The notes beneath the pieces are model-generated. The model was not told the origin of the DNA and did not search any database. It saw only the letters and a list, made by a program, of their open reading frames with translations. From Acidobacteriota bacterium (GTDB lineage Bacteria > Acidobacteriota > Terriglobia > UBA7540): a stretch of 64,000 bases of DNA. The stretch is from contig SCRD01000017.1 in the NCBI GenBank assembly GCA_004298155.1, positions 310,001 to 374,000 of the forward strand, in the 5' to 3' direction. The position numbers were made by a program, and so were the translations under genes. Position 1 is the stretch's first letter; each line of letters begins with the position of its first letter. Shown here piece by piece: positions 1 to 64,000 of the stretch.

Positions 1-1
1 A

Positions 2-1759
2 TTCTGGACCATGCCTCTGGCGTGGGACGTAAAAGAAGCAAAGCTGGAAATCGTTGAACCGCAGGTCCCCGCTGATCTCCGCGTTCTGTGCGACTACCGC
101 AAAGTCCCTACCTCACTTGGCGAATGGAGCGGACCGACGCCGCCCGGCGGCATCACAGCCGAAGTCGTAGAAGTAAAGGACTGGCCTGCAGAAAAGATCG
201 CTCAAATGGACCTGCGCGGCAAACTGGCGCTGACCGATGAGAACCCGGCTGGGATCAAGTGGGCGCTGGTGAAAGCACATGCGCTGGGCGCCATCAACAC
301 AGGGACAGAAAACCCCAGCCTCAGGGACGGCCGCCAGTGGGTGAACGCCTGGGGCGACAACGGGTGGGCTTTCATCAAAGGCAGCACCCCTCTCATCAGC
401 TTCTCAATAACGCCCCGTGAAGCAGATCTTCTCCGCGGACTTCTGGCCCGTAACGGCAAGGTGCGCGTCAGGGCCGTGGTGGACAGCCGTTACTACAACG
501 GAGTCTACCCATACACAACCGGCGTGATCCCCGGGACAGGGCCGGAAGAGGTCCTGGCGCTTGGACACACGGCCGAACAGGGAGCCGAAGACAACGCAAC
601 CGGCGTGGCAGCCTTGATGGAGGCCATGGCGACGCTGAACCGCCTGATCGCTTCCGGAAAGCTGCCCCGGCCCCGGCGCACAATCCGAATTCTGGCTATG
701 CCCGAGATGTACGGGTCAATGCCCTACATTGCAAATCACCGTGATCGGATCAAGCGCACCATCGCCGCCTGGTGTCTGGATACGCCTGCCGGCGTGTATG
801 ACATGCAGGGCACGGAATACACTTTCTACATGAATCCGGAAGTCGCCAGTTCTTACACCGACGCTTTTATTCTAAAAGTGGCGGAAGAATATTTTTCCTC
901 GATCCATCGGCCCTGGCATGAGCACCCATTCATGACGGGCACTGATAGTTACCTCGGAGATCCTACCATCGGAGTTCCCACCGTCTGGGCCTACAGTGGA
1001 AGCGGCGTGGAGACGCACCACAACAGCGAAGATACTCCAGACCGCGTGGATTCCAGGTCTCTTCGGGATATCTCGGGGGTCTCGGCAGCCTATCTCTACT
1101 ACCTGGCGAACGCCGGAACGCCCCAGGCCGTCTGGCTGGCGGGCGTGAGCCAGACGCGCGGCTACCGCCAGATTTTGGACTCTGTTTCTCCTTTCCTTGA
1201 TCAAATTGCCGATGCCGGAAGCCAGGAAGAACTGGGCAGTCTTTTTCAACAGGCGTTTGATGAAATCGACTACAGCGTGGGACGCCAGACCCAGGCCGTC
1301 GGCTCCGTCGTGCGTCTTGTTCCTCCGTCAGAACAGCAGGCGTTGCAGGCTTCCCTGGCTCCCATGTCGAAAGAACTCATCGAGTTTGGAAATCGCCAGG
1401 CCGAGCGCGTTCGCATAGCCGTTGCAGAAAGAGCGCGGCTCGTGGGAATTCGGGGCCCCGTCCAGGCCATTGCCGCCTCGGAGCCCGAAGCCGCTGTTGC
1501 ATCCCGGATCGTCGTTAAGCGCAAGAGCTTTGGGACCATCCCCCTCGATCAGATACCTCCCGATCAGCGCGAAGGGTATCCCTCCGGCGCCTGGGCCGGC
1601 ATTCCTATTTCCGCCCTCTACTGGTGCGATGGGCAGCGGAATCTCGAGCAAGTCATCCACCTGACAAAAATGGAAATGGGCCCGACCCGCTTCGATTTTG
1701 TGGGGTACTTTCGCTTCCTTCGCGATCACGGTTTTGTGGAGTTCGTCAAAGGCAAGTAG
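2..1759 (+). CDS. M28-family metallopeptidase-like protein with PA domain (5' partial)
   Basis: The reading frame is open to the left edge of the window, so the N-terminus is missing; the first internal ATG is at 11. Counting from that ATG, a PA-like region covers about residues 20-165 and an M28 zinc-peptidase core about 175-370. Visible metal-site candidates are H186 and D194 (GHTAEQGAEDNATG), the Glu in AMPEMYGS, the Asp in WCLDT and the His in ETHHNSEDTPDRVD, which match the order of M28 ligands. A C-terminal extension of about 80 residues looks like a small winged-helix fold. It probably acts outside the cytoplasm as an aminopeptidase, but the missing N-terminus hides any signal peptide. 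The family call is good; the substrate is unknown. Confidence 0.8.
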   Translation, partial: FWTMPLAWDVKEAKLEIVEPQVPADLRVLCDYRKVPTSLGEWSGPTPPGGITAEVVEVKDWPAEKIAQMDLRGKLALTDENPAGIKWALVKAHALGAINTGTENPSLRDGRQWVNAWGDNGWAFIKGSTPLISFSITPREADLLRGLLARNGKVRVRAVVDSRYYNGVYPYTTGVIPGTGPEEVLALGHTAEQGAEDNATGVAALMEAMATLNRLIASGKLPRPRRTIRILAMPEMYGSMPYIANHRDRIKRTIAAWCLDTPAGVYDMQGTEYTFYMNPEVASSYTDAFILKVAEEYFSSIHRPWHEHPFMTGTDSYLGDPTIGVPTVWAYSGSGVETHHNSEDTPDRVDSRSLRDISGVSAAYLYYLANAGTPQAVWLAGVSQTRGYRQILDSVSPFLDQIADAGSQEELGSLFQQAFDEIDYSVGRQTQAVGSVVRLVPPSEQQALQASLAPMSKELIEFGNRQAERVRIAVAERARLVGIRGPVQAIAASEPEAAVASRIVVKRKSFGTIPLDQIPPDQREGYPSGAWAGIPISALYWCDGQRNLEQVIHLTKMEMGPTRFDFVGYFRFLRDHGFVEFVKGK

Positions 1760-1905
1760 CCGCGGGTATTATCGCCTCCCGGTAGGAATCGCGGGCAACA
1801 ACCGTTCTTTTCATTCCTGCTAAGGCCTGAATATGCACCGCCAGGCAGCCCCGGCTTTGCAATCCTGCGCTTTCGTAAATTTGTGACAGCTTCCGTAAGG
1901 TTTCA

Positions 1906-1934
1906 TTGACAGACGAAAGCGGCTTATGTATCCT
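1906..1934 (+). promoter_or_regulatory. Sigma70-type promoter of the GH42-like gene
   Basis: TTGACA at 1906-1911 and TATCCT at 1929-1934 are separated by 17 bp. A transcript would begin near 1941 and reach the start codon at 1980 after a leader of about 40 nt. The position supports the shorter start chosen for the downstream gene, because the alternative ATG at 1926 lies inside the promoter. Confidence 0.6.
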
Positions 1935-1979
1935 GTCGGGGACTCAGCGTCATTTTTCTGCTTTATTTGGGGGAGATTC

Positions 1980-4900
1980 ATGGGCAAGAACGTCTTGCCG
2001 TCACGCCGCAGTTTTATTCGCACCGCGTTTGGGACCGCGCTCGCCGGAGGCACGCTGGCTCTGCCTTCTGCTCAAGCCTCAGCAGACAAGGCCGGCCCCC
2101 AGGCAAATGAGGCCACTGTGGTTGCGCGAATCACGCTGGACCGAGATCTTTACGACTCCGGCGGAGTGGTCAACGGCTCAATTTATTTCCGCCTGCCGCC
2201 TGCCGGCGACACAGAAATCGAGTGGATTGACAGTTTTGGCCGGATAGTATGGCGCTCTGTTATTGCACCACCTTCATCCATTGACAGCCCTCAACTTTTT
2301 TCCTCCCGCCTTGTCGCAGGACTCGCTTACCGCAATTGGATACGCGTGAAGGTGAACGGCGTTCCGCAAGTAGAGGGTGCAAAATTTCTCCTGGCGCCGC
2401 CGCCGCTTGCGTGGGACGACTATCACGTGGTGAGCTGGGCCCACTATCCTGACGGGTTTTATGATCTGCTGCGGGAGTCGGGTATCGATGCCACCATCGC
2501 CTATCGAGACGGGGATTTTTTAAACGTTCTTGACAACAATGTCAAATTTTACGTTGAGCAAATGGCCTGGGAAGTTTTTGCGATTTACCACAAGGACCAG
2601 CCACTCTGGAAAGGGCTTATCGCAAAAGTTCAACAGGACCGCGAGAACCTTAAGCTCTGGGTCCGCCAGCCCTGTCTGAACGATCCCAAGACGGATGAAT
2701 ATCTCCATGAGCACCTGCGACGTTACGTGCGGCAGCACCGCGCCTTTCGCCCGCTCTTTTACAACATCGCCGATGAGTTGGGCCAGGGCGACCAGATCAA
2801 ACCCAATGATTTCTGCCACTCCGACCATTGCACCATCAAGTTTGCCGAATATCTTCGCAATCTCTACGGGACGCCGGGCCGCGTGGAAGGGGAATGGCAG
2901 GTGGGTAGTGAGATGACGCACTGGGACGATGAAAGCCTGCGTTCCGGGGCGGAGTGGGAGGAGCGCGATCAGATGATCTCCTATACCACCACTGACCGCG
3001 CTTTCGACTCGATCGCCCTCGCCGCCTTCCACACCAGGTACGGCAGTGTTGAGAACTTGAACAAGCAATGGAGCACCAGCTTCCCGGAAGCCAGAGGCGT
3101 GGGGATGAGCGTGCACGATGAATGGGAGCCGGTCATCGGCCTGGTGCGCGACGCGCGCTCCATCGTCAACCTGACCGAGGAAGCCTTGTCAGACAAACTC
3201 GGGCCTCTCCCCAATGCGAACGGCCGCTGGGGCAGGCGCGCCGGCTGGAAGGCTGTTCAGAAACCCACGAACTTCCAGACCTGGACGCAGGTTCTGGACT
3301 TCCTCAAACGCTTCTACAAGGAATTGGGCGAAGTCAATTCCACCGATGGCTGGAATGTTTCCGCGTGGTGCGACTTCCGCAATTTTATGGATGCCACTTT
3401 TGCCGATGCCGTCCTCCGTGCCGCCCAGGTCTGCAAGGCGGAGGACCCCTACGCCCGCTGCGCCACTGAGGGCGGACAGTGTCCGTTTCCTTTCGGCTGG
3501 TACAACTATGAGCAGGTGCTGAGAGCAGTGGACGTCATTGAGCCCTACAACATCGGCAACAACGTTGAAGTGATCCGCTCGCTTAAGCCGGAGACCATCA
3601 TGGTCTCAACCCACGGCTATGAGTACACGCCCGGCAAACAACTGACGGCTGAAGACCACTTGCAGCAGAAGCGCGCCGTGCGTCCGATATGGTGGGGTGT
3701 TTTCCACGCGCATCGGGGCAGCCTGATCTGGGACGCCAATCTCAAAAATTACCGCTTTGTGGACGAAAAGACGCGCGAACTGACTCCGGCCGCTGAAACA
3801 TTTTCAGAAGCTTTCAAGGAACTTCACCAGGGCATCCCGAAGCTGGTGATGAACTCACTCCGCACCCACGACGGCATCGCGCTCCACTATTCGCAACATT
3901 CCATGCAGGTGCACTGGCTGCTCAGCAATTTGAAGTATGCCCGGGAGTGGGTGGCGCACAGCGGGGGAGACCGCGACTGCCACATCACGGCCGTCCGGAA
4001 CGCCTGGACCAAGCTGATTGAAGACCTGGGTTTCCAGTACAACTTTGTGTCCGGGCCGCAAATTGAAACCGGAAGGCTTAACAGTGGCGAGTACCGCGCT
4101 TTCGTCATGCCGCAATCCCTGGCCGTCAGCGCACGTGAGGCGGAGCAGGTCCGCCAGTTTGTCCGCGACGGCGGCCTGCTGATTGCAGATTACAGAAACG
4201 CCACCATGAATGAGCATGGGCGTGATCTGGGGCATGGCCAGCTCGATGACATTTTCGGCATCAGCAGGACATCGCCACCGTCCCCTGCCGGGCAGCCGGA
4301 AACCGCGCGCGGCGCGGGCAATGAAGGGTCCGTGCAGCTTGAAGGAAAGGAGCTGAAATTGTTGACGCCTGGCGACACCGGCATCAAGGCCGCCGCCGGC
4401 AAAGCATTGGCGCAAAGCGGCAACACGCCGTTGGTGATTGTCAATACGTTCGGCAAGGGGAAGACAGTCTTTCTGAATCTGGAGATCGCAGGCTATGCCT
4501 ATCAGCGCCTGCAGGCCAGCCTGGAGTCCGGCCTGCCAGATCTTATGGAAGGGGTGTTTGGCCTGGCGGATATCGCTCCGCGCCTGCGCGTACTGGGCGC
4601 TGACGGCAAGCGATTGCCGGGCGCGGAAGTAGTGGTCTATTCAAACGGGGATTGCGAGCATGTGGCGGTCTTCCGCAACCCACAATTCGATGATGGCGGC
4701 TGGGGCAGTTTTCCCTCGATGGAAGCCCGCGAGTGGGCGGGCAGCATTGACAATTCGCTGCTCGAGAAAGAAGCCGGGGTCCGGCTTGTGTGGGAGGAGG
4801 AGCGGCAAACCTACAACGTCAGGCAGCGCAAGGATATGGGGCCTGTCAAAAGCCTGGAGGCCATGCTGGAACCCTGGAGCCCGCTGGTTTTTACACGCTC

Positions 4901-5207
4901 TCGACAGCCGCTGCCCGAGTTCCGGCTCGACGTTCCGGCCGAAATTAAAGCGGGTGAAACGCTGAACATCATCGTCCATGATGCCGCGCCACTTCCGGAA
5001 GGAACGGCTCGCCTGGTAAGGATCGAAATCGAGGACCCGTCCGGCAAAACATGTGATCTCTATTCACGCAATCTTTTAATCCACGCGACGCCATTTCGCG
5101 AAGGCGTACCGCTGGCCTTCAATGATCCCACAGGCCGGTGGAAGGTCCGGGCCCACGACGTGATGGCAGGCAAAATGGTCGAGACGCAGTTTACCGTGGC
5201 CGCATGA
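1980..5207 (+). CDS. Tat-exported GH42-like glycoside hydrolase (beta-galactosidase-type)
   Basis: The 1075-residue protein opens with a twin-arginine signal (SRRSFIRTAFG) and an alanine-rich segment ending near residue 35, so it should be exported folded. A beta-sandwich-like region precedes a TIM-barrel region (about 150-600) with the GH42-like stretch FAEYLRNLYG followed by SVENLNKQW. The Asp-Glu pair near residue 265 (IADELG) sits where the catalytic acid would be expected. A trimerisation-like Rossmann domain follows around residues 710-735 (LAVSAREAEQVRQFVRDGG). The start at 1980 is preferred over 1926 because of the strong GGGGGAGA ribosome site and the promoter upstream. Family placement is by motif; substrate is unknown. 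The TonB receptor downstream suggests joint polysaccharide or oligosaccharide use. Confidence 0.75.
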   Translation: MGKNVLPSRRSFIRTAFGTALAGGTLALPSAQASADKAGPQANEATVVARITLDRDLYDSGGVVNGSIYFRLPPAGDTEIEWIDSFGRIVWRSVIAPPSSIDSPQLFSSRLVAGLAYRNWIRVKVNGVPQVEGAKFLLAPPPLAWDDYHVVSWAHYPDGFYDLLRESGIDATIAYRDGDFLNVLDNNVKFYVEQMAWEVFAIYHKDQPLWKGLIAKVQQDRENLKLWVRQPCLNDPKTDEYLHEHLRRYVRQHRAFRPLFYNIADELGQGDQIKPNDFCHSDHCTIKFAEYLRNLYGTPGRVEGEWQVGSEMTHWDDESLRSGAEWEERDQMISYTTTDRAFDSIALAAFHTRYGSVENLNKQWSTSFPEARGVGMSVHDEWEPVIGLVRDARSIVNLTEEALSDKLGPLPNANGRWGRRAGWKAVQKPTNFQTWTQVLDFLKRFYKELGEVNSTDGWNVSAWCDFRNFMDATFADAVLRAAQVCKAEDPYARCATEGGQCPFPFGWYNYEQVLRAVDVIEPYNIGNNVEVIRSLKPETIMVSTHGYEYTPGKQLTAEDHLQQKRAVRPIWWGVFHAHRGSLIWDANLKNYRFVDEKTRELTPAAETFSEAFKELHQGIPKLVMNSLRTHDGIALHYSQHSMQVHWLLSNLKYAREWVAHSGGDRDCHITAVRNAWTKLIEDLGFQYNFVSGPQIETGRLNSGEYRAFVMPQSLAVSAREAEQVRQFVRDGGLLIADYRNATMNEHGRDLGHGQLDDIFGISRTSPPSPAGQPETARGAGNEGSVQLEGKELKLLTPGDTGIKAAAGKALAQSGNTPLVIVNTFGKGKTVFLNLEIAGYAYQRLQASLESGLPDLMEGVFGLADIAPRLRVLGADGKRLPGAEVVVYSNGDCEHVAVFRNPQFDDGGWGSFPSMEAREWAGSIDNSLLEKEAGVRLVWEEERQTYNVRQRKDMGPVKSLEAMLEPWSPLVFTRSRQPLPEFRLDVPAEIKAGETLNIIVHDAAPLPEGTARLVRIEIEDPSGKTCDLYSRNLLIHATPFREGVPLAFNDPTGRWKVRAHDVMAGKMVETQFTVAA

Positions 5208-5702
5208 GCCACAGCAGGCAGGAAGCCGTATGCCCTCGAGCCGGATGGGGGAATGATTCCTCATGATCTCCGGCGACAAACCTAATATTTCTATGTAGTT
5301 AACAGATGGTTTCAGAACGATAAACAAACGAAGTTGCCAAAGAGATTGTATCGATTAAGTAGGAGTTTTGAATACTAATCCGAAAGGTTTCGCAAGAGAA
5401 TGCGCTTGACAATCAGAAAGTTTTCAGCTAACTCTATGCCTCATAGGATGTTTTTTCCTTTGTCCCAGTTGCGGGCGGGACTTGCTTTTCATTTCGCGTC
5501 GGGTGCTTGAGCTTTTTCCTCAACCATTGTGAGGTCGGGGCAGGGGTAGTCGTCCCAAATCCAGGGGAGAAGAAAGCTGAGCGCCACCACCATCTGGCCG
5601 GGCGGCAGTCGCCGCACCAGAGTTTTGGGGTGCTTCCTTAGTGGCCTATGCATCGCCAGGGAGGATGCAGCGGTGACGAAATCCAATTTTGTGGGGGAGA
5701 TC
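5208..5702. other. Intergenic region upstream of the TonB receptor gene
   Basis: About 495 bp without a convincing gene. It holds a TTGACA at 5406-5411 but only a poor -10 (TAACTC, 5429-5434). On the minus strand, 5489-5640 is open and gives a peptide tail (LPPGQMVVALSFLLPWIWDD) with no family I recognise; the rest of that frame is antisense to the receptor gene. I treat it as non-coding or a relic. Confidence 0.5.
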
Positions 5703-8700
5703 ATGCAGACCAGTTTTGGAATTCGCTTTTTCAAGCTTCTCCTGCTGCTGGCGGTGGCATTAACGTTCGGTCCCCAGCAGGGATGGGCGCAGGCAGGTCT
5801 CGCGACACTCAGCGGAACGGCCATGGACCAGTCAGGCAGCGTCATTCCAGGCGTCGACGTGACCGCAACCAACACCAGCACCGGCGTCACGTACCGCTCG
5901 CAAAGCAATTCGCGGGGGGTTTATTATATCGGCGCGCTGCCGCCGGGCTCCTACAAGATTACTGCGCAGAAGACCGGCTTTAAGCAGTGGACCCGCGACT
6001 TGCAGCTCGAGGTTTCTCAGAATCCCTCCATCGATTTTCAGATGGAAGTCGGCAGCACCACGACGGTGGTTGAAGTCACCGGCGCTCCGCCCGTATTGAA
6101 CACAACCGGCACGCAAGTGTCGGACGTCAAGGACTATCAGCGGATCAACCAGTTGCCTCTAAACGGCAGGACGGTTGGAAACCTGTTTCAACTGACCCCC
6201 GGCGTGGAAGGAGACGCAGGCGGGGCCCGCGTGAACGGCATGAAGGTCGGCTCGATGGGCATCCAGCTTGATGGCGTCTCAGAGCGCGACCGCTTCGGCG
6301 GCGGGATGGTTCGCGAGCAGCCTGACATTGGCGATATCCAGGAATTCTCGATCGATACGAGTGGCAGCGATGCCAAGTACGCCAATCCTTCGACGGTGAT
6401 CCTGAAGACTCGCAGCGGGACCAACCAGATCCATGGGGAGATATTCGAAACCCACCGGAACAACACAGGCGGATTGCTGGCGCGCGTCCGCCAGCAAGCC
6501 GGAGACCAGCCGTTTCCGAAAGACATCCGGAATGAGTTTGGCGGCAACGCAGGCGGTCCGGTTTATCTTCCGGGACTTTACAATGGCAAGGACAAGACCT
6601 TCTGGTTCTTTTCCTACGAGGGGTTCCGCGAAGTTGGGCGTGCCGACAACCTGCCTGAGACTTCCCTCGGCAACGTTGTTCCTACCGAGGCGATGTGGAA
6701 CGGCGACCTCAGCAACGCGATCGACTCGAGCAACGGCCAGCAAATCGTCATCTACGACCCTCTCACGACAGATGCGAACGGTGTGAGGCAACCGTTTAAG
6801 GGGAATATTATTCCGCCCGCGCGGATCAGCGCCTTTGCAAAGGCGATGGCAGCCATAACGCAGCGTCCCACCAATAACAATAATCCCTATACCGCGGACA
6901 ACCTGACCAGCGTTTACCCTACGTTTGACACGCAGACGAAGATAACCGCCAAGGTGGATGAGAACTTCAGCGCTAAAGACAGACTCTCAGTAAGGTGGAC
7001 GCGTGACACTCTGTCGAGCACCCAGGCTGGCGGAGCATTTGGAAATCCGATCAGCCCCACGGACGGGTTCGGCACCAGGCGCGAAGACTCCAGCGTGACC
7101 AACGTCAATGTGGATTACACGCGGACCATTTCAAACAGCACTCTGAATCAATTGATCCTGGGCGTGCTGCGGACGCCGACCAGTTCAGGAACGCTGGCTG
7201 ACTTTAACAACTGGGCCGGTCAGCTTGGCCTGCCGAATCCGTTTGGGGTGACCGGCTGGCCTACATTCTGCGCCGATGACGAATTCTGCTGGGATGCGGA
7301 CAATCGGAAAGATGAACACCTTACCGGCTACATTGTCGAGGACAACTTTACCTGGGTGAAAGGTAAGCACACCTTTGAATTTGGCGGAGGTTACCATAAG
7401 AACCAGGACAACGTCCGGGAGCTCCAGCAGGCACAGGGTTCCCATTCCTTTGACCAGCCCTGGACCTGCCAGTTCGACGGAGTAGGGAACTGCGTGACCG
7501 ATACGGGCACTGGGTTTGCGGCCATGATGCTGGGGCTCCCGGATTACCTTTCCAACCAGTACAATCGTGGCTACTACTACTTCCGCCAAGGCACGTATTC
7601 CTGGTATGTCAATGACAAGTGGAGAGTGAGCCCGCGCCTGACGCTTTCCCTTGGTGTGCGGTGGGACAAGTGGACGCCTTACACAGAGAAGCAAAACCGC
7701 ATCGTCACGGCCCCGCTCGATTCCATCCTCACGAGTTTCCAGGTGATTACGCCGGGCAACCATGACATAACGACGCTGCCCGGGATACCACCGGCCGTGT
7801 TGCAGTCTTGGGCTGGCAGGGGGCTGAGCTACAGCACTGCAGCGGCCTACGGATATCCGTCCAACCTGTTCAGCTCCGCCAACAACAATTTTGGCCCGAG
7901 GGCGGGAGCGGCCTTCAAGATCAACGACAAGACCGTGATTCGAGGGGGGTATGGCGTTTTCTTCTGGCCAATGCCTCTTTCCCAGATCCTCCAGACATCA
8001 AGGACAAACCCTCCGCTTAACTTGCGATTTGAAAACACCTACCTGGGGCCCGGTCCTTTCGGCTATCCGACCAACCCGAACAACCCCGATTTCAACTACA
8101 CCCTCGACAGTGTGCCCTCGGCGGACAACTTCCTGCCGAACGCCACCGTCGACACGAACGGCATCGTGCAGATTTCACCGCACGCGCAGAGTATTTTCCC
8201 GTATGACGGGCGCAACTGGAAGAACGACCGGGTGCAGAACTGGAACCTCACCCTGGAACGGGAACTTCCGCTGCGTACAACTCTGAGACTCAGCTACATT
8301 GGGAACCATGGAAGCGATCTAGACCAGCGTGTTGCGCTCAACAGCCGCATGCCCGTGCTCACTTATGTGGAAACCACGGGGACGACACCTCCCAACAACC
8401 GAGACTTGCTGAGGCCGAATCCGCAGTGGAACCTGGGCAACGGATACGCCTCCACCAATGGCATATCGAATTCCAATTCAGTCCAGGTCCAGCTCGAGCA
8501 TAAATACCACAATGGCGTGGTCTTCCAGTGGTATTACGTTTATGGCCACGGATTGTCGACCACGGACGTGGGCGGATTCACCTCAGGCAATTTGGGTCTT
8601 AACTCGAGTGGCGGTGGCAGCTTGATACCGGAAAACAGTGTGATTCTCGGGCAACCTTCGCTTACACCCGACCAGCTTCGGAAACTGGCCTATTTCAACA

Positions 8701-9416
8701 TGACCACCATTCCTGTCCAGCACTATGGCTGGAATGGGCTGGTTGACCTCCCCTTCGGCAAGGGTAAAAAATTCCTGGGAGGCTCCGGAGGCGCTCTGAA
8801 TCAGCTTGTCGGAGGCTGGCAAGTTGCCTTCATCGGTAACTGGTATTCCGGCTTCTGGCAGAGCGTCAATACCGGACTGGTGAGCACACGTAGCCCCAGG
8901 CTCAGCTCCGACCAGCGGCTGAAAATGAATTACGCAGGTGATCAGCAGGAATTGTGGTTCGCCGGAAATCTTGCCCTGTCCCAGGCTTCCAATGTCGAGG
9001 GTGGCATGTCGGCGCTCACAAACCTGGTCCCTGTAGATGTAGGGCAGAGGGCCGTCCGCCCGTTTGGTCCGGATTGCAGCAAGACAGTGCCTGGCACGAT
9101 AGACCCGAACCGGTTCGATGGGAAGATCGGTGTGATACTTCCCAACCAGACTTGCTATAGCGCTTCCACAGGAGATTTCTATAACCCCAGCGCAAGGGGA
9201 AGTATTCTGGGCCCGAGCGCTTTCTCGATGGATAGTTCCATCTTTAAGAACTTCAGCATCAAGGAGCGCGCCAAGGTCCGCTTCACGGCTGATTTCTTCA
9301 ACGTGTTCAATCACCCGACCAACAACAATCCGAACAGTTCCACGGGTCTGATTGACCTGTCAACGCAGGCGAACCAGCCCCGGCTGATTCAATTCTCGCT
9401 GCACGTGCTGTTCTAG
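5703..9416 (+). CDS. TonB-dependent receptor with carboxypeptidase-regulatory-like domain (Oar-like)
   Basis: An outer-membrane receptor of 1237 residues. A signal peptide ends near residue 30 (GWAQA). A carboxypeptidase-regulatory-like beta-sandwich follows (about 35-120; LSGTAMDQSGSVIPGVDVTA), then a plug domain (QLPLNGRTVGNLFQLTPGV) and a long beta-barrel ending in an aromatic residue (FSLHVLF), as needed for barrel assembly. This architecture is characteristic of the expanded receptor families of Acidobacteriota. The start at 5703 is chosen over 5625 because GGGGGAGAT lies just before it and the signal peptide begins there. The ligand is unknown; the preceding GH42-like gene and the following secreted TPR gene suggest uptake of a carbohydrate or degradation product. 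Confidence 0.9.
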   Translation: MQTSFGIRFFKLLLLLAVALTFGPQQGWAQAGLATLSGTAMDQSGSVIPGVDVTATNTSTGVTYRSQSNSRGVYYIGALPPGSYKITAQKTGFKQWTRDLQLEVSQNPSIDFQMEVGSTTTVVEVTGAPPVLNTTGTQVSDVKDYQRINQLPLNGRTVGNLFQLTPGVEGDAGGARVNGMKVGSMGIQLDGVSERDRFGGGMVREQPDIGDIQEFSIDTSGSDAKYANPSTVILKTRSGTNQIHGEIFETHRNNTGGLLARVRQQAGDQPFPKDIRNEFGGNAGGPVYLPGLYNGKDKTFWFFSYEGFREVGRADNLPETSLGNVVPTEAMWNGDLSNAIDSSNGQQIVIYDPLTTDANGVRQPFKGNIIPPARISAFAKAMAAITQRPTNNNNPYTADNLTSVYPTFDTQTKITAKVDENFSAKDRLSVRWTRDTLSSTQAGGAFGNPISPTDGFGTRREDSSVTNVNVDYTRTISNSTLNQLILGVLRTPTSSGTLADFNNWAGQLGLPNPFGVTGWPTFCADDEFCWDADNRKDEHLTGYIVEDNFTWVKGKHTFEFGGGYHKNQDNVRELQQAQGSHSFDQPWTCQFDGVGNCVTDTGTGFAAMMLGLPDYLSNQYNRGYYYFRQGTYSWYVNDKWRVSPRLTLSLGVRWDKWTPYTEKQNRIVTAPLDSILTSFQVITPGNHDITTLPGIPPAVLQSWAGRGLSYSTAAAYGYPSNLFSSANNNFGPRAGAAFKINDKTVIRGGYGVFFWPMPLSQILQTSRTNPPLNLRFENTYLGPGPFGYPTNPNNPDFNYTLDSVPSADNFLPNATVDTNGIVQISPHAQSIFPYDGRNWKNDRVQNWNLTLERELPLRTTLRLSYIGNHGSDLDQRVALNSRMPVLTYVETTGTTPPNNRDLLRPNPQWNLGNGYASTNGISNSNSVQVQLEHKYHNGVVFQWYYVYGHGLSTTDVGGFTSGNLGLNSSGGGSLIPENSVILGQPSLTPDQLRKLAYFNMTTIPVQHYGWNGLVDLPFGKGKKFLGGSGGALNQLVGGWQVAFIGNWYSGFWQSVNTGLVSTRSPRLSSDQRLKMNYAGDQQELWFAGNLALSQASNVEGGMSALTNLVPVDVGQRAVRPFGPDCSKTVPGTIDPNRFDGKIGVILPNQTCYSASTGDFYNPSARGSILGPSAFSMDSSIFKNFSIKERAKVRFTADFFNVFNHPTNNNPNSSTGLIDLSTQANQPRLIQFSLHVLF

Positions 9417-9432
9417 GCTTTCACCGGCATGC

Positions 9433-9473
9433 TCAAGGGCCTTGGACAGGCATCAACCCGCCGAGGCCCTTGA
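9433..9473. terminator. Inverted repeat between receptor and TPR genes
   Basis: Perfect 10-bp arms TCAAGGGCCT (9433-9442) and AGGCCCTTGA (9464-9473) enclose a 21-nt loop, 16 bp after the receptor stop codon. There is no T-run, so it may act as an RNA-stabilising or processing hairpin rather than a classical intrinsic terminator. Confidence 0.45.
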
Positions 9474-9513
9474 ACCATCCCTCCATTCATCGCACAATGT
9501 TGAAATTGGACCG

Positions 9514-10944
9514 ATGGATAAGAAGCTGCCATCTTTATGGCTTCATGTGGTGATGGTTGTGTGCGCAACCCTCCCCTGTTTTGCCGCTCCGCAAGGCCCT
9601 CCGCCGGCCGGGAGCGGCCCGCTCCAGCAGGGGATCCAACTGCTCTCCGAGGGAAAATATGAGCAGGCCGTCAGCGTGTTTAATCACTGCAAGCAGGATT
9701 CTCCGCTTGATCCGCGGCCTTATTTCTATTCAGGCATGGCGTTGACGCAGGCTGGTGAGCTGTCACCTGCCGCGATGGAGTTAAAGGAAGCGGTCCGCCT
9801 GCAACCCGGGGACCCTGTTTACAGGATTTTCCTCGCTAACATCTATTCCCGACTGAAGCAGAAGACCCACGCTCTCGCGGCGTTGACAATTTTTGGCCAG
9901 GCCGGTTCCCTGCAACCGCTTGCCACACCATGGCTGAACCTTCTGGCCGACGTATATTTCCGGCTCGATCAGCCCGACGAGTCGCTCCAGGTGCTCAATA
10001 TCCTCGGGCAGCGCGACCCTGAGAGCGCCCGGACGAATTATGAACTCGGCCGGGTTTACGCCTACAAGAATGAACTTGACCAGGCGGTCCAGTATTACAG
10101 GAAGAGCATTCAGGAATCACCCGTTAATCCCAGTGCCTATTTTGAGCTGGGCAAGACGTACTATCAGAAAAACGATCTGCCTTCTGCAAAACAGGCGTTT
10201 CTGCAGGCGGTCCAGCAGGATAGAGGAAATCCGGAATTTCTTCTGAAACTGGGCGATACGTGTCTCGCAATGCATGAAAATGCCGAAGCTACCAAATATC
10301 TGAAACTGGCGGAGCCTTCTGCTGCTTCCTATCCGGAAATCTACTATGCCCTCGGGCGCGCCTATCAGCGCCAGGGCGACCGCGCGAACGGCGACGCGTA
10401 TATGAAGAAGTTCCAGGAAATCAGTACGGCGGAATCGGCAAGAAAGGAAGTGATCGTTTCCGTGGACCGCCTGATCATCCGCGGCCAGGACGCTTATGAT
10501 GCAGGCAAGACCGAAGAGGCCCGCACACTGTTTGAGGAGGCTGCCCGAACCGATCCGCACCGGTGGGAAGCTCACGGTTATCTGGCAGAAATGTATCTGG
10601 CCTCGGGAGATTTGGAACGAGCATACATCCACCTTGCCTGGATGCAGAAAATATATCCACAATCCGTGGTGGGCAATTACCTGATGGCGAGATATTGGGT
10701 TAACAAGAAAGGCTACAGACAGGCTTTGCCCTACGCGTTGAATGCCAGGCACACCATGCCCGATAATTCCGAGCTGCGGACCCTGCTGGCCCGGATTTAC
10801 TCGCACCTTGGCGAAAAGGACAAAGCCGAACAGGAGTCCAAAGAAGCAAATCTTCTGGCTCCTGACAGCCATCGCGCGCGGGAAGACGCCGACCAGCTCA
10901 AGACTCCGAAGCCAGAGGTCACTTCACCACAACTGTCCCACTGA
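9514..10944 (+). CDS. Secreted tetratricopeptide-repeat protein
   Basis: A 476-residue protein with a short hydrophobic export signal (about 8-25, ending CFAAP) and at least eight TPR-like helix pairs over residues 40-455. Examples are LLSEGKYEQAVSVFNHC, NYELGRVYAYKNELDQAVQYY and AYFELGKTYYQKNDLPSAKQAF. TPR arrays bind proteins, and in this phylum secreted TPR proteins often follow TonB receptor genes. I start at 9514 rather than 9442 because the signal peptide begins there and 9442 lies inside the left half of the intergenic hairpin. The tail is Pro/Ser rich. No catalytic motif is visible; the partner is unknown. Confidence 0.8.
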   Translation: MDKKLPSLWLHVVMVVCATLPCFAAPQGPPPAGSGPLQQGIQLLSEGKYEQAVSVFNHCKQDSPLDPRPYFYSGMALTQAGELSPAAMELKEAVRLQPGDPVYRIFLANIYSRLKQKTHALAALTIFGQAGSLQPLATPWLNLLADVYFRLDQPDESLQVLNILGQRDPESARTNYELGRVYAYKNELDQAVQYYRKSIQESPVNPSAYFELGKTYYQKNDLPSAKQAFLQAVQQDRGNPEFLLKLGDTCLAMHENAEATKYLKLAEPSAASYPEIYYALGRAYQRQGDRANGDAYMKKFQEISTAESARKEVIVSVDRLIIRGQDAYDAGKTEEARTLFEEAARTDPHRWEAHGYLAEMYLASGDLERAYIHLAWMQKIYPQSVVGNYLMARYWVNKKGYRQALPYALNARHTMPDNSELRTLLARIYSHLGEKDKAEQESKEANLLAPDSHRAREDADQLKTPKPEVTSPQLSH

Positions 10945-11166
10945 TGGGCGGTTTCGGATGAGGTCCGGCCCGTTGCCCCAAAGCTCGCGCTTACTTTATG
11001 CTGTGAGTAAGAACCAAAACGAAGTGCGCTGGCAATTCGGAATCGGTTAGAATTTTAATAACATGTCAGGTGGCCGGGCTCTGTGCATTCCTGGCGACGT
11101 TCTTACCCCGCGTTGGGCGAGCGACCCGCACCTGCCGCTGGAAGACTGAGGATCGAGGCAAAGCCA

Positions 11167-12825
11167 GTGAATCAAGTGGAGTACCGGCAGGGTGACGCCG
11201 CCCAAACATGGTATAAGGACGCCATCATCTACCAGCTCCATGTCCGCGCGTTTCAGGACAGCAACGGCGACGGCATCGGTGATTTTCGGGGCCTCACCCA
11301 GAAGCTTGATTACATCCAGGAATTGGGGGCCACAGCCGTATGGCTTCTCCCCTTTTATCCCTCGCCTCTGAAAGACGACGGCTACGATATTTCGGATTAC
11401 TTCAGCGTGCACCCCAGTTACGGAACGGTGGAAGATTTCAAGCTATTCATGGAAGAAGCCCACTCCCGCGGCTTAAGGGTGATCACGGAACTGGTGGTGA
11501 ATCACACCTCGGACCAGCACCCCTGGTTCCAGCAGTCGCGCAGCTCTCCCGACAACCCCTATCGCAACTGGTACGTCTGGAGCGACACCGACGACCGCTA
11601 CCGCGCCGCCCGGATCATTTTTGTGGATACTGAAATGTCCAACTGGGCCTGGGACCCTGTCTCCAAGGCGTACTACTGGCACCGCTTCTTCAGCCATCAG
11701 CCGGACCTGAATTATGACAATCCCGAGGTCCGTGAGGAAATCTGGAACGTCATGAAGTTCTGGCTGGACCTGGGTGTGGATGGCTTCCGGCTGGATGCGG
11801 TCCCTTACCTGGTGGAGCGCGAAGGGACCAATTGCGAGAACCTTCCCGAAACCCACGAGATCCTCAAGACGCTGCGGAGGCGGCTCGATGACAATTACCG
11901 CAACCGGATGCTTCTGGCGGAAGCAAATCAGTGGCCTCAGGATTTGGGCCCTTATTTCGCTGACGGCAATGAATTTCACATGGCATTTCATTTTCCGCTG
12001 ATGCCCCGGATGTTTATGGCCATCAAACTGGAGGACCGCAAGCCGATTATTGATATTCTTCAGCGGACGCCACGGATTCCTGAAAATTGCCAGTGGGGTA
12101 TCTTTCTGCGTAACCACGATGAGCTGACGCTTGAAATGGTAACGGACGAAGAACGCGACTACATGTACGATGAATACGCGAAGGACAGGATCGCAAAGCT
12201 TAACGTGGGAATCCGCCGAAGGCTGGCGCCTCTGCTGGATAATGACCGCCGGCGCATTGAATTGATGAATGGAATGCTCCTGTCGTTGCCCGGTACGCCC
12301 ATTGTTTATTACGGAGATGAAGTCGGCATGGGCGACAACGTTTATCTGGGCGACCGCAACGGTGTGCGCACTCCCATGCAATGGAACGGAGGGTGGAACG
12401 GAGGTTTCTCAAACGCTGACCCGGAGCGACTCTTTTCTCCCCTGATCTCAAACGCTGTTTACGGCTACCAGGGAGTCAACGTGCTGTCCCAGCAACGTTC
12501 TGAGCATTCACTTCTGTCGTGGATGCGGCGGATCGTCAAACTGCGAAAGGCCAGTGCGGTATTTGGGCGGGGAACCATCGAATTCCTGGACCCGGAAAAT
12601 CATCGGGTGCTTGCCTACATCCGCCAATGGGAAAACAACCGGGTCCTGGTGATCAACAACCTCTCGAGTTCTGCCCAGGCGGCGGAACTTGACCTCAAGG
12701 AGCTGCGGGGTTTTATCCCCATTGAAATGTTTGGAGGCAATCCGTTTCCCCGAATCGGTGAGCTTCCTTACCTCCTGACACTGGGTCCATATCAGTTTTA
12801 CTGGTTTCGGCTGCGCCGATTCTGA
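11167..12825 (+). CDS. treS: Trehalose synthase (maltose alpha-D-glucosyltransferase)
   Basis: A GH13 enzyme that interconverts maltose and trehalose in the cytoplasm. The N-terminus [15 protein letters not shown] and [20 protein letters not shown] are typical of TreS. Catalytic residues are visible as the Asp in [10 protein letters not shown], the Glu in [10 protein letters not shown] and the Asp in [11 protein letters not shown]. At 552 residues it is the single-domain form, without a fused maltokinase. I prefer the GTG at 11167, seven nucleotides after GAGG, because homologues start about ten residues before WYKD; an ATG at 11083 would add 28 residues of unconserved sequence. The glycosyltransferase gene begins 8 bp after the stop, suggesting an operon for compatible-solute or storage-sugar metabolism. 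Confidence 0.93.
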
Positions 12826-12833
12826 GCCCTTAG

Positions 12834-14156
12834 ATGCTAAGGGACGGCACGGTCGAAGGCAAGAGCCTCCAAGGAGCAGCATTGGCCGAGGAAACCTTTC
12901 TCTCCGACGAGTTCGTCCGCAGGCTATCGGCTGTGGGCGAGGTGGACATCCTCGTCGGAGTCCCCACGTTCAACAATCGGCATACCATCGAAAAGGTGGT
13001 CAACGCCGTCCAGCTTGGGCTCGTGAAGTACTTCCCTCGCGAACGAATCGTGCTGATCAACCCGGATGGAGGATCCAAAGATGGAACCCCGGAGGCGGTC
13101 AGAAATTGCGCCATCCAGGACTTCCGCACGCTGCTTTCTTCAAGCCCCCTGCGCACCATTCACCGGATTTCAACCACCTACGGCGGCGTGGACGGCAGAA
13201 GCAGCGCCTGGCGCATCATTATGGCCTCGGCAGACTTGCTGCGGGCCAAGGCCTGTGCCGTGCTGTCACCGGACCTTGAGAGCATCTCTCCTGAGTGGAT
13301 CGAGGCGCTGGTCCGGCCGGTCTACAAGGAACAATATGACCTGGTTACGCCTATCTACCATCGGCACAAGTACGACGGCCTGCTGGTCAACAACATTATC
13401 GCGCCGGCGGTCCGCGCGGTTTACGGCGTGGAGGTCCGCGAACCTGTAGGCGGCGACCTAGGGTTCTCCGGGAGGCTGGCGTGCCACTACCTGGAGCAGG
13501 ACGTCTGGCACGAAGAATATGTCCGTGCCCGTACGGAAATCTGGATGACCACCCGGGCGATTGCGGACGGCTACAAGCTGTGCCAGTCTTATCTCGGCCC
13601 CAAAATCCATACCCCGGATGCCTCCACCCAGAATATTGTTACCACGATCCGGGAGGCCCTTGGAGCTCTCTTCCGCTGCATGGAAAATCAGCAATCCTTC
13701 TGGCTTTCCCGCAACGAGCCGCCGCAGACAGCGCCGGTCTTTGGTTTCGAATACAGTTCAGGACTCGAGCCTCGGCGCGTCAACAGAAAAAAACTGCTCA
13801 CGATGTTCCAGAACGGCTTGGATCATCTGGCTCCGATTCTGGAATCGATCCTTTCGGCAGAAACACTAGGACAGATCCAGGGGGCTGCGCAGCAGAATGA
13901 AAAGCACTTCCACTTCCCAGACGAACTCTGGGTGAAGACCATTTACGAATTTGCCGCTTCTTATCACCACTCGGTCATGAATCGGGACCACCTTCTCCAG
14001 GCCCTGACGCCCATTTATCGCGGGCGGATTTATTCGGTGGTCCTCGAAAACCACCGTGCAGACGCTGAACAGATCGAGAAAAGGCGTGAAGCCTTGTGCC
14101 AGGAGTACGAAAGGCAGCGCCCCCATCTGGTGGAGAGGTGGGCTCGGAAAGCGTGA
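12834..14156 (+). CDS. Family 2-like (GT-A fold) glycosyltransferase
   Basis: The 440-residue protein has a GT-A nucleotide-sugar domain in its first half: VDILVGVPTFNNRHTIEKVV, then LINPDGGSKDGTPEAV, then an acidic LSPDLESISPEW in the place of the metal-binding DxD. The C-terminal half is helical and may form the acceptor side. It resembles the broad group that includes glucosyl-3-phosphoglycerate and mannosylglycerate synthases, but I cannot name the product. It is 8 bp from treS and 8 bp from a channel-like membrane protein, so a role in making a glycosylated compatible solute is a reasonable inference. No clear ribosome site precedes the ATG; translation may be coupled to treS. Confidence 0.75.
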   Translation: MLRDGTVEGKSLQGAALAEETFLSDEFVRRLSAVGEVDILVGVPTFNNRHTIEKVVNAVQLGLVKYFPRERIVLINPDGGSKDGTPEAVRNCAIQDFRTLLSSSPLRTIHRISTTYGGVDGRSSAWRIIMASADLLRAKACAVLSPDLESISPEWIEALVRPVYKEQYDLVTPIYHRHKYDGLLVNNIIAPAVRAVYGVEVREPVGGDLGFSGRLACHYLEQDVWHEEYVRARTEIWMTTRAIADGYKLCQSYLGPKIHTPDASTQNIVTTIREALGALFRCMENQQSFWLSRNEPPQTAPVFGFEYSSGLEPRRVNRKKLLTMFQNGLDHLAPILESILSAETLGQIQGAAQQNEKHFHFPDELWVKTIYEFAASYHHSVMNRDHLLQALTPIYRGRIYSVVLENHRADAEQIEKRREALCQEYERQRPHLVERWARKA

Positions 14157-14164
14157 GGTGAATT

Positions 14165-14872
14165 ATGGGACAGCTTATTCTGAAAACTCTAAGCCAGACG
14201 ATGGGCAATTTCTTCAACGCGCTCGCATTGTTCCTGCCCCGCGTCCTGTCGATGCTGGCTGTCATCGTGGCCGGCTTTCTGATAGCCCTCGTCCTCAAGG
14301 TGATTATCCGCAGGATCTTCGGCATCGCGAGCTTTCGCAAGTACTGCGACTCAGCGGGCCTCACCCAGATGATGCGCAAGGCCGCTTTGCCGCCCCCAGT
14401 CGATTTCCTGGGCCAGATCGTTTTCTGGGTGGTCTGGATCGTTTTCATCGTCCTGGGAATCGACGCACTCGGCATCGGTGCGCTGCGTGAACAGATTTCC
14501 AGATTCTTTTTGTTCATGCCCCAGATTTTCGTGGCGATGGTCGTCCTGTTCATTGGATTGCTGATCGCCAATTTCTTTTCACGCGCCACGTTGCTGGCCG
14601 CCGCTAATGCTAACTACCCTTCAGCAAGACTGCTTAGCAGCCTGGTCCGTCTGCTCATCATCATTTTCTTTGTCACCATGGCGCTGGAACAGATCGGCCT
14701 GGGGCGCCGCGTAGTCCTTATTGCTTTTTCCATCGCTTTTGGCGCCGTCATGATGGGCACGGCCATCGCTTTCGGGCTGGGCGGCCGCGATGTTGCCAAA
14801 CAGTTTCTGGAAAAACAGTTCATGCAGAAGGAGGAAACCAGCGAGAAAGACGAGGAGATTTCGCCGCTCTGA
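14165..14872 (+). CDS. Small-conductance mechanosensitive channel-like membrane protein (conserved TM helix type)
   Basis: A 235-residue integral membrane protein with about five hydrophobic helices: 22-48, 77-97, 110-135, 158-178 and 184-205. The repeated pattern (LPRVLSMLAVIVAGFLIALV and MPQIFVAMVVLFIGLLIANF) matches the conserved TM-helix repeat found beside MscS-type channels. The tail is charged (KQFLEKQFMQKEET) and cytoplasmic. GAGG just upstream of the ATG at 14165 lies across the stop of the preceding glycosyltransferase gene, so the two are co-transcribed. With treS it suggests an osmotic-stress unit. No full MscS beta domain is present, so channel activity is uncertain. Confidence 0.75.
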   Translation: MGQLILKTLSQTMGNFFNALALFLPRVLSMLAVIVAGFLIALVLKVIIRRIFGIASFRKYCDSAGLTQMMRKAALPPPVDFLGQIVFWVVWIVFIVLGIDALGIGALREQISRFFLFMPQIFVAMVVLFIGLLIANFFSRATLLAAANANYPSARLLSSLVRLLIIIFFVTMALEQIGLGRRVVLIAFSIAFGAVMMGTAIAFGLGGRDVAKQFLEKQFMQKEETSEKDEEISPL

Positions 14873-14960
14873 GGCTTGTGCAGAATCTGAGCACCGCGGG
14901 TGGCTCGCAAGTCGCGGTCCCTGCGATGTGTACGGCGTGCCGACCCGCTTCATCAACGCC

Positions 14961-14969
14961 TGATATAAT
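14961..14969 (+). promoter_or_regulatory. Extended -10 promoter of the Hsp70-like gene
   Basis: TGATATAAT at 14961-14969 is a perfect extended -10 element (TGn-TATAAT). The region 17 bp further upstream (CGACCC) is a poor -35, as is common for extended -10 promoters. The transcript would start near 14976, about 20 nt before the ATG. Confidence 0.55.
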
Positions 14970-14996
14970 GGTACGGCGGAGGCCTTCATTTGAGGC

Positions 14997-16625
14997 ATGA
15001 AATTAGGTATTGATTTCGGCACAACCCGAATTGTGGCTGCATTTGTGGACCGCGGGAACTATCCCGTCGTGGTCTTCGAAGCGCCTGACGGAAATTCATT
15101 CGAATGGTTTCCTCCCCTGGTAGCGGTGAAAGGCGATGATCGGCGCTACGGGTGGGAAGCCTGGGCGGCTCAGGAAGAACCCGGCTGGACGGTAGTGCGT
15201 TCCCTCAAGCGCGGCCTCGACTACGCCGGCCCCGGCACGCTGGTCCAGATTGGAAATCAGAAAATCCCCATGCACGATTTGCTTCACGAGTTGGCGCTGG
15301 CCCTCCGAAAAGCGTTGCTCGAAAGCTCCACGCTGCCTGCCGGGGGGAGCGGGGCGCTGGATGTGATGCTTGGCGTGCCTGCAAATGCCAACAGTAACCA
15401 GCGTTTTCTCACCGCGGAGGCGTTCCGCCAGGCGGGCTTTAACGTGCTCGGTCTTTTGAACGAGCCTTCGGCTGCCAGCATCGAGTTCGGCCACCGTAAG
15501 CGCACTTCCCACCAGTTCAGTGAAAAAATGCGCATCCTGGTTTACGACTTTGGCGGAGGAACGTTTGACGTTTCGCTGGTGGAACTGGATGAGCGCGAGC
15601 ACGTTGTCATTTCTTCAGAAGGAATTCCGACTCTGGGTGGCGACGATTTTGACGAAGTCCTCGCAGGGCTTGCTCTCGAGGCGGCACAAATCAGCGTGGT
15701 GGACCAGGACAGCCTCACGCAATCCGAGATGTTCCACCTGCACGAAGAGTGCCGCCAGAAAAAGGAAGGCCTGCATCCGAACACGCGGCGAATTGTGATC
15801 GATCTCGGCAACGTACGTTCCTGCTGGCCCCAGGTGACGGTTGCCATCGGCGAGTTTTATGAGCGCAGCCGCCCTTTGGTTGAAGAAACGCTGCACGCTA
15901 CCGAAGACCTGCTGGAAGCGCATGGCTTTGGTTCTGGCGGCGCGGCGCAAGGCGAAGGGCAGCGCCTGGAGGCGCTTTACATGACCGGCGGAGGCAGTGA
16001 ACTGCCGCTGGTTGGCCGCATGCTCCGCGAAAGTTTCGGGCGCCGTGTGCGGCGCTCAGCCCATACGCGCGCTGCCACGGCTATCGGCTTGGCCATCCAG
16101 GCGGACGCCACGCAGGGATACATCCTGCGCGACAAATTTACGCGCCACTTCGGCGTGTGGCGCGAGGCGGAAGCGGGCAATCGCATTGTCTTCGATCCTC
16201 TTTTTACCAAGGGCACGCCTCTGCCCGGCCCGGCGGACCCTCCGCTGCTCAATTCGAGGCGCTACTATCCGGTTCACAACATCGGCCACTTCCGATATCT
16301 CGAGTGCACGCATCTTACCGAAGACGGCCGCCCGGCGGGAGACATCACCATCTGGGACGATATTCGCTTTCCGTTTGATGCCTCGCTGCGAGATAATGCT
16401 GCGCTTGACCAGATACCCGTGGGTTACCTGGCCAATGGCCACCGTTCGGAGACGGAAGAGAGCTACGCCTGCGACCGCAGCGGCGCAGTGACCGTTACCA
16501 TCGCGAACCTGCCGGAAGGCTACAACCGCAGGTATCGCCTGGGGCGCTGGGCAACCTCAGAGGCGCTGGTGGTGCCAGGCCGCAAGAAGGCGCGCAACCG
16601 GAGAGAGAAAGGGCCGGAGCGGTAA
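14997..16625 (+). CDS. Hsp70-family (DnaK-like) ATPase
   Basis: The 542-residue protein has an actin-like ATPase fold with the phosphate-1 loop GIDFGTTRIVAAF near the N-terminus, phosphate-2 YDFGGGTFDVSLVEL near 180 and the adenosine motif MTGGGSELPLVGRML near 330. It is shorter than DnaK (about 640). The C-terminal 150 residues do not resemble the usual peptide-binding lid and end in a basic tail, so it is closer to the YegD-type Hsp70 group. A chaperone-like role is expected, but the client is unknown. rpiB follows 85 bp later and has its own ribosome site. Confidence 0.85.
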   Translation: MKLGIDFGTTRIVAAFVDRGNYPVVVFEAPDGNSFEWFPPLVAVKGDDRRYGWEAWAAQEEPGWTVVRSLKRGLDYAGPGTLVQIGNQKIPMHDLLHELALALRKALLESSTLPAGGSGALDVMLGVPANANSNQRFLTAEAFRQAGFNVLGLLNEPSAASIEFGHRKRTSHQFSEKMRILVYDFGGGTFDVSLVELDEREHVVISSEGIPTLGGDDFDEVLAGLALEAAQISVVDQDSLTQSEMFHLHEECRQKKEGLHPNTRRIVIDLGNVRSCWPQVTVAIGEFYERSRPLVEETLHATEDLLEAHGFGSGGAAQGEGQRLEALYMTGGGSELPLVGRMLRESFGRRVRRSAHTRAATAIGLAIQADATQGYILRDKFTRHFGVWREAEAGNRIVFDPLFTKGTPLPGPADPPLLNSRRYYPVHNIGHFRYLECTHLTEDGRPAGDITIWDDIRFPFDASLRDNAALDQIPVGYLANGHRSETEESYACDRSGAVTVTIANLPEGYNRRYRLGRWATSEALVVPGRKKARNRREKGPER

Positions 16626-16710
16626 TTGATTCCCAAGGGATGGCGTGTACATCGCGGCTTTTGCAATGTGTGCGAGTTTCCACTTCCACCCCAGACAAAA
16701 GGAATAGAAA

Positions 16711-17181
16711 ATGCGAATCGCCATCGGCGCTGATCACGCCGGATTTACGATGAAGGAAGAACTTGCCGCCGAGGTCCGCAAGCTCGGGCACGACCTCCTC
16801 GACGTGGGAGCGCACCGCTCCGATCCATCCGACGACTATCCCGATTTTGCGGAGGCGGTCGGCATGGCCATCATTGAGGGCAAGGCAGAACGCGGCGTGC
16901 TGATTTGCGGCAGCGGCGTCGGGGTCTCCGTGGCTGCCAACAAGATGCCCGGAATTCGCGCGGCCGTCTGCCACGACGCCTATTCGGCCCACCAGGGAGT
17001 GGAGCACGACAATATGAATGTGCTGGTGCTCGGCAGCCGCATCATCGGCGCGGAACTGGCCCGCGAACTCGTTCGAACCTACCTTGCTGCCCGGTTCACG
17101 AATGAAGAACGCCACCGCCGCCGTCTAGCAAAGGTAGACAACATCGAACGCCGCTACCTCGCTTCTAAATCCACCCCTTAA
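16711..17181 (+). CDS. rpiB: Ribose-5-phosphate isomerase B
   Basis: A 156-residue enzyme of the RpiB/LacAB family that interconverts ribose 5-phosphate and ribulose 5-phosphate in the pentose phosphate pathway. The N-terminal IGADHAGFTMK carries the phosphate-binding and ring-opening residues. GVLICGSGVGVSVAANK carries the catalytic Cys and anion hole, and HDAYSAHQGVEHDNMNVLVL completes the active site. AAAGGAA precedes the ATG. A diverged copy of its last 55 or so nucleotides recurs at 18314-18369, beyond the MerR/glutaredoxin pair. Confidence 0.95.
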   Translation: MRIAIGADHAGFTMKEELAAEVRKLGHDLLDVGAHRSDPSDDYPDFAEAVGMAIIEGKAERGVLICGSGVGVSVAANKMPGIRAAVCHDAYSAHQGVEHDNMNVLVLGSRIIGAELARELVRTYLAARFTNEERHRRRLAKVDNIERRYLASKSTP

Positions 17182-17231
17182 CAGAAGTGCGCCCGCACGA
17201 AATCGATAGCGCCGATAGCAGGTTCACAATT

Positions 17232-17249
17232 CTATGGCGCTAGCCATAG
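17232..17249. repeat. Inverted repeat downstream of rpiB
   Basis: CTATGGC (17232-17238) and GCCATAG (17243-17249) form a perfect 7-bp inverted repeat with a 4-nt centre. There is no T-run. It could be a weak hairpin after rpiB or a protein-binding site. Confidence 0.35.
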
Positions 17250-17360
17250 GAAGCAGGTTGCCAATCTGCATCGAGCCCCGGCCGTGTCGAATGAGGCCGT
17301 CAGTCCGAGTGTGTATTCCGTGCCGCGGGCCTGTGCCCACAGGGCGCGACACAAAATTTC

Positions 17361-17392
17361 TTGACACTAGAGTCAACTCGAGGGTTTATCCT
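17361..17392 (+). promoter_or_regulatory. MerR-type promoter/operator
   Basis: TTGACA (17361-17366) and TATCCT (17387-17392) are 20 bp apart, longer than a normal sigma70 spacer and the hallmark of promoters that MerR proteins untwist. Inside the spacer region lies a dyad, ACACTAGAGT (17364-17373) and ACTCGAGGGT (17376-17385), matching in 8 of 10 positions. It drives the MerR gene itself and probably the glutaredoxin gene behind it. Confidence 0.75.
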
Positions 17393-17418
17393 TATTCCAT
17401 AAGTGAGGTTTAGAGCCT

Positions 17419-17847
17419 ATGGGTCGGGAGGCAATTTTTATTGGAGAAGTCTCACGGAAGACCGGCCTGAGCATCCACACGATCCGCTTCTATGAAGCAG
17501 AGGGTCTTTTGCCGGAAGCGTCCCGGACAGAATCAGGGTACCGTCTCTTCTCTTCACAGGCTGTTGAGCAGCTCCAGTTTATTCAAAAAGCGCAGGCGCT
17601 CGGCTTCGCGCTCGACGAGATCCGGGAACTGCTGGTTTTGCGAGACCGCGACACAGATGCTTGTTCAATTACCAAGTCGCTGGTGGAAGAGAAACTTGCA
17701 AACATTCGGGCAAAGATCGAGGCGCTGGCGGCGCTGGAAGTGGAACTGAAGGGAGTTCTCGTTGATTGCGGACGGCAGTTGAGGCGCCACCCTCGTGGCG
17801 GCACAGGGCGCTGCCCGGTATTGGCAAGAGCCGCCCGAAACGAGTAG
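17419..17847 (+). CDS. MerR-family metal-responsive transcriptional regulator
   Basis: The 142-residue protein begins with the MerR winged helix (IFIGEVSRKTGLSIHTIRFY, then EAEGLL and GYRLFSSQAVEQLQFI), followed by a long dimerisation helix (about 85-115). Cysteines are at 82, 117 and 132; in mercury-type MerR the ligands are at 82, 117 and 126, so soft-metal sensing (Hg, Zn, Cd, Pb or similar) is likely. No transporter or reductase gene lies beside it. The only downstream partner is the UGA-containing glutaredoxin 130 bp away. It is autoregulated if the 20-bp-spacer promoter upstream is used. The inducer cannot be told from sequence. Confidence 0.88.
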   Translation: MGREAIFIGEVSRKTGLSIHTIRFYEAEGLLPEASRTESGYRLFSSQAVEQLQFIQKAQALGFALDEIRELLVLRDRDTDACSITKSLVEEKLANIRAKIEALAALEVELKGVLVDCGRQLRRHPRGGTGRCPVLARAARNE

Positions 17848-17977
17848 CTCATGGCCTGGCGGCCCCGGCCATCAAGAATTGGCTGCTGAATGACGACGCC
17901 GGGCAAAGGAAGACCCAGATACGTTTATTCATCACGGCCTGCACGAACCGTTTGGATATACCGTTCAAAGGAGCCTG

Positions 17978-18214
17978 ATGGCTAAGAAGGTAGTTCTATT
18001 CACTCAACCGGGCTGAATGTTCTGTAAACGGACGAAAGAGTTTCTTTCGCGGAACGGCGTCACGTTTGAAGAGCGTGATGTGACCAGCGACCAAACGGCC
18101 CTGGACGAACTCGAGAAGCGGGGCCTGATGACCACCCCAGTCACCCTGGTTGATGATGAAGTGGTCATAGGTTTCGACAGTGCGAAGCTCACCAAGTTGC
18201 TGGGCCTTGTTTAG
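17978..18214 (+). CDS. Glutaredoxin-like protein with predicted selenocysteine (UxxC)
   Basis: A 78-codon frame with a perfect AAAGGAG ribosome site four nucleotides before the ATG. Codon 13 (18014-18016) is TGA. Read as selenocysteine, the N-terminus becomes KKVVLFTQPG-U-MFCKRTKEFL, placing U13 and C16 exactly where glutaredoxins and NrdH have CxxC. The rest of the fold is intact: FEERDVTSD, the cis-proline loop MTTPVTLVDDEVVIGF and a C-terminal helix. A hairpin right after the UGA fits a bacterial SECIS, and selA is present at 37376-38773. It would act as a cytoplasmic thiol/selenol reductase under MerR control. Alternatives: a single TGC-to-TGA mutation (pseudogene) or an assembly error; conservation downstream argues against old decay. 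Confidence 0.75.
18014..18049 (+). promoter_or_regulatory. Candidate bacterial SECIS element after the in-frame UGA
   Basis: The UGA at 18014-18016 is followed after 16 nt by the stem CGAAAGA (18033-18039) pairing with UCUUUCG (18043-18049) around the loop GUU (18040-18042). The loop lies 24-26 nt after the UGA and begins with G, which fits what is known of bacterial SECIS elements bound by SelB. The stem overlaps the codons for a conserved TKEFLS stretch, so part of the pairing could be coincidence. Confidence 0.65.
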
Positions 18215-18513
18215 CAGGTTCCGCGTCAGGTGCTCGCCATTATGGTGGGAGAACGAGCGCCTGTATTCAGCAAAATGGTGCCAGCTCGAAACTGGGCGAC
18301 CTTCACTAACGTTCCGCCGTCTGGCAAAGGTGGACAAAATCGAATGCCGTGCTGCATCGCCTCCAAATCAGATTCTTCAAAGTAGCGTGGCGGACGATGC
18401 CGCGTCGCTACGCCAGACGCGGGTTCACACAGGCCTCTGCAAGTTTTAGCTACCCCATCCAGAACTTGATCTCCCGTAGATTTGCTCCCTGGGTTTACCG
18501 CTCCTGCTACATG
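18215..18513. other. Gene-poor stretch with rpiB relic
   Basis: About 300 bp without an intact gene. The only recognisable content is the decayed copy of the rpiB 3' end at 18314-18369. No promoter or terminator is evident. Confidence 0.5.
18314..18369 (+). pseudogene. Decayed duplicate of the rpiB 3' end
   Basis: The first 36 nt of this segment match 17118-17153 at 32 positions, and after a small indel a further 13 nt match at 11 positions. In one frame it gives RRLAKVDKIE, against RRLAKVDNIE at the end of RpiB. In another frame just upstream, WATFTN recalls RFTN of RpiB, indicating frameshift decay. Together with intact rpiB it brackets the MerR/glutaredoxin pair. Confidence 0.7.
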
Positions 18514-18810
18514 TCATCGTCGAAGCTGCCATCGTACTGCGGCGAAGGTTTTTGCCGCCGGTTTGGAACTTGCTGTCTTTTTGAGTGACAGGGCGTAGAG
18601 CCACTTGTAGTGGCCGAAGACTCCCAGCATGTTCACCGCGTATTCGCTGGCGAGGCCCGCGACATTTTCGATGATCATCAGATTGTCATCCTGATGGCGC
18701 ATGCTTCCATGGCCCCTGAACTCCTGCTCGGTGGCGAGCGCATAAACTCCCTTTGCAAGGTCGATGGCCGCCTGCCCTGCGGGCAACTCTTCAAACGTCT
18801 CGCGCTGCAT
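18514..18810 (-). pseudogene. Probable C-terminal fragment of a phospholipase D-like protein
   Basis: The 98-residue frame contains HGSMRHQDDNLMIIENVAG followed by LASEYAVNMLGVFGHYKW. This resembles the end of phospholipase D-like nucleases, where the sequence after the second active-site motif has an Asn-Leu-...-Ile-Glu stretch and a final HY[KR]W. No HxK-type catalytic motif or N-terminal half is present upstream, where the next gene begins within 80 bp. I treat it as a truncated relic; it could also be a small unknown gene. Confidence 0.4.
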
Positions 18811-18889
18811 TTCTTCCGTTTCTATATCGCCGCTGTGTTCAGTTCAAAGGCCTTCGCAACCATGACCATGCTGCTCTGGCAGGGCCAGA

Positions 18890-19576
18890 TCAATTTATCA
18901 GTTCAACGGCAGGCGGGGTTGGAGGTGAGGGCGTTAAAGAGCGGTGATCGTCAATCCAATAGGCCCAGGCGAGGAACAGCCAGCTCAGGACTCCGGCCCA
19001 CTCGACGGCATTCACGCTGGGCGGAGGCGGGCCCATCAGTGACACAAGATAGATAAGGACCAGCAGCGCCACAAATGTCTTGTAGCTGTAATCGCCGGTC
19101 TTGTCCCGCGCGCGGGTGGTTCTGCTGTAAATCATTACTCCGGCTATGAACATGGCGCCTTCAACGATTAGTGTCACCGACACGGAGTCCCACAATCCCA
19201 GGCCCACCATCTGGCTGCCGGGATAGAGTGGAAGATCAGAGCGGTGGGTGATGAAGTCCAGCAGCCAATGGCTCATCACGCACGCCCAGACCACCAGCGC
19301 GCCGCCGCGGTCCTTTTTGAAGACCAGGTAAAGCCCGGCGAGCAGTAGCCCCCAGCCGAAAACGGCCAGCAAGCTGTGGGTGAGCGGATAACTGATGAAC
19401 TCCAGAGGACTCACGGCCGTGATGCCGGGAACGATCCGGACGCGCTCCCATCCAAGCATCAGGAACACAGGCCAGATAAGGTCCGGCCACTGGGCTGCCA
19501 GCAGCAAGGTGCCAAACGAGGTTTTGGGCGCTGCCTTCTTTGCACCCAGCGCAACTGCGACATGACCGATCAACAT
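18890..19576 (-). CDS. YdjM-like membrane protein, putative metal-dependent hydrolase
   Basis: A 228-residue integral membrane protein with five to six hydrophobic segments. The N-terminal MLIGHVAVALGAKK, the central YPLTHSLLAVFGWG and the SHWLLDFITHRSDLPLYPG stretch give the conserved His/Asp pattern (H5, H-S, H...D...H) of the YdjM family of membrane-bound presumed metal-dependent hydrolases. Its start lies 9 bp after the stop of the neighbouring 155-residue membrane protein on the same strand, so they form a two-gene unit. Substrate and role are unknown. Confidence 0.72.
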   Translation of the reverse strand: MLIGHVAVALGAKKAAPKTSFGTLLLAAQWPDLIWPVFLMLGWERVRIVPGITAVSPLEFISYPLTHSLLAVFGWGLLLAGLYLVFKKDRGGALVVWACVMSHWLLDFITHRSDLPLYPGSQMVGLGLWDSVSVTLIVEGAMFIAGVMIYSRTTRARDKTGDYSYKTFVALLVLIYLVSLMGPPPPSVNAVEWAGVLSWLFLAWAYWIDDHRSLTPSPPTPPAVELIN

Positions 19577-19585
19577 CAGGAAATC

Positions 19586-20053
19586 TCAGTGGCCCGCAGG
19601 GAAAAGCTTAACATACCACACTGCCAGGATTCCCACATAAACCACTGAAATGATCAGGCACGTCCAGAATGTTTTTCCCCAGAACCGCTCATTGACCTCC
19701 CGGCGCCAGGCGGAAAGACTGACAGCAAATAGGAAGATGGCCGCCAGCCGGGCGATGCCGTCCAGGGGAGTACTCATGGCGCTGATGCTCTGTCCTCCGA
19801 GGTAACGCATGAAAACGCTGAAATCGACGATGAACCCGCCGATGAGGAGGTCCACCAGGAACCAGATCGGCGTGAAAATTGTTCCCAGCATGTAGGAGTA
19901 CCGGTTTTCACCAAAAAACACCATGACCGCGATCGCGATAAAAATCGACGACTTGGCCAGCTCAAAGTAGAAAAACGGCGAAAGCGTGAAGGCTCCTGCC
20001 ACCATAAAGGTGGCCGTAAGGAAGGCTGCGAGGAACACCCATCGGTTGGACAT
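19586..20053 (-). CDS. Four-helix membrane protein of unknown function
   Basis: A 155-residue protein starting MSNRWVFLAAFLTATFMV. The start at 20053 has a perfect AAAGGAG seven nucleotides upstream; a longer frame reaching 20368 has no such support. Four hydrophobic stretches are visible (about 6-28, 35-75 with a break, 95-118, 130-150), with short charged links such as SAWRREVNERFWGK. I recognise no family. It is first in a minus-strand pair with the YdjM-like gene and is divergent from the PadR unit. Confidence 0.7.
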   Translation of the reverse strand: MSNRWVFLAAFLTATFMVAGAFTLSPFFYFELAKSSIFIAIAVMVFFGENRYSYMLGTIFTPIWFLVDLLIGGFIVDFSVFMRYLGGQSISAMSTPLDGIARLAAIFLFAVSLSAWRREVNERFWGKTFWTCLIISVVYVGILAVWYVKLFPAGH

Positions 20054-20276
20054 GGCCAAACTCCTTTCCGTGGAATCGACGCCGCGCGAAGGCTTGCTTA
20101 GCCCTGTGAGCGCGCCGCCCATCCTGCCCGGATAAGCTCCCTTGTTCCCGTACTTGCCGATTACGCCTGAAGAGTAACAGGCTGGGTAACGCGATGCTGT
20201 GATACCCGTCACCAGGAAGTGGCCAGCCGGGTAGCCGAGGTTTTTTTGCGTTTGGAGACGGCCGAACAGAAACCCC

Positions 20277-20304
20277 TTGACACGTATCTCGATATATGTA
20301 GACT
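20277..20304 (+). promoter_or_regulatory. Promoter of the PadR unit, giving a very short leader
   Basis: TTGACA (20277-20282) and TAGACT (20299-20304) with a 16-bp spacer. Transcription would begin close to 20311, and the PadR ATG is at 20312, so the mRNA would be leaderless or nearly so. No Shine-Dalgarno sequence precedes the ATG, which is consistent. The A/T-rich spacer (GATATATGTAGAC) may hold the PadR operator. Confidence 0.5.
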
Positions 20305-20311
20305 TATAAGC

Positions 20312-20626
20312 ATGAAACGGATTCGCCTTTCGCCGCAAACCCTTCAGGTGCTCAATCGCTTCTCCCAACAGCCCGCTGCCTGGCTCTACGGCTACGAGTT
20401 GAGCCGGGAAACTGGTCTGAAATCGGGGACCTTATACCCCATTCTCATGCGCCTCGCAAAACATCAACTGCTGGAGACGCGCTGGGTGCAGATGGAAGAA
20501 GGTGTTCCGCCCCGCCACACCTATCGGCTGACCTCCAAGGGAATTGACCTGGCGCGGTCCCTGCGAATCCCGGCACAAAAGGTGATTGCCGCAAGAAAGC
20601 CGGCGACTGCGGGAGGGCGGGCGTGA
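20312..20626 (+). CDS. PadR-family transcriptional regulator
   Basis: The 104-residue protein is a compact winged helix: SPQTLQVLNRFSQQPAAWLY, GYELSRETGLKSGTLYPIL and the wing RHTYRLTSKGIDLAR are the diagnostic PadR pieces. It lacks the long C-terminal dimerisation helices of PadR subfamily 1 and fits the short subfamily 2. Its stop codon overlaps the start of the downstream membrane protein gene, so the two are translationally coupled. PadR regulators usually repress the adjacent membrane protein or exporter gene. The ligand is unknown. Confidence 0.88.
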   Translation: MKRIRLSPQTLQVLNRFSQQPAAWLYGYELSRETGLKSGTLYPILMRLAKHQLLETRWVQMEEGVPPRHTYRLTSKGIDLARSLRIPAQKVIAARKPATAGGRA

Positions 20627-22365
20627 TGGTCGACACGCTTCTCCACCGGCTTGCCGCATTTGTGCTCCGCGCCGGAATTCGGCTGGTCCCCAACCAAACT
20701 CGCGAGTGGGGCAACGCTATGCTGGCCGAGATTCACCACATCGAGGGAAATTGGGCTGTTGTGGTATGGGCGCTCGGCGGCGTCGGCGTACTGGCGAAAC
20801 AGGCCCTGATCGGTCTGCTGTTGCCCGCAGGCGACCGCCAGGCAGCGCCCATCGGCAATCCGCTTTCGGGGGAGGCGAAGATGCATAAAGTCAGCCTCAG
20901 AGCCGGCGGGGTCTGCCTCGCCGCTGTCTTATTGTTTTTCCTCGCGCCGGTCTTTCGGCAGGCATTCCGCGTGTCGCTTGCGCAGTGGCATAACGTCATC
21001 CACGTTGATCCGGGTCTATGGGTCCGACAGCCGGAACTGGAATCGCTCGCGCGGCGCGTCGAGAAAAACCACGACGCCGAAGGTGTGGCATTTGTCGCGG
21101 CACGGCTCCATGACGGCGCTGAAAGCGTGCGCCTGGCTGACGAAGCCGTGCGGCTGGACCCAAAACTCATCTGGATTTTGGGCGTGGTTGGCGCTCGTCA
21201 TTCGGCTGCGCCGCAAGTGCCGGGCTGGGTCGCACGACTCGAAAGGTGGGATCCTGGGAACGCTCTGCCTTACCTGATCCTGGCGCAACGCAACGACTTG
21301 ATACGCGGCGCCGGCGGGAGCTTTATGCATCCTCCAGCGCCCCGGATCGCGTGGGAGCAGGCGATGGCGAGCGCATTCCAATCAACCCGGATCGATGACT
21401 ATGTGGACCGGCTCAGGGACATTGATCGAATCGTTGCCCGCCGCTACGACCTCAGCGACCCTACTTTGGTCGTCTTCGAGGAAGAACTTTTTGTAGATCA
21501 CTTGCCGACTTATACCGCCTCGGATTCTCTCCGCTACGCCAGGTCGGCCATCTCCGCTGGCGATGCTCTTGAAGTTCGCGGCGACACGAAAGGGGCCATT
21601 GAAAAATATCTGATGGTTGCCCATTTTGTCAGCATGTTCGAGTCGCAACAGCACGTCCCTGACCCTCCCTTCTTTGACACGCTGATGCCGAACGTTTATC
21701 AACGGCTGGCGGCGGTTTACAGAAAGATGGACAACGGCCCTCAATCGGCCTACTTTGCCGGCCTCGCTGCGACGGCCGAACAGGACATCAAGCAACACGG
21801 TCTCCAGTGGCACAGCGAAATTGAGAACCAGCGCAGCATTTCCGGAGTCACACCGTGGAATGCGCTTGTGGTGGAGATCTCTGATGCTGCGATGCTGGCG
21901 TCCGCCTTGCTGCTGCTGATTTCGCTCCTGGTGGTTCTGGCACGAAGCCGAAGTTTTAAGCCGCGCAAGCTGCGCATGGGGCCCGTGGCAACCGGTGTGA
22001 GGCTGCTCGCAGCCGTTGGCCTGCTGGTATCAAGCGTCACGCTCTATGTCGTCTATCGTCCCTACGCGGCGATCTACACGCGCTTTCTCGAGACCGGTGA
22101 CACGAGCCAGCTCAAAATTCTGCGTGACTTCGTTGAATTAACCCGTTCGCCCATCGGCACCCAGATCTATCGTTTCAGGCCAACGCCGCAAGGACCGGCT
22201 ATGGTCGGGCCTTACATCTCCGTGCACAACTTCATTTTTTATTTCTGGCTGGCGGTTACGGTGCTGGGCCTGGCCAGCCTGGCCGTGATTGCCGGATTGC
22301 ACTTGCTGAAGTGTTTCCGGCCTCGCGCTGGCGCGGCAGCCAACGGCTCGATGGTGGTTTCATAA
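20626..22365 (+). CDS. Large membrane protein coupled to PadR, function unknown
   Basis: The 579-residue protein has a cytoplasmic N-terminus (LLHRLAAFVLRAGIRLVPNQ) with an amphipathic stretch, a hydrophobic segment near 45-65, another near 92-112, a long soluble region (about 115-415) and three helices near 425-445, 460-485 and 535-560. The soluble part has helix pairs recalling degenerate TPRs (DALEVRGDTKGAIEKYLMVA). The GTG at 20623 or the ATG at 20626 may start it; both follow GGGAGG and overlap the PadR stop. I recognise no catalytic motif. Coupling to PadR suggests an envelope-stress or export role. Confidence 0.65.
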   Translation: MVDTLLHRLAAFVLRAGIRLVPNQTREWGNAMLAEIHHIEGNWAVVVWALGGVGVLAKQALIGLLLPAGDRQAAPIGNPLSGEAKMHKVSLRAGGVCLAAVLLFFLAPVFRQAFRVSLAQWHNVIHVDPGLWVRQPELESLARRVEKNHDAEGVAFVAARLHDGAESVRLADEAVRLDPKLIWILGVVGARHSAAPQVPGWVARLERWDPGNALPYLILAQRNDLIRGAGGSFMHPPAPRIAWEQAMASAFQSTRIDDYVDRLRDIDRIVARRYDLSDPTLVVFEEELFVDHLPTYTASDSLRYARSAISAGDALEVRGDTKGAIEKYLMVAHFVSMFESQQHVPDPPFFDTLMPNVYQRLAAVYRKMDNGPQSAYFAGLAATAEQDIKQHGLQWHSEIENQRSISGVTPWNALVVEISDAAMLASALLLLISLLVVLARSRSFKPRKLRMGPVATGVRLLAAVGLLVSSVTLYVVYRPYAAIYTRFLETGDTSQLKILRDFVELTRSPIGTQIYRFRPTPQGPAMVGPYISVHNFIFYFWLAVTVLGLASLAVIAGLHLLKCFRPRAGAAANGSMVVS

Positions 22366-22513
22366 AGGCAGTTGCTTCCTCTCCGCAGAATTTCCTTTCT
22401 TTCGGGTAAGCTTTTGGCGCTTCGCCTGGCCCTTGTTCCATCCCCCACCTACCGCCTATTAGACACATCTTCAACCTGCATTTTTCCACTTCCAGTTAGT
22501 GTAGAATTTCGTC

Positions 22514-23584
22514 ATGAAAATCGGACTCGGGCTTTACCGGCATATGCTGACTAGGGAGAACTTCCGCTTTGCGCGGCAGGCGGGCGCCACGCACATTGTG
22601 GCACACTGGGTGGACTACTGGGGGACGGAAAAGATTCCCGCAACCGACGGGCAGAGGGACTGGGGCGTGACGCGCCAGCAGGGAAAGTTGTGGACTTACG
22701 CAGAGCTGCTTGGCCTGAAGCAAGCCGTGAATGCCGAGGGGCTTGAGCTGGAAGCCATTGAAAACCTCGATCCCTCGCACTGGTACGACGTGCTTCTCGA
22801 CGGCCCGCAGAAGCAGCGGCAGCTTGAAGACATCAAAACCATCGTTCGAACGATGGGAAAAGTCGGCATTCCGATTCTCGGCTACAACTTCAGCATCGCA
22901 GGAGTTTGGGGACACGTGCAGGGGCCCTACGCGCGCGGCGGAGCAGAGTCGGTTGGTTTCCTGGGCGCCGACGGGCCCGAAGAAACCCCTATTCCTAACG
23001 GCCAGGTCTGGAACATGACTTATGATCCGAACGCCCCGACGGGAAGCATTGGCAAGCTGACTTCCGACGAGCTCTGGCAGCGGCTCACAGATTTTTTGCG
23101 CGAGGTGGTTCCCGTTGCGGAAGAAGCCGGAGTGCGCCTGGCGGCGCATCCGGACGATCCACCGATGCCGGAGATTCGCGGCACGGCGCGGCTGGTGTAT
23201 CGTCCAGATCTCTATCAGCGGTTGCTCGACATTGTTCCCAGCCGCTCGAACGCCATCGAATTCTGCCAGGGGACCACGGCTGAAATGGCCGCCGGCGACG
23301 TTTATGAAACTATCGACAAGCTGACTCGGCAGGAGAGCATCGCGTACGTTCACTTTCGCAACGTGCGCGGCAAAGTGCCGAAGTACCATGAAGTCTTTCT
23401 CGACGAGGGGGATGTGGATTTCGTTCGCGCCATGCGGATTTATCTCAAGAATGGCTATGACGGCGTCATGATTCCCGATCACACGCCGCAAATGTCGTGC
23501 GCGGCTCCCTGGCACGCCGGCATGGCCTACGCGCTCGGTTATATGCGAGCGCTCATCCAGGCGTTAGAGTCAGGAACCAGGTGA
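22514..23584 (+). CDS. uxuA: Mannonate dehydratase
   Basis: The 356-residue TIM-barrel enzyme should dehydrate D-mannonate to 2-keto-3-deoxy-D-gluconate in hexuronate catabolism. Family signatures are AAHPDDPPMPEIRG (metal-site His), the segment ending NAIEFCQGTTAEM (metal-site Cys), IAYVHFRNVRG and GVMIPDHTPQM. It is a little shorter than the E. coli enzyme (394). No other hexuronate genes adjoin it; an FAD oxidoreductase follows 540 bp later on the same strand. TAGAAT at 22502-22507 could be a -10 element, but it lies very close to the ATG. Confidence 0.87.
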   Translation: MKIGLGLYRHMLTRENFRFARQAGATHIVAHWVDYWGTEKIPATDGQRDWGVTRQQGKLWTYAELLGLKQAVNAEGLELEAIENLDPSHWYDVLLDGPQKQRQLEDIKTIVRTMGKVGIPILGYNFSIAGVWGHVQGPYARGGAESVGFLGADGPEETPIPNGQVWNMTYDPNAPTGSIGKLTSDELWQRLTDFLREVVPVAEEAGVRLAAHPDDPPMPEIRGTARLVYRPDLYQRLLDIVPSRSNAIEFCQGTTAEMAAGDVYETIDKLTRQESIAYVHFRNVRGKVPKYHEVFLDEGDVDFVRAMRIYLKNGYDGVMIPDHTPQMSCAAPWHAGMAYALGYMRALIQALESGTR

Positions 23585-23703
23585 CTGCAGACGGCACTTG
23601 CGTGCATGCCAGGGTTACAAGCAATTCGAAACCCGTACGGCACAACATTGGCGTCGTGGCTTCCTTTACAGCCTTAGCAGGTTGGTGAAAAACTGGCTGG
23701 AGC

Positions 23704-23802
23704 CGTCATTCCGCGCGGAGGGGGAAATCTGCTTTTGCCCCGAAGACTGAAAACAAAACAGATTCCTCCGGCCGATAAAAAACATTGGCCCTCGGAATGA
23801 CG
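23704..23802. repeat. REP-like palindromic repeat element
   Basis: CGTCATTCCG (23704-23713) and CGGAATGACG (23793-23802) are perfect 10-bp inverted arms around 79 bp. The arm sequence, with GAAATCTGCTTTT next to the left arm, looks like the dispersed GTCATTCCG-type repeats common in bacterial intergenic regions. Only this copy is evident in the window. Confidence 0.6.
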
Positions 23803-23862
23803 GGGTCAGCGAATTATCCAGCAACCGGTAAGGGCATCGCGTGCTTAGAATAGGTTACCTAA

Positions 23863-23883
23863 TCTACGCACATTATGCGTAGA
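23863..23883. promoter_or_regulatory. Short perfect palindrome, possible operator
   Basis: TCTACGCA (23863-23870) and TGCGTAGA (23876-23883) with a 5-nt centre. The size and symmetry suit a dimeric repressor. It lies about 240 bp before the FAD oxidoreductase gene. The regulator is unknown. Confidence 0.4.
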
Positions 23884-24123
23884 AAAGCCGGTGACAACGA
23901 ACAATGCCATCGTGTCTGCAAGATTTACGGGCACACTGAAAGGCCCACGGTCAATCAAAGAGCGGATTGATCGTGGCGGCCGGCCCAACTATCTGCGATT
24001 ATCAATCCCTGCTACAGTTTGATCGCGAGCAATCCTTCCGGTGTTTAACAAGCGCCTTTTGTGTTGACTGATTTTGAGTAATACTTTATTTCCGGCTGTG
24101 TGCTGATTGAACGGAGAATGAGA

Positions 24124-25743
24124 ATGAAGCGACGGGTTTTCCTGCAGAATTCGTTGGCTGGGTTGGGTGGCGTAATTTTCGCTGGTTCGCGGGCCTTTGC
24201 CGCAGCCAAAGCTTACGACGTGGTGGTTTATGGGGCGACGGCATCGGGCGTTGCAGCAGCGGTGGCAGCGGCGCGGCAGGGAGCGCGGGCGGCGCTGGTT
24301 GAGCCCGGCACTCATCTGGGAGGGATGGTTTCCGGAGGGCTGGGCCACACCGATACGGGGAGGATTGAAACCATCGGCGGCATCTCGCTGGAATTTTTCA
24401 AGCGCGTGGGGCGGCACTACAACCAGCCCGTCGCCTGGGATTTTGAGCCGCATGTGGCCGAGGACGTATTCAAGACGATGGCACGCGAGGCCAGGGTGAA
24501 CGTGGTATATGACACTTGCCTGCGCGAGCGCGGCGCCGTGCAGAGGAAAGACAACCGCATCACAAGCATCACCATGGAAAACGGCGAAGTTTTCTCCGGC
24601 CAGGTTTTTATTGACGCAAGCTACGAAGGCGACCTGATGGCGCAATCCGGCGTGACGTTTACCTGGGGGCGCGAGGGCCGGAACCAGTACGATGAATCCT
24701 TTGCCGGAGTGCGCGACGGGCACAGATACGCCGGCCACTGGTTTGAGGTCCCGGTGTCGGCATACGATTCACGGCACCAGCTGCTCCCATACGTCTACCG
24801 GGGCCCGCGTGGTAAGGCCGGGACGGCCGACAAAAAAGTGCAGGCGTACAACTTCCGCATGTGCCTGACGAAGGACAAGAGCAATCAAATCCCGATTCCG
24901 AGGCCGGACAATTATAATCCGCATGACTATGAACTGCTGACCCGGCTGATAGCTGCGACGGTCGAGGCGAAAAAAAGCCTTCCGCGGCTGGGAGAGCTGA
25001 TTATTATTTCTAACTTGCCGAACGGCAAAGCGGACATCAACAATCACGGGGCCTTTTCAACGGACTATATCGGCAGGAACTGGGATTATCCGAACGCCAG
25101 CTACGAGCGCCGGGGCGAATCATGGCGCGAACACGCGAATTACACGGCCGGATTCTTTTACTATCTTGGCCACGACCATCGCGTGCCCAGCGAGTTGCGC
25201 AAGGAGGTACTGAAATGGGGCCTGGCGAAGGATGAATTCACCGACACGGGAAGCTGGCCGTTCCAGCTCTATGTGCGGGAATCGCGGCGCATGGTGGGCG
25301 AATACGTGATGGTACAGCGCGATCTTGGGACGGAGGCGACAAAGCCCGACGCCGTTGGAATGGGCTCATACAACACGGACTCGCACAACGTGCAGCGCTA
25401 TGTAGATGAAAAGGGCAACGTCCAGAACGAGGGCGACGTGGAGGTCCCGACCGTCCCGTTCCAGATTCCTTACCGTGTGCTGTTGCCCAAACGCGAGGAG
25501 TGTGGCAACCTGCTGGTTCCAGTGTGCGCTTCGGCTTCGCACATCGGCTACGGCGCACTGCGGCTGGAGCCAGTCTATATGATTATGGGAGAAGCGGCCG
25601 GCGTAGCGGCAACCATGGCGGCTGACAGGAGCCAGGCGGTGCAGACAGTCGATTCGGGTGCGCTGGCAAAGGAGTTGACCAAGCGCGGAGCCGTGATGGA
25701 GTGGACCAATCCGGAGCGTCTGCAACTGAAGCCCGTTGTTTGA
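24124..25743 (+). CDS. Tat-exported FAD-dependent oxidoreductase
   Basis: A 539-residue protein starting KRRVFLQNSLAGLGG, a twin-arginine signal, then the Rossmann motif YDVVVYGATASGVAAAVAAA for FAD binding. EPGTHLGGMVSGGLGHTDTG follows, the conserved second motif of the FAD_oxidored (PF12831-type) family. The C-terminal VCASASHIGYGALRLEPVYM and GEAAGVAATMAA close the FAD site. The start at 24124 is chosen because GGAG lies seven nucleotides upstream; the ATG at 24118 is too close. In this phylum such proteins are often linked to sugar or glycan breakdown, but the substrate is not predictable. An O-methyltransferase gene follows 75 bp later. Confidence 0.85.
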   Translation: MKRRVFLQNSLAGLGGVIFAGSRAFAAAKAYDVVVYGATASGVAAAVAAARQGARAALVEPGTHLGGMVSGGLGHTDTGRIETIGGISLEFFKRVGRHYNQPVAWDFEPHVAEDVFKTMAREARVNVVYDTCLRERGAVQRKDNRITSITMENGEVFSGQVFIDASYEGDLMAQSGVTFTWGREGRNQYDESFAGVRDGHRYAGHWFEVPVSAYDSRHQLLPYVYRGPRGKAGTADKKVQAYNFRMCLTKDKSNQIPIPRPDNYNPHDYELLTRLIAATVEAKKSLPRLGELIIISNLPNGKADINNHGAFSTDYIGRNWDYPNASYERRGESWREHANYTAGFFYYLGHDHRVPSELRKEVLKWGLAKDEFTDTGSWPFQLYVRESRRMVGEYVMVQRDLGTEATKPDAVGMGSYNTDSHNVQRYVDEKGNVQNEGDVEVPTVPFQIPYRVLLPKREECGNLLVPVCASASHIGYGALRLEPVYMIMGEAAGVAATMAADRSQAVQTVDSGALAKELTKRGAVMEWTNPERLQLKPVV

Positions 25744-25818
25744 TACTCTGGTAGCGCTGATATTCAGTTTATCGCTACGGTCGCACAGTGCGCCTGAGAG
25801 TTGAAACGAGGAGGCAAA

Positions 25819-26457
25819 ATGCCAAGGATTTTTGAACCGCAAGCTGAGGCTTATATCAATTCGCTGCTGCCAGCGCGGGATGCTGTACTTCGCAAGATGG
25901 AAAGCTACGCCGCGAAGCATGATGTTCCCATCGTGGGGCCGGCGTGCGCCCGCGTGCTTCTTCAACTGGCGCTGCTGGTTCGCGCGCGCCGGGTGTTTGA
26001 GATGGGCTCAGCCATTGGGTATTCAACGGTGTGGTTGGCCCGGGCCGTCGGGCCGCGCGGAAAAGTTTTCTATACAGACGGCGATCCGGCTAATGCCGAG
26101 CGCGCGCGGGCCTATCTGCGCGAGGCGGGAGTGCTGGGCCGCGTGAAAATCATGGTGGGCGACGCGCTTGAATCACTGAAGGTGACGCCGGGGCAGTTTG
26201 ACCTGATTTTCAATGATGTTTCCAAGACGCAATATCCTGAAGTATTCAAACTGGCGGTTCCAAGGGTGCGCGTGGGAGGGTTGTTTATAACCGACAACGT
26301 GCTGTGGCATGGAAAAGTGGCGCAGCCTGCCGCCGCGGATGATGCGGAAACCCGCGCCGTACAGAAGTTCAACAGGCTCGTTTACAAATCGCCGGACCTT
26401 TTGACCACGATTGTTCCGCTCCGCGACGGGCTGGCCGTGTGCTTAAAACAGAAATGA
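25819..26457 (+). CDS. SAM-dependent O-methyltransferase (class I, CCoAOMT-like)
   Basis: The 212-residue protein shows the SAM-binding motif RVFEMGSAIGYSTVWLA, an acidic FYTDGDPANAERARAY, then DLIFNDVSKTQYPEVF and RVGGLFITDNVLWHGKVA. These are the ordered motifs of the family 3 catechol and caffeoyl-CoA O-methyltransferases. The start at 25819 follows a strong GAGGAGG site. The usual metal-binding Asp is represented by D in IFNDV and DN in ITDNV. The acceptor substrate is unknown. Confidence 0.87.
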   Translation: MPRIFEPQAEAYINSLLPARDAVLRKMESYAAKHDVPIVGPACARVLLQLALLVRARRVFEMGSAIGYSTVWLARAVGPRGKVFYTDGDPANAERARAYLREAGVLGRVKIMVGDALESLKVTPGQFDLIFNDVSKTQYPEVFKLAVPRVRVGGLFITDNVLWHGKVAQPAAADDAETRAVQKFNRLVYKSPDLLTTIVPLRDGLAVCLKQK

Positions 26458-26483
26458 GGCAGCGAGCTCTTGTCGGCCGTGCG

Positions 26484-27338
26484 TCAATTCATCATGCCTT
26501 TGAGGCGCCCAACCATTTGGAGGACTTCCTGGACCTCGGGGTCTTCGCTTTCTGCCAGCTTCAGATACACCTTCAATTCTCTGACGGCGTCGGAATAGCG
26601 GCGCATGGCAAAGAAGACCATTCCCCGGTCGCGAACGTTGGTAAGAACGTCCTCACGGGTGGCAAGTGAAAGCTCGATCATGGTGAGGACTTTGGAATAA
26701 TCGCGGCGCCGGTAATACGTCCCTTTCAGATTGTTGAGCATGCGCGCAAGGATCTGCTTTTTAGTGCAAGTGGCAAAATATTCCGGCTTGAGCTCCGTCT
26801 CAGGCCCGAAGTGTTCCCTGAGCAGGGCCGAGCAGTCAGAGTTGGAGAGCACGGCCCCACAATGGAAGGGATCGATGATAATCTCCGCTGGCGGTCCGGG
26901 GTGCTTCACCAGAAAATGGCCCGGGAATCCCACCCCGGCCACAGGCACTCCCTTTCGCCGCGCAACTTCCGTGTACACCAGAGAGAGCGTGATCGGAATT
27001 CCCTTTTTGCGCTCCAACACGTCGTTCAGATAGCTGTTGCGGGGATCATCGTACTCTTTTGTGTTGCCCCTGAATTCTTCTTCCTCAAACAGGACTCTGT
27101 TGATGGCTGCGATGTTAGCCAGCGCCGAAAATGTCGGGTCGGCCTCGATGCGGGCGGCCAGCCGGTCGAGCTTCTCGATGAAGGGCGCAGGATCAAGCCT
27201 GGGGTATTCGGTGACGGCAATGGCCAAGGCTGCTTCTGCGAGGTCAATCTGCTCGTCGGGACAGTCTGTGATTGCCTCAAATTGGCGAATGGGGTCGATC
27301 TGAATCAACTCAAACTCCGGTTTTTTGACGGGATCCAA
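26484..27338 (-). CDS. SirB1-like transglutaminase-fold protein with TPR tail
   Basis: A 284-residue protein. The core (about 80-190) carries YLNDVLERKKGIPITLSLVY followed by GVPVAGVGFPGHFLVKHPG, the conserved SirB1/transglutaminase-like region. The C-terminal 80 residues (GTYYRRRDYSKVLTMIELSL and further) form TPR-like helices. The catalytic Cys of true transglutaminases is not obvious at the expected place, so enzymatic activity is doubtful. The start codon is TTG at 27338. It is convergent with the O-methyltransferase gene and is followed by trxB upstream on the same strand. Confidence 0.82.
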   Translation of the reverse strand: MDPVKKPEFELIQIDPIRQFEAITDCPDEQIDLAEAALAIAVTEYPRLDPAPFIEKLDRLAARIEADPTFSALANIAAINRVLFEEEEFRGNTKEYDDPRNSYLNDVLERKKGIPITLSLVYTEVARRKGVPVAGVGFPGHFLVKHPGPPAEIIIDPFHCGAVLSNSDCSALLREHFGPETELKPEYFATCTKKQILARMLNNLKGTYYRRRDYSKVLTMIELSLATREDVLTNVRDRGMVFFAMRRYSDAVRELKVYLKLAESEDPEVQEVLQMVGRLKGMMN

Positions 27339-27560
27339 TTACTACGTTACCAGATTCTGGCTGCATTTGGAGTTTCGTTTTTCGGAGTGCGGGGGAAGCC
27401 GGCAGTCTGGGGCCCTCAGGTCAGTTGGCAGAAAAGGCAGGAGTACAAAATATTCGCCGCAGACAAACTGTTCCTGAACTATTGCGGTCAATCACTCAAG
27501 AGCCGAACCCGACAATCACCGAACGACCAGAGTGTCTGGCTTGCGGCGCGACGCCATCCA

Positions 27561-28493
27561 TTACTTCGCGTGCGAACTTTCAGCCAGGAACTTTTCAGCG
27601 TCCATTGCTGCCATGCAGCCCGTGCCTGCTGCCGTCACTGCCTGCCGGTAGATGTGGTCGCGGCAGTCGCCGGCTGCAAAAACGCCTGGGACGTTCGTGT
27701 GTGAACCATCATGCGTCACCAGGTAGCCCACGTCGTTCATTTCAAGCTGGCCCTTAAAAAGCCCGGTGTTGGGGGAATGCCCAATGGCAATGAAGACGCC
27801 GTGAACATCTCTGACCGCTTCTTCTCCCGTTTCGACGTTTTTCAACCGGACGCCTGTCACTTCGCCCCTGGCAGGGTCGAGCACATCGGTCACCACCGTG
27901 TTCCAGACGGGATTGATGATCTTGTTGTCGAACATGCGTTTCTGCATGATCTTTGAGGCACGCAGTTGGCCGCGCCGGTGCACCACGGTTACCTGCTTTG
28001 CATAACGCGTAAGAAACAGCGCGTCCTCTGCCGCAGTGTCCCCGCCGCCGACCACCACTACGTCCTTGCCGCGGTAGAAGTAACCATCACAGGTGGCGCA
28101 GGTTGAAACACCGTGGCCCAGCAGCTTGCGCTCGGATTCAAGGCCCAGCAGCTTGGCCGAGGCGCCCGTTGCCACAATCAGAGCCTGCGTTTCGATCGTT
28201 TCCTTGTCCACGTCCAGTGAAAAGGGGCGCCTTGAAAGATCGGCGCGGGTGACCTGCCCTTCCCGGCATTCCGCACCGAACTCCTCCGCCTGCTTTTGCA
28301 TCAGTTCAATCAGCTCGGGCCCCTGGACACCTTTGGGGAAACCGGGATAATTTTCAACCAGTGTGGTGAGCGTGAGCTGGCCTCCAGCCTCATGCCCGCG
28401 AACCACCAGAGGATTCAGATTGGCGCGGCCGGCGTAGATTGCCGCCGTCAGTCCCGCGCAACCCGACCCGATAATCACAACATTTCGCACCAT
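27561..28493 (-). CDS. trxB: Thioredoxin reductase
   Basis: A 310-residue NADPH-dependent flavoenzyme. Motifs in order are FAD-binding IIGSGCAGLTAAIYAGRA, the redox centre STCATCDGYFYRG (CATC), NADPH-binding VVVVGGGDTAAEDALFLTR and the C-terminal FAD motif GVFAAGDCRDHIYRQAV. Length and order are typical of the low-molecular-weight type. It would reduce thioredoxin and possibly glutaredoxin-like proteins such as the UxxC protein at 17978. Its start has AAGGAA upstream. No thioredoxin gene adjoins it. Confidence 0.95.
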   Translation of the reverse strand: MVRNVVIIGSGCAGLTAAIYAGRANLNPLVVRGHEAGGQLTLTTLVENYPGFPKGVQGPELIELMQKQAEEFGAECREGQVTRADLSRRPFSLDVDKETIETQALIVATGASAKLLGLESERKLLGHGVSTCATCDGYFYRGKDVVVVGGGDTAAEDALFLTRYAKQVTVVHRRGQLRASKIMQKRMFDNKIINPVWNTVVTDVLDPARGEVTGVRLKNVETGEEAVRDVHGVFIAIGHSPNTGLFKGQLEMNDVGYLVTHDGSHTNVPGVFAAGDCRDHIYRQAVTAAGTGCMAAMDAEKFLAESSHAK

Positions 28494-28719
28494 ATAAGGT
28501 TCCTTCTTTATTGGCTTATCCTCAACAGAAGCGTTATCTTATCCTATGTGTGAATCTTCGTACAGCCGCATATCCAAAGCTGGCTGCAATTCGCAGATTC
28601 AATGGGGCACGCGATTCATGAGCTTTGTGCACCATTTGGTTTTGATGCTACAAACCCCCTTCGGTTTCTTTACCCGTCCACGGCTTCAGGCTATGGGGTA
28701 AAGGCAAGATCGAAAAACC

Positions 28720-29625
28720 ATGAATGCAGTAAGCCTTGAGAAAGTCACAAAGCGCTACGATTCCTTCGATGCGGTCAGATGCCTGACGATGGAAATCAAG
28801 GAGGGCGCCGTCTTTGGGCTGCTCGGGCCGAACGGCGCGGGCAAAACCACGACGCTGCGCATGATTGTCCGCATCCTGATTCCCGACGAGGGATCGGTCG
28901 AGGTTCTGGGCCAGCCGCTGAGCGAACGGACGCAGGACCTGATCGGGTACCTGCCGGAAGAACGCGGCCTCTACCGGCAGATGCGACTGCTAGAAATCCT
29001 TCGGTTCCTGGGAGCGCTGAAAGGTCTTTCGGAAGCAGAATCGGAGCGCCGCGCGCGGGTCTGGCTCGATCGGCTGGGGCTGGGGGACCGGTTTAACGAC
29101 GAGGTTAACAGCCTGTCACGCGGCATGCAGCAGAAAATTCAGTTTATTGCCGCTATTATTCACCGGCCGCAGCTGGTTATCCTGGATGAGCCTTTCACCG
29201 GGCTCGATCCTGTGAACGCCGCCATCATCAAAGACGTCATGTTGGAGCTGCGCAATCAGGGCGCCACCATCATCCTTTCGACCCACCGCATGGACCAGGT
29301 GGAGCAGATGTGCGATTCCATCTGCCTGATGAACAAAGGGCAGAAGCTTCTGGATGGCGACCTGAAAGCCATCAAGAAATCTTACGGCAACAACACGGTC
29401 CGGATGGAGTTTGTCGGCGACCAGGCTTTCCTGCAGCTCCCCGCCGTCATTGAAAGAGTGAACTCGTACGGCGAGATGGTTGACATCACACTGCGTCCAG
29501 GGGCCGACGCCCAGCAGATCCTGAGGAGCGCCGTAGAGCGCGGCGTTCAGGTCCGCCGTTTTGAGCTGATTGAACCTCCGTTGAACGATATCTTTATTGA
29601 AAAAGTTTCGGAGCGAAATGCGTAA
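28720..29625 (+). CDS. ABC transporter ATP-binding subunit (NatA-like)
   Basis: A 301-residue ATPase with Walker A GLLGPNGAGKTTTLRMIV, a Q-loop-region equivalent GYLPEERGLYRQM, the signature LSRGMQQKIQFIAA (degenerate LSGGQ), Walker B LVILDEPFTGLDPVN and the H-loop LSTHRMDQVEQM. The C-terminal domain (about 220-300) is the DUF4162-type tail of NatA/CcmA-like exporters. The permease gene overlaps its 3' end by 8 bp. Together they form a simple ABC-2 exporter; the substrate (ion, lipid or drug) cannot be told. Confidence 0.9.
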   Translation: MNAVSLEKVTKRYDSFDAVRCLTMEIKEGAVFGLLGPNGAGKTTTLRMIVRILIPDEGSVEVLGQPLSERTQDLIGYLPEERGLYRQMRLLEILRFLGALKGLSEAESERRARVWLDRLGLGDRFNDEVNSLSRGMQQKIQFIAAIIHRPQLVILDEPFTGLDPVNAAIIKDVMLELRNQGATIILSTHRMDQVEQMCDSICLMNKGQKLLDGDLKAIKKSYGNNTVRMEFVGDQAFLQLPAVIERVNSYGEMVDITLRPGADAQQILRSAVERGVQVRRFELIEPPLNDIFIEKVSERNA

Positions 29626-30889
29626 GATCTGGCTTGTCGTCAAGCGCGAATACATTACCCGGGTACGCACCAAAGCCTTCATTCTGGGGACCCTCGCACT
29701 CCCGATTCTCTCGATAGCGTTTCTGCTGATTTCAATACTCCTCTCGGGAGGAAGTTCCGGAAATTCAGTGAGAATTGTCATCATAGATGAAGCCGGGGGA
29801 ATCGGGGATGCTGTCGAGAGTGCACTGATGGAGAACAAATCGGCGGCTCAGCCCAAAACTCAGGTTGCCCAGGTTGTGGAACAACCGACGCCGCAGCTCA
29901 TGGCGTATTTCAATTCCCAGATTAAGAACGATGAAATTGAAGGTATCCTGGTGCTGCCGAAAGGGCTGTTAAACGGGACGTCTGCAGCGGAGTTCTATAC
30001 GAGGAGCATGCGCGCAGCGGCCCTGATTGGACCCCTTGAACAAGCTGTGAGCACGGTTATCATTTCGCGCAGGTTGAGTGCAGAGGGGAAAAAGGTCGGT
30101 GGAATGAAGAACGTTTTCGACCTTGTGCGGGTTCAGTTAGTGAACCCTTCTTTACAGAAGGAAGAAGACCCCGCCGAGACCAATTTCACCATCGCCATCA
30201 TCGCTGGCATGGTGCTATACATGACTTTGATAGTTTATGGGATGTCGACCATGCACTCCGTGATGGAGGAAAAATCGACCCGCATGATTGAAATCCTGGT
30301 TTCCTCCGTCAAGCCGTTCGACCTGCTGGCGGGGAAGATCCTGAGCGTTGGGGCCGTAGCGCTCACGCAATACCTGGTGTGGGCGGTTGCTGTCGGCGTG
30401 CTGTTTGCTTCGGCGGCAAGCGTCACAGCATTTGTGCGTCCCGGGGCCACCACTCCCGGCATCAGCCTTTCGCCCAGCCTGTTGATCTATCTGGTCGTCT
30501 TTTTTCTGGCAGGCTACTTCCTCTACTCGGCGCTTTACGCGGCGGCCGGCGCTATCGTTTCAAACGACGAAGAAGCTCGCCAGGCACAGATGCCTCTCAC
30601 CCTGATGATTCTATGCAGTTTCATGCTATTCAACGTGATCCTGAACAATCCTAATTCCACGCTTTCCGTTATCCTATCAATGACGCCATTCCTCTCACCC
30701 ATTCTGATGACCCTCCGCGTGGCCATGCAGACTCCGCCTTTGTGGCAGATTATTCTGGCGCTTGCGTTTTCCATTGCAACCACCATCTACACGATCCGCC
30801 TCTCGGCCAAGATTTACCGGGTCGGCATCCTGATGTACGGGAAGCGGCCAACGTTGAAGGAATTACGCCGCTGGCTGAGGTATTCTTGA
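29618..30889 (+). CDS. ABC-2 type permease (NatB-like)
   Basis: A 423-residue membrane subunit starting MRKIWLVVKREYITRVRTKA, the typical cytoplasmic entry helix. One transmembrane helix follows (about 25-45), then a large extracytoplasmic domain (about 50-190) and five or six helices in the C-terminal half (VLYMTLIVYGMSTM onward), including the conserved EEKSTRMIEILVSSVKPF coupling segment. The start at 29618 follows GGAG; a TTG at 29597 is less likely. It overlaps the ATPase gene by 8 bp, implying coupled translation. It converges on the iron operon. Confidence 0.9.
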   Translation: MRKIWLVVKREYITRVRTKAFILGTLALPILSIAFLLISILLSGGSSGNSVRIVIIDEAGGIGDAVESALMENKSAAQPKTQVAQVVEQPTPQLMAYFNSQIKNDEIEGILVLPKGLLNGTSAAEFYTRSMRAAALIGPLEQAVSTVIISRRLSAEGKKVGGMKNVFDLVRVQLVNPSLQKEEDPAETNFTIAIIAGMVLYMTLIVYGMSTMHSVMEEKSTRMIEILVSSVKPFDLLAGKILSVGAVALTQYLVWAVAVGVLFASAASVTAFVRPGATTPGISLSPSLLIYLVVFFLAGYFLYSALYAAAGAIVSNDEEARQAQMPLTLMILCSFMLFNVILNNPNSTLSVILSMTPFLSPILMTLRVAMQTPPLWQIILALAFSIATTIYTIRLSAKIYRVGILMYGKRPTLKELRRWLRYS

Positions 30890-30904
30890 GAGCGCGAAGT
30901 CTCC

Positions 30905-31981
30905 TCAGCGCCTGAGGCAGCAGACTCCCGGCGGGATCGGAGAGCCGTGCGGGCAGGTCTGGGGGTGTTTGAGGAAGACGCAGAGCTTTTCGGTGACTTC
31001 CGTGCTCAGGCTGTGTTCAATCTTGCAGGCATTTTCATCCAGCAGATCTTCGTGGATCTGGAACATCTCGTAAAACAGCCGCTCGGAAAGCCGGTGGCGG
31101 CGGATCACCTCATTGGCTCGCCGCCGGCCCTGGGCGGTGAATGAAATCATGTCATCCGGGTCAAGTCGCACCAGCTCTTCCTGGGCCATCAGCAGGAAAG
31201 TGGCACGGTTCTGGGTAAACTCCGGAAGGGCGGAAGAGCGGAAAACCTCCTTGCCCGAATCTTCTTCGTAGTGCCAGACGGCTTTAAGAAGGTTTTCGAT
31301 CAGCTCCTGCTCGTAAGCCGGGAAGACCGAAACCTCCGTGAGCTTTCCATGATGGAGCTCGATGCGGCGCTCTGCCATGCGGCCGATTTCAGGGTCGTGC
31401 GTTACCATCACGATGGTGTGGCCCTCGCGATGCAGCTCAGTGAAAAGGCCCATCACCAGCGTTTCGTTCACTTCATCCAGATTTCCGGTGGGTTCGTCGG
31501 CAAGAATCAAATTGGGCTGGTTGATAAGCGCCCGCGCCACGCAAACTCGCTGCTGTTCGCCGCCGGACAACTGCGAGGGCAGGTGATGAATCCGGTCGCT
31601 CAGTCCCACCCGCACCAGCGCTTCGCGTGCCTCCGATTCTTCCGCCATGCTGTGGAAATATTGCGCCAGCATCACGTTTTCAACCGCCGTAAGGTAAGGT
31701 ACCAGATGGAATTGCTGGAAGACGAAGCCGATCTTTTCGGCGCGGAAACGGGCGAGATCGGCAGAAGAAAGCTTGCCGACTTCTTCGCCGCCTACCCGAA
31801 TTGAACCCCCGCTCGGCGAATCGAGTCCGCCAAGGATGTTCATCAGGGTGCTCTTGCCCGATCCAGAAGGGCCCATCACGGCGATCCACTCTCCCTTGTC
31901 TACGGAGAAAGAAACCTCCCTCAGGGCTGCGACGGACGCGCCGTATCGCCGGGTCAGATTTTCAACTTCAATAAAAGCCAA
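30905..31981 (-). CDS. ABC transporter ATPase fused to a DtxR-type metal-sensing domain
   Basis: Residues 1-220 are a LolD/MacB-type ATPase: Walker A GPSGSGKST (37-45), signature LSGGEQQ (138-144), Walker B LILADEP (158-164) and H-loop VMVTHD. Residues 222-358 match a DtxR/IdeR regulator: a winged-helix-like ELIENLLKAVWHYEEDSG, wing SFTAQGRRRANEV, then HRLSERLFYEMF and ENACKIEHSLS, ending TCPHGSPIP. Metal-ligand equivalents H296, E300, C319, E322 and H323 are present; the equivalent of DtxR H98 is Asp. The start is probably TTG at 31981, 9 nt after AAAGGAG. It is last in the fur/FTR1 operon and follows the second permease by 4 bp. The domain may sense cytoplasmic Fe(II) and gate ATPase activity, or moonlight in DNA binding; both are inference. 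Confidence 0.88.
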   Translation of the reverse strand: MAFIEVENLTRRYGASVAALREVSFSVDKGEWIAVMGPSGSGKSTLMNILGGLDSPSGGSIRVGGEEVGKLSSADLARFRAEKIGFVFQQFHLVPYLTAVENVMLAQYFHSMAEESEAREALVRVGLSDRIHHLPSQLSGGEQQRVCVARALINQPNLILADEPTGNLDEVNETLVMGLFTELHREGHTIVMVTHDPEIGRMAERRIELHHGKLTEVSVFPAYEQELIENLLKAVWHYEEDSGKEVFRSSALPEFTQNRATFLLMAQEELVRLDPDDMISFTAQGRRRANEVIRRHRLSERLFYEMFQIHEDLLDENACKIEHSLSTEVTEKLCVFLKHPQTCPHGSPIPPGVCCLRR

Positions 31982-31985
31982 CGGA

Positions 31986-33212
31986 TTACTCTCCTTTAAG
32001 AGCGGTGGCTGGTTGAATGCGGCGCATGACACCGACAGGGAAGAATGTGGCCAGCGCCGCCAGCAGAATGGTGGCACTCCACACCAGCGGCAGCGTCCAC
32101 CACACAACGCCCAGGCTTACTCCAAAAAGCCGCATACCCACCTGGGCGGCTAGGAAACCGCCCACGGCAAACCCTGCAACTCCGGCCACCAGTCCCAGGC
32201 TTGCGCCTTCCATCAGGAACAGCCGGGTGACTTCCGGGTTGGTTGCACCCAGGGCTTTCATCACAGCGATATCTTTCCTCCGCTCCAGGACGATAGCGGT
32301 CATGGTGGCCATCACGCATAGAGCGATAATCGCCAGAATTAAGCCCATCAACGAAATCAAGAGTCCCCGGATCGTGTGCAGGACCTTTCCTTGAGAGTAC
32401 ACGATTTGGCGAATGGGCCGCACGTCAAGGTGGGGGAAAGCCGCTGCCATCTGACGAACGCCCCGGTCAATCTCAGTAGCCTGGCCCGGGATGTTCATGT
32501 GGATCACGCTGATTTTGCCTTCCAGGCCGCCCAGCTTCTGCAGTTCAGAGAGAGGAACAAAAACCTGGTCGTCTTCCGAGGAGCCGGTGGAAATCACGCG
32601 CACCACCTGAAAAATTTGGGAACCCGTTTCGCCCTGAGCGGCCCCGGCTGTTAATTTCACCGCGTCCCCAGGCTTCAGCTGGAAGCGCTGGGCAAGGTGT
32701 GTTCCCACGGCGCAAGAGCCCGGCCCAAGCGGACCGTCATCAGCTCCTGCTGTGACGCGCCAGCCCGGCACCAGGACCTTCAGAGCGCTGAAATCAGATC
32801 CTACGGCGACAATGTTCTCAAAGTCCGGCAGCCGGGGCCCCCCCGCCGGTACGCGTGAAATTCGCGTTACCAGGTAAAGCACCGGCGCGGCAACAAGCCC
32901 ATTCACCTTCGATCGAAGCGACTCCACTTGCTGGAAGGCTGCCCCGTCCATAAATCCACCTACTGCCGCCTGGCCGCCCGATGCCGCTCCTTTGCTGCTG
33001 AGAATGACATTGGCGCCGTAAGAGCGGAACTCCTGAGTCATCTTGCGGTGAACGTCGCTGTAAAGGTTGAGAAGCATTGACGCGAGGGAAGCTCCAACCA
33101 GCAGGGAAATCACTGCGAGAGCGGCCTGCGGGCGCCGCACCACCAGAGAGCGGACCCATAGCCTCCAGAAAAGCGAACGGCGCTTGCCGGTTTGTTCAGA
33201 TCTTTCACTCAC
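31986..33212 (-). CDS. FtsX/MacB-type ABC permease, second of the iron operon
   Basis: A 408-residue permease with one N-terminal helix (AALAVISLLVGASLASMLLN), a large periplasmic domain (about 55-280) and three C-terminal helices (LISLMGLILAIIALCVMATM, then LGLVAGVAGFAVGGFLAAQV, then VWSATILLAALATFFPVGVM). This is the four-helix MacB/FtsX architecture. It overlaps the first permease by 8 bp and runs into the ATPase gene. The coupling sequence ERRKDIAVMKALGATNPEV faces the ATPase. In related P19/FTR1 iron systems two such permeases accompany the FTR1 protein. Confidence 0.88.
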   Translation of the reverse strand: MSERSEQTGKRRSLFWRLWVRSLVVRRPQAALAVISLLVGASLASMLLNLYSDVHRKMTQEFRSYGANVILSSKGAASGGQAAVGGFMDGAAFQQVESLRSKVNGLVAAPVLYLVTRISRVPAGGPRLPDFENIVAVGSDFSALKVLVPGWRVTAGADDGPLGPGSCAVGTHLAQRFQLKPGDAVKLTAGAAQGETGSQIFQVVRVISTGSSEDDQVFVPLSELQKLGGLEGKISVIHMNIPGQATEIDRGVRQMAAAFPHLDVRPIRQIVYSQGKVLHTIRGLLISLMGLILAIIALCVMATMTAIVLERRKDIAVMKALGATNPEVTRLFLMEGASLGLVAGVAGFAVGGFLAAQVGMRLFGVSLGVVWWTLPLVWSATILLAALATFFPVGVMRRIQPATALKGE

Positions 33213-34479
33213 TTCTTAGCACCGCAACGGGCGAAAATCTCAGCCCCCGGACCAATGGGACAGCGCTTCCTGCCAGCGCCACAAGCAAAGCCAGAGCCAG
33301 GACTGTAGGCAAAATCACCCACTGAATACCGGTGGGAACGCCGAAAACAGCAACCGAAAGCCGGCTTGCCATCCAGCTTCCCAGCCCGTATCCCACAACG
33401 CCGCCCACGAGCCCCACTCCAAAAGCTTCCAGGAGAAAAATTGACGCCACGCGACCGTTAGTGGCCCCCAGGGACTTGAACAGGCCGATTTCCGTCCGGC
33501 GTTCCAGAATCATGGCGAACATCAGTGAGGCCATCGCCAGAGCGGCCGTCACCAGCGCCGCTATGGCCAGAAGCGTCATCAGAAGGCTGATATTCTTGAT
33601 GATGGTGCCCTCGGTTGCTGCCACGCGGTAGACCGGTTTGGCCTCTGAGCCGGGAATCGCCTGCTGAATCTGATAGGCGATTGAACTGACGTAGGGCGTG
33701 CAATACCAGCGCTCATAGTCGGTGGCGTTCAGCCTGGTGACGTCAGACCGGCCAAAGTCGTCCTCAGGTTTGGTCAGGGCGCTCACTTCCACCCGGCGCA
33801 CTTTTCCCGGCAGGCCGGTGAATTCCTGGACTGCGGCAAGCGGCGCAAGGACCTCGTGATCCTCTTCGCCTCCGGTACCAACAATGCCGCTCACCATGAG
33901 AGCCATCGTGGAGCCGGGGTTTTCCTTGCTTTGGAATGTCAAGTTGGCGAGGGGCTTGATTCCCAGTTCACTTGCCAGCGCCGTTCCCACCAGGCACTCC
34001 CGGGAACCTTCTTGCGGCCAGTTGCCCTGGATGTTCCAGGCCGGGTGAAGCTTTTCCAGCCCTGTCTGGAAAGCATCTCCGCGCTGCACCTGCAGGGAGT
34101 GGTTGAACCAGCTTCCGATCACCACGACCTGGTGTCCTTCTATCATTGCGGGCGCGTAGAGAAAGGGCGCAAACCCCATGATGTTATTTCGCCAGAAAAT
34201 CTTTCTCAGTTCTGGGAGGCTTGATTCAGGCAGAAAAGCTCCGGCGCCGGCAGGCCGATAGTCCACTCCTCCCACTGCAATCGAAAGGCTGTCGGCGGCA
34301 GGTGTTACAGAAATGTTCGCCCCAAAGGAGCGAAGTTCGCGCGCCATGCGGTCGCCCACGCTGAGGGAGAGCGTAGCCGCAGCGGTGGTGACGCCAATTC
34401 CCAGCGCAACGGCTGCCACCCCTAACAGTTTGCGTCTCTTCCGGCGTGTGAGCGACCTGCCGACAATTCTGCTTAACAT
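33205..34479 (-). CDS. FtsX/MacB-type ABC permease, first of the iron operon
   Basis: A 424-residue paralogue of the next permease, with a basic cytoplasmic start (GRSLTRRKRRKLLGVAAVAL), a first helix, a periplasmic domain of about 240 residues and three C-terminal helices. ERRTEIGLFKSLGATNGRVA is the coupling helix. The gene begins 5 bp after the FTR1/DUF2318 stop and overlaps the second permease by 8 bp, so all are expected to be made together. The pair probably forms a heterodimer. Its role may be to deliver electrons, thiols or iron chelates for FTR1-dependent uptake, as proposed for related loci. Confidence 0.88.
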   Translation of the reverse strand: MLSRIVGRSLTRRKRRKLLGVAAVALGIGVTTAAATLSLSVGDRMARELRSFGANISVTPAADSLSIAVGGVDYRPAGAGAFLPESSLPELRKIFWRNNIMGFAPFLYAPAMIEGHQVVVIGSWFNHSLQVQRGDAFQTGLEKLHPAWNIQGNWPQEGSRECLVGTALASELGIKPLANLTFQSKENPGSTMALMVSGIVGTGGEEDHEVLAPLAAVQEFTGLPGKVRRVEVSALTKPEDDFGRSDVTRLNATDYERWYCTPYVSSIAYQIQQAIPGSEAKPVYRVAATEGTIIKNISLLMTLLAIAALVTAALAMASLMFAMILERRTEIGLFKSLGATNGRVASIFLLEAFGVGLVGGVVGYGLGSWMASRLSVAVFGVPTGIQWVILPTVLALALLVALAGSAVPLVRGLRFSPVAVLRSE

Positions 34480-34484
34480 AAGCT

Positions 34485-35750
34485 TCAGTGGAAATACCGG
34501 GCCGAACTTTCAAGATTGGCTTTTGCAATCACCAGCGTGCTATTCCGCACCAGATAGTCAATGTGAACGGGGTTGCAGCCGCCGGCTGAACCGATCGTCG
34601 GAATGTAAATGGCGGACGCGCAGTTCCGGCAGATCACGTTTTGTCCCTGCTGATAGTAGCCCTGGTCACCGCAGATCTGGCAGGCATCTAGCCCCACGCG
34701 GACCGTATCCGTTGAATCGATGATGGCGATGAATCGAACCTGCTTGCCTCCGGCTTCAATCTGATAGGTGTGCAGCTTGTGGTCTTTCAGCTCGTCAACC
34801 GGCACCTGAAGGATGTTGCTGGCAAAGCTCAATTGGACAGGCGGCGTAGCTGCCTGGGCCACTCGGGAATAAACAAAGTCCGCACTGATCAGCACAATGA
34901 TGATTAGCCCCACGGCGCTCGCAGCCGTCTTCCAGAAACGTTCACGCCGCTGGCTGGCGAGGACCTTTCGGCGCTCTGGCGCTGCCATGCGCACAAGGTC
35001 AGCTTCTGAGGTTGATGCTGACCGGATCTTTTGGGCCAGAACCAGAAACAGGCAGAGGGCGATGATGGCCACAAAGAAGAAGGAATCACTATTAGCAATT
35101 GGGCCGATGATAGCCATTTCGTGGCGGCTCGAGGGAAGAATCTGGGCTTCGGAAAGCTCATGCAAGCCGGAAACCAGCAACTGCACCGCAACCACCAGGA
35201 GCACCAGGCTGGTAACGCTGAAAAATCTGCGCAGATTGACCTTCACGCTTCCTTTGAAGAACGCCACGCCCAGGCCGATGGCCAGCGCCAGGCCCAGTAC
35301 GGCCCCCATCAGGTTCATCAGCTCGGTGGTGCGCAATGAAACCGCGCCCAGGAAGATCGCTGTCTCAGCGCCTTCGCGGGCCACCATCAGGAGCACGAAG
35401 GCGAAGATTCCCCACGCCCCCGAGCGGGTCGGCTTGGTGGAAAGGCCCAAGATTTTGCTTTCAATTTCCTTCCTGAGTCCCTTCGACGCCCGCATCATCC
35501 AGATCACGATGGAAGCCACAAACACCGCACCCACCAGCATCATCCAGCCCTCGTAGGCATCTTCGTTGATGGCCCACTTCTGGAGGAAATACGCGGCAGC
35601 CGCACTCACCACAACCGCCGCCCCCACTCCCCACCACACAAACCGCGTCCATTCGTCGCGGCCGGCCTTCTTGAGATAGCCGAGCACTATGCCGACGATC
35701 AGGGCAGCCTCAACACCTTCGCGCAGTGTGATGACTAATGAATCGAACAT
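34485..35750 (-). CDS. FTR1-family iron permease fused to a DUF2318 (Fe-S-like) domain
   Basis: A 421-residue membrane protein. REGVEA (10-15) and REGAE (125-129) are the two REGLE-type iron-channel motifs of FTR1/EfeU, each at the start of a helix, within about seven helices. After a further helix near 300, the C-terminal 110 residues carry DACQICGDQGYYQQGQNVIC and RNCASAIY plus GGCNPVHI, the cysteine pattern of DUF2318, which usually follows FTR1 as a separate gene in P19-type loci. I start at 35750 (MFDSLVITLREG); an upstream frame to 35882 is unlikely. The protein imports iron across the inner membrane; the DUF2318 part may handle electrons or iron in the periplasm. Confidence 0.88.
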   Translation of the reverse strand: MFDSLVITLREGVEAALIVGIVLGYLKKAGRDEWTRFVWWGVGAAVVVSAAAAYFLQKWAINEDAYEGWMMLVGAVFVASIVIWMMRASKGLRKEIESKILGLSTKPTRSGAWGIFAFVLLMVAREGAETAIFLGAVSLRTTELMNLMGAVLGLALAIGLGVAFFKGSVKVNLRRFFSVTSLVLLVVAVQLLVSGLHELSEAQILPSSRHEMAIIGPIANSDSFFFVAIIALCLFLVLAQKIRSASTSEADLVRMAAPERRKVLASQRRERFWKTAASAVGLIIIVLISADFVYSRVAQAATPPVQLSFASNILQVPVDELKDHKLHTYQIEAGGKQVRFIAIIDSTDTVRVGLDACQICGDQGYYQQGQNVICRNCASAIYIPTIGSAGGCNPVHIDYLVRNSTLVIAKANLESSARYFH

Positions 35751-35817
35751 ATTAAATCTGTGCGGAGATTTACTGGTTGTCCGCGCAACGATTGTCCGTT
35801 GTTTTCCGCTCAAGGAT

Positions 35818-36303
35818 TCAAACGGAAACAGCGAGACGGTCTTTTTCCCTGGCCTTGGCCGTACAGCTTGCGCAAGAGCCACCCAGTTCCAGCCGCGCCA
35901 CGCGAAGCGTAAGCCCGTGGCGGCTTTCGATCTGGCTCTTCAGCTTTTCAAACAACGGGTCCTGGATCTCAAACACCGTACCACACCGCTGGCAGGTAAA
36001 GTGCATGTGGTCTTTGTTGGTGCGGGCCTCGTAGTAATGTCCGTGCCCGTTCACATGCATCAGGTCAAGCTCATCAATGATGCCAAGTTTCTTGAGAGAC
36101 TCCAGGGCGCGATAGACGGTGGCCAGGTGCAGGCCGGGCATCTGCTGACGGGCGCGTTGCAGGACTTCAGGAGCGTCAAGGTGCTCACCAGCTTGCTGGA
36201 GGACGTCTGCGATCACCCGGCGCTGGCGAGTCAGACGAAGGCCGTGCTCGCGGAGCTGGGTGGTGACGGAGCGCCGTTCTTTGAGGTGTTTTGCAAGAAC
36301 CAT
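35818..36303 (-). CDS. fur: Fur-family ferric uptake regulator
   Basis: The 161-residue protein has the Fur winged helix (QLREHGLRLTRQRRVIADVL, HLATVYRALESLKKLGI) and the metal-binding dimerisation domain (HGHYYEARTNKDHMHFTCQ, RCG; a second CASC at the C-terminus for structural zinc). It is the first gene of a five-gene minus-strand operon with FTR1/DUF2318, two permeases and the DtxR-fused ATPase. The start codon overlaps the end of a perfect palindrome that also covers its -10 element, so it very probably represses itself and the operon. No Shine-Dalgarno precedes the ATG. PerR or Zur function cannot be excluded; the iron context favours Fur. Confidence 0.9.
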   Translation of the reverse strand: MVLAKHLKERRSVTTQLREHGLRLTRQRRVIADVLQQAGEHLDAPEVLQRARQQMPGLHLATVYRALESLKKLGIIDELDLMHVNGHGHYYEARTNKDHMHFTCQRCGTVFEIQDPLFEKLKSQIESRHGLTLRVARLELGGSCASCTAKAREKDRLAVSV

Positions 36304-36334
36304 ATTTAGTTGCGAGTCACTCGCAACTAAATAT
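36302..36334 (-). promoter_or_regulatory. Palindromic Fur-type operator overlapping the fur start
   Basis: Perfect 15-bp arms at 36302-36316 and 36320-36334 with a 3-bp centre. The core TTGCGAG-n3-CTCGCAA flanked by A/T-rich TATTTAG and CTAAATA is unlike the classic GATAATGATAATCATTATC box but has the symmetry of an operator for a Fur-family dimer. It covers the -10, the predicted transcription start and the first two bases of the fur start codon. Confidence 0.8.
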
Positions 36335-36358
36335 ACCAGACTGGCGAACTTGTGTCAA
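36330..36358 (-). promoter_or_regulatory. Near-consensus sigma70 promoter of the iron operon
   Basis: On the minus strand TTGACA (36358-36353) is followed after exactly 17 bp by TATATT (36335-36330). Transcription should start near 36323, giving a leader of about 20 nt to the fur ATG. The -10 lies in the left edge of the Fur-type palindrome, so bound repressor would block RNA polymerase. Confidence 0.82.
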
Positions 36359-36437
36359 CAGGAGTCCTTCATGCCAGCACTTGGCAGCGCTCTGACCCGC
36401 TCCCCCGACCGCGAAGGCGTTCTGTGTGCCGAATTCC

Positions 36438-37277
36438 TCATCGGTAGGGCAGGTCGCGCGCGTTTTCAAGCTGGAGGCCCTCGGGAGTGAGCTTGTAGGT
36501 CTTTTCATGCCTTGGCGGCAGTTGGTCTTGCTGCGTCAGGCGGACGTATTCGTCCTGGTCGACGTAGCTGATTACCACCGTGTCATTGCTTGCCGTAAGT
36601 TTCCCGTCAAACAGGTTATCCGCCTTCCATTGCGACTCAAGCGTTTTCCCATCAAAGGTATAGAGGACTGCTGACAGGCGGGCATGGCTCATCCCGAGCC
36701 TCCAGCCATAAGCGAGGAAACGAAAATCACTGTTGGGCAGGGTATCCATGACGGCGTAATGCATGTCGGTCTGGGGAACAAAGCTGGTGGTTGTGACTTC
36801 GCGAGTCTGGCCGTTCTGGTTTTCGTAGATCACGAGCACGTTGATACGCCAGATATTGCTCCATCCCAGGGTGTAGCCCGCACCGATCAGATTCACGTTT
36901 TTCCACGGTGCAATAAAAATCGAAGGCGTTCCTACCGCAGGGTAATCCAGTTTTGAAAACGCCTGCTCGAGTTCGTGCCGAACCTCGATGATGTTCGGCG
37001 AGCGACTGGCGATCCACACGTTCAGATGGCCGACAACAAGTTTCTGGATTTCGTCCGTGATCGGCTTCGCATCTTCGATGTCCAGGCCGTAGAGCTTTTT
37101 ACCCAACGAAGAGATGTGATCGGGCAGGCCCGGTTTAGGTTTGGGCTCCTTCTTGCGCGCCTGCGCAACCCCCAGGCCTAGCGCGATGGCTGCGGCCAGC
37201 AGCCCTGTCAGGATTCCTGCAGACCGGGTCCTTCGCAATGCGCCTCTTAGAACAGTTACTTTACTTTTGGCCTCCAC
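36438..37277 (-). CDS. Exported or membrane-anchored protein of unknown function
   Basis: A 279-residue protein with a basic N-terminus and one hydrophobic helix (about 20-38, GILTGLLAAAIALGLGVAQA), then a Lys/Pro linker (KKEPKPKPGLPD) and a soluble domain of about 220 residues rich in beta strands (FIAPWKNVNLIGAGYTLGW, INVLVIYENQNGQ). No family is recognised. It is on the same strand as fur, with its stop 134 bp upstream of the fur start, and the strong fur promoter lies between them, so it is probably a separate unit. Confidence 0.7.
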   Translation of the reverse strand: MEAKSKVTVLRGALRRTRSAGILTGLLAAAIALGLGVAQARKKEPKPKPGLPDHISSLGKKLYGLDIEDAKPITDEIQKLVVGHLNVWIASRSPNIIEVRHELEQAFSKLDYPAVGTPSIFIAPWKNVNLIGAGYTLGWSNIWRINVLVIYENQNGQTREVTTTSFVPQTDMHYAVMDTLPNSDFRFLAYGWRLGMSHARLSAVLYTFDGKTLESQWKADNLFDGKLTASNDTVVISYVDQDEYVRLTQQDQLPPRHEKTYKLTPEGLQLENARDLPYR

Positions 37278-37375
37278 GTAATTCTCCAGATGAAGCGGTA
37301 TTAATTTTCCCTTTCTCTAATTAGGGTGCAGGGAAGTCGGCTCGGCGCTGTACCGGCAACGCGGAGCATCCACGT

Positions 37376-38773
37376 CTACGCAATCCGCTCAAACGCCTTA
37401 ATAATCGCAGATTCTTGTCCGTCAAACACTGTTCGCAGGTCGAGCAGCAACCGGTCCCGCTCCACGCGTGCGATGACGGGCGGTCGGTTCCGCCGGAGCG
37501 CCGCTTCCAGTTCCTGTGCGCCCAGTCTGTTGTGATGGACCGTAATCAGTTTCGCAGGCAACGACTGCCCGGGTGTCGAGCCCCCACCGACCACCGATTC
37601 GCCGTCTTCAATCCCCGCGGAGATGGAAGAAATTTCTACCAGTTTCGCAACAAGCGAAGCAGCGCGCGCGGCCAGCTCTTCGAGCGGCCGCCTCATCATT
37701 CGCAAGGCCGGGACGGCGTCAACGTTTCCGTCAAGATAAATCCGGACGGTTGCTTCGAGCGCCGCGATAGTCAGCTTGTCAACCCTCAGGGCGCGAAACA
37801 GGGGGTTCCTGCGGATACGGTCCAGGAACTCCCGTTTGCCGGTGATCAGGCCTGCCTGCGGCCCTCCCAGCAGCTTGTCCCCGCTAAAGGTCACTACGTC
37901 TGCGCCGTCCTTGAGACTCGCGGCCACCGGCGGCTCATCCTGAATGCCCAGCGGCCTGAGGTCCATGAGGCAACCGCTGCCGAGGTCTTCAATGAGGGGC
38001 AATTGATGCTGGCGGGCAACTTCGGCCAGTTCAGCAAGCTCCGGGCGTTCGGTAAACCCGACAACGCGAAAGTTGCTGGGGTGGACGCGCATCAGAGCTT
38101 TGGTGCTTTCATTGATGGCGTCGGCATAGTCGGCCAGCCGCGTCCGATTGGTAGTGCCAACTTCTTTCAGCCTGGCGCCACTTTTGGCGCAGATGTCCGG
38201 GATGCGGAATGACCCACCGATCTCTATCAGCTCCCCGCGTGAAACGATGACTTCTCCGCCCTCGGCAAGCGCGTTCAATGTGAGGAACACAGCGGCGGCA
38301 TTGTTATTCACCACCAGCGTCCTCTCAGCGCCCGTCAATTCCGCGAAGAGGCGGTCAGTGTGTGTGTCGCGCTTTCCGCGCCTTCCTTCGCCGAGGTCAT
38401 ATTCCAGGTTCGAATAACAGCCGGCGATTTCCTCGATGTGCTCCACCGCCTTGCGGGCCAGGGGCGCCCGGCCCAGATTGGTGTGAAGGACCACTCCTGT
38501 GGCATTGATGACGGGTTGGAGCGAGTATGCTGCCAGGTCCGTGGCGCCTACGACGATTTTTTCCTCTAGCTCAGCCAATGAGAATGCTGCGAGGGTTCCC
38601 TTCGTAATCCCTTCCCGCACGTCTTGCAGAACAGCCCTGGCAGCCTGCAGAACGATGCGGTGGCCGAGTTCCGCTTCAAGCCGCCTCAAATTCTGCCTGC
38701 CCAGCAGCTCATCGACGGAGGGAATCTGGCGCAGCAGTTCCGTCGCGGCGTTCGGATGGCTTTTGGTTTCCAT
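37376..38773 (-). CDS. selA: L-seryl-tRNA(Sec) selenium transferase
   Basis: The 465-residue PLP enzyme converts Ser-tRNA(Sec) to Sec-tRNA(Sec) using selenophosphate. The N-terminal RQIPSVDELLGRQNLRRLEA is the tRNA(Sec)-binding domain start; INATGVVLHTNLGRAPLA, VVNNNAAAVFLTLNALAEG and the PLP-lysine motif TFSGDKLLGGPQAGLI are diagnostic of SelA. Length matches the bacterial enzyme (about 460). I start at 38773 with GGAG upstream. selB, selC and selD are not in this window; selB often sits next to selA but here the neighbours are unrelated. Its presence implies that the genome encodes selenoproteins and supports reading the UGA at 18014 as selenocysteine. Confidence 0.94.
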   Translation of the reverse strand: METKSHPNAATELLRQIPSVDELLGRQNLRRLEAELGHRIVLQAARAVLQDVREGITKGTLAAFSLAELEEKIVVGATDLAAYSLQPVINATGVVLHTNLGRAPLARKAVEHIEEIAGCYSNLEYDLGEGRRGKRDTHTDRLFAELTGAERTLVVNNNAAAVFLTLNALAEGGEVIVSRGELIEIGGSFRIPDICAKSGARLKEVGTTNRTRLADYADAINESTKALMRVHPSNFRVVGFTERPELAELAEVARQHQLPLIEDLGSGCLMDLRPLGIQDEPPVAASLKDGADVVTFSGDKLLGGPQAGLITGKREFLDRIRRNPLFRALRVDKLTIAALEATVRIYLDGNVDAVPALRMMRRPLEELAARAASLVAKLVEISSISAGIEDGESVVGGGSTPGQSLPAKLITVHHNRLGAQELEAALRRNRPPVIARVERDRLLLDLRTVFDGQESAIIKAFERIA

Positions 38774-38920
38774 CAAGATTGCTCCCGTACCCACTGGCAA
38801 GGCGGTATAGCGGATTGACGCGCTTCATGATCATTTCAACACAAGAAGTGCAGGAGGGTCAACTTGTCTCGCCTCAAAGGGATGGCTGACGTACCGTTTC
38901 GTGGGCCTGGTGCTTTTGTC

Positions 38921-38951
38921 TTGGTGCTTTTCTGCCGATGGGAGTTATAAT
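38921..38951 (+). promoter_or_regulatory. Promoter before the MXAN_5187-like gene
   Basis: TATAAT at 38946-38951 with TTGGTG at 38921-38926, a 19-bp spacer. The transcript would begin near 38958, which supports the GTG at 38985 as start codon and rules out the upstream ATG at 38901. Confidence 0.45.
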
Positions 38952-38984
38952 GGCGTATCTGGCGCTCACCTGCGAGGTTCCCCT

Positions 38985-39533
38985 GTGACGGTTGACGAGG
39001 AATTGTCCAGGCTCGAGGAGAATATCCGCCGTCTCAAGATCGAGTATGAGGCTTACTTTAATGGAGGGAATCCGTACCCTCCAGTCGATACCCTCTACAG
39101 GGTTGAGCAAGTCATCAAAAGGTTTTCGAGCGACGCGGGCCGGTTGAACGTAAGCCAGCGCTTTCGGTTCAACAATCTCTGCCAGCGATACTCAGTCCAT
39201 AACGACCTCTGGCGGAAGAGGCTTCGCAACCGGGAAGAGGGCCGGGAGATCGCAACGCGAAGGCACCCGGCAGGAGCAGATTTGGGCATGCTGATTGTCT
39301 GCCGTGATCCTGACTGCGAGCAGGCTAAGGTGGATCGTTTGCGGCAGGCCCTGGTGGACGCCAGGCAGCGCGTGGGCGAGCGCACCAACGATATTGACCC
39401 TGCAAGATTTCAGAAGTTCGTCCGTGAAAAAACAAGGCAGCTCAGGCAGGAACTGGGATGCGACAGCGTCCAGTTTTCCGTCATGGTTAAGGACGGCAGG
39501 GTCCGGTTCACGGTCGCGAGAGCCGATTCGTGA
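38985..39533 (+). CDS. Small protein resembling the MXAN_5187 C-terminal domain family
   Basis: The 182-residue protein starts with a GTG codon. It is largely helical: LSRLEENIRRLKIEYEAYFN, then NPYPPVDTLYRVEQVIKRFS and RLNVSQRFRFNNLCQRYSVH, which recall the domain named after Myxococcus MXAN_5187. A C-terminal segment (ARFQKFVREKTRQLRQELGC, then VQFSVMVKDGRVRFTVARAD) resembles a short alpha-beta module. Charged and cytoplasmic; no enzymatic motif is seen. It is flanked by selA (divergent) and purH. The function is unknown; the family link rests on my recollection of sequence pattern. Confidence 0.65.
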   Translation: MTVDEELSRLEENIRRLKIEYEAYFNGGNPYPPVDTLYRVEQVIKRFSSDAGRLNVSQRFRFNNLCQRYSVHNDLWRKRLRNREEGREIATRRHPAGADLGMLIVCRDPDCEQAKVDRLRQALVDARQRVGERTNDIDPARFQKFVREKTRQLRQELGCDSVQFSVMVKDGRVRFTVARADS

Positions 39534-39717
39534 GCCTTCCTGATATTGCATAAAACTGTTGAGCTGCCGCTCCGCTGGAATGTGTCTGAGGGCCCCGATG
39601 TTGCGGCGGGCAGGCTGCACGGGTGTTCCGCAGTGGAGGCCATGACGGGTTTTCCTGTCGTAAGTCTGTCCGGCCTTTTCTCATGTTGAATCCAAGTCAA
39701 AAATCTCAGGAGCATCC

Positions 39718-41268
39718 ATGAAACCCATCACACGTGCACTACTTAGCGTCAGCGACAAGACTGGAATCGTGGACTTTGCCGCAGGCCTGGCAAAGCTCGG
39801 CGTTGATATTGTCTCAACGGGCGGCACCGCGAGGCTTCTTAGAGAGAAAGGCGTGAAGGTCCGCGACGTTTCCGATCTCACTGGCTTTCCGGAAATGCTC
39901 GACGGGCGCGTGAAGACGCTGCATCCCAAAGTTCACGGCGGCATTCTGGCCATCCGGTCGAATCCGGGCCACATGGCGGCCACGAAGGAACACGGTATCA
40001 GCGTAATTGACCTGGTTGCCGTTAACCTTTATCCCTTTGAAAGGACAGCCGCCAAGCCCGGCGTGGAATTTGAAGAGCTGATCGAAAACATCGACATCGG
40101 CGGGCCAACGATGATCCGCTCGGCTGCAAAAAATTTTGAGGACGTCGCCGTCGTGGTTGACCCGGCTGACTATGCCGGCATCCTCGAGGGACTTGGCCAG
40201 AACGGAGGTCTTGAACGCGAAACTCGCCTCGCCCTGGCGCGAAAAGCATTTGCCACCACGGCAGCCTACGACGGCTTTATTTCCACCACTTTGCAGGAGC
40301 GTGCGTCACCCGGCCTGCCGAAGAATCTCCATCTGAATTTTGAGAAGGCCATGGACTTGCGCTACGGTGAAAACCCGCACCAGAGCGCTGCGCTCTACCG
40401 GAACGTCGCTGTGGCAGGCAGGGGACTGGCGTACGCGCCGCAACTCCACGGCAAGGAGCTTTCCTACAACAACCTGGTTGACCTGGAAGCGGCGTGGCGC
40501 CTGGCGCAGGAATTCGCGGAGCCCGTGACGGCCATTATTAAGCATACCAATCCCTGCGGCATTGCGATTGGCAAGACGTTGGCGGAAAGCTACGCGCGGG
40601 CGCTTTCGTGCGATCCGGTCTCGTCATTCGGCTCGGTGATCGCCGTGAACCGCAAGCTTGACCTGGCAACGGCCGCGGAGATGTCGAAACTGTTTATAGA
40701 AGCCATCATCGCGCCGGGGTTCGACGCTGATGCGCTCGAAAAACTGAAGGCCCGGAAGAACCTGCGGCTGATTGATATGTCGGCGACCGCCGGGGATGAA
40801 TACGGCCCGCAACTCAAAAGTGTGGGCGGCGGGTTGCTGGTGCAGACTCCGGACGCCGTGGCCGCCAAACCCCAGGACTGGAAATGCGCCACAAAGCGCC
40901 AGCCCACGGAAGAGGAGGTACGCGGGCTGGTGTTTGCCTGGAGCGTGGTGAAGCACGTGAAGTCCAACGCCATTGTCTTTGGACGGGACGGCATGATCGT
41001 GGGCGTTGGCGCCGGCCAGATGAGCCGGGTGGATTCCGTGAAGCTGGCGGCAATGAAAGCTCGCGACCTGAAGCATGATTTAAAGGGGGCCGTGGTGGCG
41101 TCCGATGCATTCTTCCCGTTTCCAGACGGCGTGGAAGAAGCCGCAAAGCACGGCGCCACTGCAGTTGTCCAGCCGGGCGGTTCTGTCCGTGACAATGAAG
41201 TGGTTGAAGCCGCTGACCGCCTTGGCATGGCCATGCTGATGACCGGCATCCGGCACTTCCGGCATTGA
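39718..41268 (+). CDS. purH: Bifunctional AICAR formyltransferase / IMP cyclohydrolase
   Basis: The 516-residue enzyme performs the last two steps of IMP synthesis. The N-terminal MGS-like cyclohydrolase domain is marked by RALLSVSDKTGIVDFAAGLA, STGGTARLLREKGV and GFPEMLDGRVKTLHPKVHGG. The C-terminal formyltransferase domain carries DLRYGENPHQSAALYR, IIKHTNPCGIAIGKTLAE (catalytic Lys-His) and SDAFFPFPDGVEEAAKHG. The length is normal for PurH (about 515-530). AGGAG precedes the ATG. It is not clustered with other purine genes and converges on a VWFA-protein gene. Confidence 0.97.
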   Translation: MKPITRALLSVSDKTGIVDFAAGLAKLGVDIVSTGGTARLLREKGVKVRDVSDLTGFPEMLDGRVKTLHPKVHGGILAIRSNPGHMAATKEHGISVIDLVAVNLYPFERTAAKPGVEFEELIENIDIGGPTMIRSAAKNFEDVAVVVDPADYAGILEGLGQNGGLERETRLALARKAFATTAAYDGFISTTLQERASPGLPKNLHLNFEKAMDLRYGENPHQSAALYRNVAVAGRGLAYAPQLHGKELSYNNLVDLEAAWRLAQEFAEPVTAIIKHTNPCGIAIGKTLAESYARALSCDPVSSFGSVIAVNRKLDLATAAEMSKLFIEAIIAPGFDADALEKLKARKNLRLIDMSATAGDEYGPQLKSVGGGLLVQTPDAVAAKPQDWKCATKRQPTEEEVRGLVFAWSVVKHVKSNAIVFGRDGMIVGVGAGQMSRVDSVKLAAMKARDLKHDLKGAVVASDAFFPFPDGVEEAAKHGATAVVQPGGSVRDNEVVEAADRLGMAMLMTGIRHFRH

Positions 41269-41355
41269 AATGGTCGTATGTGGGTTGGTGTGGCGTGGGT
41301 CAGCGACTGGCGTGCCGACCCTGGGCTTGGATTATCCTGCCGGTTGCTGCCTGCT

Positions 41356-42525
41356 TTACGCTTTCGGCGAGTAATAGCCTTCGCGTGATACCACGCGGTA
41401 TTTGACTTTCTTACCCTTCTTATCGGTGATAATCAGCGGATTTCCCTGTGTGTCCACCAGTTGGATGTCCAGCTTATGGTACTTGCCATCCTGGGTGCTG
41501 TTCGTGGGTATAAATCCCAGACTGTACTGGTGCCGTAGCTGCCCGGCGACCTGCTGATAGATTTCCGGCACGGCGCCTTCGAAGCGCGGGAAAAAGGCAT
41601 CCCCGCCCGAATATCTGGCGATCGATGTCAGTGCATTCCGTGCCTGCAGCGTATCAATGTTTTCTCCGTACCGAATCGAGACAAATTCCTCGATGCTGAT
41701 CGCATAGATTGGAGTGTTCGAACCCTTGGCGATTTTGAGCATGTCGCCGTAAGTCAGTTTGCTGAAGGTATCAAATCCACTGACGATTGCCAGGATGGCT
41801 TTGCGCCCGCCCACATTCTTCATCCGGTCGATCGAGAATGACAGAGCATCGTAGAGATTGATCTCGCTGAAGCCTGGAATCCGCAGCGTGTCGAGCGCAC
41901 CACGCACCTGATAGCGGTCATGCGTGAAGTCCTGCAGGATGTGAGGCTGCATATCGAAATCGACCACAGCCACCCAGTCTTTAGGCTCCATGAAGTTTAG
42001 AAACTGGTAGGCGTCTTCGAGTGCGAGGTAAAGGTAGCCCCACCACTTGTTGCTGAACTCAACCAGCATCGCCACCGTGATGGGCGCTTCCGCCGTCGAG
42101 AAGTTTGTGACCGATTGTGGCACACCGTCGTCCATGACTTTGAAATTAGTCTTGGCGAGGCCGGTGATCGGGCTGCCGTTTTTGTCCGTCACCAGCACAT
42201 CGACGTTTACCAGGTTGGATTCGGTGGAGAGAGTGTAAACCTCGTTGGGGTTGATCTTTTCGGGTTGCTTTTCCTGTGGTGCCGGCTTACCGGCCTCCTG
42301 AGGGATCTTCTCGGGCTGCTCTGACGGCTGGTTCTCCGGCTGTTGCTGGAGGTCTGGCTTCGTCGACTTCTTGGGCGCGTAAACTGTCTCCCCGGGCTGG
42401 GGAGTCGGTCCCGGCCCAGGCTCCTGTTGCGCATGGGCAACCAGGTTCGACCCAAAAATCCACAAGCCGACAGCCGCAAAGATCGCCGCCGCGGCGCATA
42501 TCATCTTGGTCCGTGTGTTTTTCAT
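41356..42525 (-). CDS. Secreted VWFA-related protein of the acidobacterial type
   Basis: The 389-residue protein has a signal peptide (about 1-33, ending VAHAQQ) and a long Pro/Gln/Lys-rich low-complexity linker (34-85). A von Willebrand type A-like domain follows (NLVNVDVLVTDKNGSPITG and FKVMDDGVPQSVTNFS at its edge; about 140-340). This arrangement matches the VWFA-related family described from Acidobacteria (TIGR03436). The MIDAS DxSxS motif is not obvious (VEFSNKWWGYLY takes its place), so metal binding is doubtful. The start at 42525 gives a better signal peptide than 42543. The role is unknown; such proteins are thought to mediate adhesion or assembly at the surface. Confidence 0.87.
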   Translation of the reverse strand: MKNTRTKMICAAAAIFAAVGLWIFGSNLVAHAQQEPGPGPTPQPGETVYAPKKSTKPDLQQQPENQPSEQPEKIPQEAGKPAPQEKQPEKINPNEVYTLSTESNLVNVDVLVTDKNGSPITGLAKTNFKVMDDGVPQSVTNFSTAEAPITVAMLVEFSNKWWGYLYLALEDAYQFLNFMEPKDWVAVVDFDMQPHILQDFTHDRYQVRGALDTLRIPGFSEINLYDALSFSIDRMKNVGGRKAILAIVSGFDTFSKLTYGDMLKIAKGSNTPIYAISIEEFVSIRYGENIDTLQARNALTSIARYSGGDAFFPRFEGAVPEIYQQVAGQLRHQYSLGFIPTNSTQDGKYHKLDIQLVDTQGNPLIITDKKGKKVKYRVVSREGYYSPKA

Positions 42526-42774
42526 AACAGCCCTTTCCCCCATCGTTTATGATGCCATCGCACCGCTGAAGGGTCAACATGAGGGCTGACGGAACGGTTC
42601 TTCAACTGCTGATGGTGAGGAGACGGGCGATTCAATGGACTTCTTTACCTCTTGCTTCCGCCATCCGGTTGCGGTATACCAGTCGAACGGTAGATGACAG
42701 AGCCCCGGCCTATGGGCCTTCAGTCTTGGACGCCGGGCCCTCCATCAGATTTTGCAGACATTGGAGAGAACGCT

Positions 42775-43947
42775 ATGAATGCACACTCCACTCAAGTGGT
42801 TACGGAGAGCATGCCAGCGGAGCGGGCCAAACCCGCGAGCACCGGGCTGCACGCTGTCGCCGCTTCCGAGCGAGTTGTATCAGTAGACGCATTGCGCGGT
42901 TTTGACATGTTCTGGATAGCTGGCGGGGCCCCGTTTGTCATGGAATTTTTCAAACTGTTCGCAAACCCTTTGCCGCCCTGGCTCGGCGGGCAGTTTGAAC
43001 ACACATCTTGGATAGGTTTCGATTTCTGGGACATTATCATGCCCCTCTTCCTATTCATTGTGGGCGTGGCCATGCCATTCTCCATCGGCAAGAGGGTGGA
43101 ACGGGGAGACAGCCGGGCTCGCATCTACCGCAAGGTGGCCTATCGCGTGGCGGTGCTGTGGGTCCTGGGCATGGTGGCCCAGGGGCACCTGCTGCTCTTC
43201 ACGCTGGGCAATTTTCAGATTTACAGCAACACGCTGCAATCGATTGCCGCAGGCTACTTGATTGCGTCGATTGCGCTGGTGGAAATGCCCCTGCGCTGGC
43301 AGGCGGGGCTCGCGGCTGGGCTGTTGGTCGTCTATTGGGCGCTGATGCGCTTCGTCCCGGTGCCGGGAGTTGGGGCCGGAGTCATCACTCCTCAGGGCAA
43401 TCTGGCTATGTGGGTTGACACCGTAATTCTGGGCCGCTTCCGTGACGGAACCACCTACACCTGGATCCTGAGTAGCCTGGGTTTCGGCGCAACCACGCTG
43501 ATGGGCGTTCTGGCCGGTCACATGCTGCGTGGGCCCAAACCGAAGGAACGCAAGGCGCTGCTGCTGGCGGCCTCCGGCCTTGCCTGCCTTTTTGCGGGCT
43601 GGCTGTGGAGTTTTGAATTCCCCATCATCAAGCACATCTGGACCAGCTCCATGGTGCTGTGGTCGGGCGGCTGGTGTCTGCTGCTACTGGCCCTGTTCTA
43701 TTACGTCATCGACGTAAAGGGCTACCGCCGCTGGGCATTCTTCTTCATCGTCTTTGGCATGAACGCCATCGTCGCTTACATAGCCCCGGATATCATTCCA
43801 TTCAGGACTATCAGCCGGACGCTGTTCGCCGGGCTCGCAACGCACCTGGGAATCTTAGGCAACTTCCTCATCGCTGCGGGATCGGTGGGAATCCTCTGGC
43901 TCGGGCTCTACTACATGTTCTGCAAAAAGACCTTTGTGCGGATTTAG
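42775..43947 (+). CDS. DUF5009-type membrane acyltransferase-like protein
   Basis: The 390-residue membrane protein starts its core with RVVSVDALRGFDMFWIAGG, the signature of the heparan-alpha-glucosaminide N-acetyltransferase-like (DUF5009/NagX) family. It has about ten hydrophobic helices. DFWDIIMPLFLFIVGVAMPF carries the conserved D and P, GNFQIYSNTLQSIAAGYLIA the central conserved stretch, and FGMNAIVAYIAPDII the last one. It may transfer an acyl group to a sugar across the inner membrane. I start at 42775, which has GGAGAG upstream; frames open further left lack a ribosome site. The acceptor is unknown. Confidence 0.83.
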   Translation: MNAHSTQVVTESMPAERAKPASTGLHAVAASERVVSVDALRGFDMFWIAGGAPFVMEFFKLFANPLPPWLGGQFEHTSWIGFDFWDIIMPLFLFIVGVAMPFSIGKRVERGDSRARIYRKVAYRVAVLWVLGMVAQGHLLLFTLGNFQIYSNTLQSIAAGYLIASIALVEMPLRWQAGLAAGLLVVYWALMRFVPVPGVGAGVITPQGNLAMWVDTVILGRFRDGTTYTWILSSLGFGATTLMGVLAGHMLRGPKPKERKALLLAASGLACLFAGWLWSFEFPIIKHIWTSSMVLWSGGWCLLLLALFYYVIDVKGYRRWAFFFIVFGMNAIVAYIAPDIIPFRTISRTLFAGLATHLGILGNFLIAAGSVGILWLGLYYMFCKKTFVRI

Positions 43948-43993
43948 CGTGCTTCTGCAGTAAAATAGCAATGGCCCCATCTCCAGGATCCCT

Positions 43994-44024
43994 GCACCCT
44001 TAGCGTGTACGCGATGTAGGGTGC
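43994..44024. repeat. Nested inverted repeat after the acyltransferase-like gene
   Basis: Outer arms GCACCCT (43994-44000) and AGGGTGC (44018-44024) enclose an inner hairpin GCGT-GT-ACGC (44003-44012). It lies 47 bp beyond the stop codon. There is no T-run, but it could terminate or stabilise the transcript. Confidence 0.4.
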
Positions 44025-44212
44025 GTGGCCCTTTCGCAGGCGTGCACCCCCGGTTTGCGCCTGTTCCACAAGTAAAATAAGACATTCCTCCGATGAAAGT
44101 ACTGCCCATGAGTTGTGCCCTTGGGCTGGGGTTCGTGTTACTCAGTTTGGCAAAGTTTGAGCTGGATGGCGTAAGATGAACAAAGACAACACTCATGGCG
44201 AAATGACTTTTT

Positions 44213-44911
44213 ATGCGTATTCACATCATCCAGCACGCGGTGTTTGAAGGGCCGGGAGCAATCTCCGAGTGGGCGCGAGAGCGAGAGCACTTGATCTCGG
44301 TCACCGAACAGTTCAGGCGGGGAAGGTTGCCGGCGGTCGATGACTTCGATTTCCTGATCATCATGGGCGGGCCAATGAGCGCGAACGACGGAGCCCAGTT
44401 CGGTTGGCTCGCGGAGGAAAAGAAGTTGATCGCGGAATCGCTGCGCGAGGAAAAGGTAATCCTGGGAGTGTGCCTGGGCGCGCAGCTTCTGGCGCAGGCG
44501 TTGGGTGCGCAGGTTTATCGCAACCGGGAGAAAGAGATTGGATGGTTTCCAGTCCGTCTGACGCTTGAAGCGGAGCGCAGCAGGTTATTTTCCGGTCTGC
44601 CAGCAAAAATGACAGTCCTGCAGTGGCATGGCGAAACGTTTGACCTGCCGCAGGGTGCTGTGCTACTGGCCGAAAATAAGCTGTGCCGCAACCAGGCATT
44701 CGAGATTGACGGCAGAGTTCTGGGGCTGCAATTCCATCTGGAAGTGCAGCCACAAGGGCTTGAGCGATTAATCGAGAACTCGGCGGCGGACCTTGCCTCC
44801 GGGCCGGCGGTCCAATCGGCGACAGAGATGCGCGCCCTTGCACACCTTGCACAAGCCCTCCTGCCTGCGCTTTATACCATCCTCGATCGCCTGGCTGCAG
44901 CTGCGGCCTGA
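44213..44911 (+). CDS. Class I glutamine amidotransferase-like protein
   Basis: The 232-residue protein carries the triad of class I glutamine amidotransferases: nucleophile Cys in ILGVCLGAQLLAQALGA, and His and Glu in LQFHLEVQ. The oxyanion loop IIMGGPMSAND is also present. It is a stand-alone domain of the type annotated as GMP synthase-like amidotransferase; no synthetase domain is fused or adjacent. The natural substrate may be a gamma-glutamyl compound rather than glutamine. It acts in the cytoplasm. Confidence 0.87.
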   Translation: MRIHIIQHAVFEGPGAISEWAREREHLISVTEQFRRGRLPAVDDFDFLIIMGGPMSANDGAQFGWLAEEKKLIAESLREEKVILGVCLGAQLLAQALGAQVYRNREKEIGWFPVRLTLEAERSRLFSGLPAKMTVLQWHGETFDLPQGAVLLAENKLCRNQAFEIDGRVLGLQFHLEVQPQGLERLIENSAADLASGPAVQSATEMRALAHLAQALLPALYTILDRLAAAAA

Positions 44912-45055
44912 CGACCATTGTGAAGGCAATCCTTGCAATCTAAGGTGGTTTCCTCTTAAAGTTGTGCTTTGCGTGAGTCAATCCACGCTCGGCTGGAAAT
45001 TTTGCGACAGACAGCAACTGCACTCAATCCTCGCAATTGAAAGGAAAGACAGGCG

Positions 45056-45580
45056 ATGAACGCAGAATGGAGCGAGCCGCTAAAGGTTCGGCAGGCCCGC
45101 GTTGACGATGCGAAGGAGATTGCCAGAATCTATAACCAGGGTGTGCAGGACCGCGCCGCAACTTTTGAAAACGCTTACGTCACTCCGGAGGAGCGTTACC
45201 TGTGGCTGGCCGCCCGGCCGGACCGGTACCCGGTGCTGGTGGCCGAAGTGAAGCACACGCTGATGGGCTGGGCAGCGCTCAACCCTTACAGCCCGCGGAG
45301 ATGTTTTGACGGCGTGGCGGAATTGTCCATTTTTATCGAACGCAGCTTGCGCGGGCACGGTGTAGCGCAGGAACTCATTAAGGCCATGCAGGACGCGGCG
45401 CGCGAAAAAGGTTTCTATAAGCTGGTGGGGCGCATTATTGCCGACAACGGTCCGGCACGCAAACTCTGCGAACTGGCCGGCTGGCGGGAAGTTGGGGTGT
45501 TCGAGAAGCATGGCCAGCTCGGAAGCGAGTGGCATGACCTCGTGCTGGTGGAATACCTGATCCCTGAAAACATGAAGTAA
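45056..45580 (+). CDS. GNAT acetyltransferase of the phosphinothricin/arsinothricin type
   Basis: The 174-residue protein begins VRQARVDDAKEIARIYNQGV and has ATFENAYVTPEERYLWL, features of the bar/pat and ArsN1 group. The acetyl-CoA loop is ERSLRGHGVAQELIKAM (R-x-x-G-x-G/A equivalent). AGWREVGVFEKHGQLGSEWHDLVLVEYLI is represented here by its pieces AGWREVGVFEKHG and SEWHDLVLVE, typical of the C-terminal end. It probably N-acetylates a toxic amino acid analogue; which one is not known. A TPR gene follows after 16 bp, likely in the same transcript. Confidence 0.85.
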   Translation: MNAEWSEPLKVRQARVDDAKEIARIYNQGVQDRAATFENAYVTPEERYLWLAARPDRYPVLVAEVKHTLMGWAALNPYSPRRCFDGVAELSIFIERSLRGHGVAQELIKAMQDAAREKGFYKLVGRIIADNGPARKLCELAGWREVGVFEKHGQLGSEWHDLVLVEYLIPENMK

Positions 45581-45596
45581 AGGAGATGGCGCTGCC

Positions 45597-45938
45597 GTGG
45601 TCGAAAATGAAACTGGGAAATCGCCGCTTGAAGCTTTTGAGGAGTTGGCGGCCAAGGCTCCTGATAATGTGATGGTCCACTACAGCCTGGGGCGAGAATA
45701 CCTGAAGGCAAAGCGATATGCCGAAGCGGAACGCGAACTTCGCGAGGCGCTGCGGCTGAAGCCTGATTATTCGGCGGCCTACCGTGAACTGGGGAAGTCG
45801 TTGGTGGGACTTGACCGCCCCGATGAAGCCCGCGAGGTTTATACCAAGGGTGTCGAAGTGGCTTGCGGGAAGGGCGATCTGCAAACTCAGCGCGAGATTG
45901 AGGTTTTCCTGCGGCGGCTTGATAAAGCCGGGGCATAA
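45597..45938 (+). CDS. Small tetratricopeptide-repeat protein
   Basis: The 113-residue protein begins with GTG and contains two or three TPR units (VMVHYSLGREYLKAKRYAEA, ELREALRLKPDYSAAYRELG, KSLVGLDRPDEAREVYTKGV). No signal peptide is present, so it is cytoplasmic. AGGAGATGG lies 12 nt or so upstream. The gene follows the acetyltransferase gene by 16 bp. A protein-binding role is expected; the partner is unknown. Confidence 0.8.
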   Translation: MVENETGKSPLEAFEELAAKAPDNVMVHYSLGREYLKAKRYAEAERELREALRLKPDYSAAYRELGKSLVGLDRPDEAREVYTKGVEVACGKGDLQTQREIEVFLRRLDKAGA

Positions 45939-45989
45939 GCCTTCCTATCTGCCAAATCTCAAATCAAGTGGTGCGGACGAATGGTTCGG

Positions 45990-46856
45990 CTAATCGAACG
46001 GAAGGCGTTGCGCTGTTTTTAACCGAAGTTGACGGGTCAGGCTTGTTTTAAGGGTTTCAAACGCCTCGCGTGGGCTGTCCACAAAGCGGATCAGCTTTGA
46101 TTCCTCGGCGGTAACCGTTCCTGTCTCCCTCAGCCAGTCAAAATTCACAGCTTTCTTCCAGAACCTGGAACCGTAGAGCAGGATGGTTGCGCGATGGCCC
46201 ATCTTGTGGGTCTGGATCAGGGTCAGGAATTCCCACATTTCATCCATAGTGCCAAATCCCCCGGGAAAAACGATGACGGCGCGCGAAGGCTGGGCAAACC
46301 ACAGCTTGCGCATGAAAAAGTATCGAAAAAGGAAGCCGAGTTCAGGAGTGATGTAGGGATTCGAGCTTTGTTCCATAGGGAGCCGGATATTGAAGCCGAT
46401 GGAGACGCCTCCGGCTTCGTGGGCGCCCCGATTGGCGGCCTCCATGATGCCGGGTCCGCCTCCCGAACAGACAACAAGGAAATGCCTGCCGTTCTTCAGA
46501 CTCAGTGACCAGTTGGTGATCAGGTGGGCGAGTTCACGGGCTTGCTCATAGTATTTTGACATCTTCAGCGCCATGCGCGCGGCGCGCAATTCTTCCCTGG
46601 TGGGCGGGGGCCCGCCGCACTTGGCGCGGGTCATCACCTCGCGAAGTTTTTCACGCGCCTTGTCGTAGGGAAGCATGCGCGCCGACCCGAAGAAGACCAC
46701 GGTGTTCTGCACACCGGCGCGGCGCAGGCGTACGTGTGGCTCCAGATATTCCGCCACGATCCGCAGCGTTCGGGCGTCGGCGCTGTCCATGAAGCGTTCA
46801 TTTCGATATGCGAGCCTGGGTAAGCGTGGAGGATTGTGCCATTTAGACTTGCTCAT
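45990..46856 (-). CDS. LOG-family (TIGR00730-like) Rossmann protein
   Basis: A 288-residue protein. Core motifs are VVFFGSARMLPYDKA, VVCSGGGPGIMEAANRGAHE and VIVFPGGFGTMDEMWEFLTL (PGGxGTxxE), which mark the LOG/lysine-decarboxylase-like family. Many members are cytokinin-type nucleotide phosphoribohydrolases or ppGpp-binding nucleosidases (PpnN-like). The N-terminal 60 residues are an extension not found in the short LOG proteins. The start at 46856 follows GAGAGG. It is a single gene facing the TPR gene. Confidence 0.88.
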   Translation of the reverse strand: MSKSKWHNPPRLPRLAYRNERFMDSADARTLRIVAEYLEPHVRLRRAGVQNTVVFFGSARMLPYDKAREKLREVMTRAKCGGPPPTREELRAARMALKMSKYYEQARELAHLITNWSLSLKNGRHFLVVCSGGGPGIMEAANRGAHEAGGVSIGFNIRLPMEQSSNPYITPELGFLFRYFFMRKLWFAQPSRAVIVFPGGFGTMDEMWEFLTLIQTHKMGHRATILLYGSRFWKKAVNFDWLRETGTVTAEESKLIRFVDSPREAFETLKTSLTRQLRLKTAQRLPFD

Positions 46857-47085
46857 GGTGCCTCTCAAAGTGAAGTTCGCGAGCAACAAATTTACAGCAT
46901 AGCAAACTCATTGGTTTCTCGTACATGACGTGACGGGGATCACAGCGTCCCGGGATAAAATGTCATTTCATTTGGGTAGGTGCGGCTGAAGCCTCGTGGC
47001 CGTCCGTCTTGCGGACGCCTTCCGTCCAGAGCAGCTTCCTGCGCCGAGTTGAAAAGACAATTGAAGTATCCAAGGAGGTTGGGTC

Positions 47086-48444
47086 ATGGCTGGTTTCAAT
47101 CGTCGAGAGTTTATGCGCCGGGGCGCAGCAGGCGCAGCGGGTATGGGACTGTTTTTAAATGGCGAATACGTGGCTGTTGATGCGGCCACGCCCCTGCCAG
47201 AACCCGCCGCTCCAAGTGACCGGGTGAACGTGGGGTTTATCGGCTTTGGCATACGCGGCAATATTCTGTTTGAATCGTGCAGACTGACCGGGCAGGCCAA
47301 CCTGGTCGAGGTTTGCGACTGCTACAAGGGGCACCTTGAACGCGCCAGGGAGCGGACCGAGGGCAAAATCGACACCAACTTTGCCCAGTACAAGAAGTTG
47401 CTGGACCGCAAAGACATCGACGCCGTCGTGATTGCCACGCCGGACCACTGGCACAAGCCCCTTTTCCTGGATGCGATCGCCGCTGGCAAAGATGTCTATA
47501 TCGAAAAGCCCATGACGCACCGCATCGCCGATGGCCAGGAGATGATTAATGCCGCGCGGAAGGCCAGGCGCATCGTGCAGGTGGGCAGCCAGTGGATTTC
47601 CTCCAGCCAGAACAAGATTGCCAAAGAGATGGTCTCTTCCGGCAAGGTGGGAAAAGTTACCAAGGTGATGGCGGCCTACAATCGCAACAGCTCGGCGGGT
47701 GCCTGGAACTACCCCATTCCGCCGGACCTCGAAAACGGCGTGAACTTTAATTGGGAAGAATGGCTGGGATCGGCTCCCCAGCGTCCCTATGATCCCGAAC
47801 GCGTTTTCCGCTACCGCAAATATTGGGATTATTCGGGCGGGATCACCACGGATTTATTCGTCCACCTGATTACCTCCATCCACTACGTCCTGGGCGCCAC
47901 TATGCCCAGAAGCGTTGTGTCGACAGGTGGAATCCTCGCGCGTAACGACGGCCGCCAGGTCCCTGACACTCTTGACGCTCTGTTCGAATACCCTGAAGGG
48001 TTCCATGTAAACATGGCCTCTACCTTCAACGCTGAAGGCGTATCAGGAAACGGTATCCACTTCCTGGGTACGGATGGCTCGCTGGTGTTGCCCCTGGGCG
48101 GTTCATCCATGGTTTACGGCGTTGATTCCCACCGCGAGGGCTATAGCTATTCCATCGATAGCTGGCCCGTGGCCCTGCAGGAAAGGTTTATGAATGTGGG
48201 AAACCGCCGCGAAGAGGCTGCGAGGAAGGCCCCGCCGCCGAAAGAAATTCAGGCCAAAGACAGCGCAGACCCTACAACGCTGCACCTGGCCGCATTCTTT
48301 GACTGCGTGCGCACGCGGAAACAGTGCGATGAAAACGCTGAAGTTGGCCACCGTGCGGCCTCAGCCGGGCATATGGTCAATTTGTCTTACACCGCCGGGA
48401 AGAAAGTTGTTTGGGACGAAGCATCGGGCACTGCCATCGCCTAG
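47086..48444 (+). CDS. Tat-exported Gfo/Idh/MocA-family oxidoreductase
   Basis: The 452-residue protein opens with FNRREFMRRGAAGAAGMGLF, a twin-arginine signal. An NAD(P)-binding Rossmann domain follows (VNVGFIGFGIRGNILFESC), then DAVVIATPDHWHKPLFLDAI and DVYIEKPMTHRIADGQEMI, where the Lys of EKP is the conserved catalytic/cofactor residue. The C-terminal alpha-beta domain starts near 190 (GKVTKVMAAYNRNSSAGAWN). Exported members often hold their cofactor tightly and act on glycans or glycosides. CAAGGAGG precedes the ATG. The substrate is unknown. Confidence 0.92.
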   Translation: MAGFNRREFMRRGAAGAAGMGLFLNGEYVAVDAATPLPEPAAPSDRVNVGFIGFGIRGNILFESCRLTGQANLVEVCDCYKGHLERARERTEGKIDTNFAQYKKLLDRKDIDAVVIATPDHWHKPLFLDAIAAGKDVYIEKPMTHRIADGQEMINAARKARRIVQVGSQWISSSQNKIAKEMVSSGKVGKVTKVMAAYNRNSSAGAWNYPIPPDLENGVNFNWEEWLGSAPQRPYDPERVFRYRKYWDYSGGITTDLFVHLITSIHYVLGATMPRSVVSTGGILARNDGRQVPDTLDALFEYPEGFHVNMASTFNAEGVSGNGIHFLGTDGSLVLPLGGSSMVYGVDSHREGYSYSIDSWPVALQERFMNVGNRREEAARKAPPPKEIQAKDSADPTTLHLAAFFDCVRTRKQCDENAEVGHRAASAGHMVNLSYTAGKKVVWDEASGTAIA

Positions 48445-48743
48445 GCGGCAATCGGCAAGGAAGAGAATTAGAGGTGCGGAGTTTGCCATCCTCCAAAGGT
48501 TCCTCCTCTATGCGTTCCGCAGGCGGTTGCACGAAGGCATCAAGCCGCACATTTGCGGCCTCCATGCCTTCAGGATGCGCCTGGATGAGTTTGGCGGACG
48601 AAGGCTTCTTTTCGCGGATGGCGCACGCCATGTCGATGACAGTGGATTAATGATCTCATCCATAGCGGAAGTCCGAAGGGAGTCGGACCAACCTAAGCTC
48701 GCGTGAGATTTGATCCAAAGAGACTGAAATCTGTCGCCAAGGC
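48445..48743. other. Intergenic stretch before tRNA-Lys
   Basis: About 300 bp. An open frame on the plus strand continues to 48706 (RRRLHEGIKPHICGLHAFRM), and others lie on the minus strand, but none has a ribosome site or a recognised family. I see no certain feature. Confidence 0.45.
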
Positions 48744-48819
48744 TGGTGAGCCGGCCGGGACTCGAACCCGGAACCCTTGCCTTAAAAGGGCAATGCTCTA
48801 CCACTTGAGCTACCGGCCC
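48744..48819 (-). tRNA. tRNA-Lys (anticodon TTT)
   Basis: Read on the minus strand from 48819: acceptor GGGCCGG pairing with CCGGCTC, D-arm GCTC/GAGC, anticodon stem TTGCC/GGCAA with loop CTTTTAA (anticodon TTT, Lys), variable loop GGGTT, T-arm CCGGG-TTCGAGT-CCCGG, discriminator A and encoded CCA (48746-48744). It is a complete cloverleaf of 76 nt. Confidence 0.97.
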
Positions 48820-49286
48820 GGTGATGGACTTTCTCTGGCCCGTAATGCGATTGCTTTCCCCGCCGGATGAGAATGCACCTGGTTGGCGCTCTTTACCAGG
48901 CGGGTGCAGCGGCGGGACACCGCATTTTCCACGGCTAGCGCCCGCATCGCGTTTCGTCACAGAGTTACTAGAATGCCTCACCACTTCGTTTACTGTCAAT
49001 AAACCAAGGTCGCCAGTGGTGGCTCCGATTGATCCAGATTTTACGGCACAGGCATCCTGGCCGTGTCATTTGGCTGCGGCATGGGTAAGGACGCCGGCGC
49101 CACAAGTCAAAATGAGTCATTACACCGTCCCCTAAGCGGTGCGCAGTTAGAGTGAATTCGTGATTTTTTGGCCGATCCAATCAGTGCCCTTGTAAATCGG
49201 GGCCAAGTCCGATATAAGTCAATCCCTTGTTTTCTTTGCGACAGAATCACTGGCATCCCCGCGTAGGGAGGAAGGAAGGAACCCGC
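48820..49286. other. Intergenic region with a dispersed repeat copy
   Basis: About 470 bp with no gene. It contains the repeat at 49045-49175 that recurs near tRNA-Asn. Just before the next gene the sequence is purine rich (GGGAGGAAGGAAGGA), serving as its ribosome site. Confidence 0.5.
49045..49175 (+). repeat. Dispersed repeat, copy 1 (near tRNA-Lys)
   Basis: Matches 58261-58402 in the same orientation: the first 28 nt agree at 24 positions, a second block of 27 nt (from 49100) agrees at 22, and both copies end near GATTTTTGGCCGA-like sequence. The middle parts are diverged. The motif AAATGGGCCACTAC/AAATGAGTCATTAC recalls terminal repeats of IS21-like elements, but no transposase remains. 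Confidence 0.55.
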
Positions 49287-50849
49287 ATGCGTCCATCAAT
49301 CTTCGCTGGCAGGACTCTGCTTTTATTATTTGCCTGCCTATGGTTTGGTTCATCATGGGCCAGGGCAGAAGTCAAGCTGCCGTCGCTCTTCAGCGAAAAC
49401 ATGGTGTTACAGGCAGGCGCCAAAGACTCCGTGTGGGGTATGGCCGCCGCCAATGAAAGGGTAACTGTGACTCTAGGCAGCGCGCAGGCAACTGCCACGG
49501 CCGATGCATCCGGGCGCTGGAAGCTTGAGATCGGTCCGCTCGAACCCGGTGGGCCGTTTGAGATGACGGTTTCGGGCGCCAACACTATCGTCATCCACAA
49601 CGTTATGGTAGGCCAGGTGTGGATTTGCTCCGGGCAATCGAACATGGAGTTCAACGTGGCGCCGGAAAACAACAGCTGGGAAACCGGTGTTTACGACTTT
49701 AAGAACGTTGTCGCCTCTGCTGACAATCCGATGGTCCGCATGTTCACGGTGGTCAAGACCATTGCGGGAGAGCCGCAAAGTGATGTCGCCGGCCGGTGGG
49801 AAATCACCAGCCCGGAAACCGTGTCGCATTTTTCCGCCGTGGGTTATTTCTTCGGGCTGAATCTGTTGAAGGCGTTGCATGAGCCCATCGGGCTGATTCA
49901 TACCTCGTGGGGCGGCACGCCGGCTGAGTCATGGACCACCCGCGCGACCCTTGAATCAAACCCGGCCTTTGCAGAAATCCTCGAAGGGTGGCAGAAAGAT
50001 TACCAGGCTTACCCGGCGGCGATGGAGCATTACCGCACCGAGCTTAGTGATTGGGAGAAGGCCTCGAAGCAGGCTGAATCGGCCGGGAAGCCGATGCCTC
50101 CCGCTCCGCACCTTCCCCCCGATCCACGCAGCAACCCCTGGCGCCCATCGTCGCTCTATAATGCAATGATCGCGCCGCTGATCCCTTATCGAATCGAGGG
50201 CGCTATCTGGTACCAGGGTGAGTCAAACGCGAGCCGTCCCGCCCAGTACGCCAGGCTATTCCCGGCCATGATCCAGGACTGGCGGCGCGGGTGGGGTGAG
50301 GGTGATTTTCCGTTCCTCTTCGTGCAGCTAGCGGGCTACCAGAACGTCCACCTGCCCAACGACTGGCCGCTGTTGCGGGAAGCGCAACTCCAGGCGCTTT
50401 CTCTGCCCAATACGGCCATGGCTGTGACCGTCGATATCGGCGATGCGTCTAGCGTGCATCCCCGCAACAAGCAGGAGGTAGGCCGGAGGTTGGCGCTTGC
50501 GGCACAGGCGGTCGCCTACGGCCAGAGAGTCATTTATTCAGGCCCGCTTTACACATCCATGGAGGTTGATGGGGATAAGGTTCGCCTCCACTTTACCCAC
50601 CTGGGCGGCGGGCTGGTCGCGGGTGGTACCGCTCCGGGCCACCTGGAAGGCTTTGAGATTGCCGGCGCCGACCACAAATTCGTGGGCGCCTCCGCGCGGA
50701 TCGAGGGTGACACGATCGTCGTGGAAAGTGGCTCAGTGGAACGTCCACTGGCAGTCCGTTATGGCTGGCAAAGCTACCCAGTCTGCAATCTGTACAACCA
50801 GGCAGGCCTCCCTGCTTCACCCTTCCGCACGGACGACTGGACGGAATAA
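49287..50849 (+). CDS. Exported sialate O-acetylesterase
   Basis: The 520-residue protein has a signal peptide (about 1-29, ending SWARAE). A short beta-sandwich domain (LFSENMVLQAGAKDSVWGMA) comes first. The SGNH-type esterase then shows VWICSGQSNMEFNV (catalytic Ser), HTSWGGTPAESWT (Gly block), IEGAIWYQGESNASRP (Asn block) and a final DIGDASSVHPRNKQEVGRR with the catalytic Asp and His. It should remove O-acetyl groups from sialic acids or other acetylated glycans. The start at 49287 is preferred because of GGAAGGAAGGA upstream; 49227 has no site. No sialic-acid catabolism genes adjoin it. Confidence 0.9.
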   Translation: MRPSIFAGRTLLLLFACLWFGSSWARAEVKLPSLFSENMVLQAGAKDSVWGMAAANERVTVTLGSAQATATADASGRWKLEIGPLEPGGPFEMTVSGANTIVIHNVMVGQVWICSGQSNMEFNVAPENNSWETGVYDFKNVVASADNPMVRMFTVVKTIAGEPQSDVAGRWEITSPETVSHFSAVGYFFGLNLLKALHEPIGLIHTSWGGTPAESWTTRATLESNPAFAEILEGWQKDYQAYPAAMEHYRTELSDWEKASKQAESAGKPMPPAPHLPPDPRSNPWRPSSLYNAMIAPLIPYRIEGAIWYQGESNASRPAQYARLFPAMIQDWRRGWGEGDFPFLFVQLAGYQNVHLPNDWPLLREAQLQALSLPNTAMAVTVDIGDASSVHPRNKQEVGRRLALAAQAVAYGQRVIYSGPLYTSMEVDGDKVRLHFTHLGGGLVAGGTAPGHLEGFEIAGADHKFVGASARIEGDTIVVESGSVERPLAVRYGWQSYPVCNLYNQAGLPASPFRTDDWTE

Positions 50850-50947
50850 GAGAATGCGTAGCAGCCAACAGGTCCACTTGTAGAAGCGCCCCGGCGGGGC
50901 GTCTCCACAAAAGCGGCCCCATGAAAGAAACCACAACAGAGGACGTC

Positions 50948-51628
50948 ATGCCAGAAACCAAACCATCGTTTATCGAATATCTGAAGACGATTGATACTCC
51001 CACTATTTCAAACGCTATTGAGCAGTTGGGCCTGCGTCCGCGCAGCGAAGGCTTTACGCCGCTCCAGGTGCGGTGTTTCTTTCCGGATTTCGGTCCGATG
51101 TGCGGATACGCGGTCACGGCCCAGGTAGAAACCATGACTGAAGGCAATCCCCGGGAAGAGCGTGGCTACGTGGAGCTGTTTGAGGCGGTGGAGAAATCGC
51201 TCAAACCGGCGGTGGTTGCTTTCCAGGAAGTTGGCGGCAACCCTGACTACGCTGCGCATTGCGGCGAGGTGATGGCCACTTTCTTCACGCGCCTGGGCGG
51301 TATTGGCCTGGTAACGGATTGCGCCGTCCGGGACATTGCCGAGGTTCGCGCGCTCGGTTTCCACTACTTCGCCCGCGGGGCTGTGGCCAGCCATGCCAAT
51401 TTTCGCATTGTGCGCGTGGGTGTGCCCATCCAGGTGATGGGCCTCGTCATCCACCCGCAGGATATCCTGCATGGCGACCAGAACGGGCTGGTCATGGTTC
51501 CCATACAAGCCGCCGAAGGCCTGTCGAAGGCGGTAGAATCGGTCCGGAGGCGGGAACGCCGGCTGATGGACATGGCCAAAGACCCCAACTTCACCGCAAG
51601 TCAATTGCACGGACGCTTTATGCATTGA
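50948..51628 (+). CDS. RraA-family aldolase/decarboxylase-like protein
   Basis: The 226-residue protein carries the RraA fold marks: IDTPTISNAIEQLGLRP at the N-terminus, CGEVMATFFTRLGGIGLVTD and the metal/substrate residues in VRDIAEVRALGFHYFARG, then DILHGDQNGLVMVP. The family includes 4-hydroxy-4-methyl-2-oxoglutarate aldolases and proteins once called menaquinone methyltransferases; the latter function is not supported. I start at 50948, four nucleotides after AGAGGA; an ATG at 50921 has no ribosome site. It may act on a 2-oxo acid from aromatic or sugar-acid catabolism. Confidence 0.87.
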   Translation: MPETKPSFIEYLKTIDTPTISNAIEQLGLRPRSEGFTPLQVRCFFPDFGPMCGYAVTAQVETMTEGNPREERGYVELFEAVEKSLKPAVVAFQEVGGNPDYAAHCGEVMATFFTRLGGIGLVTDCAVRDIAEVRALGFHYFARGAVASHANFRIVRVGVPIQVMGLVIHPQDILHGDQNGLVMVPIQAAEGLSKAVESVRRRERRLMDMAKDPNFTASQLHGRFMH

Positions 51629-51769
51629 CGTGCAGCGGCGGGGTTACCTTGCCACAGCCCCGCTTTCATTGACAACCCTTCGAGCGAACGCCTAACATTG
51701 AAGGTTTCCGCGTGATTCGCGGACGTTTCCCTAATGGCGGCGTGCTGGGCTGTAACCAGAAAGACGGAA

Positions 51770-52966
51770 ATGATAAATCTGGCCTACCTCGATTGTTCTT
51801 CGGGAATCAGCGGCGACATGTTCCTGGCCGCTCTGCTCGACGCTGGCGTGGAGCTCGTCCGCCTGCGGGCGGAGCTTGCAAAAATTGACCTGGGGCCTTA
51901 TGAATTCACGCAAAGCCGCGTGGTGCGGGGAGGGCTGGCTGGCAATCGTGTGGATATCGTGACGCCTGGCAAGCAGCCGCACCGCCATCTGAGCCACATT
52001 GAGAAACTGATTGGGGCTGCAGCAATTGGCGACGCCGTAAAGCAGAAGTCGCTTCAGGTTTTCCGGCGGCTGGGCGAGGCGGAGGCGAAGCTCCATAACC
52101 AGCCGGTTGAAAAGATCCACTTTCACGAAGTCGGGGCGGTGGACGCCATCCTCGACATCGTGGGCGTTTGCTTGGGGCTCGCCATGCTGGGAAACCCGGA
52201 ACTGGTCTGCTCGCCTCTGAACGTGGGGGGCGGACGGGTCGAGGCGGCGCACGGCACATTGCCAGTTCCTGCCCCTGCCACGGCGGAGCTTCTGAAGCAA
52301 ATTCCGGTTTACTCTTCGGGTGTTGAAAGCGAACTCGTCACGCCAACGGGCGCAGCGCTGGTTGCAACGCTGGCAAAGGGTTTCGGGCCTGTTCCGGCCA
52401 TGAAAGTGGAGTGCATCGGTTATGGCGCGGGCACAAGAGATTTCCCCGCGCACCCCAACATTGTGCGTCTGATGCTGGGCGAGAAAGCTGAGAGCGCCGG
52501 AATCGTACCGGGCCGAACGGGCGATGAAACGGTCCTGGTGATTGAGGCCAACATCGACGATATGAATCCGCAGCTCTACGGCTATTTTGCGGAAAAGGCG
52601 CTTGCCGCCGGGGCGCTCGACGTGACGTGCACGCCAGTCCAGATGAAGAAGAACCGGCCGGGCCTGTTGGTCAGCATTCTTGCGAAGCCGGAACTCGAAA
52701 ACGCGCTTTCCCGGCTGCTGTTTGCTGAAACCACCACGATCGGCTTGCGCATTTGCGAAGCACGCCGCAAGGTGCTGGACCGCGAAGAGGTGAAAGTTGA
52801 AACTGCGTATGGTGCAGTGAGGATGAAAGTGGCGCGGCTGGCAGGCAAGATTGTGAACGCGGCCCCGGAATTCGAAGATTGCAGGCGCCTGGCCGATGAG
52901 AAGTCCGTGCCGCTGAAGGAAGTGATGCAGGCGGCGCAGGCGGCCTGGTTGAAATTGAAAGATTGA
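51770..52966 (+). CDS. larC: Nickel-pincer cofactor biosynthesis protein LarC
   Basis: The 398-residue protein begins LAYLDCSSGISGDMFLAALL and has KIHFHEVGAVDAILDIVG, CSPLNVGGGRVEAAHGTLP and VIEANIDDMNPQLYGYFAEK, all diagnostic of LarC. LarC inserts nickel into the pyridinium-dithiocarboxylate pincer cofactor of lactate racemase and related LarA-type enzymes. In some lactobacilli LarC needs a programmed frameshift; here one uninterrupted frame encodes both halves. larB, larE and larA are not adjacent. The start at 51770 has only a weak GACGGAA upstream. Confidence 0.92.
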   Translation: MINLAYLDCSSGISGDMFLAALLDAGVELVRLRAELAKIDLGPYEFTQSRVVRGGLAGNRVDIVTPGKQPHRHLSHIEKLIGAAAIGDAVKQKSLQVFRRLGEAEAKLHNQPVEKIHFHEVGAVDAILDIVGVCLGLAMLGNPELVCSPLNVGGGRVEAAHGTLPVPAPATAELLKQIPVYSSGVESELVTPTGAALVATLAKGFGPVPAMKVECIGYGAGTRDFPAHPNIVRLMLGEKAESAGIVPGRTGDETVLVIEANIDDMNPQLYGYFAEKALAAGALDVTCTPVQMKKNRPGLLVSILAKPELENALSRLLFAETTTIGLRICEARRKVLDREEVKVETAYGAVRMKVARLAGKIVNAAPEFEDCRRLADEKSVPLKEVMQAAQAAWLKLKD

Positions 52967-53010
52967 ATGGTTGATTCATTGATTCAATGAATTAAGCAGC
53001 AAATCAGGCA

Positions 53011-55122
53011 ATGAGCAAATTTTATTTAACCACTCCGATCTACTACCCCAACGCCCGGCCGCACGTGGGCTCAGCTTACACGACTATCGTTTGTGATGTG
53101 ATCGCCCGTTACAAGCGCATGTGCGGCTATGACGTCGCATTTCTAACTGGCACTGATGAGCATGGTGAAAAACTTCGCCGAGCGGCCGAAGAAGGCGGGA
53201 AGTCGCCCGCCGAATTCGTCGCTGAGAAGCGCAAGTTGTTTACGTCGCTTTGGCAATCGCTCGGAATTCCGCAATACAGCCAGGAAAACCCCGCAGGATA
53301 TCGTTTTGTCCACACCTCGCAGAACCCTGAACACGTCAAGTCCGTTCACTGGATGTTACGCCGGGCCAGTGAAGCTGGATGCATTGAAAAGAAGAAATAT
53401 GAAGGCCGCTACTGTATCTTCGACGAGCGCTACGTTTCTGACGGTACTGATCCGGTCAACTGCGACATCTGTGGTCGCCCTGCGGAACTGATCAGCGAGG
53501 AAAATTATTTTTTCAAGCTCCATGACTTTGAGAAACGTCTGCTGGACCTCTATGAAAGGCAACCAGGCTTCGTTCAGCCCGACTATCGGATGAATGAAGT
53601 AAAGAGCTTCGTCAAGGGAGGCCTGCGCGACATTTCCATCAGCCGTAAGAGGCTTAAGTGGGGCATTCCCTGGCCTGACGATCCCGAGCAGGTGGTGTAC
53701 GTCTGGTACGACGCACTCACAAGTTATTTGACCGGCATCGGTTTCCGGGGGTTGGACGAGATCGGCCCAGATTCGGATTTTCAAAAATATTGGATGGCCG
53801 ATGATGCCGCAGTCGTCCACATGATCGGCAAAGACATCATTCGCTTTCACGCCATTTACTGGCCGGCGTTCCTGATGGCTGCCGGTTTGCCGCTGCCCAA
53901 AACAATCTTCGCGCACGGCTGGATCTATTACGAGCAGGACAAGATGTCGAAATCGAAAGGCAACGTGGTTTACCCTGAGCCGATCGTGGACGCGCTCGAT
54001 TCCTTCGGCGCGCCCGGCAATGACGCCTTGCGCTACTACCTGCTGCGCGATACGCCCTTCGGCCAGGACGCCAGCTTTTCGTACGACGGGCTGGTGCAGC
54101 GCTATAACTCGGATTTGGCGAACGGCCTCGGCAATCTGGCAAGCCGCACGCTGGCGATGGTTCTGAAATATTGCGACGGCACGGTTCCTGACTTCTCAGA
54201 TTTCAAGAAAAAGGGAGGTCCAGGCTGGGACGAAGGGTTGAGGTGGGACAACTTTGCTCGCGATGTTTCTAAACACTACGACACATTCAATCTCTCATCC
54301 GCGCTTGAAAAAATCGGAGAGGTGATCTCTCATTATGGTGACCAGTTCCTTACGTTTCACCAGCCATGGAAAAAGGCCGACAATCCGGAGAATAGATACC
54401 TCATCGATGGTGTGTTGTATATAGCGCTCGAAGCGGTGCGAGCCGCCACCGTGCTCGCTCATCCCGTAATTCCTGACGCAACTCAGAAAATCTGGAATCA
54501 ACTCGGCTGCGAGGGGTATCTCGGTAAGCTTGAAAATCAGCGTATCGATCAACTCAAGTGGGGCGAACTCAAGCCCTGTTCCAAGGTCAGCAAGCCTGAA
54601 CCCATTTTCCCCCGTCTTGACAAGGCCGAGGCTGTAGCCAGGCTGCAAGAGTTTGCCGAGGCGGACCGCAAAGGACATCAGGCGGCGCCTGTAAAGGAGA
54701 AAACTGTGGAAACGCCATCAGGAGAAAAACCAGCTATCACGGAACAGGCTCCGGCCGAGGCGGCAGTCGCACCCGCCGCCACGCCTGCGAGCGAGAAGAT
54801 ATCGATTGAAGATTTTGCCAAAGTGGAGATGCGTGTGGGTGAAATCATCTCTGCCGAGCCCATCCCAAAAGCAGACAAGTTGTTGAAACTTCAAGTGGAT
54901 ATTGGCACGGAGGTGCGCCAGGTGTGCGCGGGCATCGCAGAGCATTACCAGCCCGAACAACTGGTGGGCATGAAGGTTATCCTTGTAACGAACCTGCAGC
55001 CGCGCAAGCTTCGCGGCGTGGAATCGAACGGCATGATTGTGGCCGCCTCCGTGGGTGAGCGAGGCCGTCCGGTGCTGGCCACTTTCAAAGAAGACGTTCC
55101 CAAGGGGGCGAAGCTTAGATAA
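53011..55122 (+). CDS. metG: Methionyl-tRNA synthetase
   Basis: The 703-residue class I synthetase shows YLTTPIYYPNARPHVGSAY (HIGH-like motif PHVG), TGTDEHGEK, a zinc-knuckle-like NCDICGRPAELIS and the KMSKS loop QDKMSKSKGNVVYPE. An anticodon-binding helical domain runs to about residue 560. After a Pro/Ala linker the C-terminal 100 residues (KVEMRVGEIISAEPIPKADK) form a Trbp111-type tRNA-binding and dimerisation domain, the common fused form. It is essential and cytoplasmic. It is followed by tatD, a frequent arrangement. Confidence 0.97.
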   Translation: MSKFYLTTPIYYPNARPHVGSAYTTIVCDVIARYKRMCGYDVAFLTGTDEHGEKLRRAAEEGGKSPAEFVAEKRKLFTSLWQSLGIPQYSQENPAGYRFVHTSQNPEHVKSVHWMLRRASEAGCIEKKKYEGRYCIFDERYVSDGTDPVNCDICGRPAELISEENYFFKLHDFEKRLLDLYERQPGFVQPDYRMNEVKSFVKGGLRDISISRKRLKWGIPWPDDPEQVVYVWYDALTSYLTGIGFRGLDEIGPDSDFQKYWMADDAAVVHMIGKDIIRFHAIYWPAFLMAAGLPLPKTIFAHGWIYYEQDKMSKSKGNVVYPEPIVDALDSFGAPGNDALRYYLLRDTPFGQDASFSYDGLVQRYNSDLANGLGNLASRTLAMVLKYCDGTVPDFSDFKKKGGPGWDEGLRWDNFARDVSKHYDTFNLSSALEKIGEVISHYGDQFLTFHQPWKKADNPENRYLIDGVLYIALEAVRAATVLAHPVIPDATQKIWNQLGCEGYLGKLENQRIDQLKWGELKPCSKVSKPEPIFPRLDKAEAVARLQEFAEADRKGHQAAPVKEKTVETPSGEKPAITEQAPAEAAVAPAATPASEKISIEDFAKVEMRVGEIISAEPIPKADKLLKLQVDIGTEVRQVCAGIAEHYQPEQLVGMKVILVTNLQPRKLRGVESNGMIVAASVGERGRPVLATFKEDVPKGAKLR

Positions 55123-55231
55123 TTTGTGACTGGTGATTGCGCGATTGACCACCTGACCTGAGTGTTGGAAATTTCCACTTGCTGGATGGCGCATCAGCGA
55201 CCCAACAAATCACCAATTCACCCAATTGCCA

Positions 55232-56017
55232 ATGGATCAATTCTTTGTTGATTCACATTGCCATCTTGACGATGCGCGATTCGATGTTGACCGGGAGGAA
55301 GTGATCGAACGGGCGCATGGAGCAGGCGTCCGTTACCTTTTGACGGTGAGCGGCAGCAGCGGCCCGGACCAGCTTGCTTCCGGGGTTCCCATTGCCGCGC
55401 GTTACGACTGGATATACACAACGGCTGGCATCCATCCGCATGAAGCGAAAGGCGCAGAAGAAAGGCATTTTGAAATGCTGCGCCGGGCAGCCGATGAAGA
55501 GAAAGTGGTTGCCATCGGCGAGATTGGGCTTGATTATTTCTATGACCATTCGCCGCGCGAAACCCAGCAGCAGGTTCTGGTTCGGCAGTTGCAAATTGCC
55601 CGCGAGGCCGAGCTGCCGGTAGTCATCCATTGCCGTGACGCCTGGCGTGATCTCGGTGAAATTATTGCCCGGCACTGGGCTGGTTCTGGCCTCGGCGGCA
55701 TTCTCCATTGCTTTACGGGAAGCCGTGAGGAAGCTTTCAAATTTCTCGACTGGGGTTTTATGATTTCCTTCGCCGGCAACGTGACCTTCAGCAAGGCGGA
55801 GGACTTGCGGGCGGTGGCGCGGGAGGTGCCTCTCGACCGCCTGCTGACTGAAACGGACAGCCCTTATCTCACTCCAGTGCCGAACCGTGGCAAGCGGAAT
55901 GAACCGGTTTTTGTCCTCGATGTGGCGTGGCAGTTGGCGGAACTTCGCGGCATGAGCCAGGGGGAGATGGGAGCTCTGGCAGGGCGTAATTTCGTGAAAT
56001 TTCTAGGGCTTGGGTGA
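55232..56017 (+). CDS. tatD: TatD-family metal-dependent deoxyribonuclease
   Basis: The 261-residue TIM-barrel hydrolase has all metal ligands: HxH in DSHCHLDDARF, Glu in IGEIGLDYFYDHSP, His in VVIHCRDAW, His in ILHCFTGSREEAFKF and Asp in LTETDSPYLTPVPNRGKRN. The function is as a 3'-5' exonuclease in DNA repair or quality control; despite the name it is not needed for Tat export. The start is set at ATG 55232 rather than TTG 55226. It lies 109 bp after metG. Confidence 0.94.
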   Translation: MDQFFVDSHCHLDDARFDVDREEVIERAHGAGVRYLLTVSGSSGPDQLASGVPIAARYDWIYTTAGIHPHEAKGAEERHFEMLRRAADEEKVVAIGEIGLDYFYDHSPRETQQQVLVRQLQIAREAELPVVIHCRDAWRDLGEIIARHWAGSGLGGILHCFTGSREEAFKFLDWGFMISFAGNVTFSKAEDLRAVAREVPLDRLLTETDSPYLTPVPNRGKRNEPVFVLDVAWQLAELRGMSQGEMGALAGRNFVKFLGLG

Positions 56018-56149
56018 CGGTCCCAGGGTAGGCCGAAGGGGATCGGGCTCGACGAGATACTTTCCTTCGGCGGGCTTTTGTGGGACGATGTCAAGTCTAC
56101 GCATCATCACCAGCGGCTTGACGCCCGGTGGGGCCCGTTTTTGTAAAGG

Positions 56150-57169
56150 ATGAAGGTGGCAGCAGACAATCAACGCTTAGTAACGCCAAGACCTCTGACC
56201 GTCAAAGAAGTCTTTGACCTGGTGCGGGAAGACCTTGAGAAGGTGGAAAAGGAGTTCTGCCACCAGACGGTCTCCAGCATCGAGGCCATTACCGAGATCG
56301 GCCAGTATCTGCAGGTGAGCGGTGGAAAGCGGTTGAGGCCTGTCCTGGTGCTGCTGGCCAGCAAGCTGTTTGGTTTTGAAGGCGACCCCGCCATTCGTAT
56401 GGGTGCTGCCTATGAGATGATCCATAGCGCCACGCTTGTCCACGACGATGTTATTGACAGGGCAGAAACCCGCCGCGGCCAGCCCTCCATCAATTCCCGC
56501 TGGGGCAATCACATGAGCGTGCTGGCTGGTGACTGGCTCTACATGCAGGCATTCAGCATCGCCCTGGCCGAGCGAAACTTTAAGATTCTCGACCTGCTGA
56601 TCGGGCTCACCCAGGTGATGGTGGAAGGGGAGCTGCTCCAGCTGGCTTACCTCCGCAAGACGGATTTGACGGAGCACGACTACTTTGAGCTGACTTATCG
56701 CAAGACCGCCTGCCTGTTCTCAGCCTGCCTGCGAACGGGCGCCCTGCTTGCCGACCGGCCGGAGGAAGAGGAGAACCTCCTGGCCTCCTACGGCATAAAC
56801 CTTGGCCTGGCTTTCCAGTTGATCGATGACGTTCTCGACTTCACGTCTTCTGAAAAGAAACTCGGAAAGCCCGTCGGCAATGACCTGCGTGAAGGCAAAG
56901 TGACCCTTCCACTCATTTATCTTCTGCAGATGTGCCCTCCAGCGGACGCAAAGAAGATTTCCCGCATTTTTGATGAGGGTGGATTTGAAAATGTGGCGTT
57001 TGCGGAAGTCCTGGAAATGGTGGAGCATTATGGTGCCCTGGACGCGGCCCGGAAGAAGGCAAGGGAATTTGCCGACGAGGCCAAACGTTGCCTTCGCGTC
57101 TTCCCGGATTCCATTTATAAAGACGCATTGGCTTACCTGCCAGATTTTATCATTGCGCGAGAATCCTGA
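56150..57169 (+). CDS. Trans-polyprenyl diphosphate synthase
   Basis: The 339-residue protein is an all-helical prenyl transferase with the first aspartate-rich motif in LVHDDVIDRAETRRG, the second in FQLIDDVLDFTSSEK and the segment GGKRLRPVLVLLASKL. The pattern fits long-chain (heptaprenyl or octaprenyl) synthases, which make the quinone side chain. Chain length cannot be read with certainty; the residues before the first motif (AAYEMIHSATL) are small, as in long-chain enzymes. The gene is followed after 18 bp by the CYTH gene, likely one operon. Confidence 0.93.
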   Translation: MKVAADNQRLVTPRPLTVKEVFDLVREDLEKVEKEFCHQTVSSIEAITEIGQYLQVSGGKRLRPVLVLLASKLFGFEGDPAIRMGAAYEMIHSATLVHDDVIDRAETRRGQPSINSRWGNHMSVLAGDWLYMQAFSIALAERNFKILDLLIGLTQVMVEGELLQLAYLRKTDLTEHDYFELTYRKTACLFSACLRTGALLADRPEEEENLLASYGINLGLAFQLIDDVLDFTSSEKKLGKPVGNDLREGKVTLPLIYLLQMCPPADAKKISRIFDEGGFENVAFAEVLEMVEHYGALDAARKKAREFADEAKRCLRVFPDSIYKDALAYLPDFIIARES

Positions 57170-57187
57170 CCTTTTCCGGTTTCTTCG

Positions 57188-57781
57188 ATGCCGCATGAAG
57201 TTCCCCGTGAAATTGAGATCAAGCTGAAAGTCGAAGACCCGCGCGCGCTGAGAAAAAAACTCAAAGAATGCGGCTTCGTAGTGGTTGAGCGGCGACACTT
57301 CGAGAGCAACCTTGTTTTTGATTTCCGAAACTCTCGCCTGCGAAACTCCTGTTCAATGCTGCGCCTGCGGAATAAAGCGAACCGCCATATCCTGACCTTC
57401 AAAGGGCCGCCGCAGCCCTCCGATTCGTATAAAATCCGACCCGAAATTGAGATGGAAATCCCTGACAGCGAAGCTTTGCAGCAGGTCCTGAAAGCCCTGG
57501 GTTTGCGTTCTACCTTCCGCTACGAGAAATACCGCACCACCTACGCTGAGAAAGGCCGGCGCAAGGCGGCAGGCTCGCCGTTGCTTGTCTTTGATGAAAC
57601 ACCTATCGGCCCTTACATTGAGCTGGAGGGCCCCTCAGGATGGATTGACCGGAAGGCCTTGCGGCTGGGATACCGGAAAGCGGATTACATCAAAGCGACC
57701 TACGGAGATCTATACAAAAAACAATGCCTAAGGAAAGGCATCAAACCGAAAGATATGGTATTCTCCAGCAGTAAATCTTGA
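57188..57781 (+). CDS. CYTH-domain protein (class IV adenylate cyclase-like)
   Basis: The 197-residue protein starts with the EIEIKLKVEDP (ExExK) signature of the CYTH triphosphate tunnel fold. It continues with MLRLRNKANRHILTFKGPP (basic phosphate-binding strands), PEIEMEIPDSEALQQVLK and VFDETPIGPYIELEG near the C-terminus. Members act as adenylate cyclases, thiamine triphosphatases or polyphosphatases; the sequence does not decide between these. It lies 18 bp after the polyprenyl synthase gene. Confidence 0.87.
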   Translation: MPHEVPREIEIKLKVEDPRALRKKLKECGFVVVERRHFESNLVFDFRNSRLRNSCSMLRLRNKANRHILTFKGPPQPSDSYKIRPEIEMEIPDSEALQQVLKALGLRSTFRYEKYRTTYAEKGRRKAAGSPLLVFDETPIGPYIELEGPSGWIDRKALRLGYRKADYIKATYGDLYKKQCLRKGIKPKDMVFSSSKS

Positions 57782-57810
57782 TTGGGTTCTTGCGCAGGTT
57801 ACGCTATAAT
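57782..57810 (+). promoter_or_regulatory. Promoter of tatA
   Basis: TATAAT (57805-57810) with TTGGGT (57782-57787) 17 bp upstream. Transcription would start near 57817, 40 nt before the tatA ATG, and the element begins directly after the CYTH stop codon. Confidence 0.65.
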
Positions 57811-57856
57811 TGTATTGTATTCTCCATGTCCGCATGCGTACCAGAAGGAGTTTGAT

Positions 57857-58042
57857 ATGGAAGGTTTGCTTCAACCAACCCATTTGTTTTTTATCCTGCT
57901 GATCGTTCTGATCATCTTCGGGCCCGGAAAGTTGCCTGATCTTGGTCGGGGTTTGGGCAAAGGTATTAGAGAATTCAAGGACGCCGTTAAAGGCGGGATA
58001 GATAAGGCAACGGATAAAGCCGAAGAAGAAAAGAAAGCGTGA
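57857..58042 (+). CDS. tatA: Sec-independent protein translocase subunit TatA
   Basis: The 61-residue protein has one N-terminal helix (THLFFILLIVLIIFGPGKLP) and the hinge FGPGKLPDLGRGLGKGIREF, followed by an amphipathic helix and charged tail. This is the TatA/E form: the FGPGK hinge and short length distinguish it from TatB. AAGGAG lies six nucleotides before the ATG at 57857. It should form the export pore for the several twin-arginine proteins in this window. tatC is not in view. Confidence 0.92.
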   Translation: MEGLLQPTHLFFILLIVLIIFGPGKLPDLGRGLGKGIREFKDAVKGGIDKATDKAEEEKKA

Positions 58043-58428
58043 CTGTATTCTCTCCTCCTGGTGGATGCCGCTCAACACCTGCGGTAGACTTCAAGGCCGT
58101 CCCCAATATAGCAAGGGTTCTGGAGTGAGGCTTTCCCGTCCCATTGCGGGGCTGGGCGCAGTGGTTTGCGGTCGGCAAAGGCGTTTGCCACGGACCGTTG
58201 ATTTCTGCTGCGCGGTCCGGTTTTGGTAGTGAGTGGCTCAAGTTGGTTTCTGTTTTCTGTGGCACGATCATCCTGGCCGTGTCTTTTGAGCGCAGCAGGG
58301 GGGAGGCCGCCCGTCCCACAATTCAAAATGGGCCACTACCCCAGCTCTCGCCAGGTTGGCTGAAAATTTTGGGCTGTGCTATATATTTAGATTTTTGGCC
58401 GAAAGCAGTTCAGGCTTGGTTTCTCCAT
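58043..58428. other. Intergenic region with dispersed repeat copy 2
   Basis: About 385 bp without a gene, between tatA and tRNA-Asn. It contains the second copy of the dispersed repeat. No tRNA promoter stands out clearly. Confidence 0.5.
58261..58402 (+). repeat. Dispersed repeat, copy 2 (near tRNA-Asn)
   Basis: Same-orientation partner of 49045-49175 with the same order of blocks: GGCACGATCATCCTGGCC at the start, TTCAAAATGGGCCACTAC in the middle and GATTTTTGGCCGA at the end. It ends 26 bp before tRNA-Asn. Both copies lie close to a tRNA gene, which is compatible with relics of a mobile element. Confidence 0.55.
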
Positions 58429-58503
58429 TCCTCGGTAGCTCAATGGTAGAGCATTCGGCTGTTAACCGAAGGGTTGCAGGTTCGAGTCCTGCCCGAGGAG
58501 CCA
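58429..58503 (+). tRNA. tRNA-Asn (anticodon GTT)
   Basis: Acceptor TCCTCGG pairs with CCGAGGA, D-arm GCTC/GAGC, anticodon stem TTCGG/CCGAA with loop CTGTTAA (anticodon GTT, Asn), T-arm GCAGG-TTCGAGT-CCTGC, discriminator G and encoded CCA (58501-58503). Confidence 0.97.
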
Positions 58504-58600
58504 ACCTTTTCAATTAGTTACCTCAAAAATCTTTATCCTGCTTCAAGTTTGATCATCCTTCCCATAATCCGGTCTGGTCGGTAGTCACCGTCGTCGTCTC

Positions 58601-58889
58601 CAGGTTGTTTGTGTGCAGGATTTGCGTTGGTGAGCCATACTGCACCAGGGTACGCCCTCCCATCAGAACATCCTGATCGAACCAGGTTGCTCCGCCCGCG
58701 CTGTGGAGCCCCAATTCCTCACCATCGTCCTATTCCTAGATGCGCTGCCTGCCAATCCAGTGCCCTCGAGATCGCAGAGACCCAAACCGCCTCTGCGCCA
58801 GCCCCCGACACCATCCGGTCCTCGGCGTCCCCCTGGTAGGTGTGCGTCCCATCACCCGTCATGTTGCCCGCCGAGTCGTAACTTGCCAT
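58601..58889 (-). pseudogene. Degraded RHS-repeat fragment, copy A
   Basis: Two blocks, 58601-58736 and 58803-58889, are clearly similar to 59333-59468 and 59566-59652. The peptide SYDSAGNMTGDGTHTYQ is shared with copy B. The blocks are about 30 bp closer together than in copy B and the sequence between has diverged, so this copy is broken and not translated as an RHS protein. Confidence 0.75.
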
Positions 58890-58897
58890 TCCAGCGC

Positions 58898-58928
58898 CGC
58901 CTACATTCCAAAAAGCGGAACGTAGGCG
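58898..58928. repeat. Palindrome at a pseudogene junction
   Basis: CGCCTACATTCC (58898-58909) and GGAACGTAGGCG (58917-58928) pair at 11 of 12 positions around a 7-nt A-rich loop. It sits between the RHS fragment A and the signal-peptide relic, which suggests a REP-like element involved in the rearrangement. Confidence 0.55.
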
Positions 58929-58959
58929 CGACCCGCCGGATTTGATGAAAACCCGCAGA

Positions 58960-59058
58960 CGGTTGAGCGCTTGCGCTCGTTTGACGCACGAGACAAACAC
59001 ATCCCAGAAAAAGCAAGATTGGGCCGATTACTTTAAGAATCCGCATCTTAGCATCCAT
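58960..59058 (-). pseudogene. Signal-peptide relic of a secreted protein gene
   Basis: From the ATG at 59058 the minus strand reads MRILKVIGPILLFLGCVCLV and then a cleavage-like SASAQ, an export signal. The frame then runs through the palindrome into RHS fragment A and ends at 58852 in nonsense sequence. It appears to be the 5' end of a secreted protein gene joined to an RHS fragment by deletion. Confidence 0.5.
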
Positions 59059-59274
59059 GGTTGTAACCGAAGAGACGGTTTGAGACGCGGCTGGCGCAGA
59101 CGCTTGCCTCATAGGGTCTGCGGTCTCGCGAAGCAAGAGGCATTTGGTTGTTTTCATTCCCCCCGCTCCATTGTGATCAGAGAGGTGTCCTCCAGAAAAT
59201 AAAACCTTCAGCTTGCCCACGGCCACTCGCTACAATCCCGGCACGGTTATGACCCCGCATCATTTTAACCCCGC

Positions 59275-60147
59275 TCAGCTTCGCTGATCGCAGACATCAA
59301 AATTCGACGTCTGCGCCAGCCCCGTATTCGTCCCCAGGTTGTTGGTGTGCAGAACTTGCGTTGCCGAGCCGTACTGCACCAGGGTACGACCGCCCATCGG
59401 AACGTCCTTGCCAAACCAGGCGGCCGTGCCCGCGCTGTAGAGGCCCAATTCCTCGCCGTTCTGGCTGAACAGGTAATCGAACGTCCAGGAGCCGTTCGTC
59501 AGAAAGCGCTCCACGCGCTGGCCCAGAGAGTTGTACTTCAGAGTTGCCGTCGATCCCGAGTCCACTGACACCATCCGGTCCTCAGCGTCCCACTGATAGG
59601 TGTGCGTCCCGTCACCCGTCATGTTCCCTGCCGAGTCGTAACTGGCATTCAGGCTGCCTATTTGGGAGACGCGGTTGGTCGAGGCGCTGAACGTTACCTG
59701 CGGGCAGTACCCTGACCCGCCCAGCATGCAGGTCATGTTGCCGAATTGCCCGTTCGAGGTGTCCGTGGTGAAGATGTAGCTCTGCGTCCAGAGCGTGTTC
59801 GAGCTCAAGTCTTTCGCCGTGGCGCTGGCAAGCCGATTTACCCCGTCAAACGTGTAGGCAACCGAGTGCTGCAGCGAGGTGTTGGCCGCGTCCTGGTAAA
59901 GATAGCCCATCACGTTCCCATTGTTGCCTGTCGCCGCCTGGCTGGGAGTCGCCGTGCAGGCGGTCGGGTTCGCCACGCCAGCGTAGTAATTATAAACCAG
60001 GCAGTAGTTCGCGGCGTTGTTGCTGGATGTCCCTAATTGAATCCGCACCGGCTGGAGGCGGTTGTTGTAATCATAAGTCTCCTGCCTTTGCACGCACCCC
60101 GTCCCCGCACAGCCGTTGGTGAGAGTGGCCAGCGCACCCCATGAAGC
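59275..60147 (-). pseudogene. RHS-repeat protein fragment, copy B
   Basis: An open stretch of about 290 codons with YD-repeat motifs of RHS proteins: YDYNNRLQPVRIQLG, FDGVNRLASATAKDL, SYDSAGNMTGDGTHTYQWDA and EDRMVSVDSGSTATLKYNSL, then LGQRVERFL. RHS proteins are large secreted shells that often carry toxins. Both ends are missing: upstream, the frame begins right after the ROK gene's stop codon (60148-60150); downstream it stops after SNFDVCDQRS, before the expected end of the core. No toxin domain or start codon is present, so it is a relic. Confidence 0.78.
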
Positions 60148-61323
60148 TCAGAGAAGACTGGTGAGAAGTTTTCCCGCGACCATGACGGCTGCCCCCACTG
60201 CGCCCGATTCTCCGCCGAGCCGCGAAAGGGTGACTGTCAGATTCCTGACGGATCGGTGAAACGTGCGGCTGCGGAGCGAGGCGAACAGCGGTTTCAGGAT
60301 CAGCGCTTTTGCAGCCCGTGGCACCTCGCCTCCCAGAATGATGGCTTCAGGGTTCAGCAAATTGACAATGGTGGCCACACCCGTACCCAAATGTGATCCA
60401 GCTTCCCACAGTACTGTATGAGCAAACTGGTCGCGGCTCCTTGCGGCTTCGACAATAGCTTCGATGGAAAGTTGATCGGGTTGCGGCCCAACCGCCCCAG
60501 CCAGGATCGAATGAACGCCTTGCTGCAGTCCGTTCCTGATTCGGTTAATAATGGCCCCGCCGGAGGCGTAGACTTCCAGGCAACCGCGGTTTCCGCATGA
60601 ACAGAGTTCACCGCGCTCATCAATTGTGGTATGACCGAACTCGCCGGCCAGATCTGCCGATCCGAGGTATATCTGGTCGTGGATATAAATTGCGGCGCCA
60701 ATGCCCATTGAAACTACGACAAAAACAAAATTGGATAGTCCTTTTGCTCGCCCGAATTTCCTTTCAGCCAACGCCATGGTCCGCACGCTGTCTTCGACAA
60801 CAACGGGAAGGCCGTATTTCGCCTGGATCCTTCGCTTCAGCGGGACGTTAGCCCACCCTCGAACCTTAGGCCAGAAGAGGACGTTACCGGTATGGCGGTC
60901 GATTACGCCTGATATGCCAATACCGATGCCCTTTACCAGAGAATCCGCCTCGAGCGCAACATCCAGCTCGCGGTTAATCAAATCAAAGACGTGTTGCTCG
61001 CCCTTCCAGCTTTCTGTAGGCAGTTTCTTATGGTATAGAACTTTGCCTGAAAGGTCAGTAACTACAACCCTGGTGTTGGCACGCCCTATGCGGATGCCGG
61101 CAACATGAGCAAGGTCGGGAACCACATGGAGCAGAACACGCCGGCGTCCGGCTCTGGAAGGGAAGCGCCCGCCTTCCTGCACCAAACCACGGCGTCGCAA
61201 CTCGGCGACTAGTGTACCGATATAACTAGGAGCAAATCCGATTTTTTCCGCGAGGCCCTTTCGCGACGTATCCCTTTGAGAATAAATCGCTTCTAAAACG
61301 CAGAGGAGGTCAACCCTTTTCAT
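60148..61323 (-). CDS. ROK-family transcriptional regulator (NagC/XylR type)
   Basis: The 391-residue protein has an N-terminal winged helix (RVDLLCVLEAIYSQRDTSRK, IGFAPSYIGTLVAELRRRG). The ROK sugar-kinase-like domain follows, with VKGIGIGISGVIDRHTGNVL, GIGAAIYIHDQIYLGSADLA and the zinc motif GHTTIDERGELCSCGNRGC. Such proteins repress sugar-utilisation genes and respond to a sugar or sugar phosphate. The gene's stop codon is directly followed, in the same frame, by RHS fragment B, so its 3' end marks a recombination boundary. Targets are not known; the CRTAC1 gene is divergent to it. Confidence 0.9.
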   Translation of the reverse strand: MKRVDLLCVLEAIYSQRDTSRKGLAEKIGFAPSYIGTLVAELRRRGLVQEGGRFPSRAGRRRVLLHVVPDLAHVAGIRIGRANTRVVVTDLSGKVLYHKKLPTESWKGEQHVFDLINRELDVALEADSLVKGIGIGISGVIDRHTGNVLFWPKVRGWANVPLKRRIQAKYGLPVVVEDSVRTMALAERKFGRAKGLSNFVFVVVSMGIGAAIYIHDQIYLGSADLAGEFGHTTIDERGELCSCGNRGCLEVYASGGAIINRIRNGLQQGVHSILAGAVGPQPDQLSIEAIVEAARSRDQFAHTVLWEAGSHLGTGVATIVNLLNPEAIILGGEVPRAAKALILKPLFASLRSRTFHRSVRNLTVTLSRLGGESGAVGAAVMVAGKLLTSLL

Positions 61324-62035
61324 TTAATCTGATTCCGCGGGTCGAGGAATAAAAAATCTTGATCAGGAACCACAATGTTTTAGTCGAAACCATGAACAAG
61401 ATTCAGGCAGATAATAACCAGCTTTGAGGAGTTTTGGTCGAGAGCCCGTGTAGCATAGCCATCGAGGTGTGTCATAAAAGGACAATTCGGAGTTTACAGA
61501 TTGATGCCGTCGGCTTAGCCCGAAAATTCTGCCTAAAAAGCAGGAATGATAGCATAAAATCATAAATTTCAATGGAGTTAATTCTTATAAGGACAAAGTA
61601 AATTGACCGGCGCAATGCTACTTTGTAGAAATGTGGCCGATCTCTCGCGCCGTGGTCCTAAGACGGAAATCAGCCATGACGTGTACTACTCACACCTCTC
61701 TAAAAGGGACGCTATCGGAGGGAGTTGCCGGTATTCAGTCCGCGAAACGCTCTGTCGTCGCATGTTTTCCTTTTATAGAGGCAATTTTCTGTCCGCAAAT
61801 CTGGTGTGTAAGTGGTCTGGCGAATTGAACCGCTATCTTCAGGAAGAACGCTGACGCGGCGAGTGAAATTGGTTCTCCAATTTGCTCTGAAGGGCCGAAC
61901 AGGGCACTCGGAATACGCATTCGGCTCCATAATAATGAAGACATCTGCAAGCGGGAGACGCTTATCGAGATTCTGAAGAGTTCGTTGATCCGCTGTCATG
62001 GTACGACCAAATTGCTGGTCCGAAAAGGAGCTTGG
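61324..62035. other. Long A/T-richer intergenic region
   Basis: About 710 bp between the divergent ROK and CRTAC1 genes. Open frames here (for example 61603-61854) have no ribosome site or recognisable family. The only clear structure is the inverted repeat AAATTGG-TTCT-CCAATTT at 61866-61883, which might be an operator. Confidence 0.5.
61866..61883. promoter_or_regulatory. Perfect 7-bp palindrome, possible operator
   Basis: AAATTGG (61866-61872) and CCAATTT (61877-61883) flank TTCT. It lies 153 bp before the CRTAC1 start codon. The ROK regulator is a candidate ligand only by proximity. Confidence 0.35.
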
Positions 62036-63769
62036 GTGAATAGGCGGCAGCTACTTCAGATTTTAGGTGTGGCGTCGGTCTCATGCGTAGCGAACAGGCG
62101 CCTCTGGCCACAAGCCAGAGCGGCATTCGCTGGGGATGCGCCTTTCCCCCAGTATGTCGATGTTGCCGGCCATGCTGGGCTGACAGCCAGGACCGTGCTG
62201 CATGGGGACCCCTCAAACGACTTCCTGTTGGCCACCACCGGAGGCGGCGTGGCGCTGATTGACTATGACAATGATGGTTGGCTCGACATTTTCGTGCTGA
62301 ATAGTTGGGGTTTGCACGGGTTTGCTGAAGCTGAAGCGCCGACCAATCATCTCTACCACAATAATCGCGATGAAACTTTTACGGACGTCACAGAAAAGGC
62401 GGGCCTTATTCACCATGGCTGGAGCCAGGGCGTATGCGTCGGCGATTATGACAATGACGGCTATCTGGATCTCTTTGTGACCCAATATGGCAAGAATCTT
62501 CTTTACCACAATAACCAGGATGGCACATTCACGGAGGTCACCAGCCATTCCGGTTTGGCAGCCTCGCCGGATGCCTGGAATTCAGGGGCGGCTTTTCTGG
62601 ATTACGACCGTGACGGACACCTCGATTTGTTTGTTTCTCACTACGTTGACTATCAATATGGGCTTGCTTTGTATGGCAGCAATCCGAATCTTGAAGAAAC
62701 CCAATCGCCTGTTCTGTATGGTGTCGCAGGCTTGAAGGGGACTTTCAACACCTTGTACCACAACAATGGAGACGGTACTTTTACGGACGTATCAGCTAAG
62801 GCTGGGATTCTGAAGGCACGCCCTACTTATGGATTCACGCCGCTGGTCGCCGACTTTGACAACGATGGCTGGCCTGATATCTACGTTGCGAACGATTCCA
62901 CGCCGAGCCTGCTTTTCAAGAATAACCACGATGGCACTTTTTCAGAGATGGGTCTGCTGGCCGGAGTTGCTTATAACAGCAATGGCCATACCCAGGCCGG
63001 CATGGGAGTTGATGCAGGCGATTACGACTGTGACGGAAGGCTCGACATTGTGAAAACGAATTTCTCGGATGAGCCCCCGGCCCTTTTTCATAACGACGGA
63101 CAGGGATACTTCACCGATGTTACCGTTCAGGCCGGCCTTGCGGGAGCTGTGAAGGACGTGAAATGGGGAACTGCATTTTTTGATTTTGATAATGACGGTT
63201 TTCAGGACATCGTGATTGTTACGGGGCCGATTTATCCTCCCGGCGTAAACAACCATCACCCTATGGATCCCGAAAGCGGAAGAAGTCTTCTTTTCCGCAA
63301 CCTGCGTAGCGGAAGGTTCGAGGACATCTCCGCAGAATCCGGCGTCGCTTTTACGGGATCCCGCTGTGGCCGCGGGCTAGCCGTTGGCGACCTCTTCCAC
63401 ACCGGCCAGCTTGATCTTGTAGTGAACAACATCAACGACCGGCCCTCTCTGCTTCGCAACCAGAGGCCTACATCGAATTCGTGGATGCTCATCAGGCTTG
63501 TCGGCGCCAAAACCAATAAATCTGCTATCGGTTCCCGAGTCATTGTAAGCACGGGAGCGCTGCGGTCAATGCAGGAAGTCAGAAGCGGCGGCAGCTTCTG
63601 TTCGCAAAATGATTTGCGATTGCACTTCGGCCTGGGACCGAACGTGCGCTCGGCGCGCGTGGAGGTGCGCTGGTTGAGCGGAAACACGCAGGTTCTGGAG
63701 GGCGTGCCAGCCAACCACCTGGTGACCATCGAGGAAGGCAGAGGGATAGTGGCACGAGAATCGTGGTAA
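62036..63769 (+). CDS. CRTAC1-family FG-GAP/VCBS repeat protein with ASPIC/UnbV domain
   Basis: The 577-residue protein starts with GTG at 62036, five nucleotides after AAAAGGAG, and NRRQLLQILGVASVSC forms a twin-arginine-like signal. Several calcium-binding FG-GAP/VCBS repeats follow, visible as DYDNDGWLDIFV, DYDNDGYLDLFVTQYG, DYDRDGHLDLFVSHY and DFDNDGWPDIYVANDS. The C-terminal ASPIC/UnbV domain reads SKSAIGSRVIV-like (here NKSAIGSRVIVSTGALRSMQ) and LRLHFGLGPNVRSARVEVRW. Common in Acidobacteriota and planctomycetes; function unknown, thought to be surface adhesion or binding. An exported protein gene follows closely. Confidence 0.9.
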   Translation: MNRRQLLQILGVASVSCVANRRLWPQARAAFAGDAPFPQYVDVAGHAGLTARTVLHGDPSNDFLLATTGGGVALIDYDNDGWLDIFVLNSWGLHGFAEAEAPTNHLYHNNRDETFTDVTEKAGLIHHGWSQGVCVGDYDNDGYLDLFVTQYGKNLLYHNNQDGTFTEVTSHSGLAASPDAWNSGAAFLDYDRDGHLDLFVSHYVDYQYGLALYGSNPNLEETQSPVLYGVAGLKGTFNTLYHNNGDGTFTDVSAKAGILKARPTYGFTPLVADFDNDGWPDIYVANDSTPSLLFKNNHDGTFSEMGLLAGVAYNSNGHTQAGMGVDAGDYDCDGRLDIVKTNFSDEPPALFHNDGQGYFTDVTVQAGLAGAVKDVKWGTAFFDFDNDGFQDIVIVTGPIYPPGVNNHHPMDPESGRSLLFRNLRSGRFEDISAESGVAFTGSRCGRGLAVGDLFHTGQLDLVVNNINDRPSLLRNQRPTSNSWMLIRLVGAKTNKSAIGSRVIVSTGALRSMQEVRSGGSFCSQNDLRLHFGLGPNVRSARVEVRWLSGNTQVLEGVPANHLVTIEEGRGIVARESW

Positions 63770-63836
63770 TTTGACGGATGTGCCGCGTCCGGGTGCGGAA
63801 CTCGCATGGTTCCTGAAGCACGGTCCATCACCTCCT

Positions 63837-64000
63837 ATGTTTTTGAATAGCTCAATCATCACTCTCCTGCCCTTTAAGAAGTTTTGCTTTCTTGCGGCGG
63901 CCGTTTTATTTTTTGTTTCAATGGCCTTTGGGCAAACGCGGAATCCATCCGCGCAGATCTCAGAACCGCAAGAATCCTTGCCCTACCGCCGGGCGCTAAA
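63837..64000 (+). CDS. Start of an exported protein gene (3' partial)
   Basis: From ATG 63837 the frame stays open to the window end (54 codons). It encodes a basic N-terminus and hydrophobic core (FKKFCFLAAAVLFFVSMAFG) ending in a signal-peptidase-like AFGQ, then a Ser/Pro/Glu segment. No clear ribosome site is seen. In this phylum a TPR or further repeat protein often follows a CRTAC1 gene; the visible part is too short to tell. Confidence 0.6.
   Translation, partial: MFLNSSIITLLPFKKFCFLAAAVLFFVSMAFGQTRNPSAQISEPQESLPYRRAL

Follow-up and report, generated by a model that had tools for sequence, protein, structure and literature searches.

The bond of mercury to selenium is tighter than that to sulfur, and selenium is usually seen as mercury's victim. 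To our knowledge no classical mer operon includes a selenoprotein glutaredoxin, and we know of neither selenocysteine (Sec) nor a mer gene cluster for the Synechocystis glutaredoxin Grx1. Among the papers searched, none puts a selenoprotein glutaredoxin in a mer operon, though there may be an earlier mention elsewhere. In a 2021 survey of mer systems glutaredoxin is mentioned only for the control of MerA in Synechocystis (PMC8261052), where, as summarized there, a MerA-like enzyme that reduces Hg(II) is controlled or supported by Grx1 (Marteyn 2013, in PMC8261052). Sec has been recorded in a putative mercuric transport protein and in the UxxU metal-binding protein NF041115 (PMC13188914), and NCBIfam lists a MerT/CopZ fusion selenoprotein, NF045683. 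Among glutaredoxins, the UxxC kind with Sec appears in a 2026 review as one with experimental support (PMC13188914), and cGrx1 of Clostridium (Alkaliphilus) oremlandii (PDB 7c10, 7c12) is a native selenoprotein with Sec13 and Cys16 whose proposed substrate is the selenoprotein MsrA (PMC7642778).

The DNA analyzed here is a stretch of 64,000 nucleotides (the window) from the genome of a soil bacterium of the Acidobacteriota, in which a merR gene is followed by a gene for a predicted Sec glutaredoxin, grxU. The features referred to below are:

17118..17153, plus strand: 3′ tail of rpiB, first copy of a direct repeat (repeat comparison)
17361..17392, plus strand: MerR-type promoter/operator of merR, with TTGACA, a 20-bp spacer holding the dyad CTAGAG..CTCGAG, and TATCCT (comparative)
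17419..17847, plus strand: merR, metal-type MerR regulator of 142 aa with three conserved metal cysteines (Pfam MerR_1 and MerR-DNA-bind)
17967..17973, plus strand: ribosome binding site AAAGGAG (sequence)
17978..18214, plus strand: grxU, predicted selenocysteine glutaredoxin of 78 aa, U13-x-x-C16 (Pfam, comparative, AlphaFold2/PDB)
18014..18016, plus strand: UGA codon, predicted selenocysteine 13 (TGA in all Sec relatives, Cys in the rest)
C18033..G18049, plus strand: SECIS-type hairpin of 7 bp with apical loop GUU, 16 nt after the UGA (comparative)
18314..18349, plus strand: degenerate rpiB tail after grxU, second repeat copy (89% of 36 nt)
27561..28493, minus strand: thioredoxin-reductase-like flavoprotein with a CATC motif (Pyr_redox_2, 173 bits)
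37376..38800, minus strand: selA, selenocysteine synthase (PF03841, 478 bits; TIGR00474, 585 bits)

The grxU frame begins with ATG at 17978, contains a lone in-frame TGA at codon 13 and ends with TAG at 18214, and its translation reads MAKKVVLFTQPG-U-MFCKRTKEFLS.... Re-translation bore out the extent of the gene and the TGA at 18014-18016 as given in a sequence-only reading of this DNA, which had also called the ribosome site perfect (it is the strong AAAGGAG at 17967-17973) and had warned that with TGA taken as a stop a truncated protein would be called; the sole open reading frame is then indeed one of 65 aa, 18017-18214. That reading had further proposed that Sec at the TGA restores a glutaredoxin active site with an intact fold downstream, and both points stand. 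The active site is PG-U13-M-F-C16, the TTPV cis-proline loop lies at residues 52-55, and the score of 62.3 bits against Pfam Glutaredoxin (PF00462, gathering cut-off 22.9) together with the glutaredoxin fold places GrxU in that family. When the whole window is read through in six frames, no other frame gives a glutaredoxin match. There is no sign of decay in the frame, since 25 of the 43 nucleotide differences between the window grxU and the copy in a family member (G006) fall at third positions.

The AlphaFold2 model of GrxU (pLDDT 96.4) finds its best PDB match in cGrx1 (47% identity, rmsd 0.7 Å). Besides GSH-type cGrx, NrdH and BC3987 types are among the top matches, so the reductant may be glutathione or another donor. 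Because the closest solved structure is itself a selenoprotein glutaredoxin, GrxU is a known kind of protein, in keeping with the earlier remark that Sec proteins of the thioredoxin fold are known. Membership in the Uxx-star or YruB families of NCBIfam is ruled out by the curated scores: GrxU falls below the cut-offs of NF041212 (57.0 vs 66), NF041114 (25 vs 72), NF041211 (45 vs 100) and NF047338 (34 vs 97), and below that of YruB, TIGR02196 (71.2 vs 88.55 bits). The other Sec members tested are likewise under the cut-offs of the NCBIfam glutaredoxin models they matched.

Codon 13 is almost certainly read as selenocysteine, given the conserved TGA, a covarying hairpin, the presence of selA, selB, selC and selD, and a Cys form in a genome that lacks SelB. 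About 67-68 loci, spread over some ten phyla (Acidobacteriota, Chloroflexota, Methylomirabilota, Rokuibacteriota, Binatota, Myxococcota, Armatimonadota and others), keep TGA at this position, as do 14 other genomes of the host's class, and Cys takes its place in about eleven loci that are more distant; the sequence-only reading had named precisely these two kinds of homolog as support to be looked for. Its selA was confirmed in the window at 37376-38800 on the minus strand, and selB, selC (tRNA-Sec, anticodon TCA) and selD, for which it had suggested a search, are all three present in the host genome. The host selD (G000:C17:121050-121973, L018) has an in-frame TGA in its active site, AAG-U-AAK, which makes SelD a selenoprotein too. 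SelB is full-scoring in 28 of the 30 genomes tested and has only one sub-threshold match in G006; G113, the sole genome of the 30 without any SelB candidate, carries the Cys form. A UGA conserved against Cys, a hairpin with a G in its loop and selA, selB, selC and selD in the genome are together what is expected of a bacterial selenoprotein.

The hairpin 16 nt after the UGA, with its GUU loop, was also correctly seen from the single sequence. Of 76 distinct Sec sequences, 74 have it, and across relatives it shows compensatory changes. Across 35 aligned sequences 94.6% of cells are paired and four of eight pairs have changed on both sides, a result equaled by 0 of 500 shuffles, and the probability of a stem of at least 7 bp under synonymous codons is 0.0076. 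The fold of the grxU hairpin region as a single sequence is unremarkable (z -0.6), so the case for the hairpin rests on comparison; a search of Rfam gave no match to a SECIS family. Most Cys homologs lack the hairpin. An exception is the Cys-type glutaredoxin of a Syntrophomonadaceae MAG (L142:6001-6228), which retains a full SECIS-like hairpin and perhaps represents a recent change from Sec to Cys. Some variation among the Sec genes is also worth recording. Two UPPC-type members (L061:4002-4238 and L063:9946-10185) have a differing hairpin further downstream, ACCTCTC-GGC-GAGAGGT, possibly a second SECIS form. Those of Armatimonadota/ANGP1 (L084, L089, L095, L096, L100, L101, L110 and L123) have the stem shifted by one base and a 4-nt loop, AGUU, which is a register change within one family. 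Three longer Sec glutaredoxins of 246-263 aa (L065:9022-9762, L070:9765-10505 and L068:7669-8460) have the same hairpin, and the C-terminal part of the first gives a weak match to the DinB superfamily.

Two other accounts of the TGA must be weighed. It could be a sequencing error or the stop of a pseudogene, leaving an ordinary or a dead Cys glutaredoxin, a general possibility with an assembly in contigs; the comparative data refute it, as about 68 loci in independent assemblies have TGA at the identical codon, the frame beyond it is intact with its excess of third-position changes, and the hairpin is conserved and covaries, so we regard this origin as having next to no probability. Some bacteria have unusual UGA-reading tRNAs, and on that precedent the codon might be decoded as another residue, such as Cys or Trp. 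Against this, the genome encodes the complete Sec machinery, including a canonical tRNA-Sec, as well as a Sec-containing SelD and a SECIS-type hairpin, and Trp is disfavored because homologs have Cys where the UGA aligns; decoding as anything but Sec is thus very improbable.

The regulator upstream is a MerR of the heavy-metal type, with a MerR DNA-binding domain, the metal cysteines and a promoter spacer in the 19-20 bp range. In the window merR and grxU are 130 nt apart with no terminator-like site found between them, and in G013 the ATG of the glutaredoxin gene directly follows the merR stop. Sec glutaredoxins occur in 3 of the 39 genomes of the host's family, and in all three carriers (the host, G006 and G013) merR lies directly upstream and has the same TTGAC-N21-TA promoter with a 20-bp spacer and a dyad. 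The element is also found at two mer operons of the host genome, and a backwards control pattern gave 0 matches. Ten such promoters all have the 20-bp spacer, and their pooled dyads exceed all 5000 shuffles; the dyad of the window promoter alone has P 0.11 against shuffles. The link to a MerR regulator, which the sequence-only reading had rightly singled out as looking new, is upheld by the three family carriers and their shared promoter, and the connection with mercury resistance goes beyond what had been said.

A direct repeat of 36 nt, its copies 89% identical and derived from the rpiB tail, brackets merR-grxU. The congeners G001 and G002 keep rpiB (84-86% DNA identity) and lack merR-grxU, and the unit may be an insertion at the end of rpiB; since congener synteny breaks directly after rpiB, the repeat does no more than suggest this. 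Plasmid relatives of GrxU among the records listed are distant, with <40% identity. Elsewhere in the window, an open reading frame on the minus strand (30905-32107) combines an ABC-transporter ATPase domain with the C-terminal domain by which DtxR-type iron repressors bind metal and dimerise, and it adjoins an FTR1 iron permease and FtsX/MacB-type permeases.

Within the host genome, two MerR paralogs have window-type operators and share the three metal cysteines with the window MerR. The C24 paralog, which heads merTP-merA, shares 62-63% identity with the window MerR and is the row closest to it by tree path, and the paralog on contig C8 heads merTP-merA-merB; both MerA proteins and the MerB score above curated cut-offs. 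The C24 merTP operator, TTGACTCTAGAGCGCACTCGAAGCTTTA, is nearly identical to the window operator, TTGACACTAGAGTCAACTCGAGGGTTTA. The window locus does not itself make up a mer operon, as only merR adjoins grxU and no mercury genes besides merR were found in the window.

In other phyla the neighbors include mer genes proper. A mer transporter, lyase or reductase gene adjoins grxU in the arrangements merR-grxU-merA (L103, Chloroflexota, merR apparently frameshifted), arsR-grxU-merA (L144), grxU-merA (L099), arsR-merB-merF-grxU (L115, Methylomirabilota), merTP-grxU with an 8-nt gap (L080, Acidobacteriota), and merTP with a MerB-like gene upstream of grxU (L120). MerT or MerTP lies near the Sec glutaredoxin gene in L083, L102, L104 and L114, and L138, L141 and L149 have merR directly upstream, each with a long-spacer promoter. 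Counted with purpose-built profiles, some of which drew on four of the scanned loci (L080, L103, L112 and L120), 23 of the 68 Sec loci have a mer-type gene no more than 2.5 kb away; none of the 11 Cys loci and none of the 64 controls (mostly 3 kb pieces) has one. Two apparent merA-linked loci, L095 and L134, score better as other FAD oxidoreductases, which leaves 21 of 68. Considering also that some merTP matches are weak and may be plain HMA domains, and that four loci fed the profiles, a safer count is about 15-21. On the glutaredoxin tree, built from no more than 78 aligned columns, loci with the mer label group together, but the label has to change about ten times. About two thirds of the Sec loci have no mer gene detected within 2.5 kb, so mercury is not the whole story for the family.

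We think it probable that merR-grxU is a two-gene metal-responsive unit in which GrxU acts in mercury and thiol repair, a model built from gene content and comparison. In this model MerR would bind a soft metal, Hg(II) or one like it, and activate its own long-spacer promoter, which by presumed cotranscription would also drive grxU. SelA, SelB, SelD and tRNA-Sec would insert Sec at UGA 13 with the help of the hairpin just after the codon. The selenol of Sec13 would then attack a disulfide or thiol-bound Hg(II), with Cys16 resolving the intermediate, so that GrxU strips Hg(II) from damaged protein thiols or re-reduces them, and freed Hg(II) could be handed to MerA encoded elsewhere in the genome. 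Re-reduction of GrxU might come from a thioredoxin-reductase-like enzyme, of which the flavoprotein at 27561-28493 is a possible example, or from a low-molecular-weight thiol.

That mercury in particular is the signal and the target seems likely from the MerR paralogs that head mer operons, the near-identical operators, the mer clusters elsewhere and the 23/68 count. The metal sensed could instead be Cd, Zn or Pb, because the window MerR scores higher as CadR/PbrR (108.6 bits) and as ZntR-type (103) than as MerR (96.8) and passes no NCBIfam cut-off. Its 96.8 bits against the mercury-specific TIGR02051 are well under the cut-off of 150.85, but the MerR that heads merTP-merA in the same genome also fails it with 108.6, so TIGR02051 does not cover this lineage. 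Those scores also suit a general Sec glutaredoxin under a metal- or thiol-stress MerR of the Cd/Zn/Pb/Cu type, one that would reduce the disulfides of MsrA, peroxiredoxin or ribonucleotide reductase and have no particular part in mercury handling; the many Sec loci without a nearby mer gene fit this as well, as does the description of cGrx1, the closest solved homolog, as an MsrA reductant (PMC7642778). We consider such a purely general role unlikely, though a serious competitor, in view of the nearest paralog at the head of merTP-merA with its nearly identical operator, and of a mer linkage that recurs in Acidobacteriota, Chloroflexota, Methylomirabilota and others, with about ten label changes. 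A mercury role thus remains our preferred reading of the window unit. More tentatively, and with rather less confidence than an even chance, the Sec glutaredoxins of several phyla may be an unrecognized component of mercury detoxification, a selenol carrier under MerR or ArsR control that would relieve protein thiols, and MerB, of Hg(II) or organomercury products and deliver these to MerA, exploiting the high affinity of selenium for mercury.

A selenoprotein that a mercury-type regulator switches on, and that lies inside mer operons of several phyla, would imply that bacteria put selenocysteine to use in handling mercury. A widespread family of selenoproteins, which lies under all curated NCBIfam cut-offs tested and whose members gene callers truncate at the UGA, would thereby gain a role open to direct testing.

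GrxU resembles cGrx1 in length class, in the positions of Sec13 and Cys16 and in fold, and differs from it in its active-site motif (UMFC as against UPxC) and in its pairing with a metal-type MerR, the portion of PMC7642778 drawn on here reporting no mercury or MerR link for cGrx1. The Uxx-star families (NF041212, NF041114, NF041211 and NF047338) and YruB (TIGR02196) are, like GrxU, glutaredoxin-like, and among the former are selenoproteins whose first active-site residue is U, but GrxU retains the resolving Cys and scores below their cut-offs. Like GrxU, the MerT-like, NF041115 and NF045683 proteins, which have to do with the transport or binding of mercury, contain Sec; those are transport or HMA domains, whereas GrxU is a glutaredoxin. 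The Synechocystis case, as far as it is summarized in the mer survey, is alike in that a glutaredoxin aids a MerA-like enzyme, but Grx1 is described there merely as a glutaredoxin and GrxU has Sec. With classical mer operons, in which merT/P/A/B stand under MerR, merR-grxU shares the regulator class and promoter geometry; mer clusters in other phyla include Sec glutaredoxin genes, and the window unit has merR only. The protein kind is thus already known, and what appears to be new is its context, the pairing with merR and the place in mer clusters.
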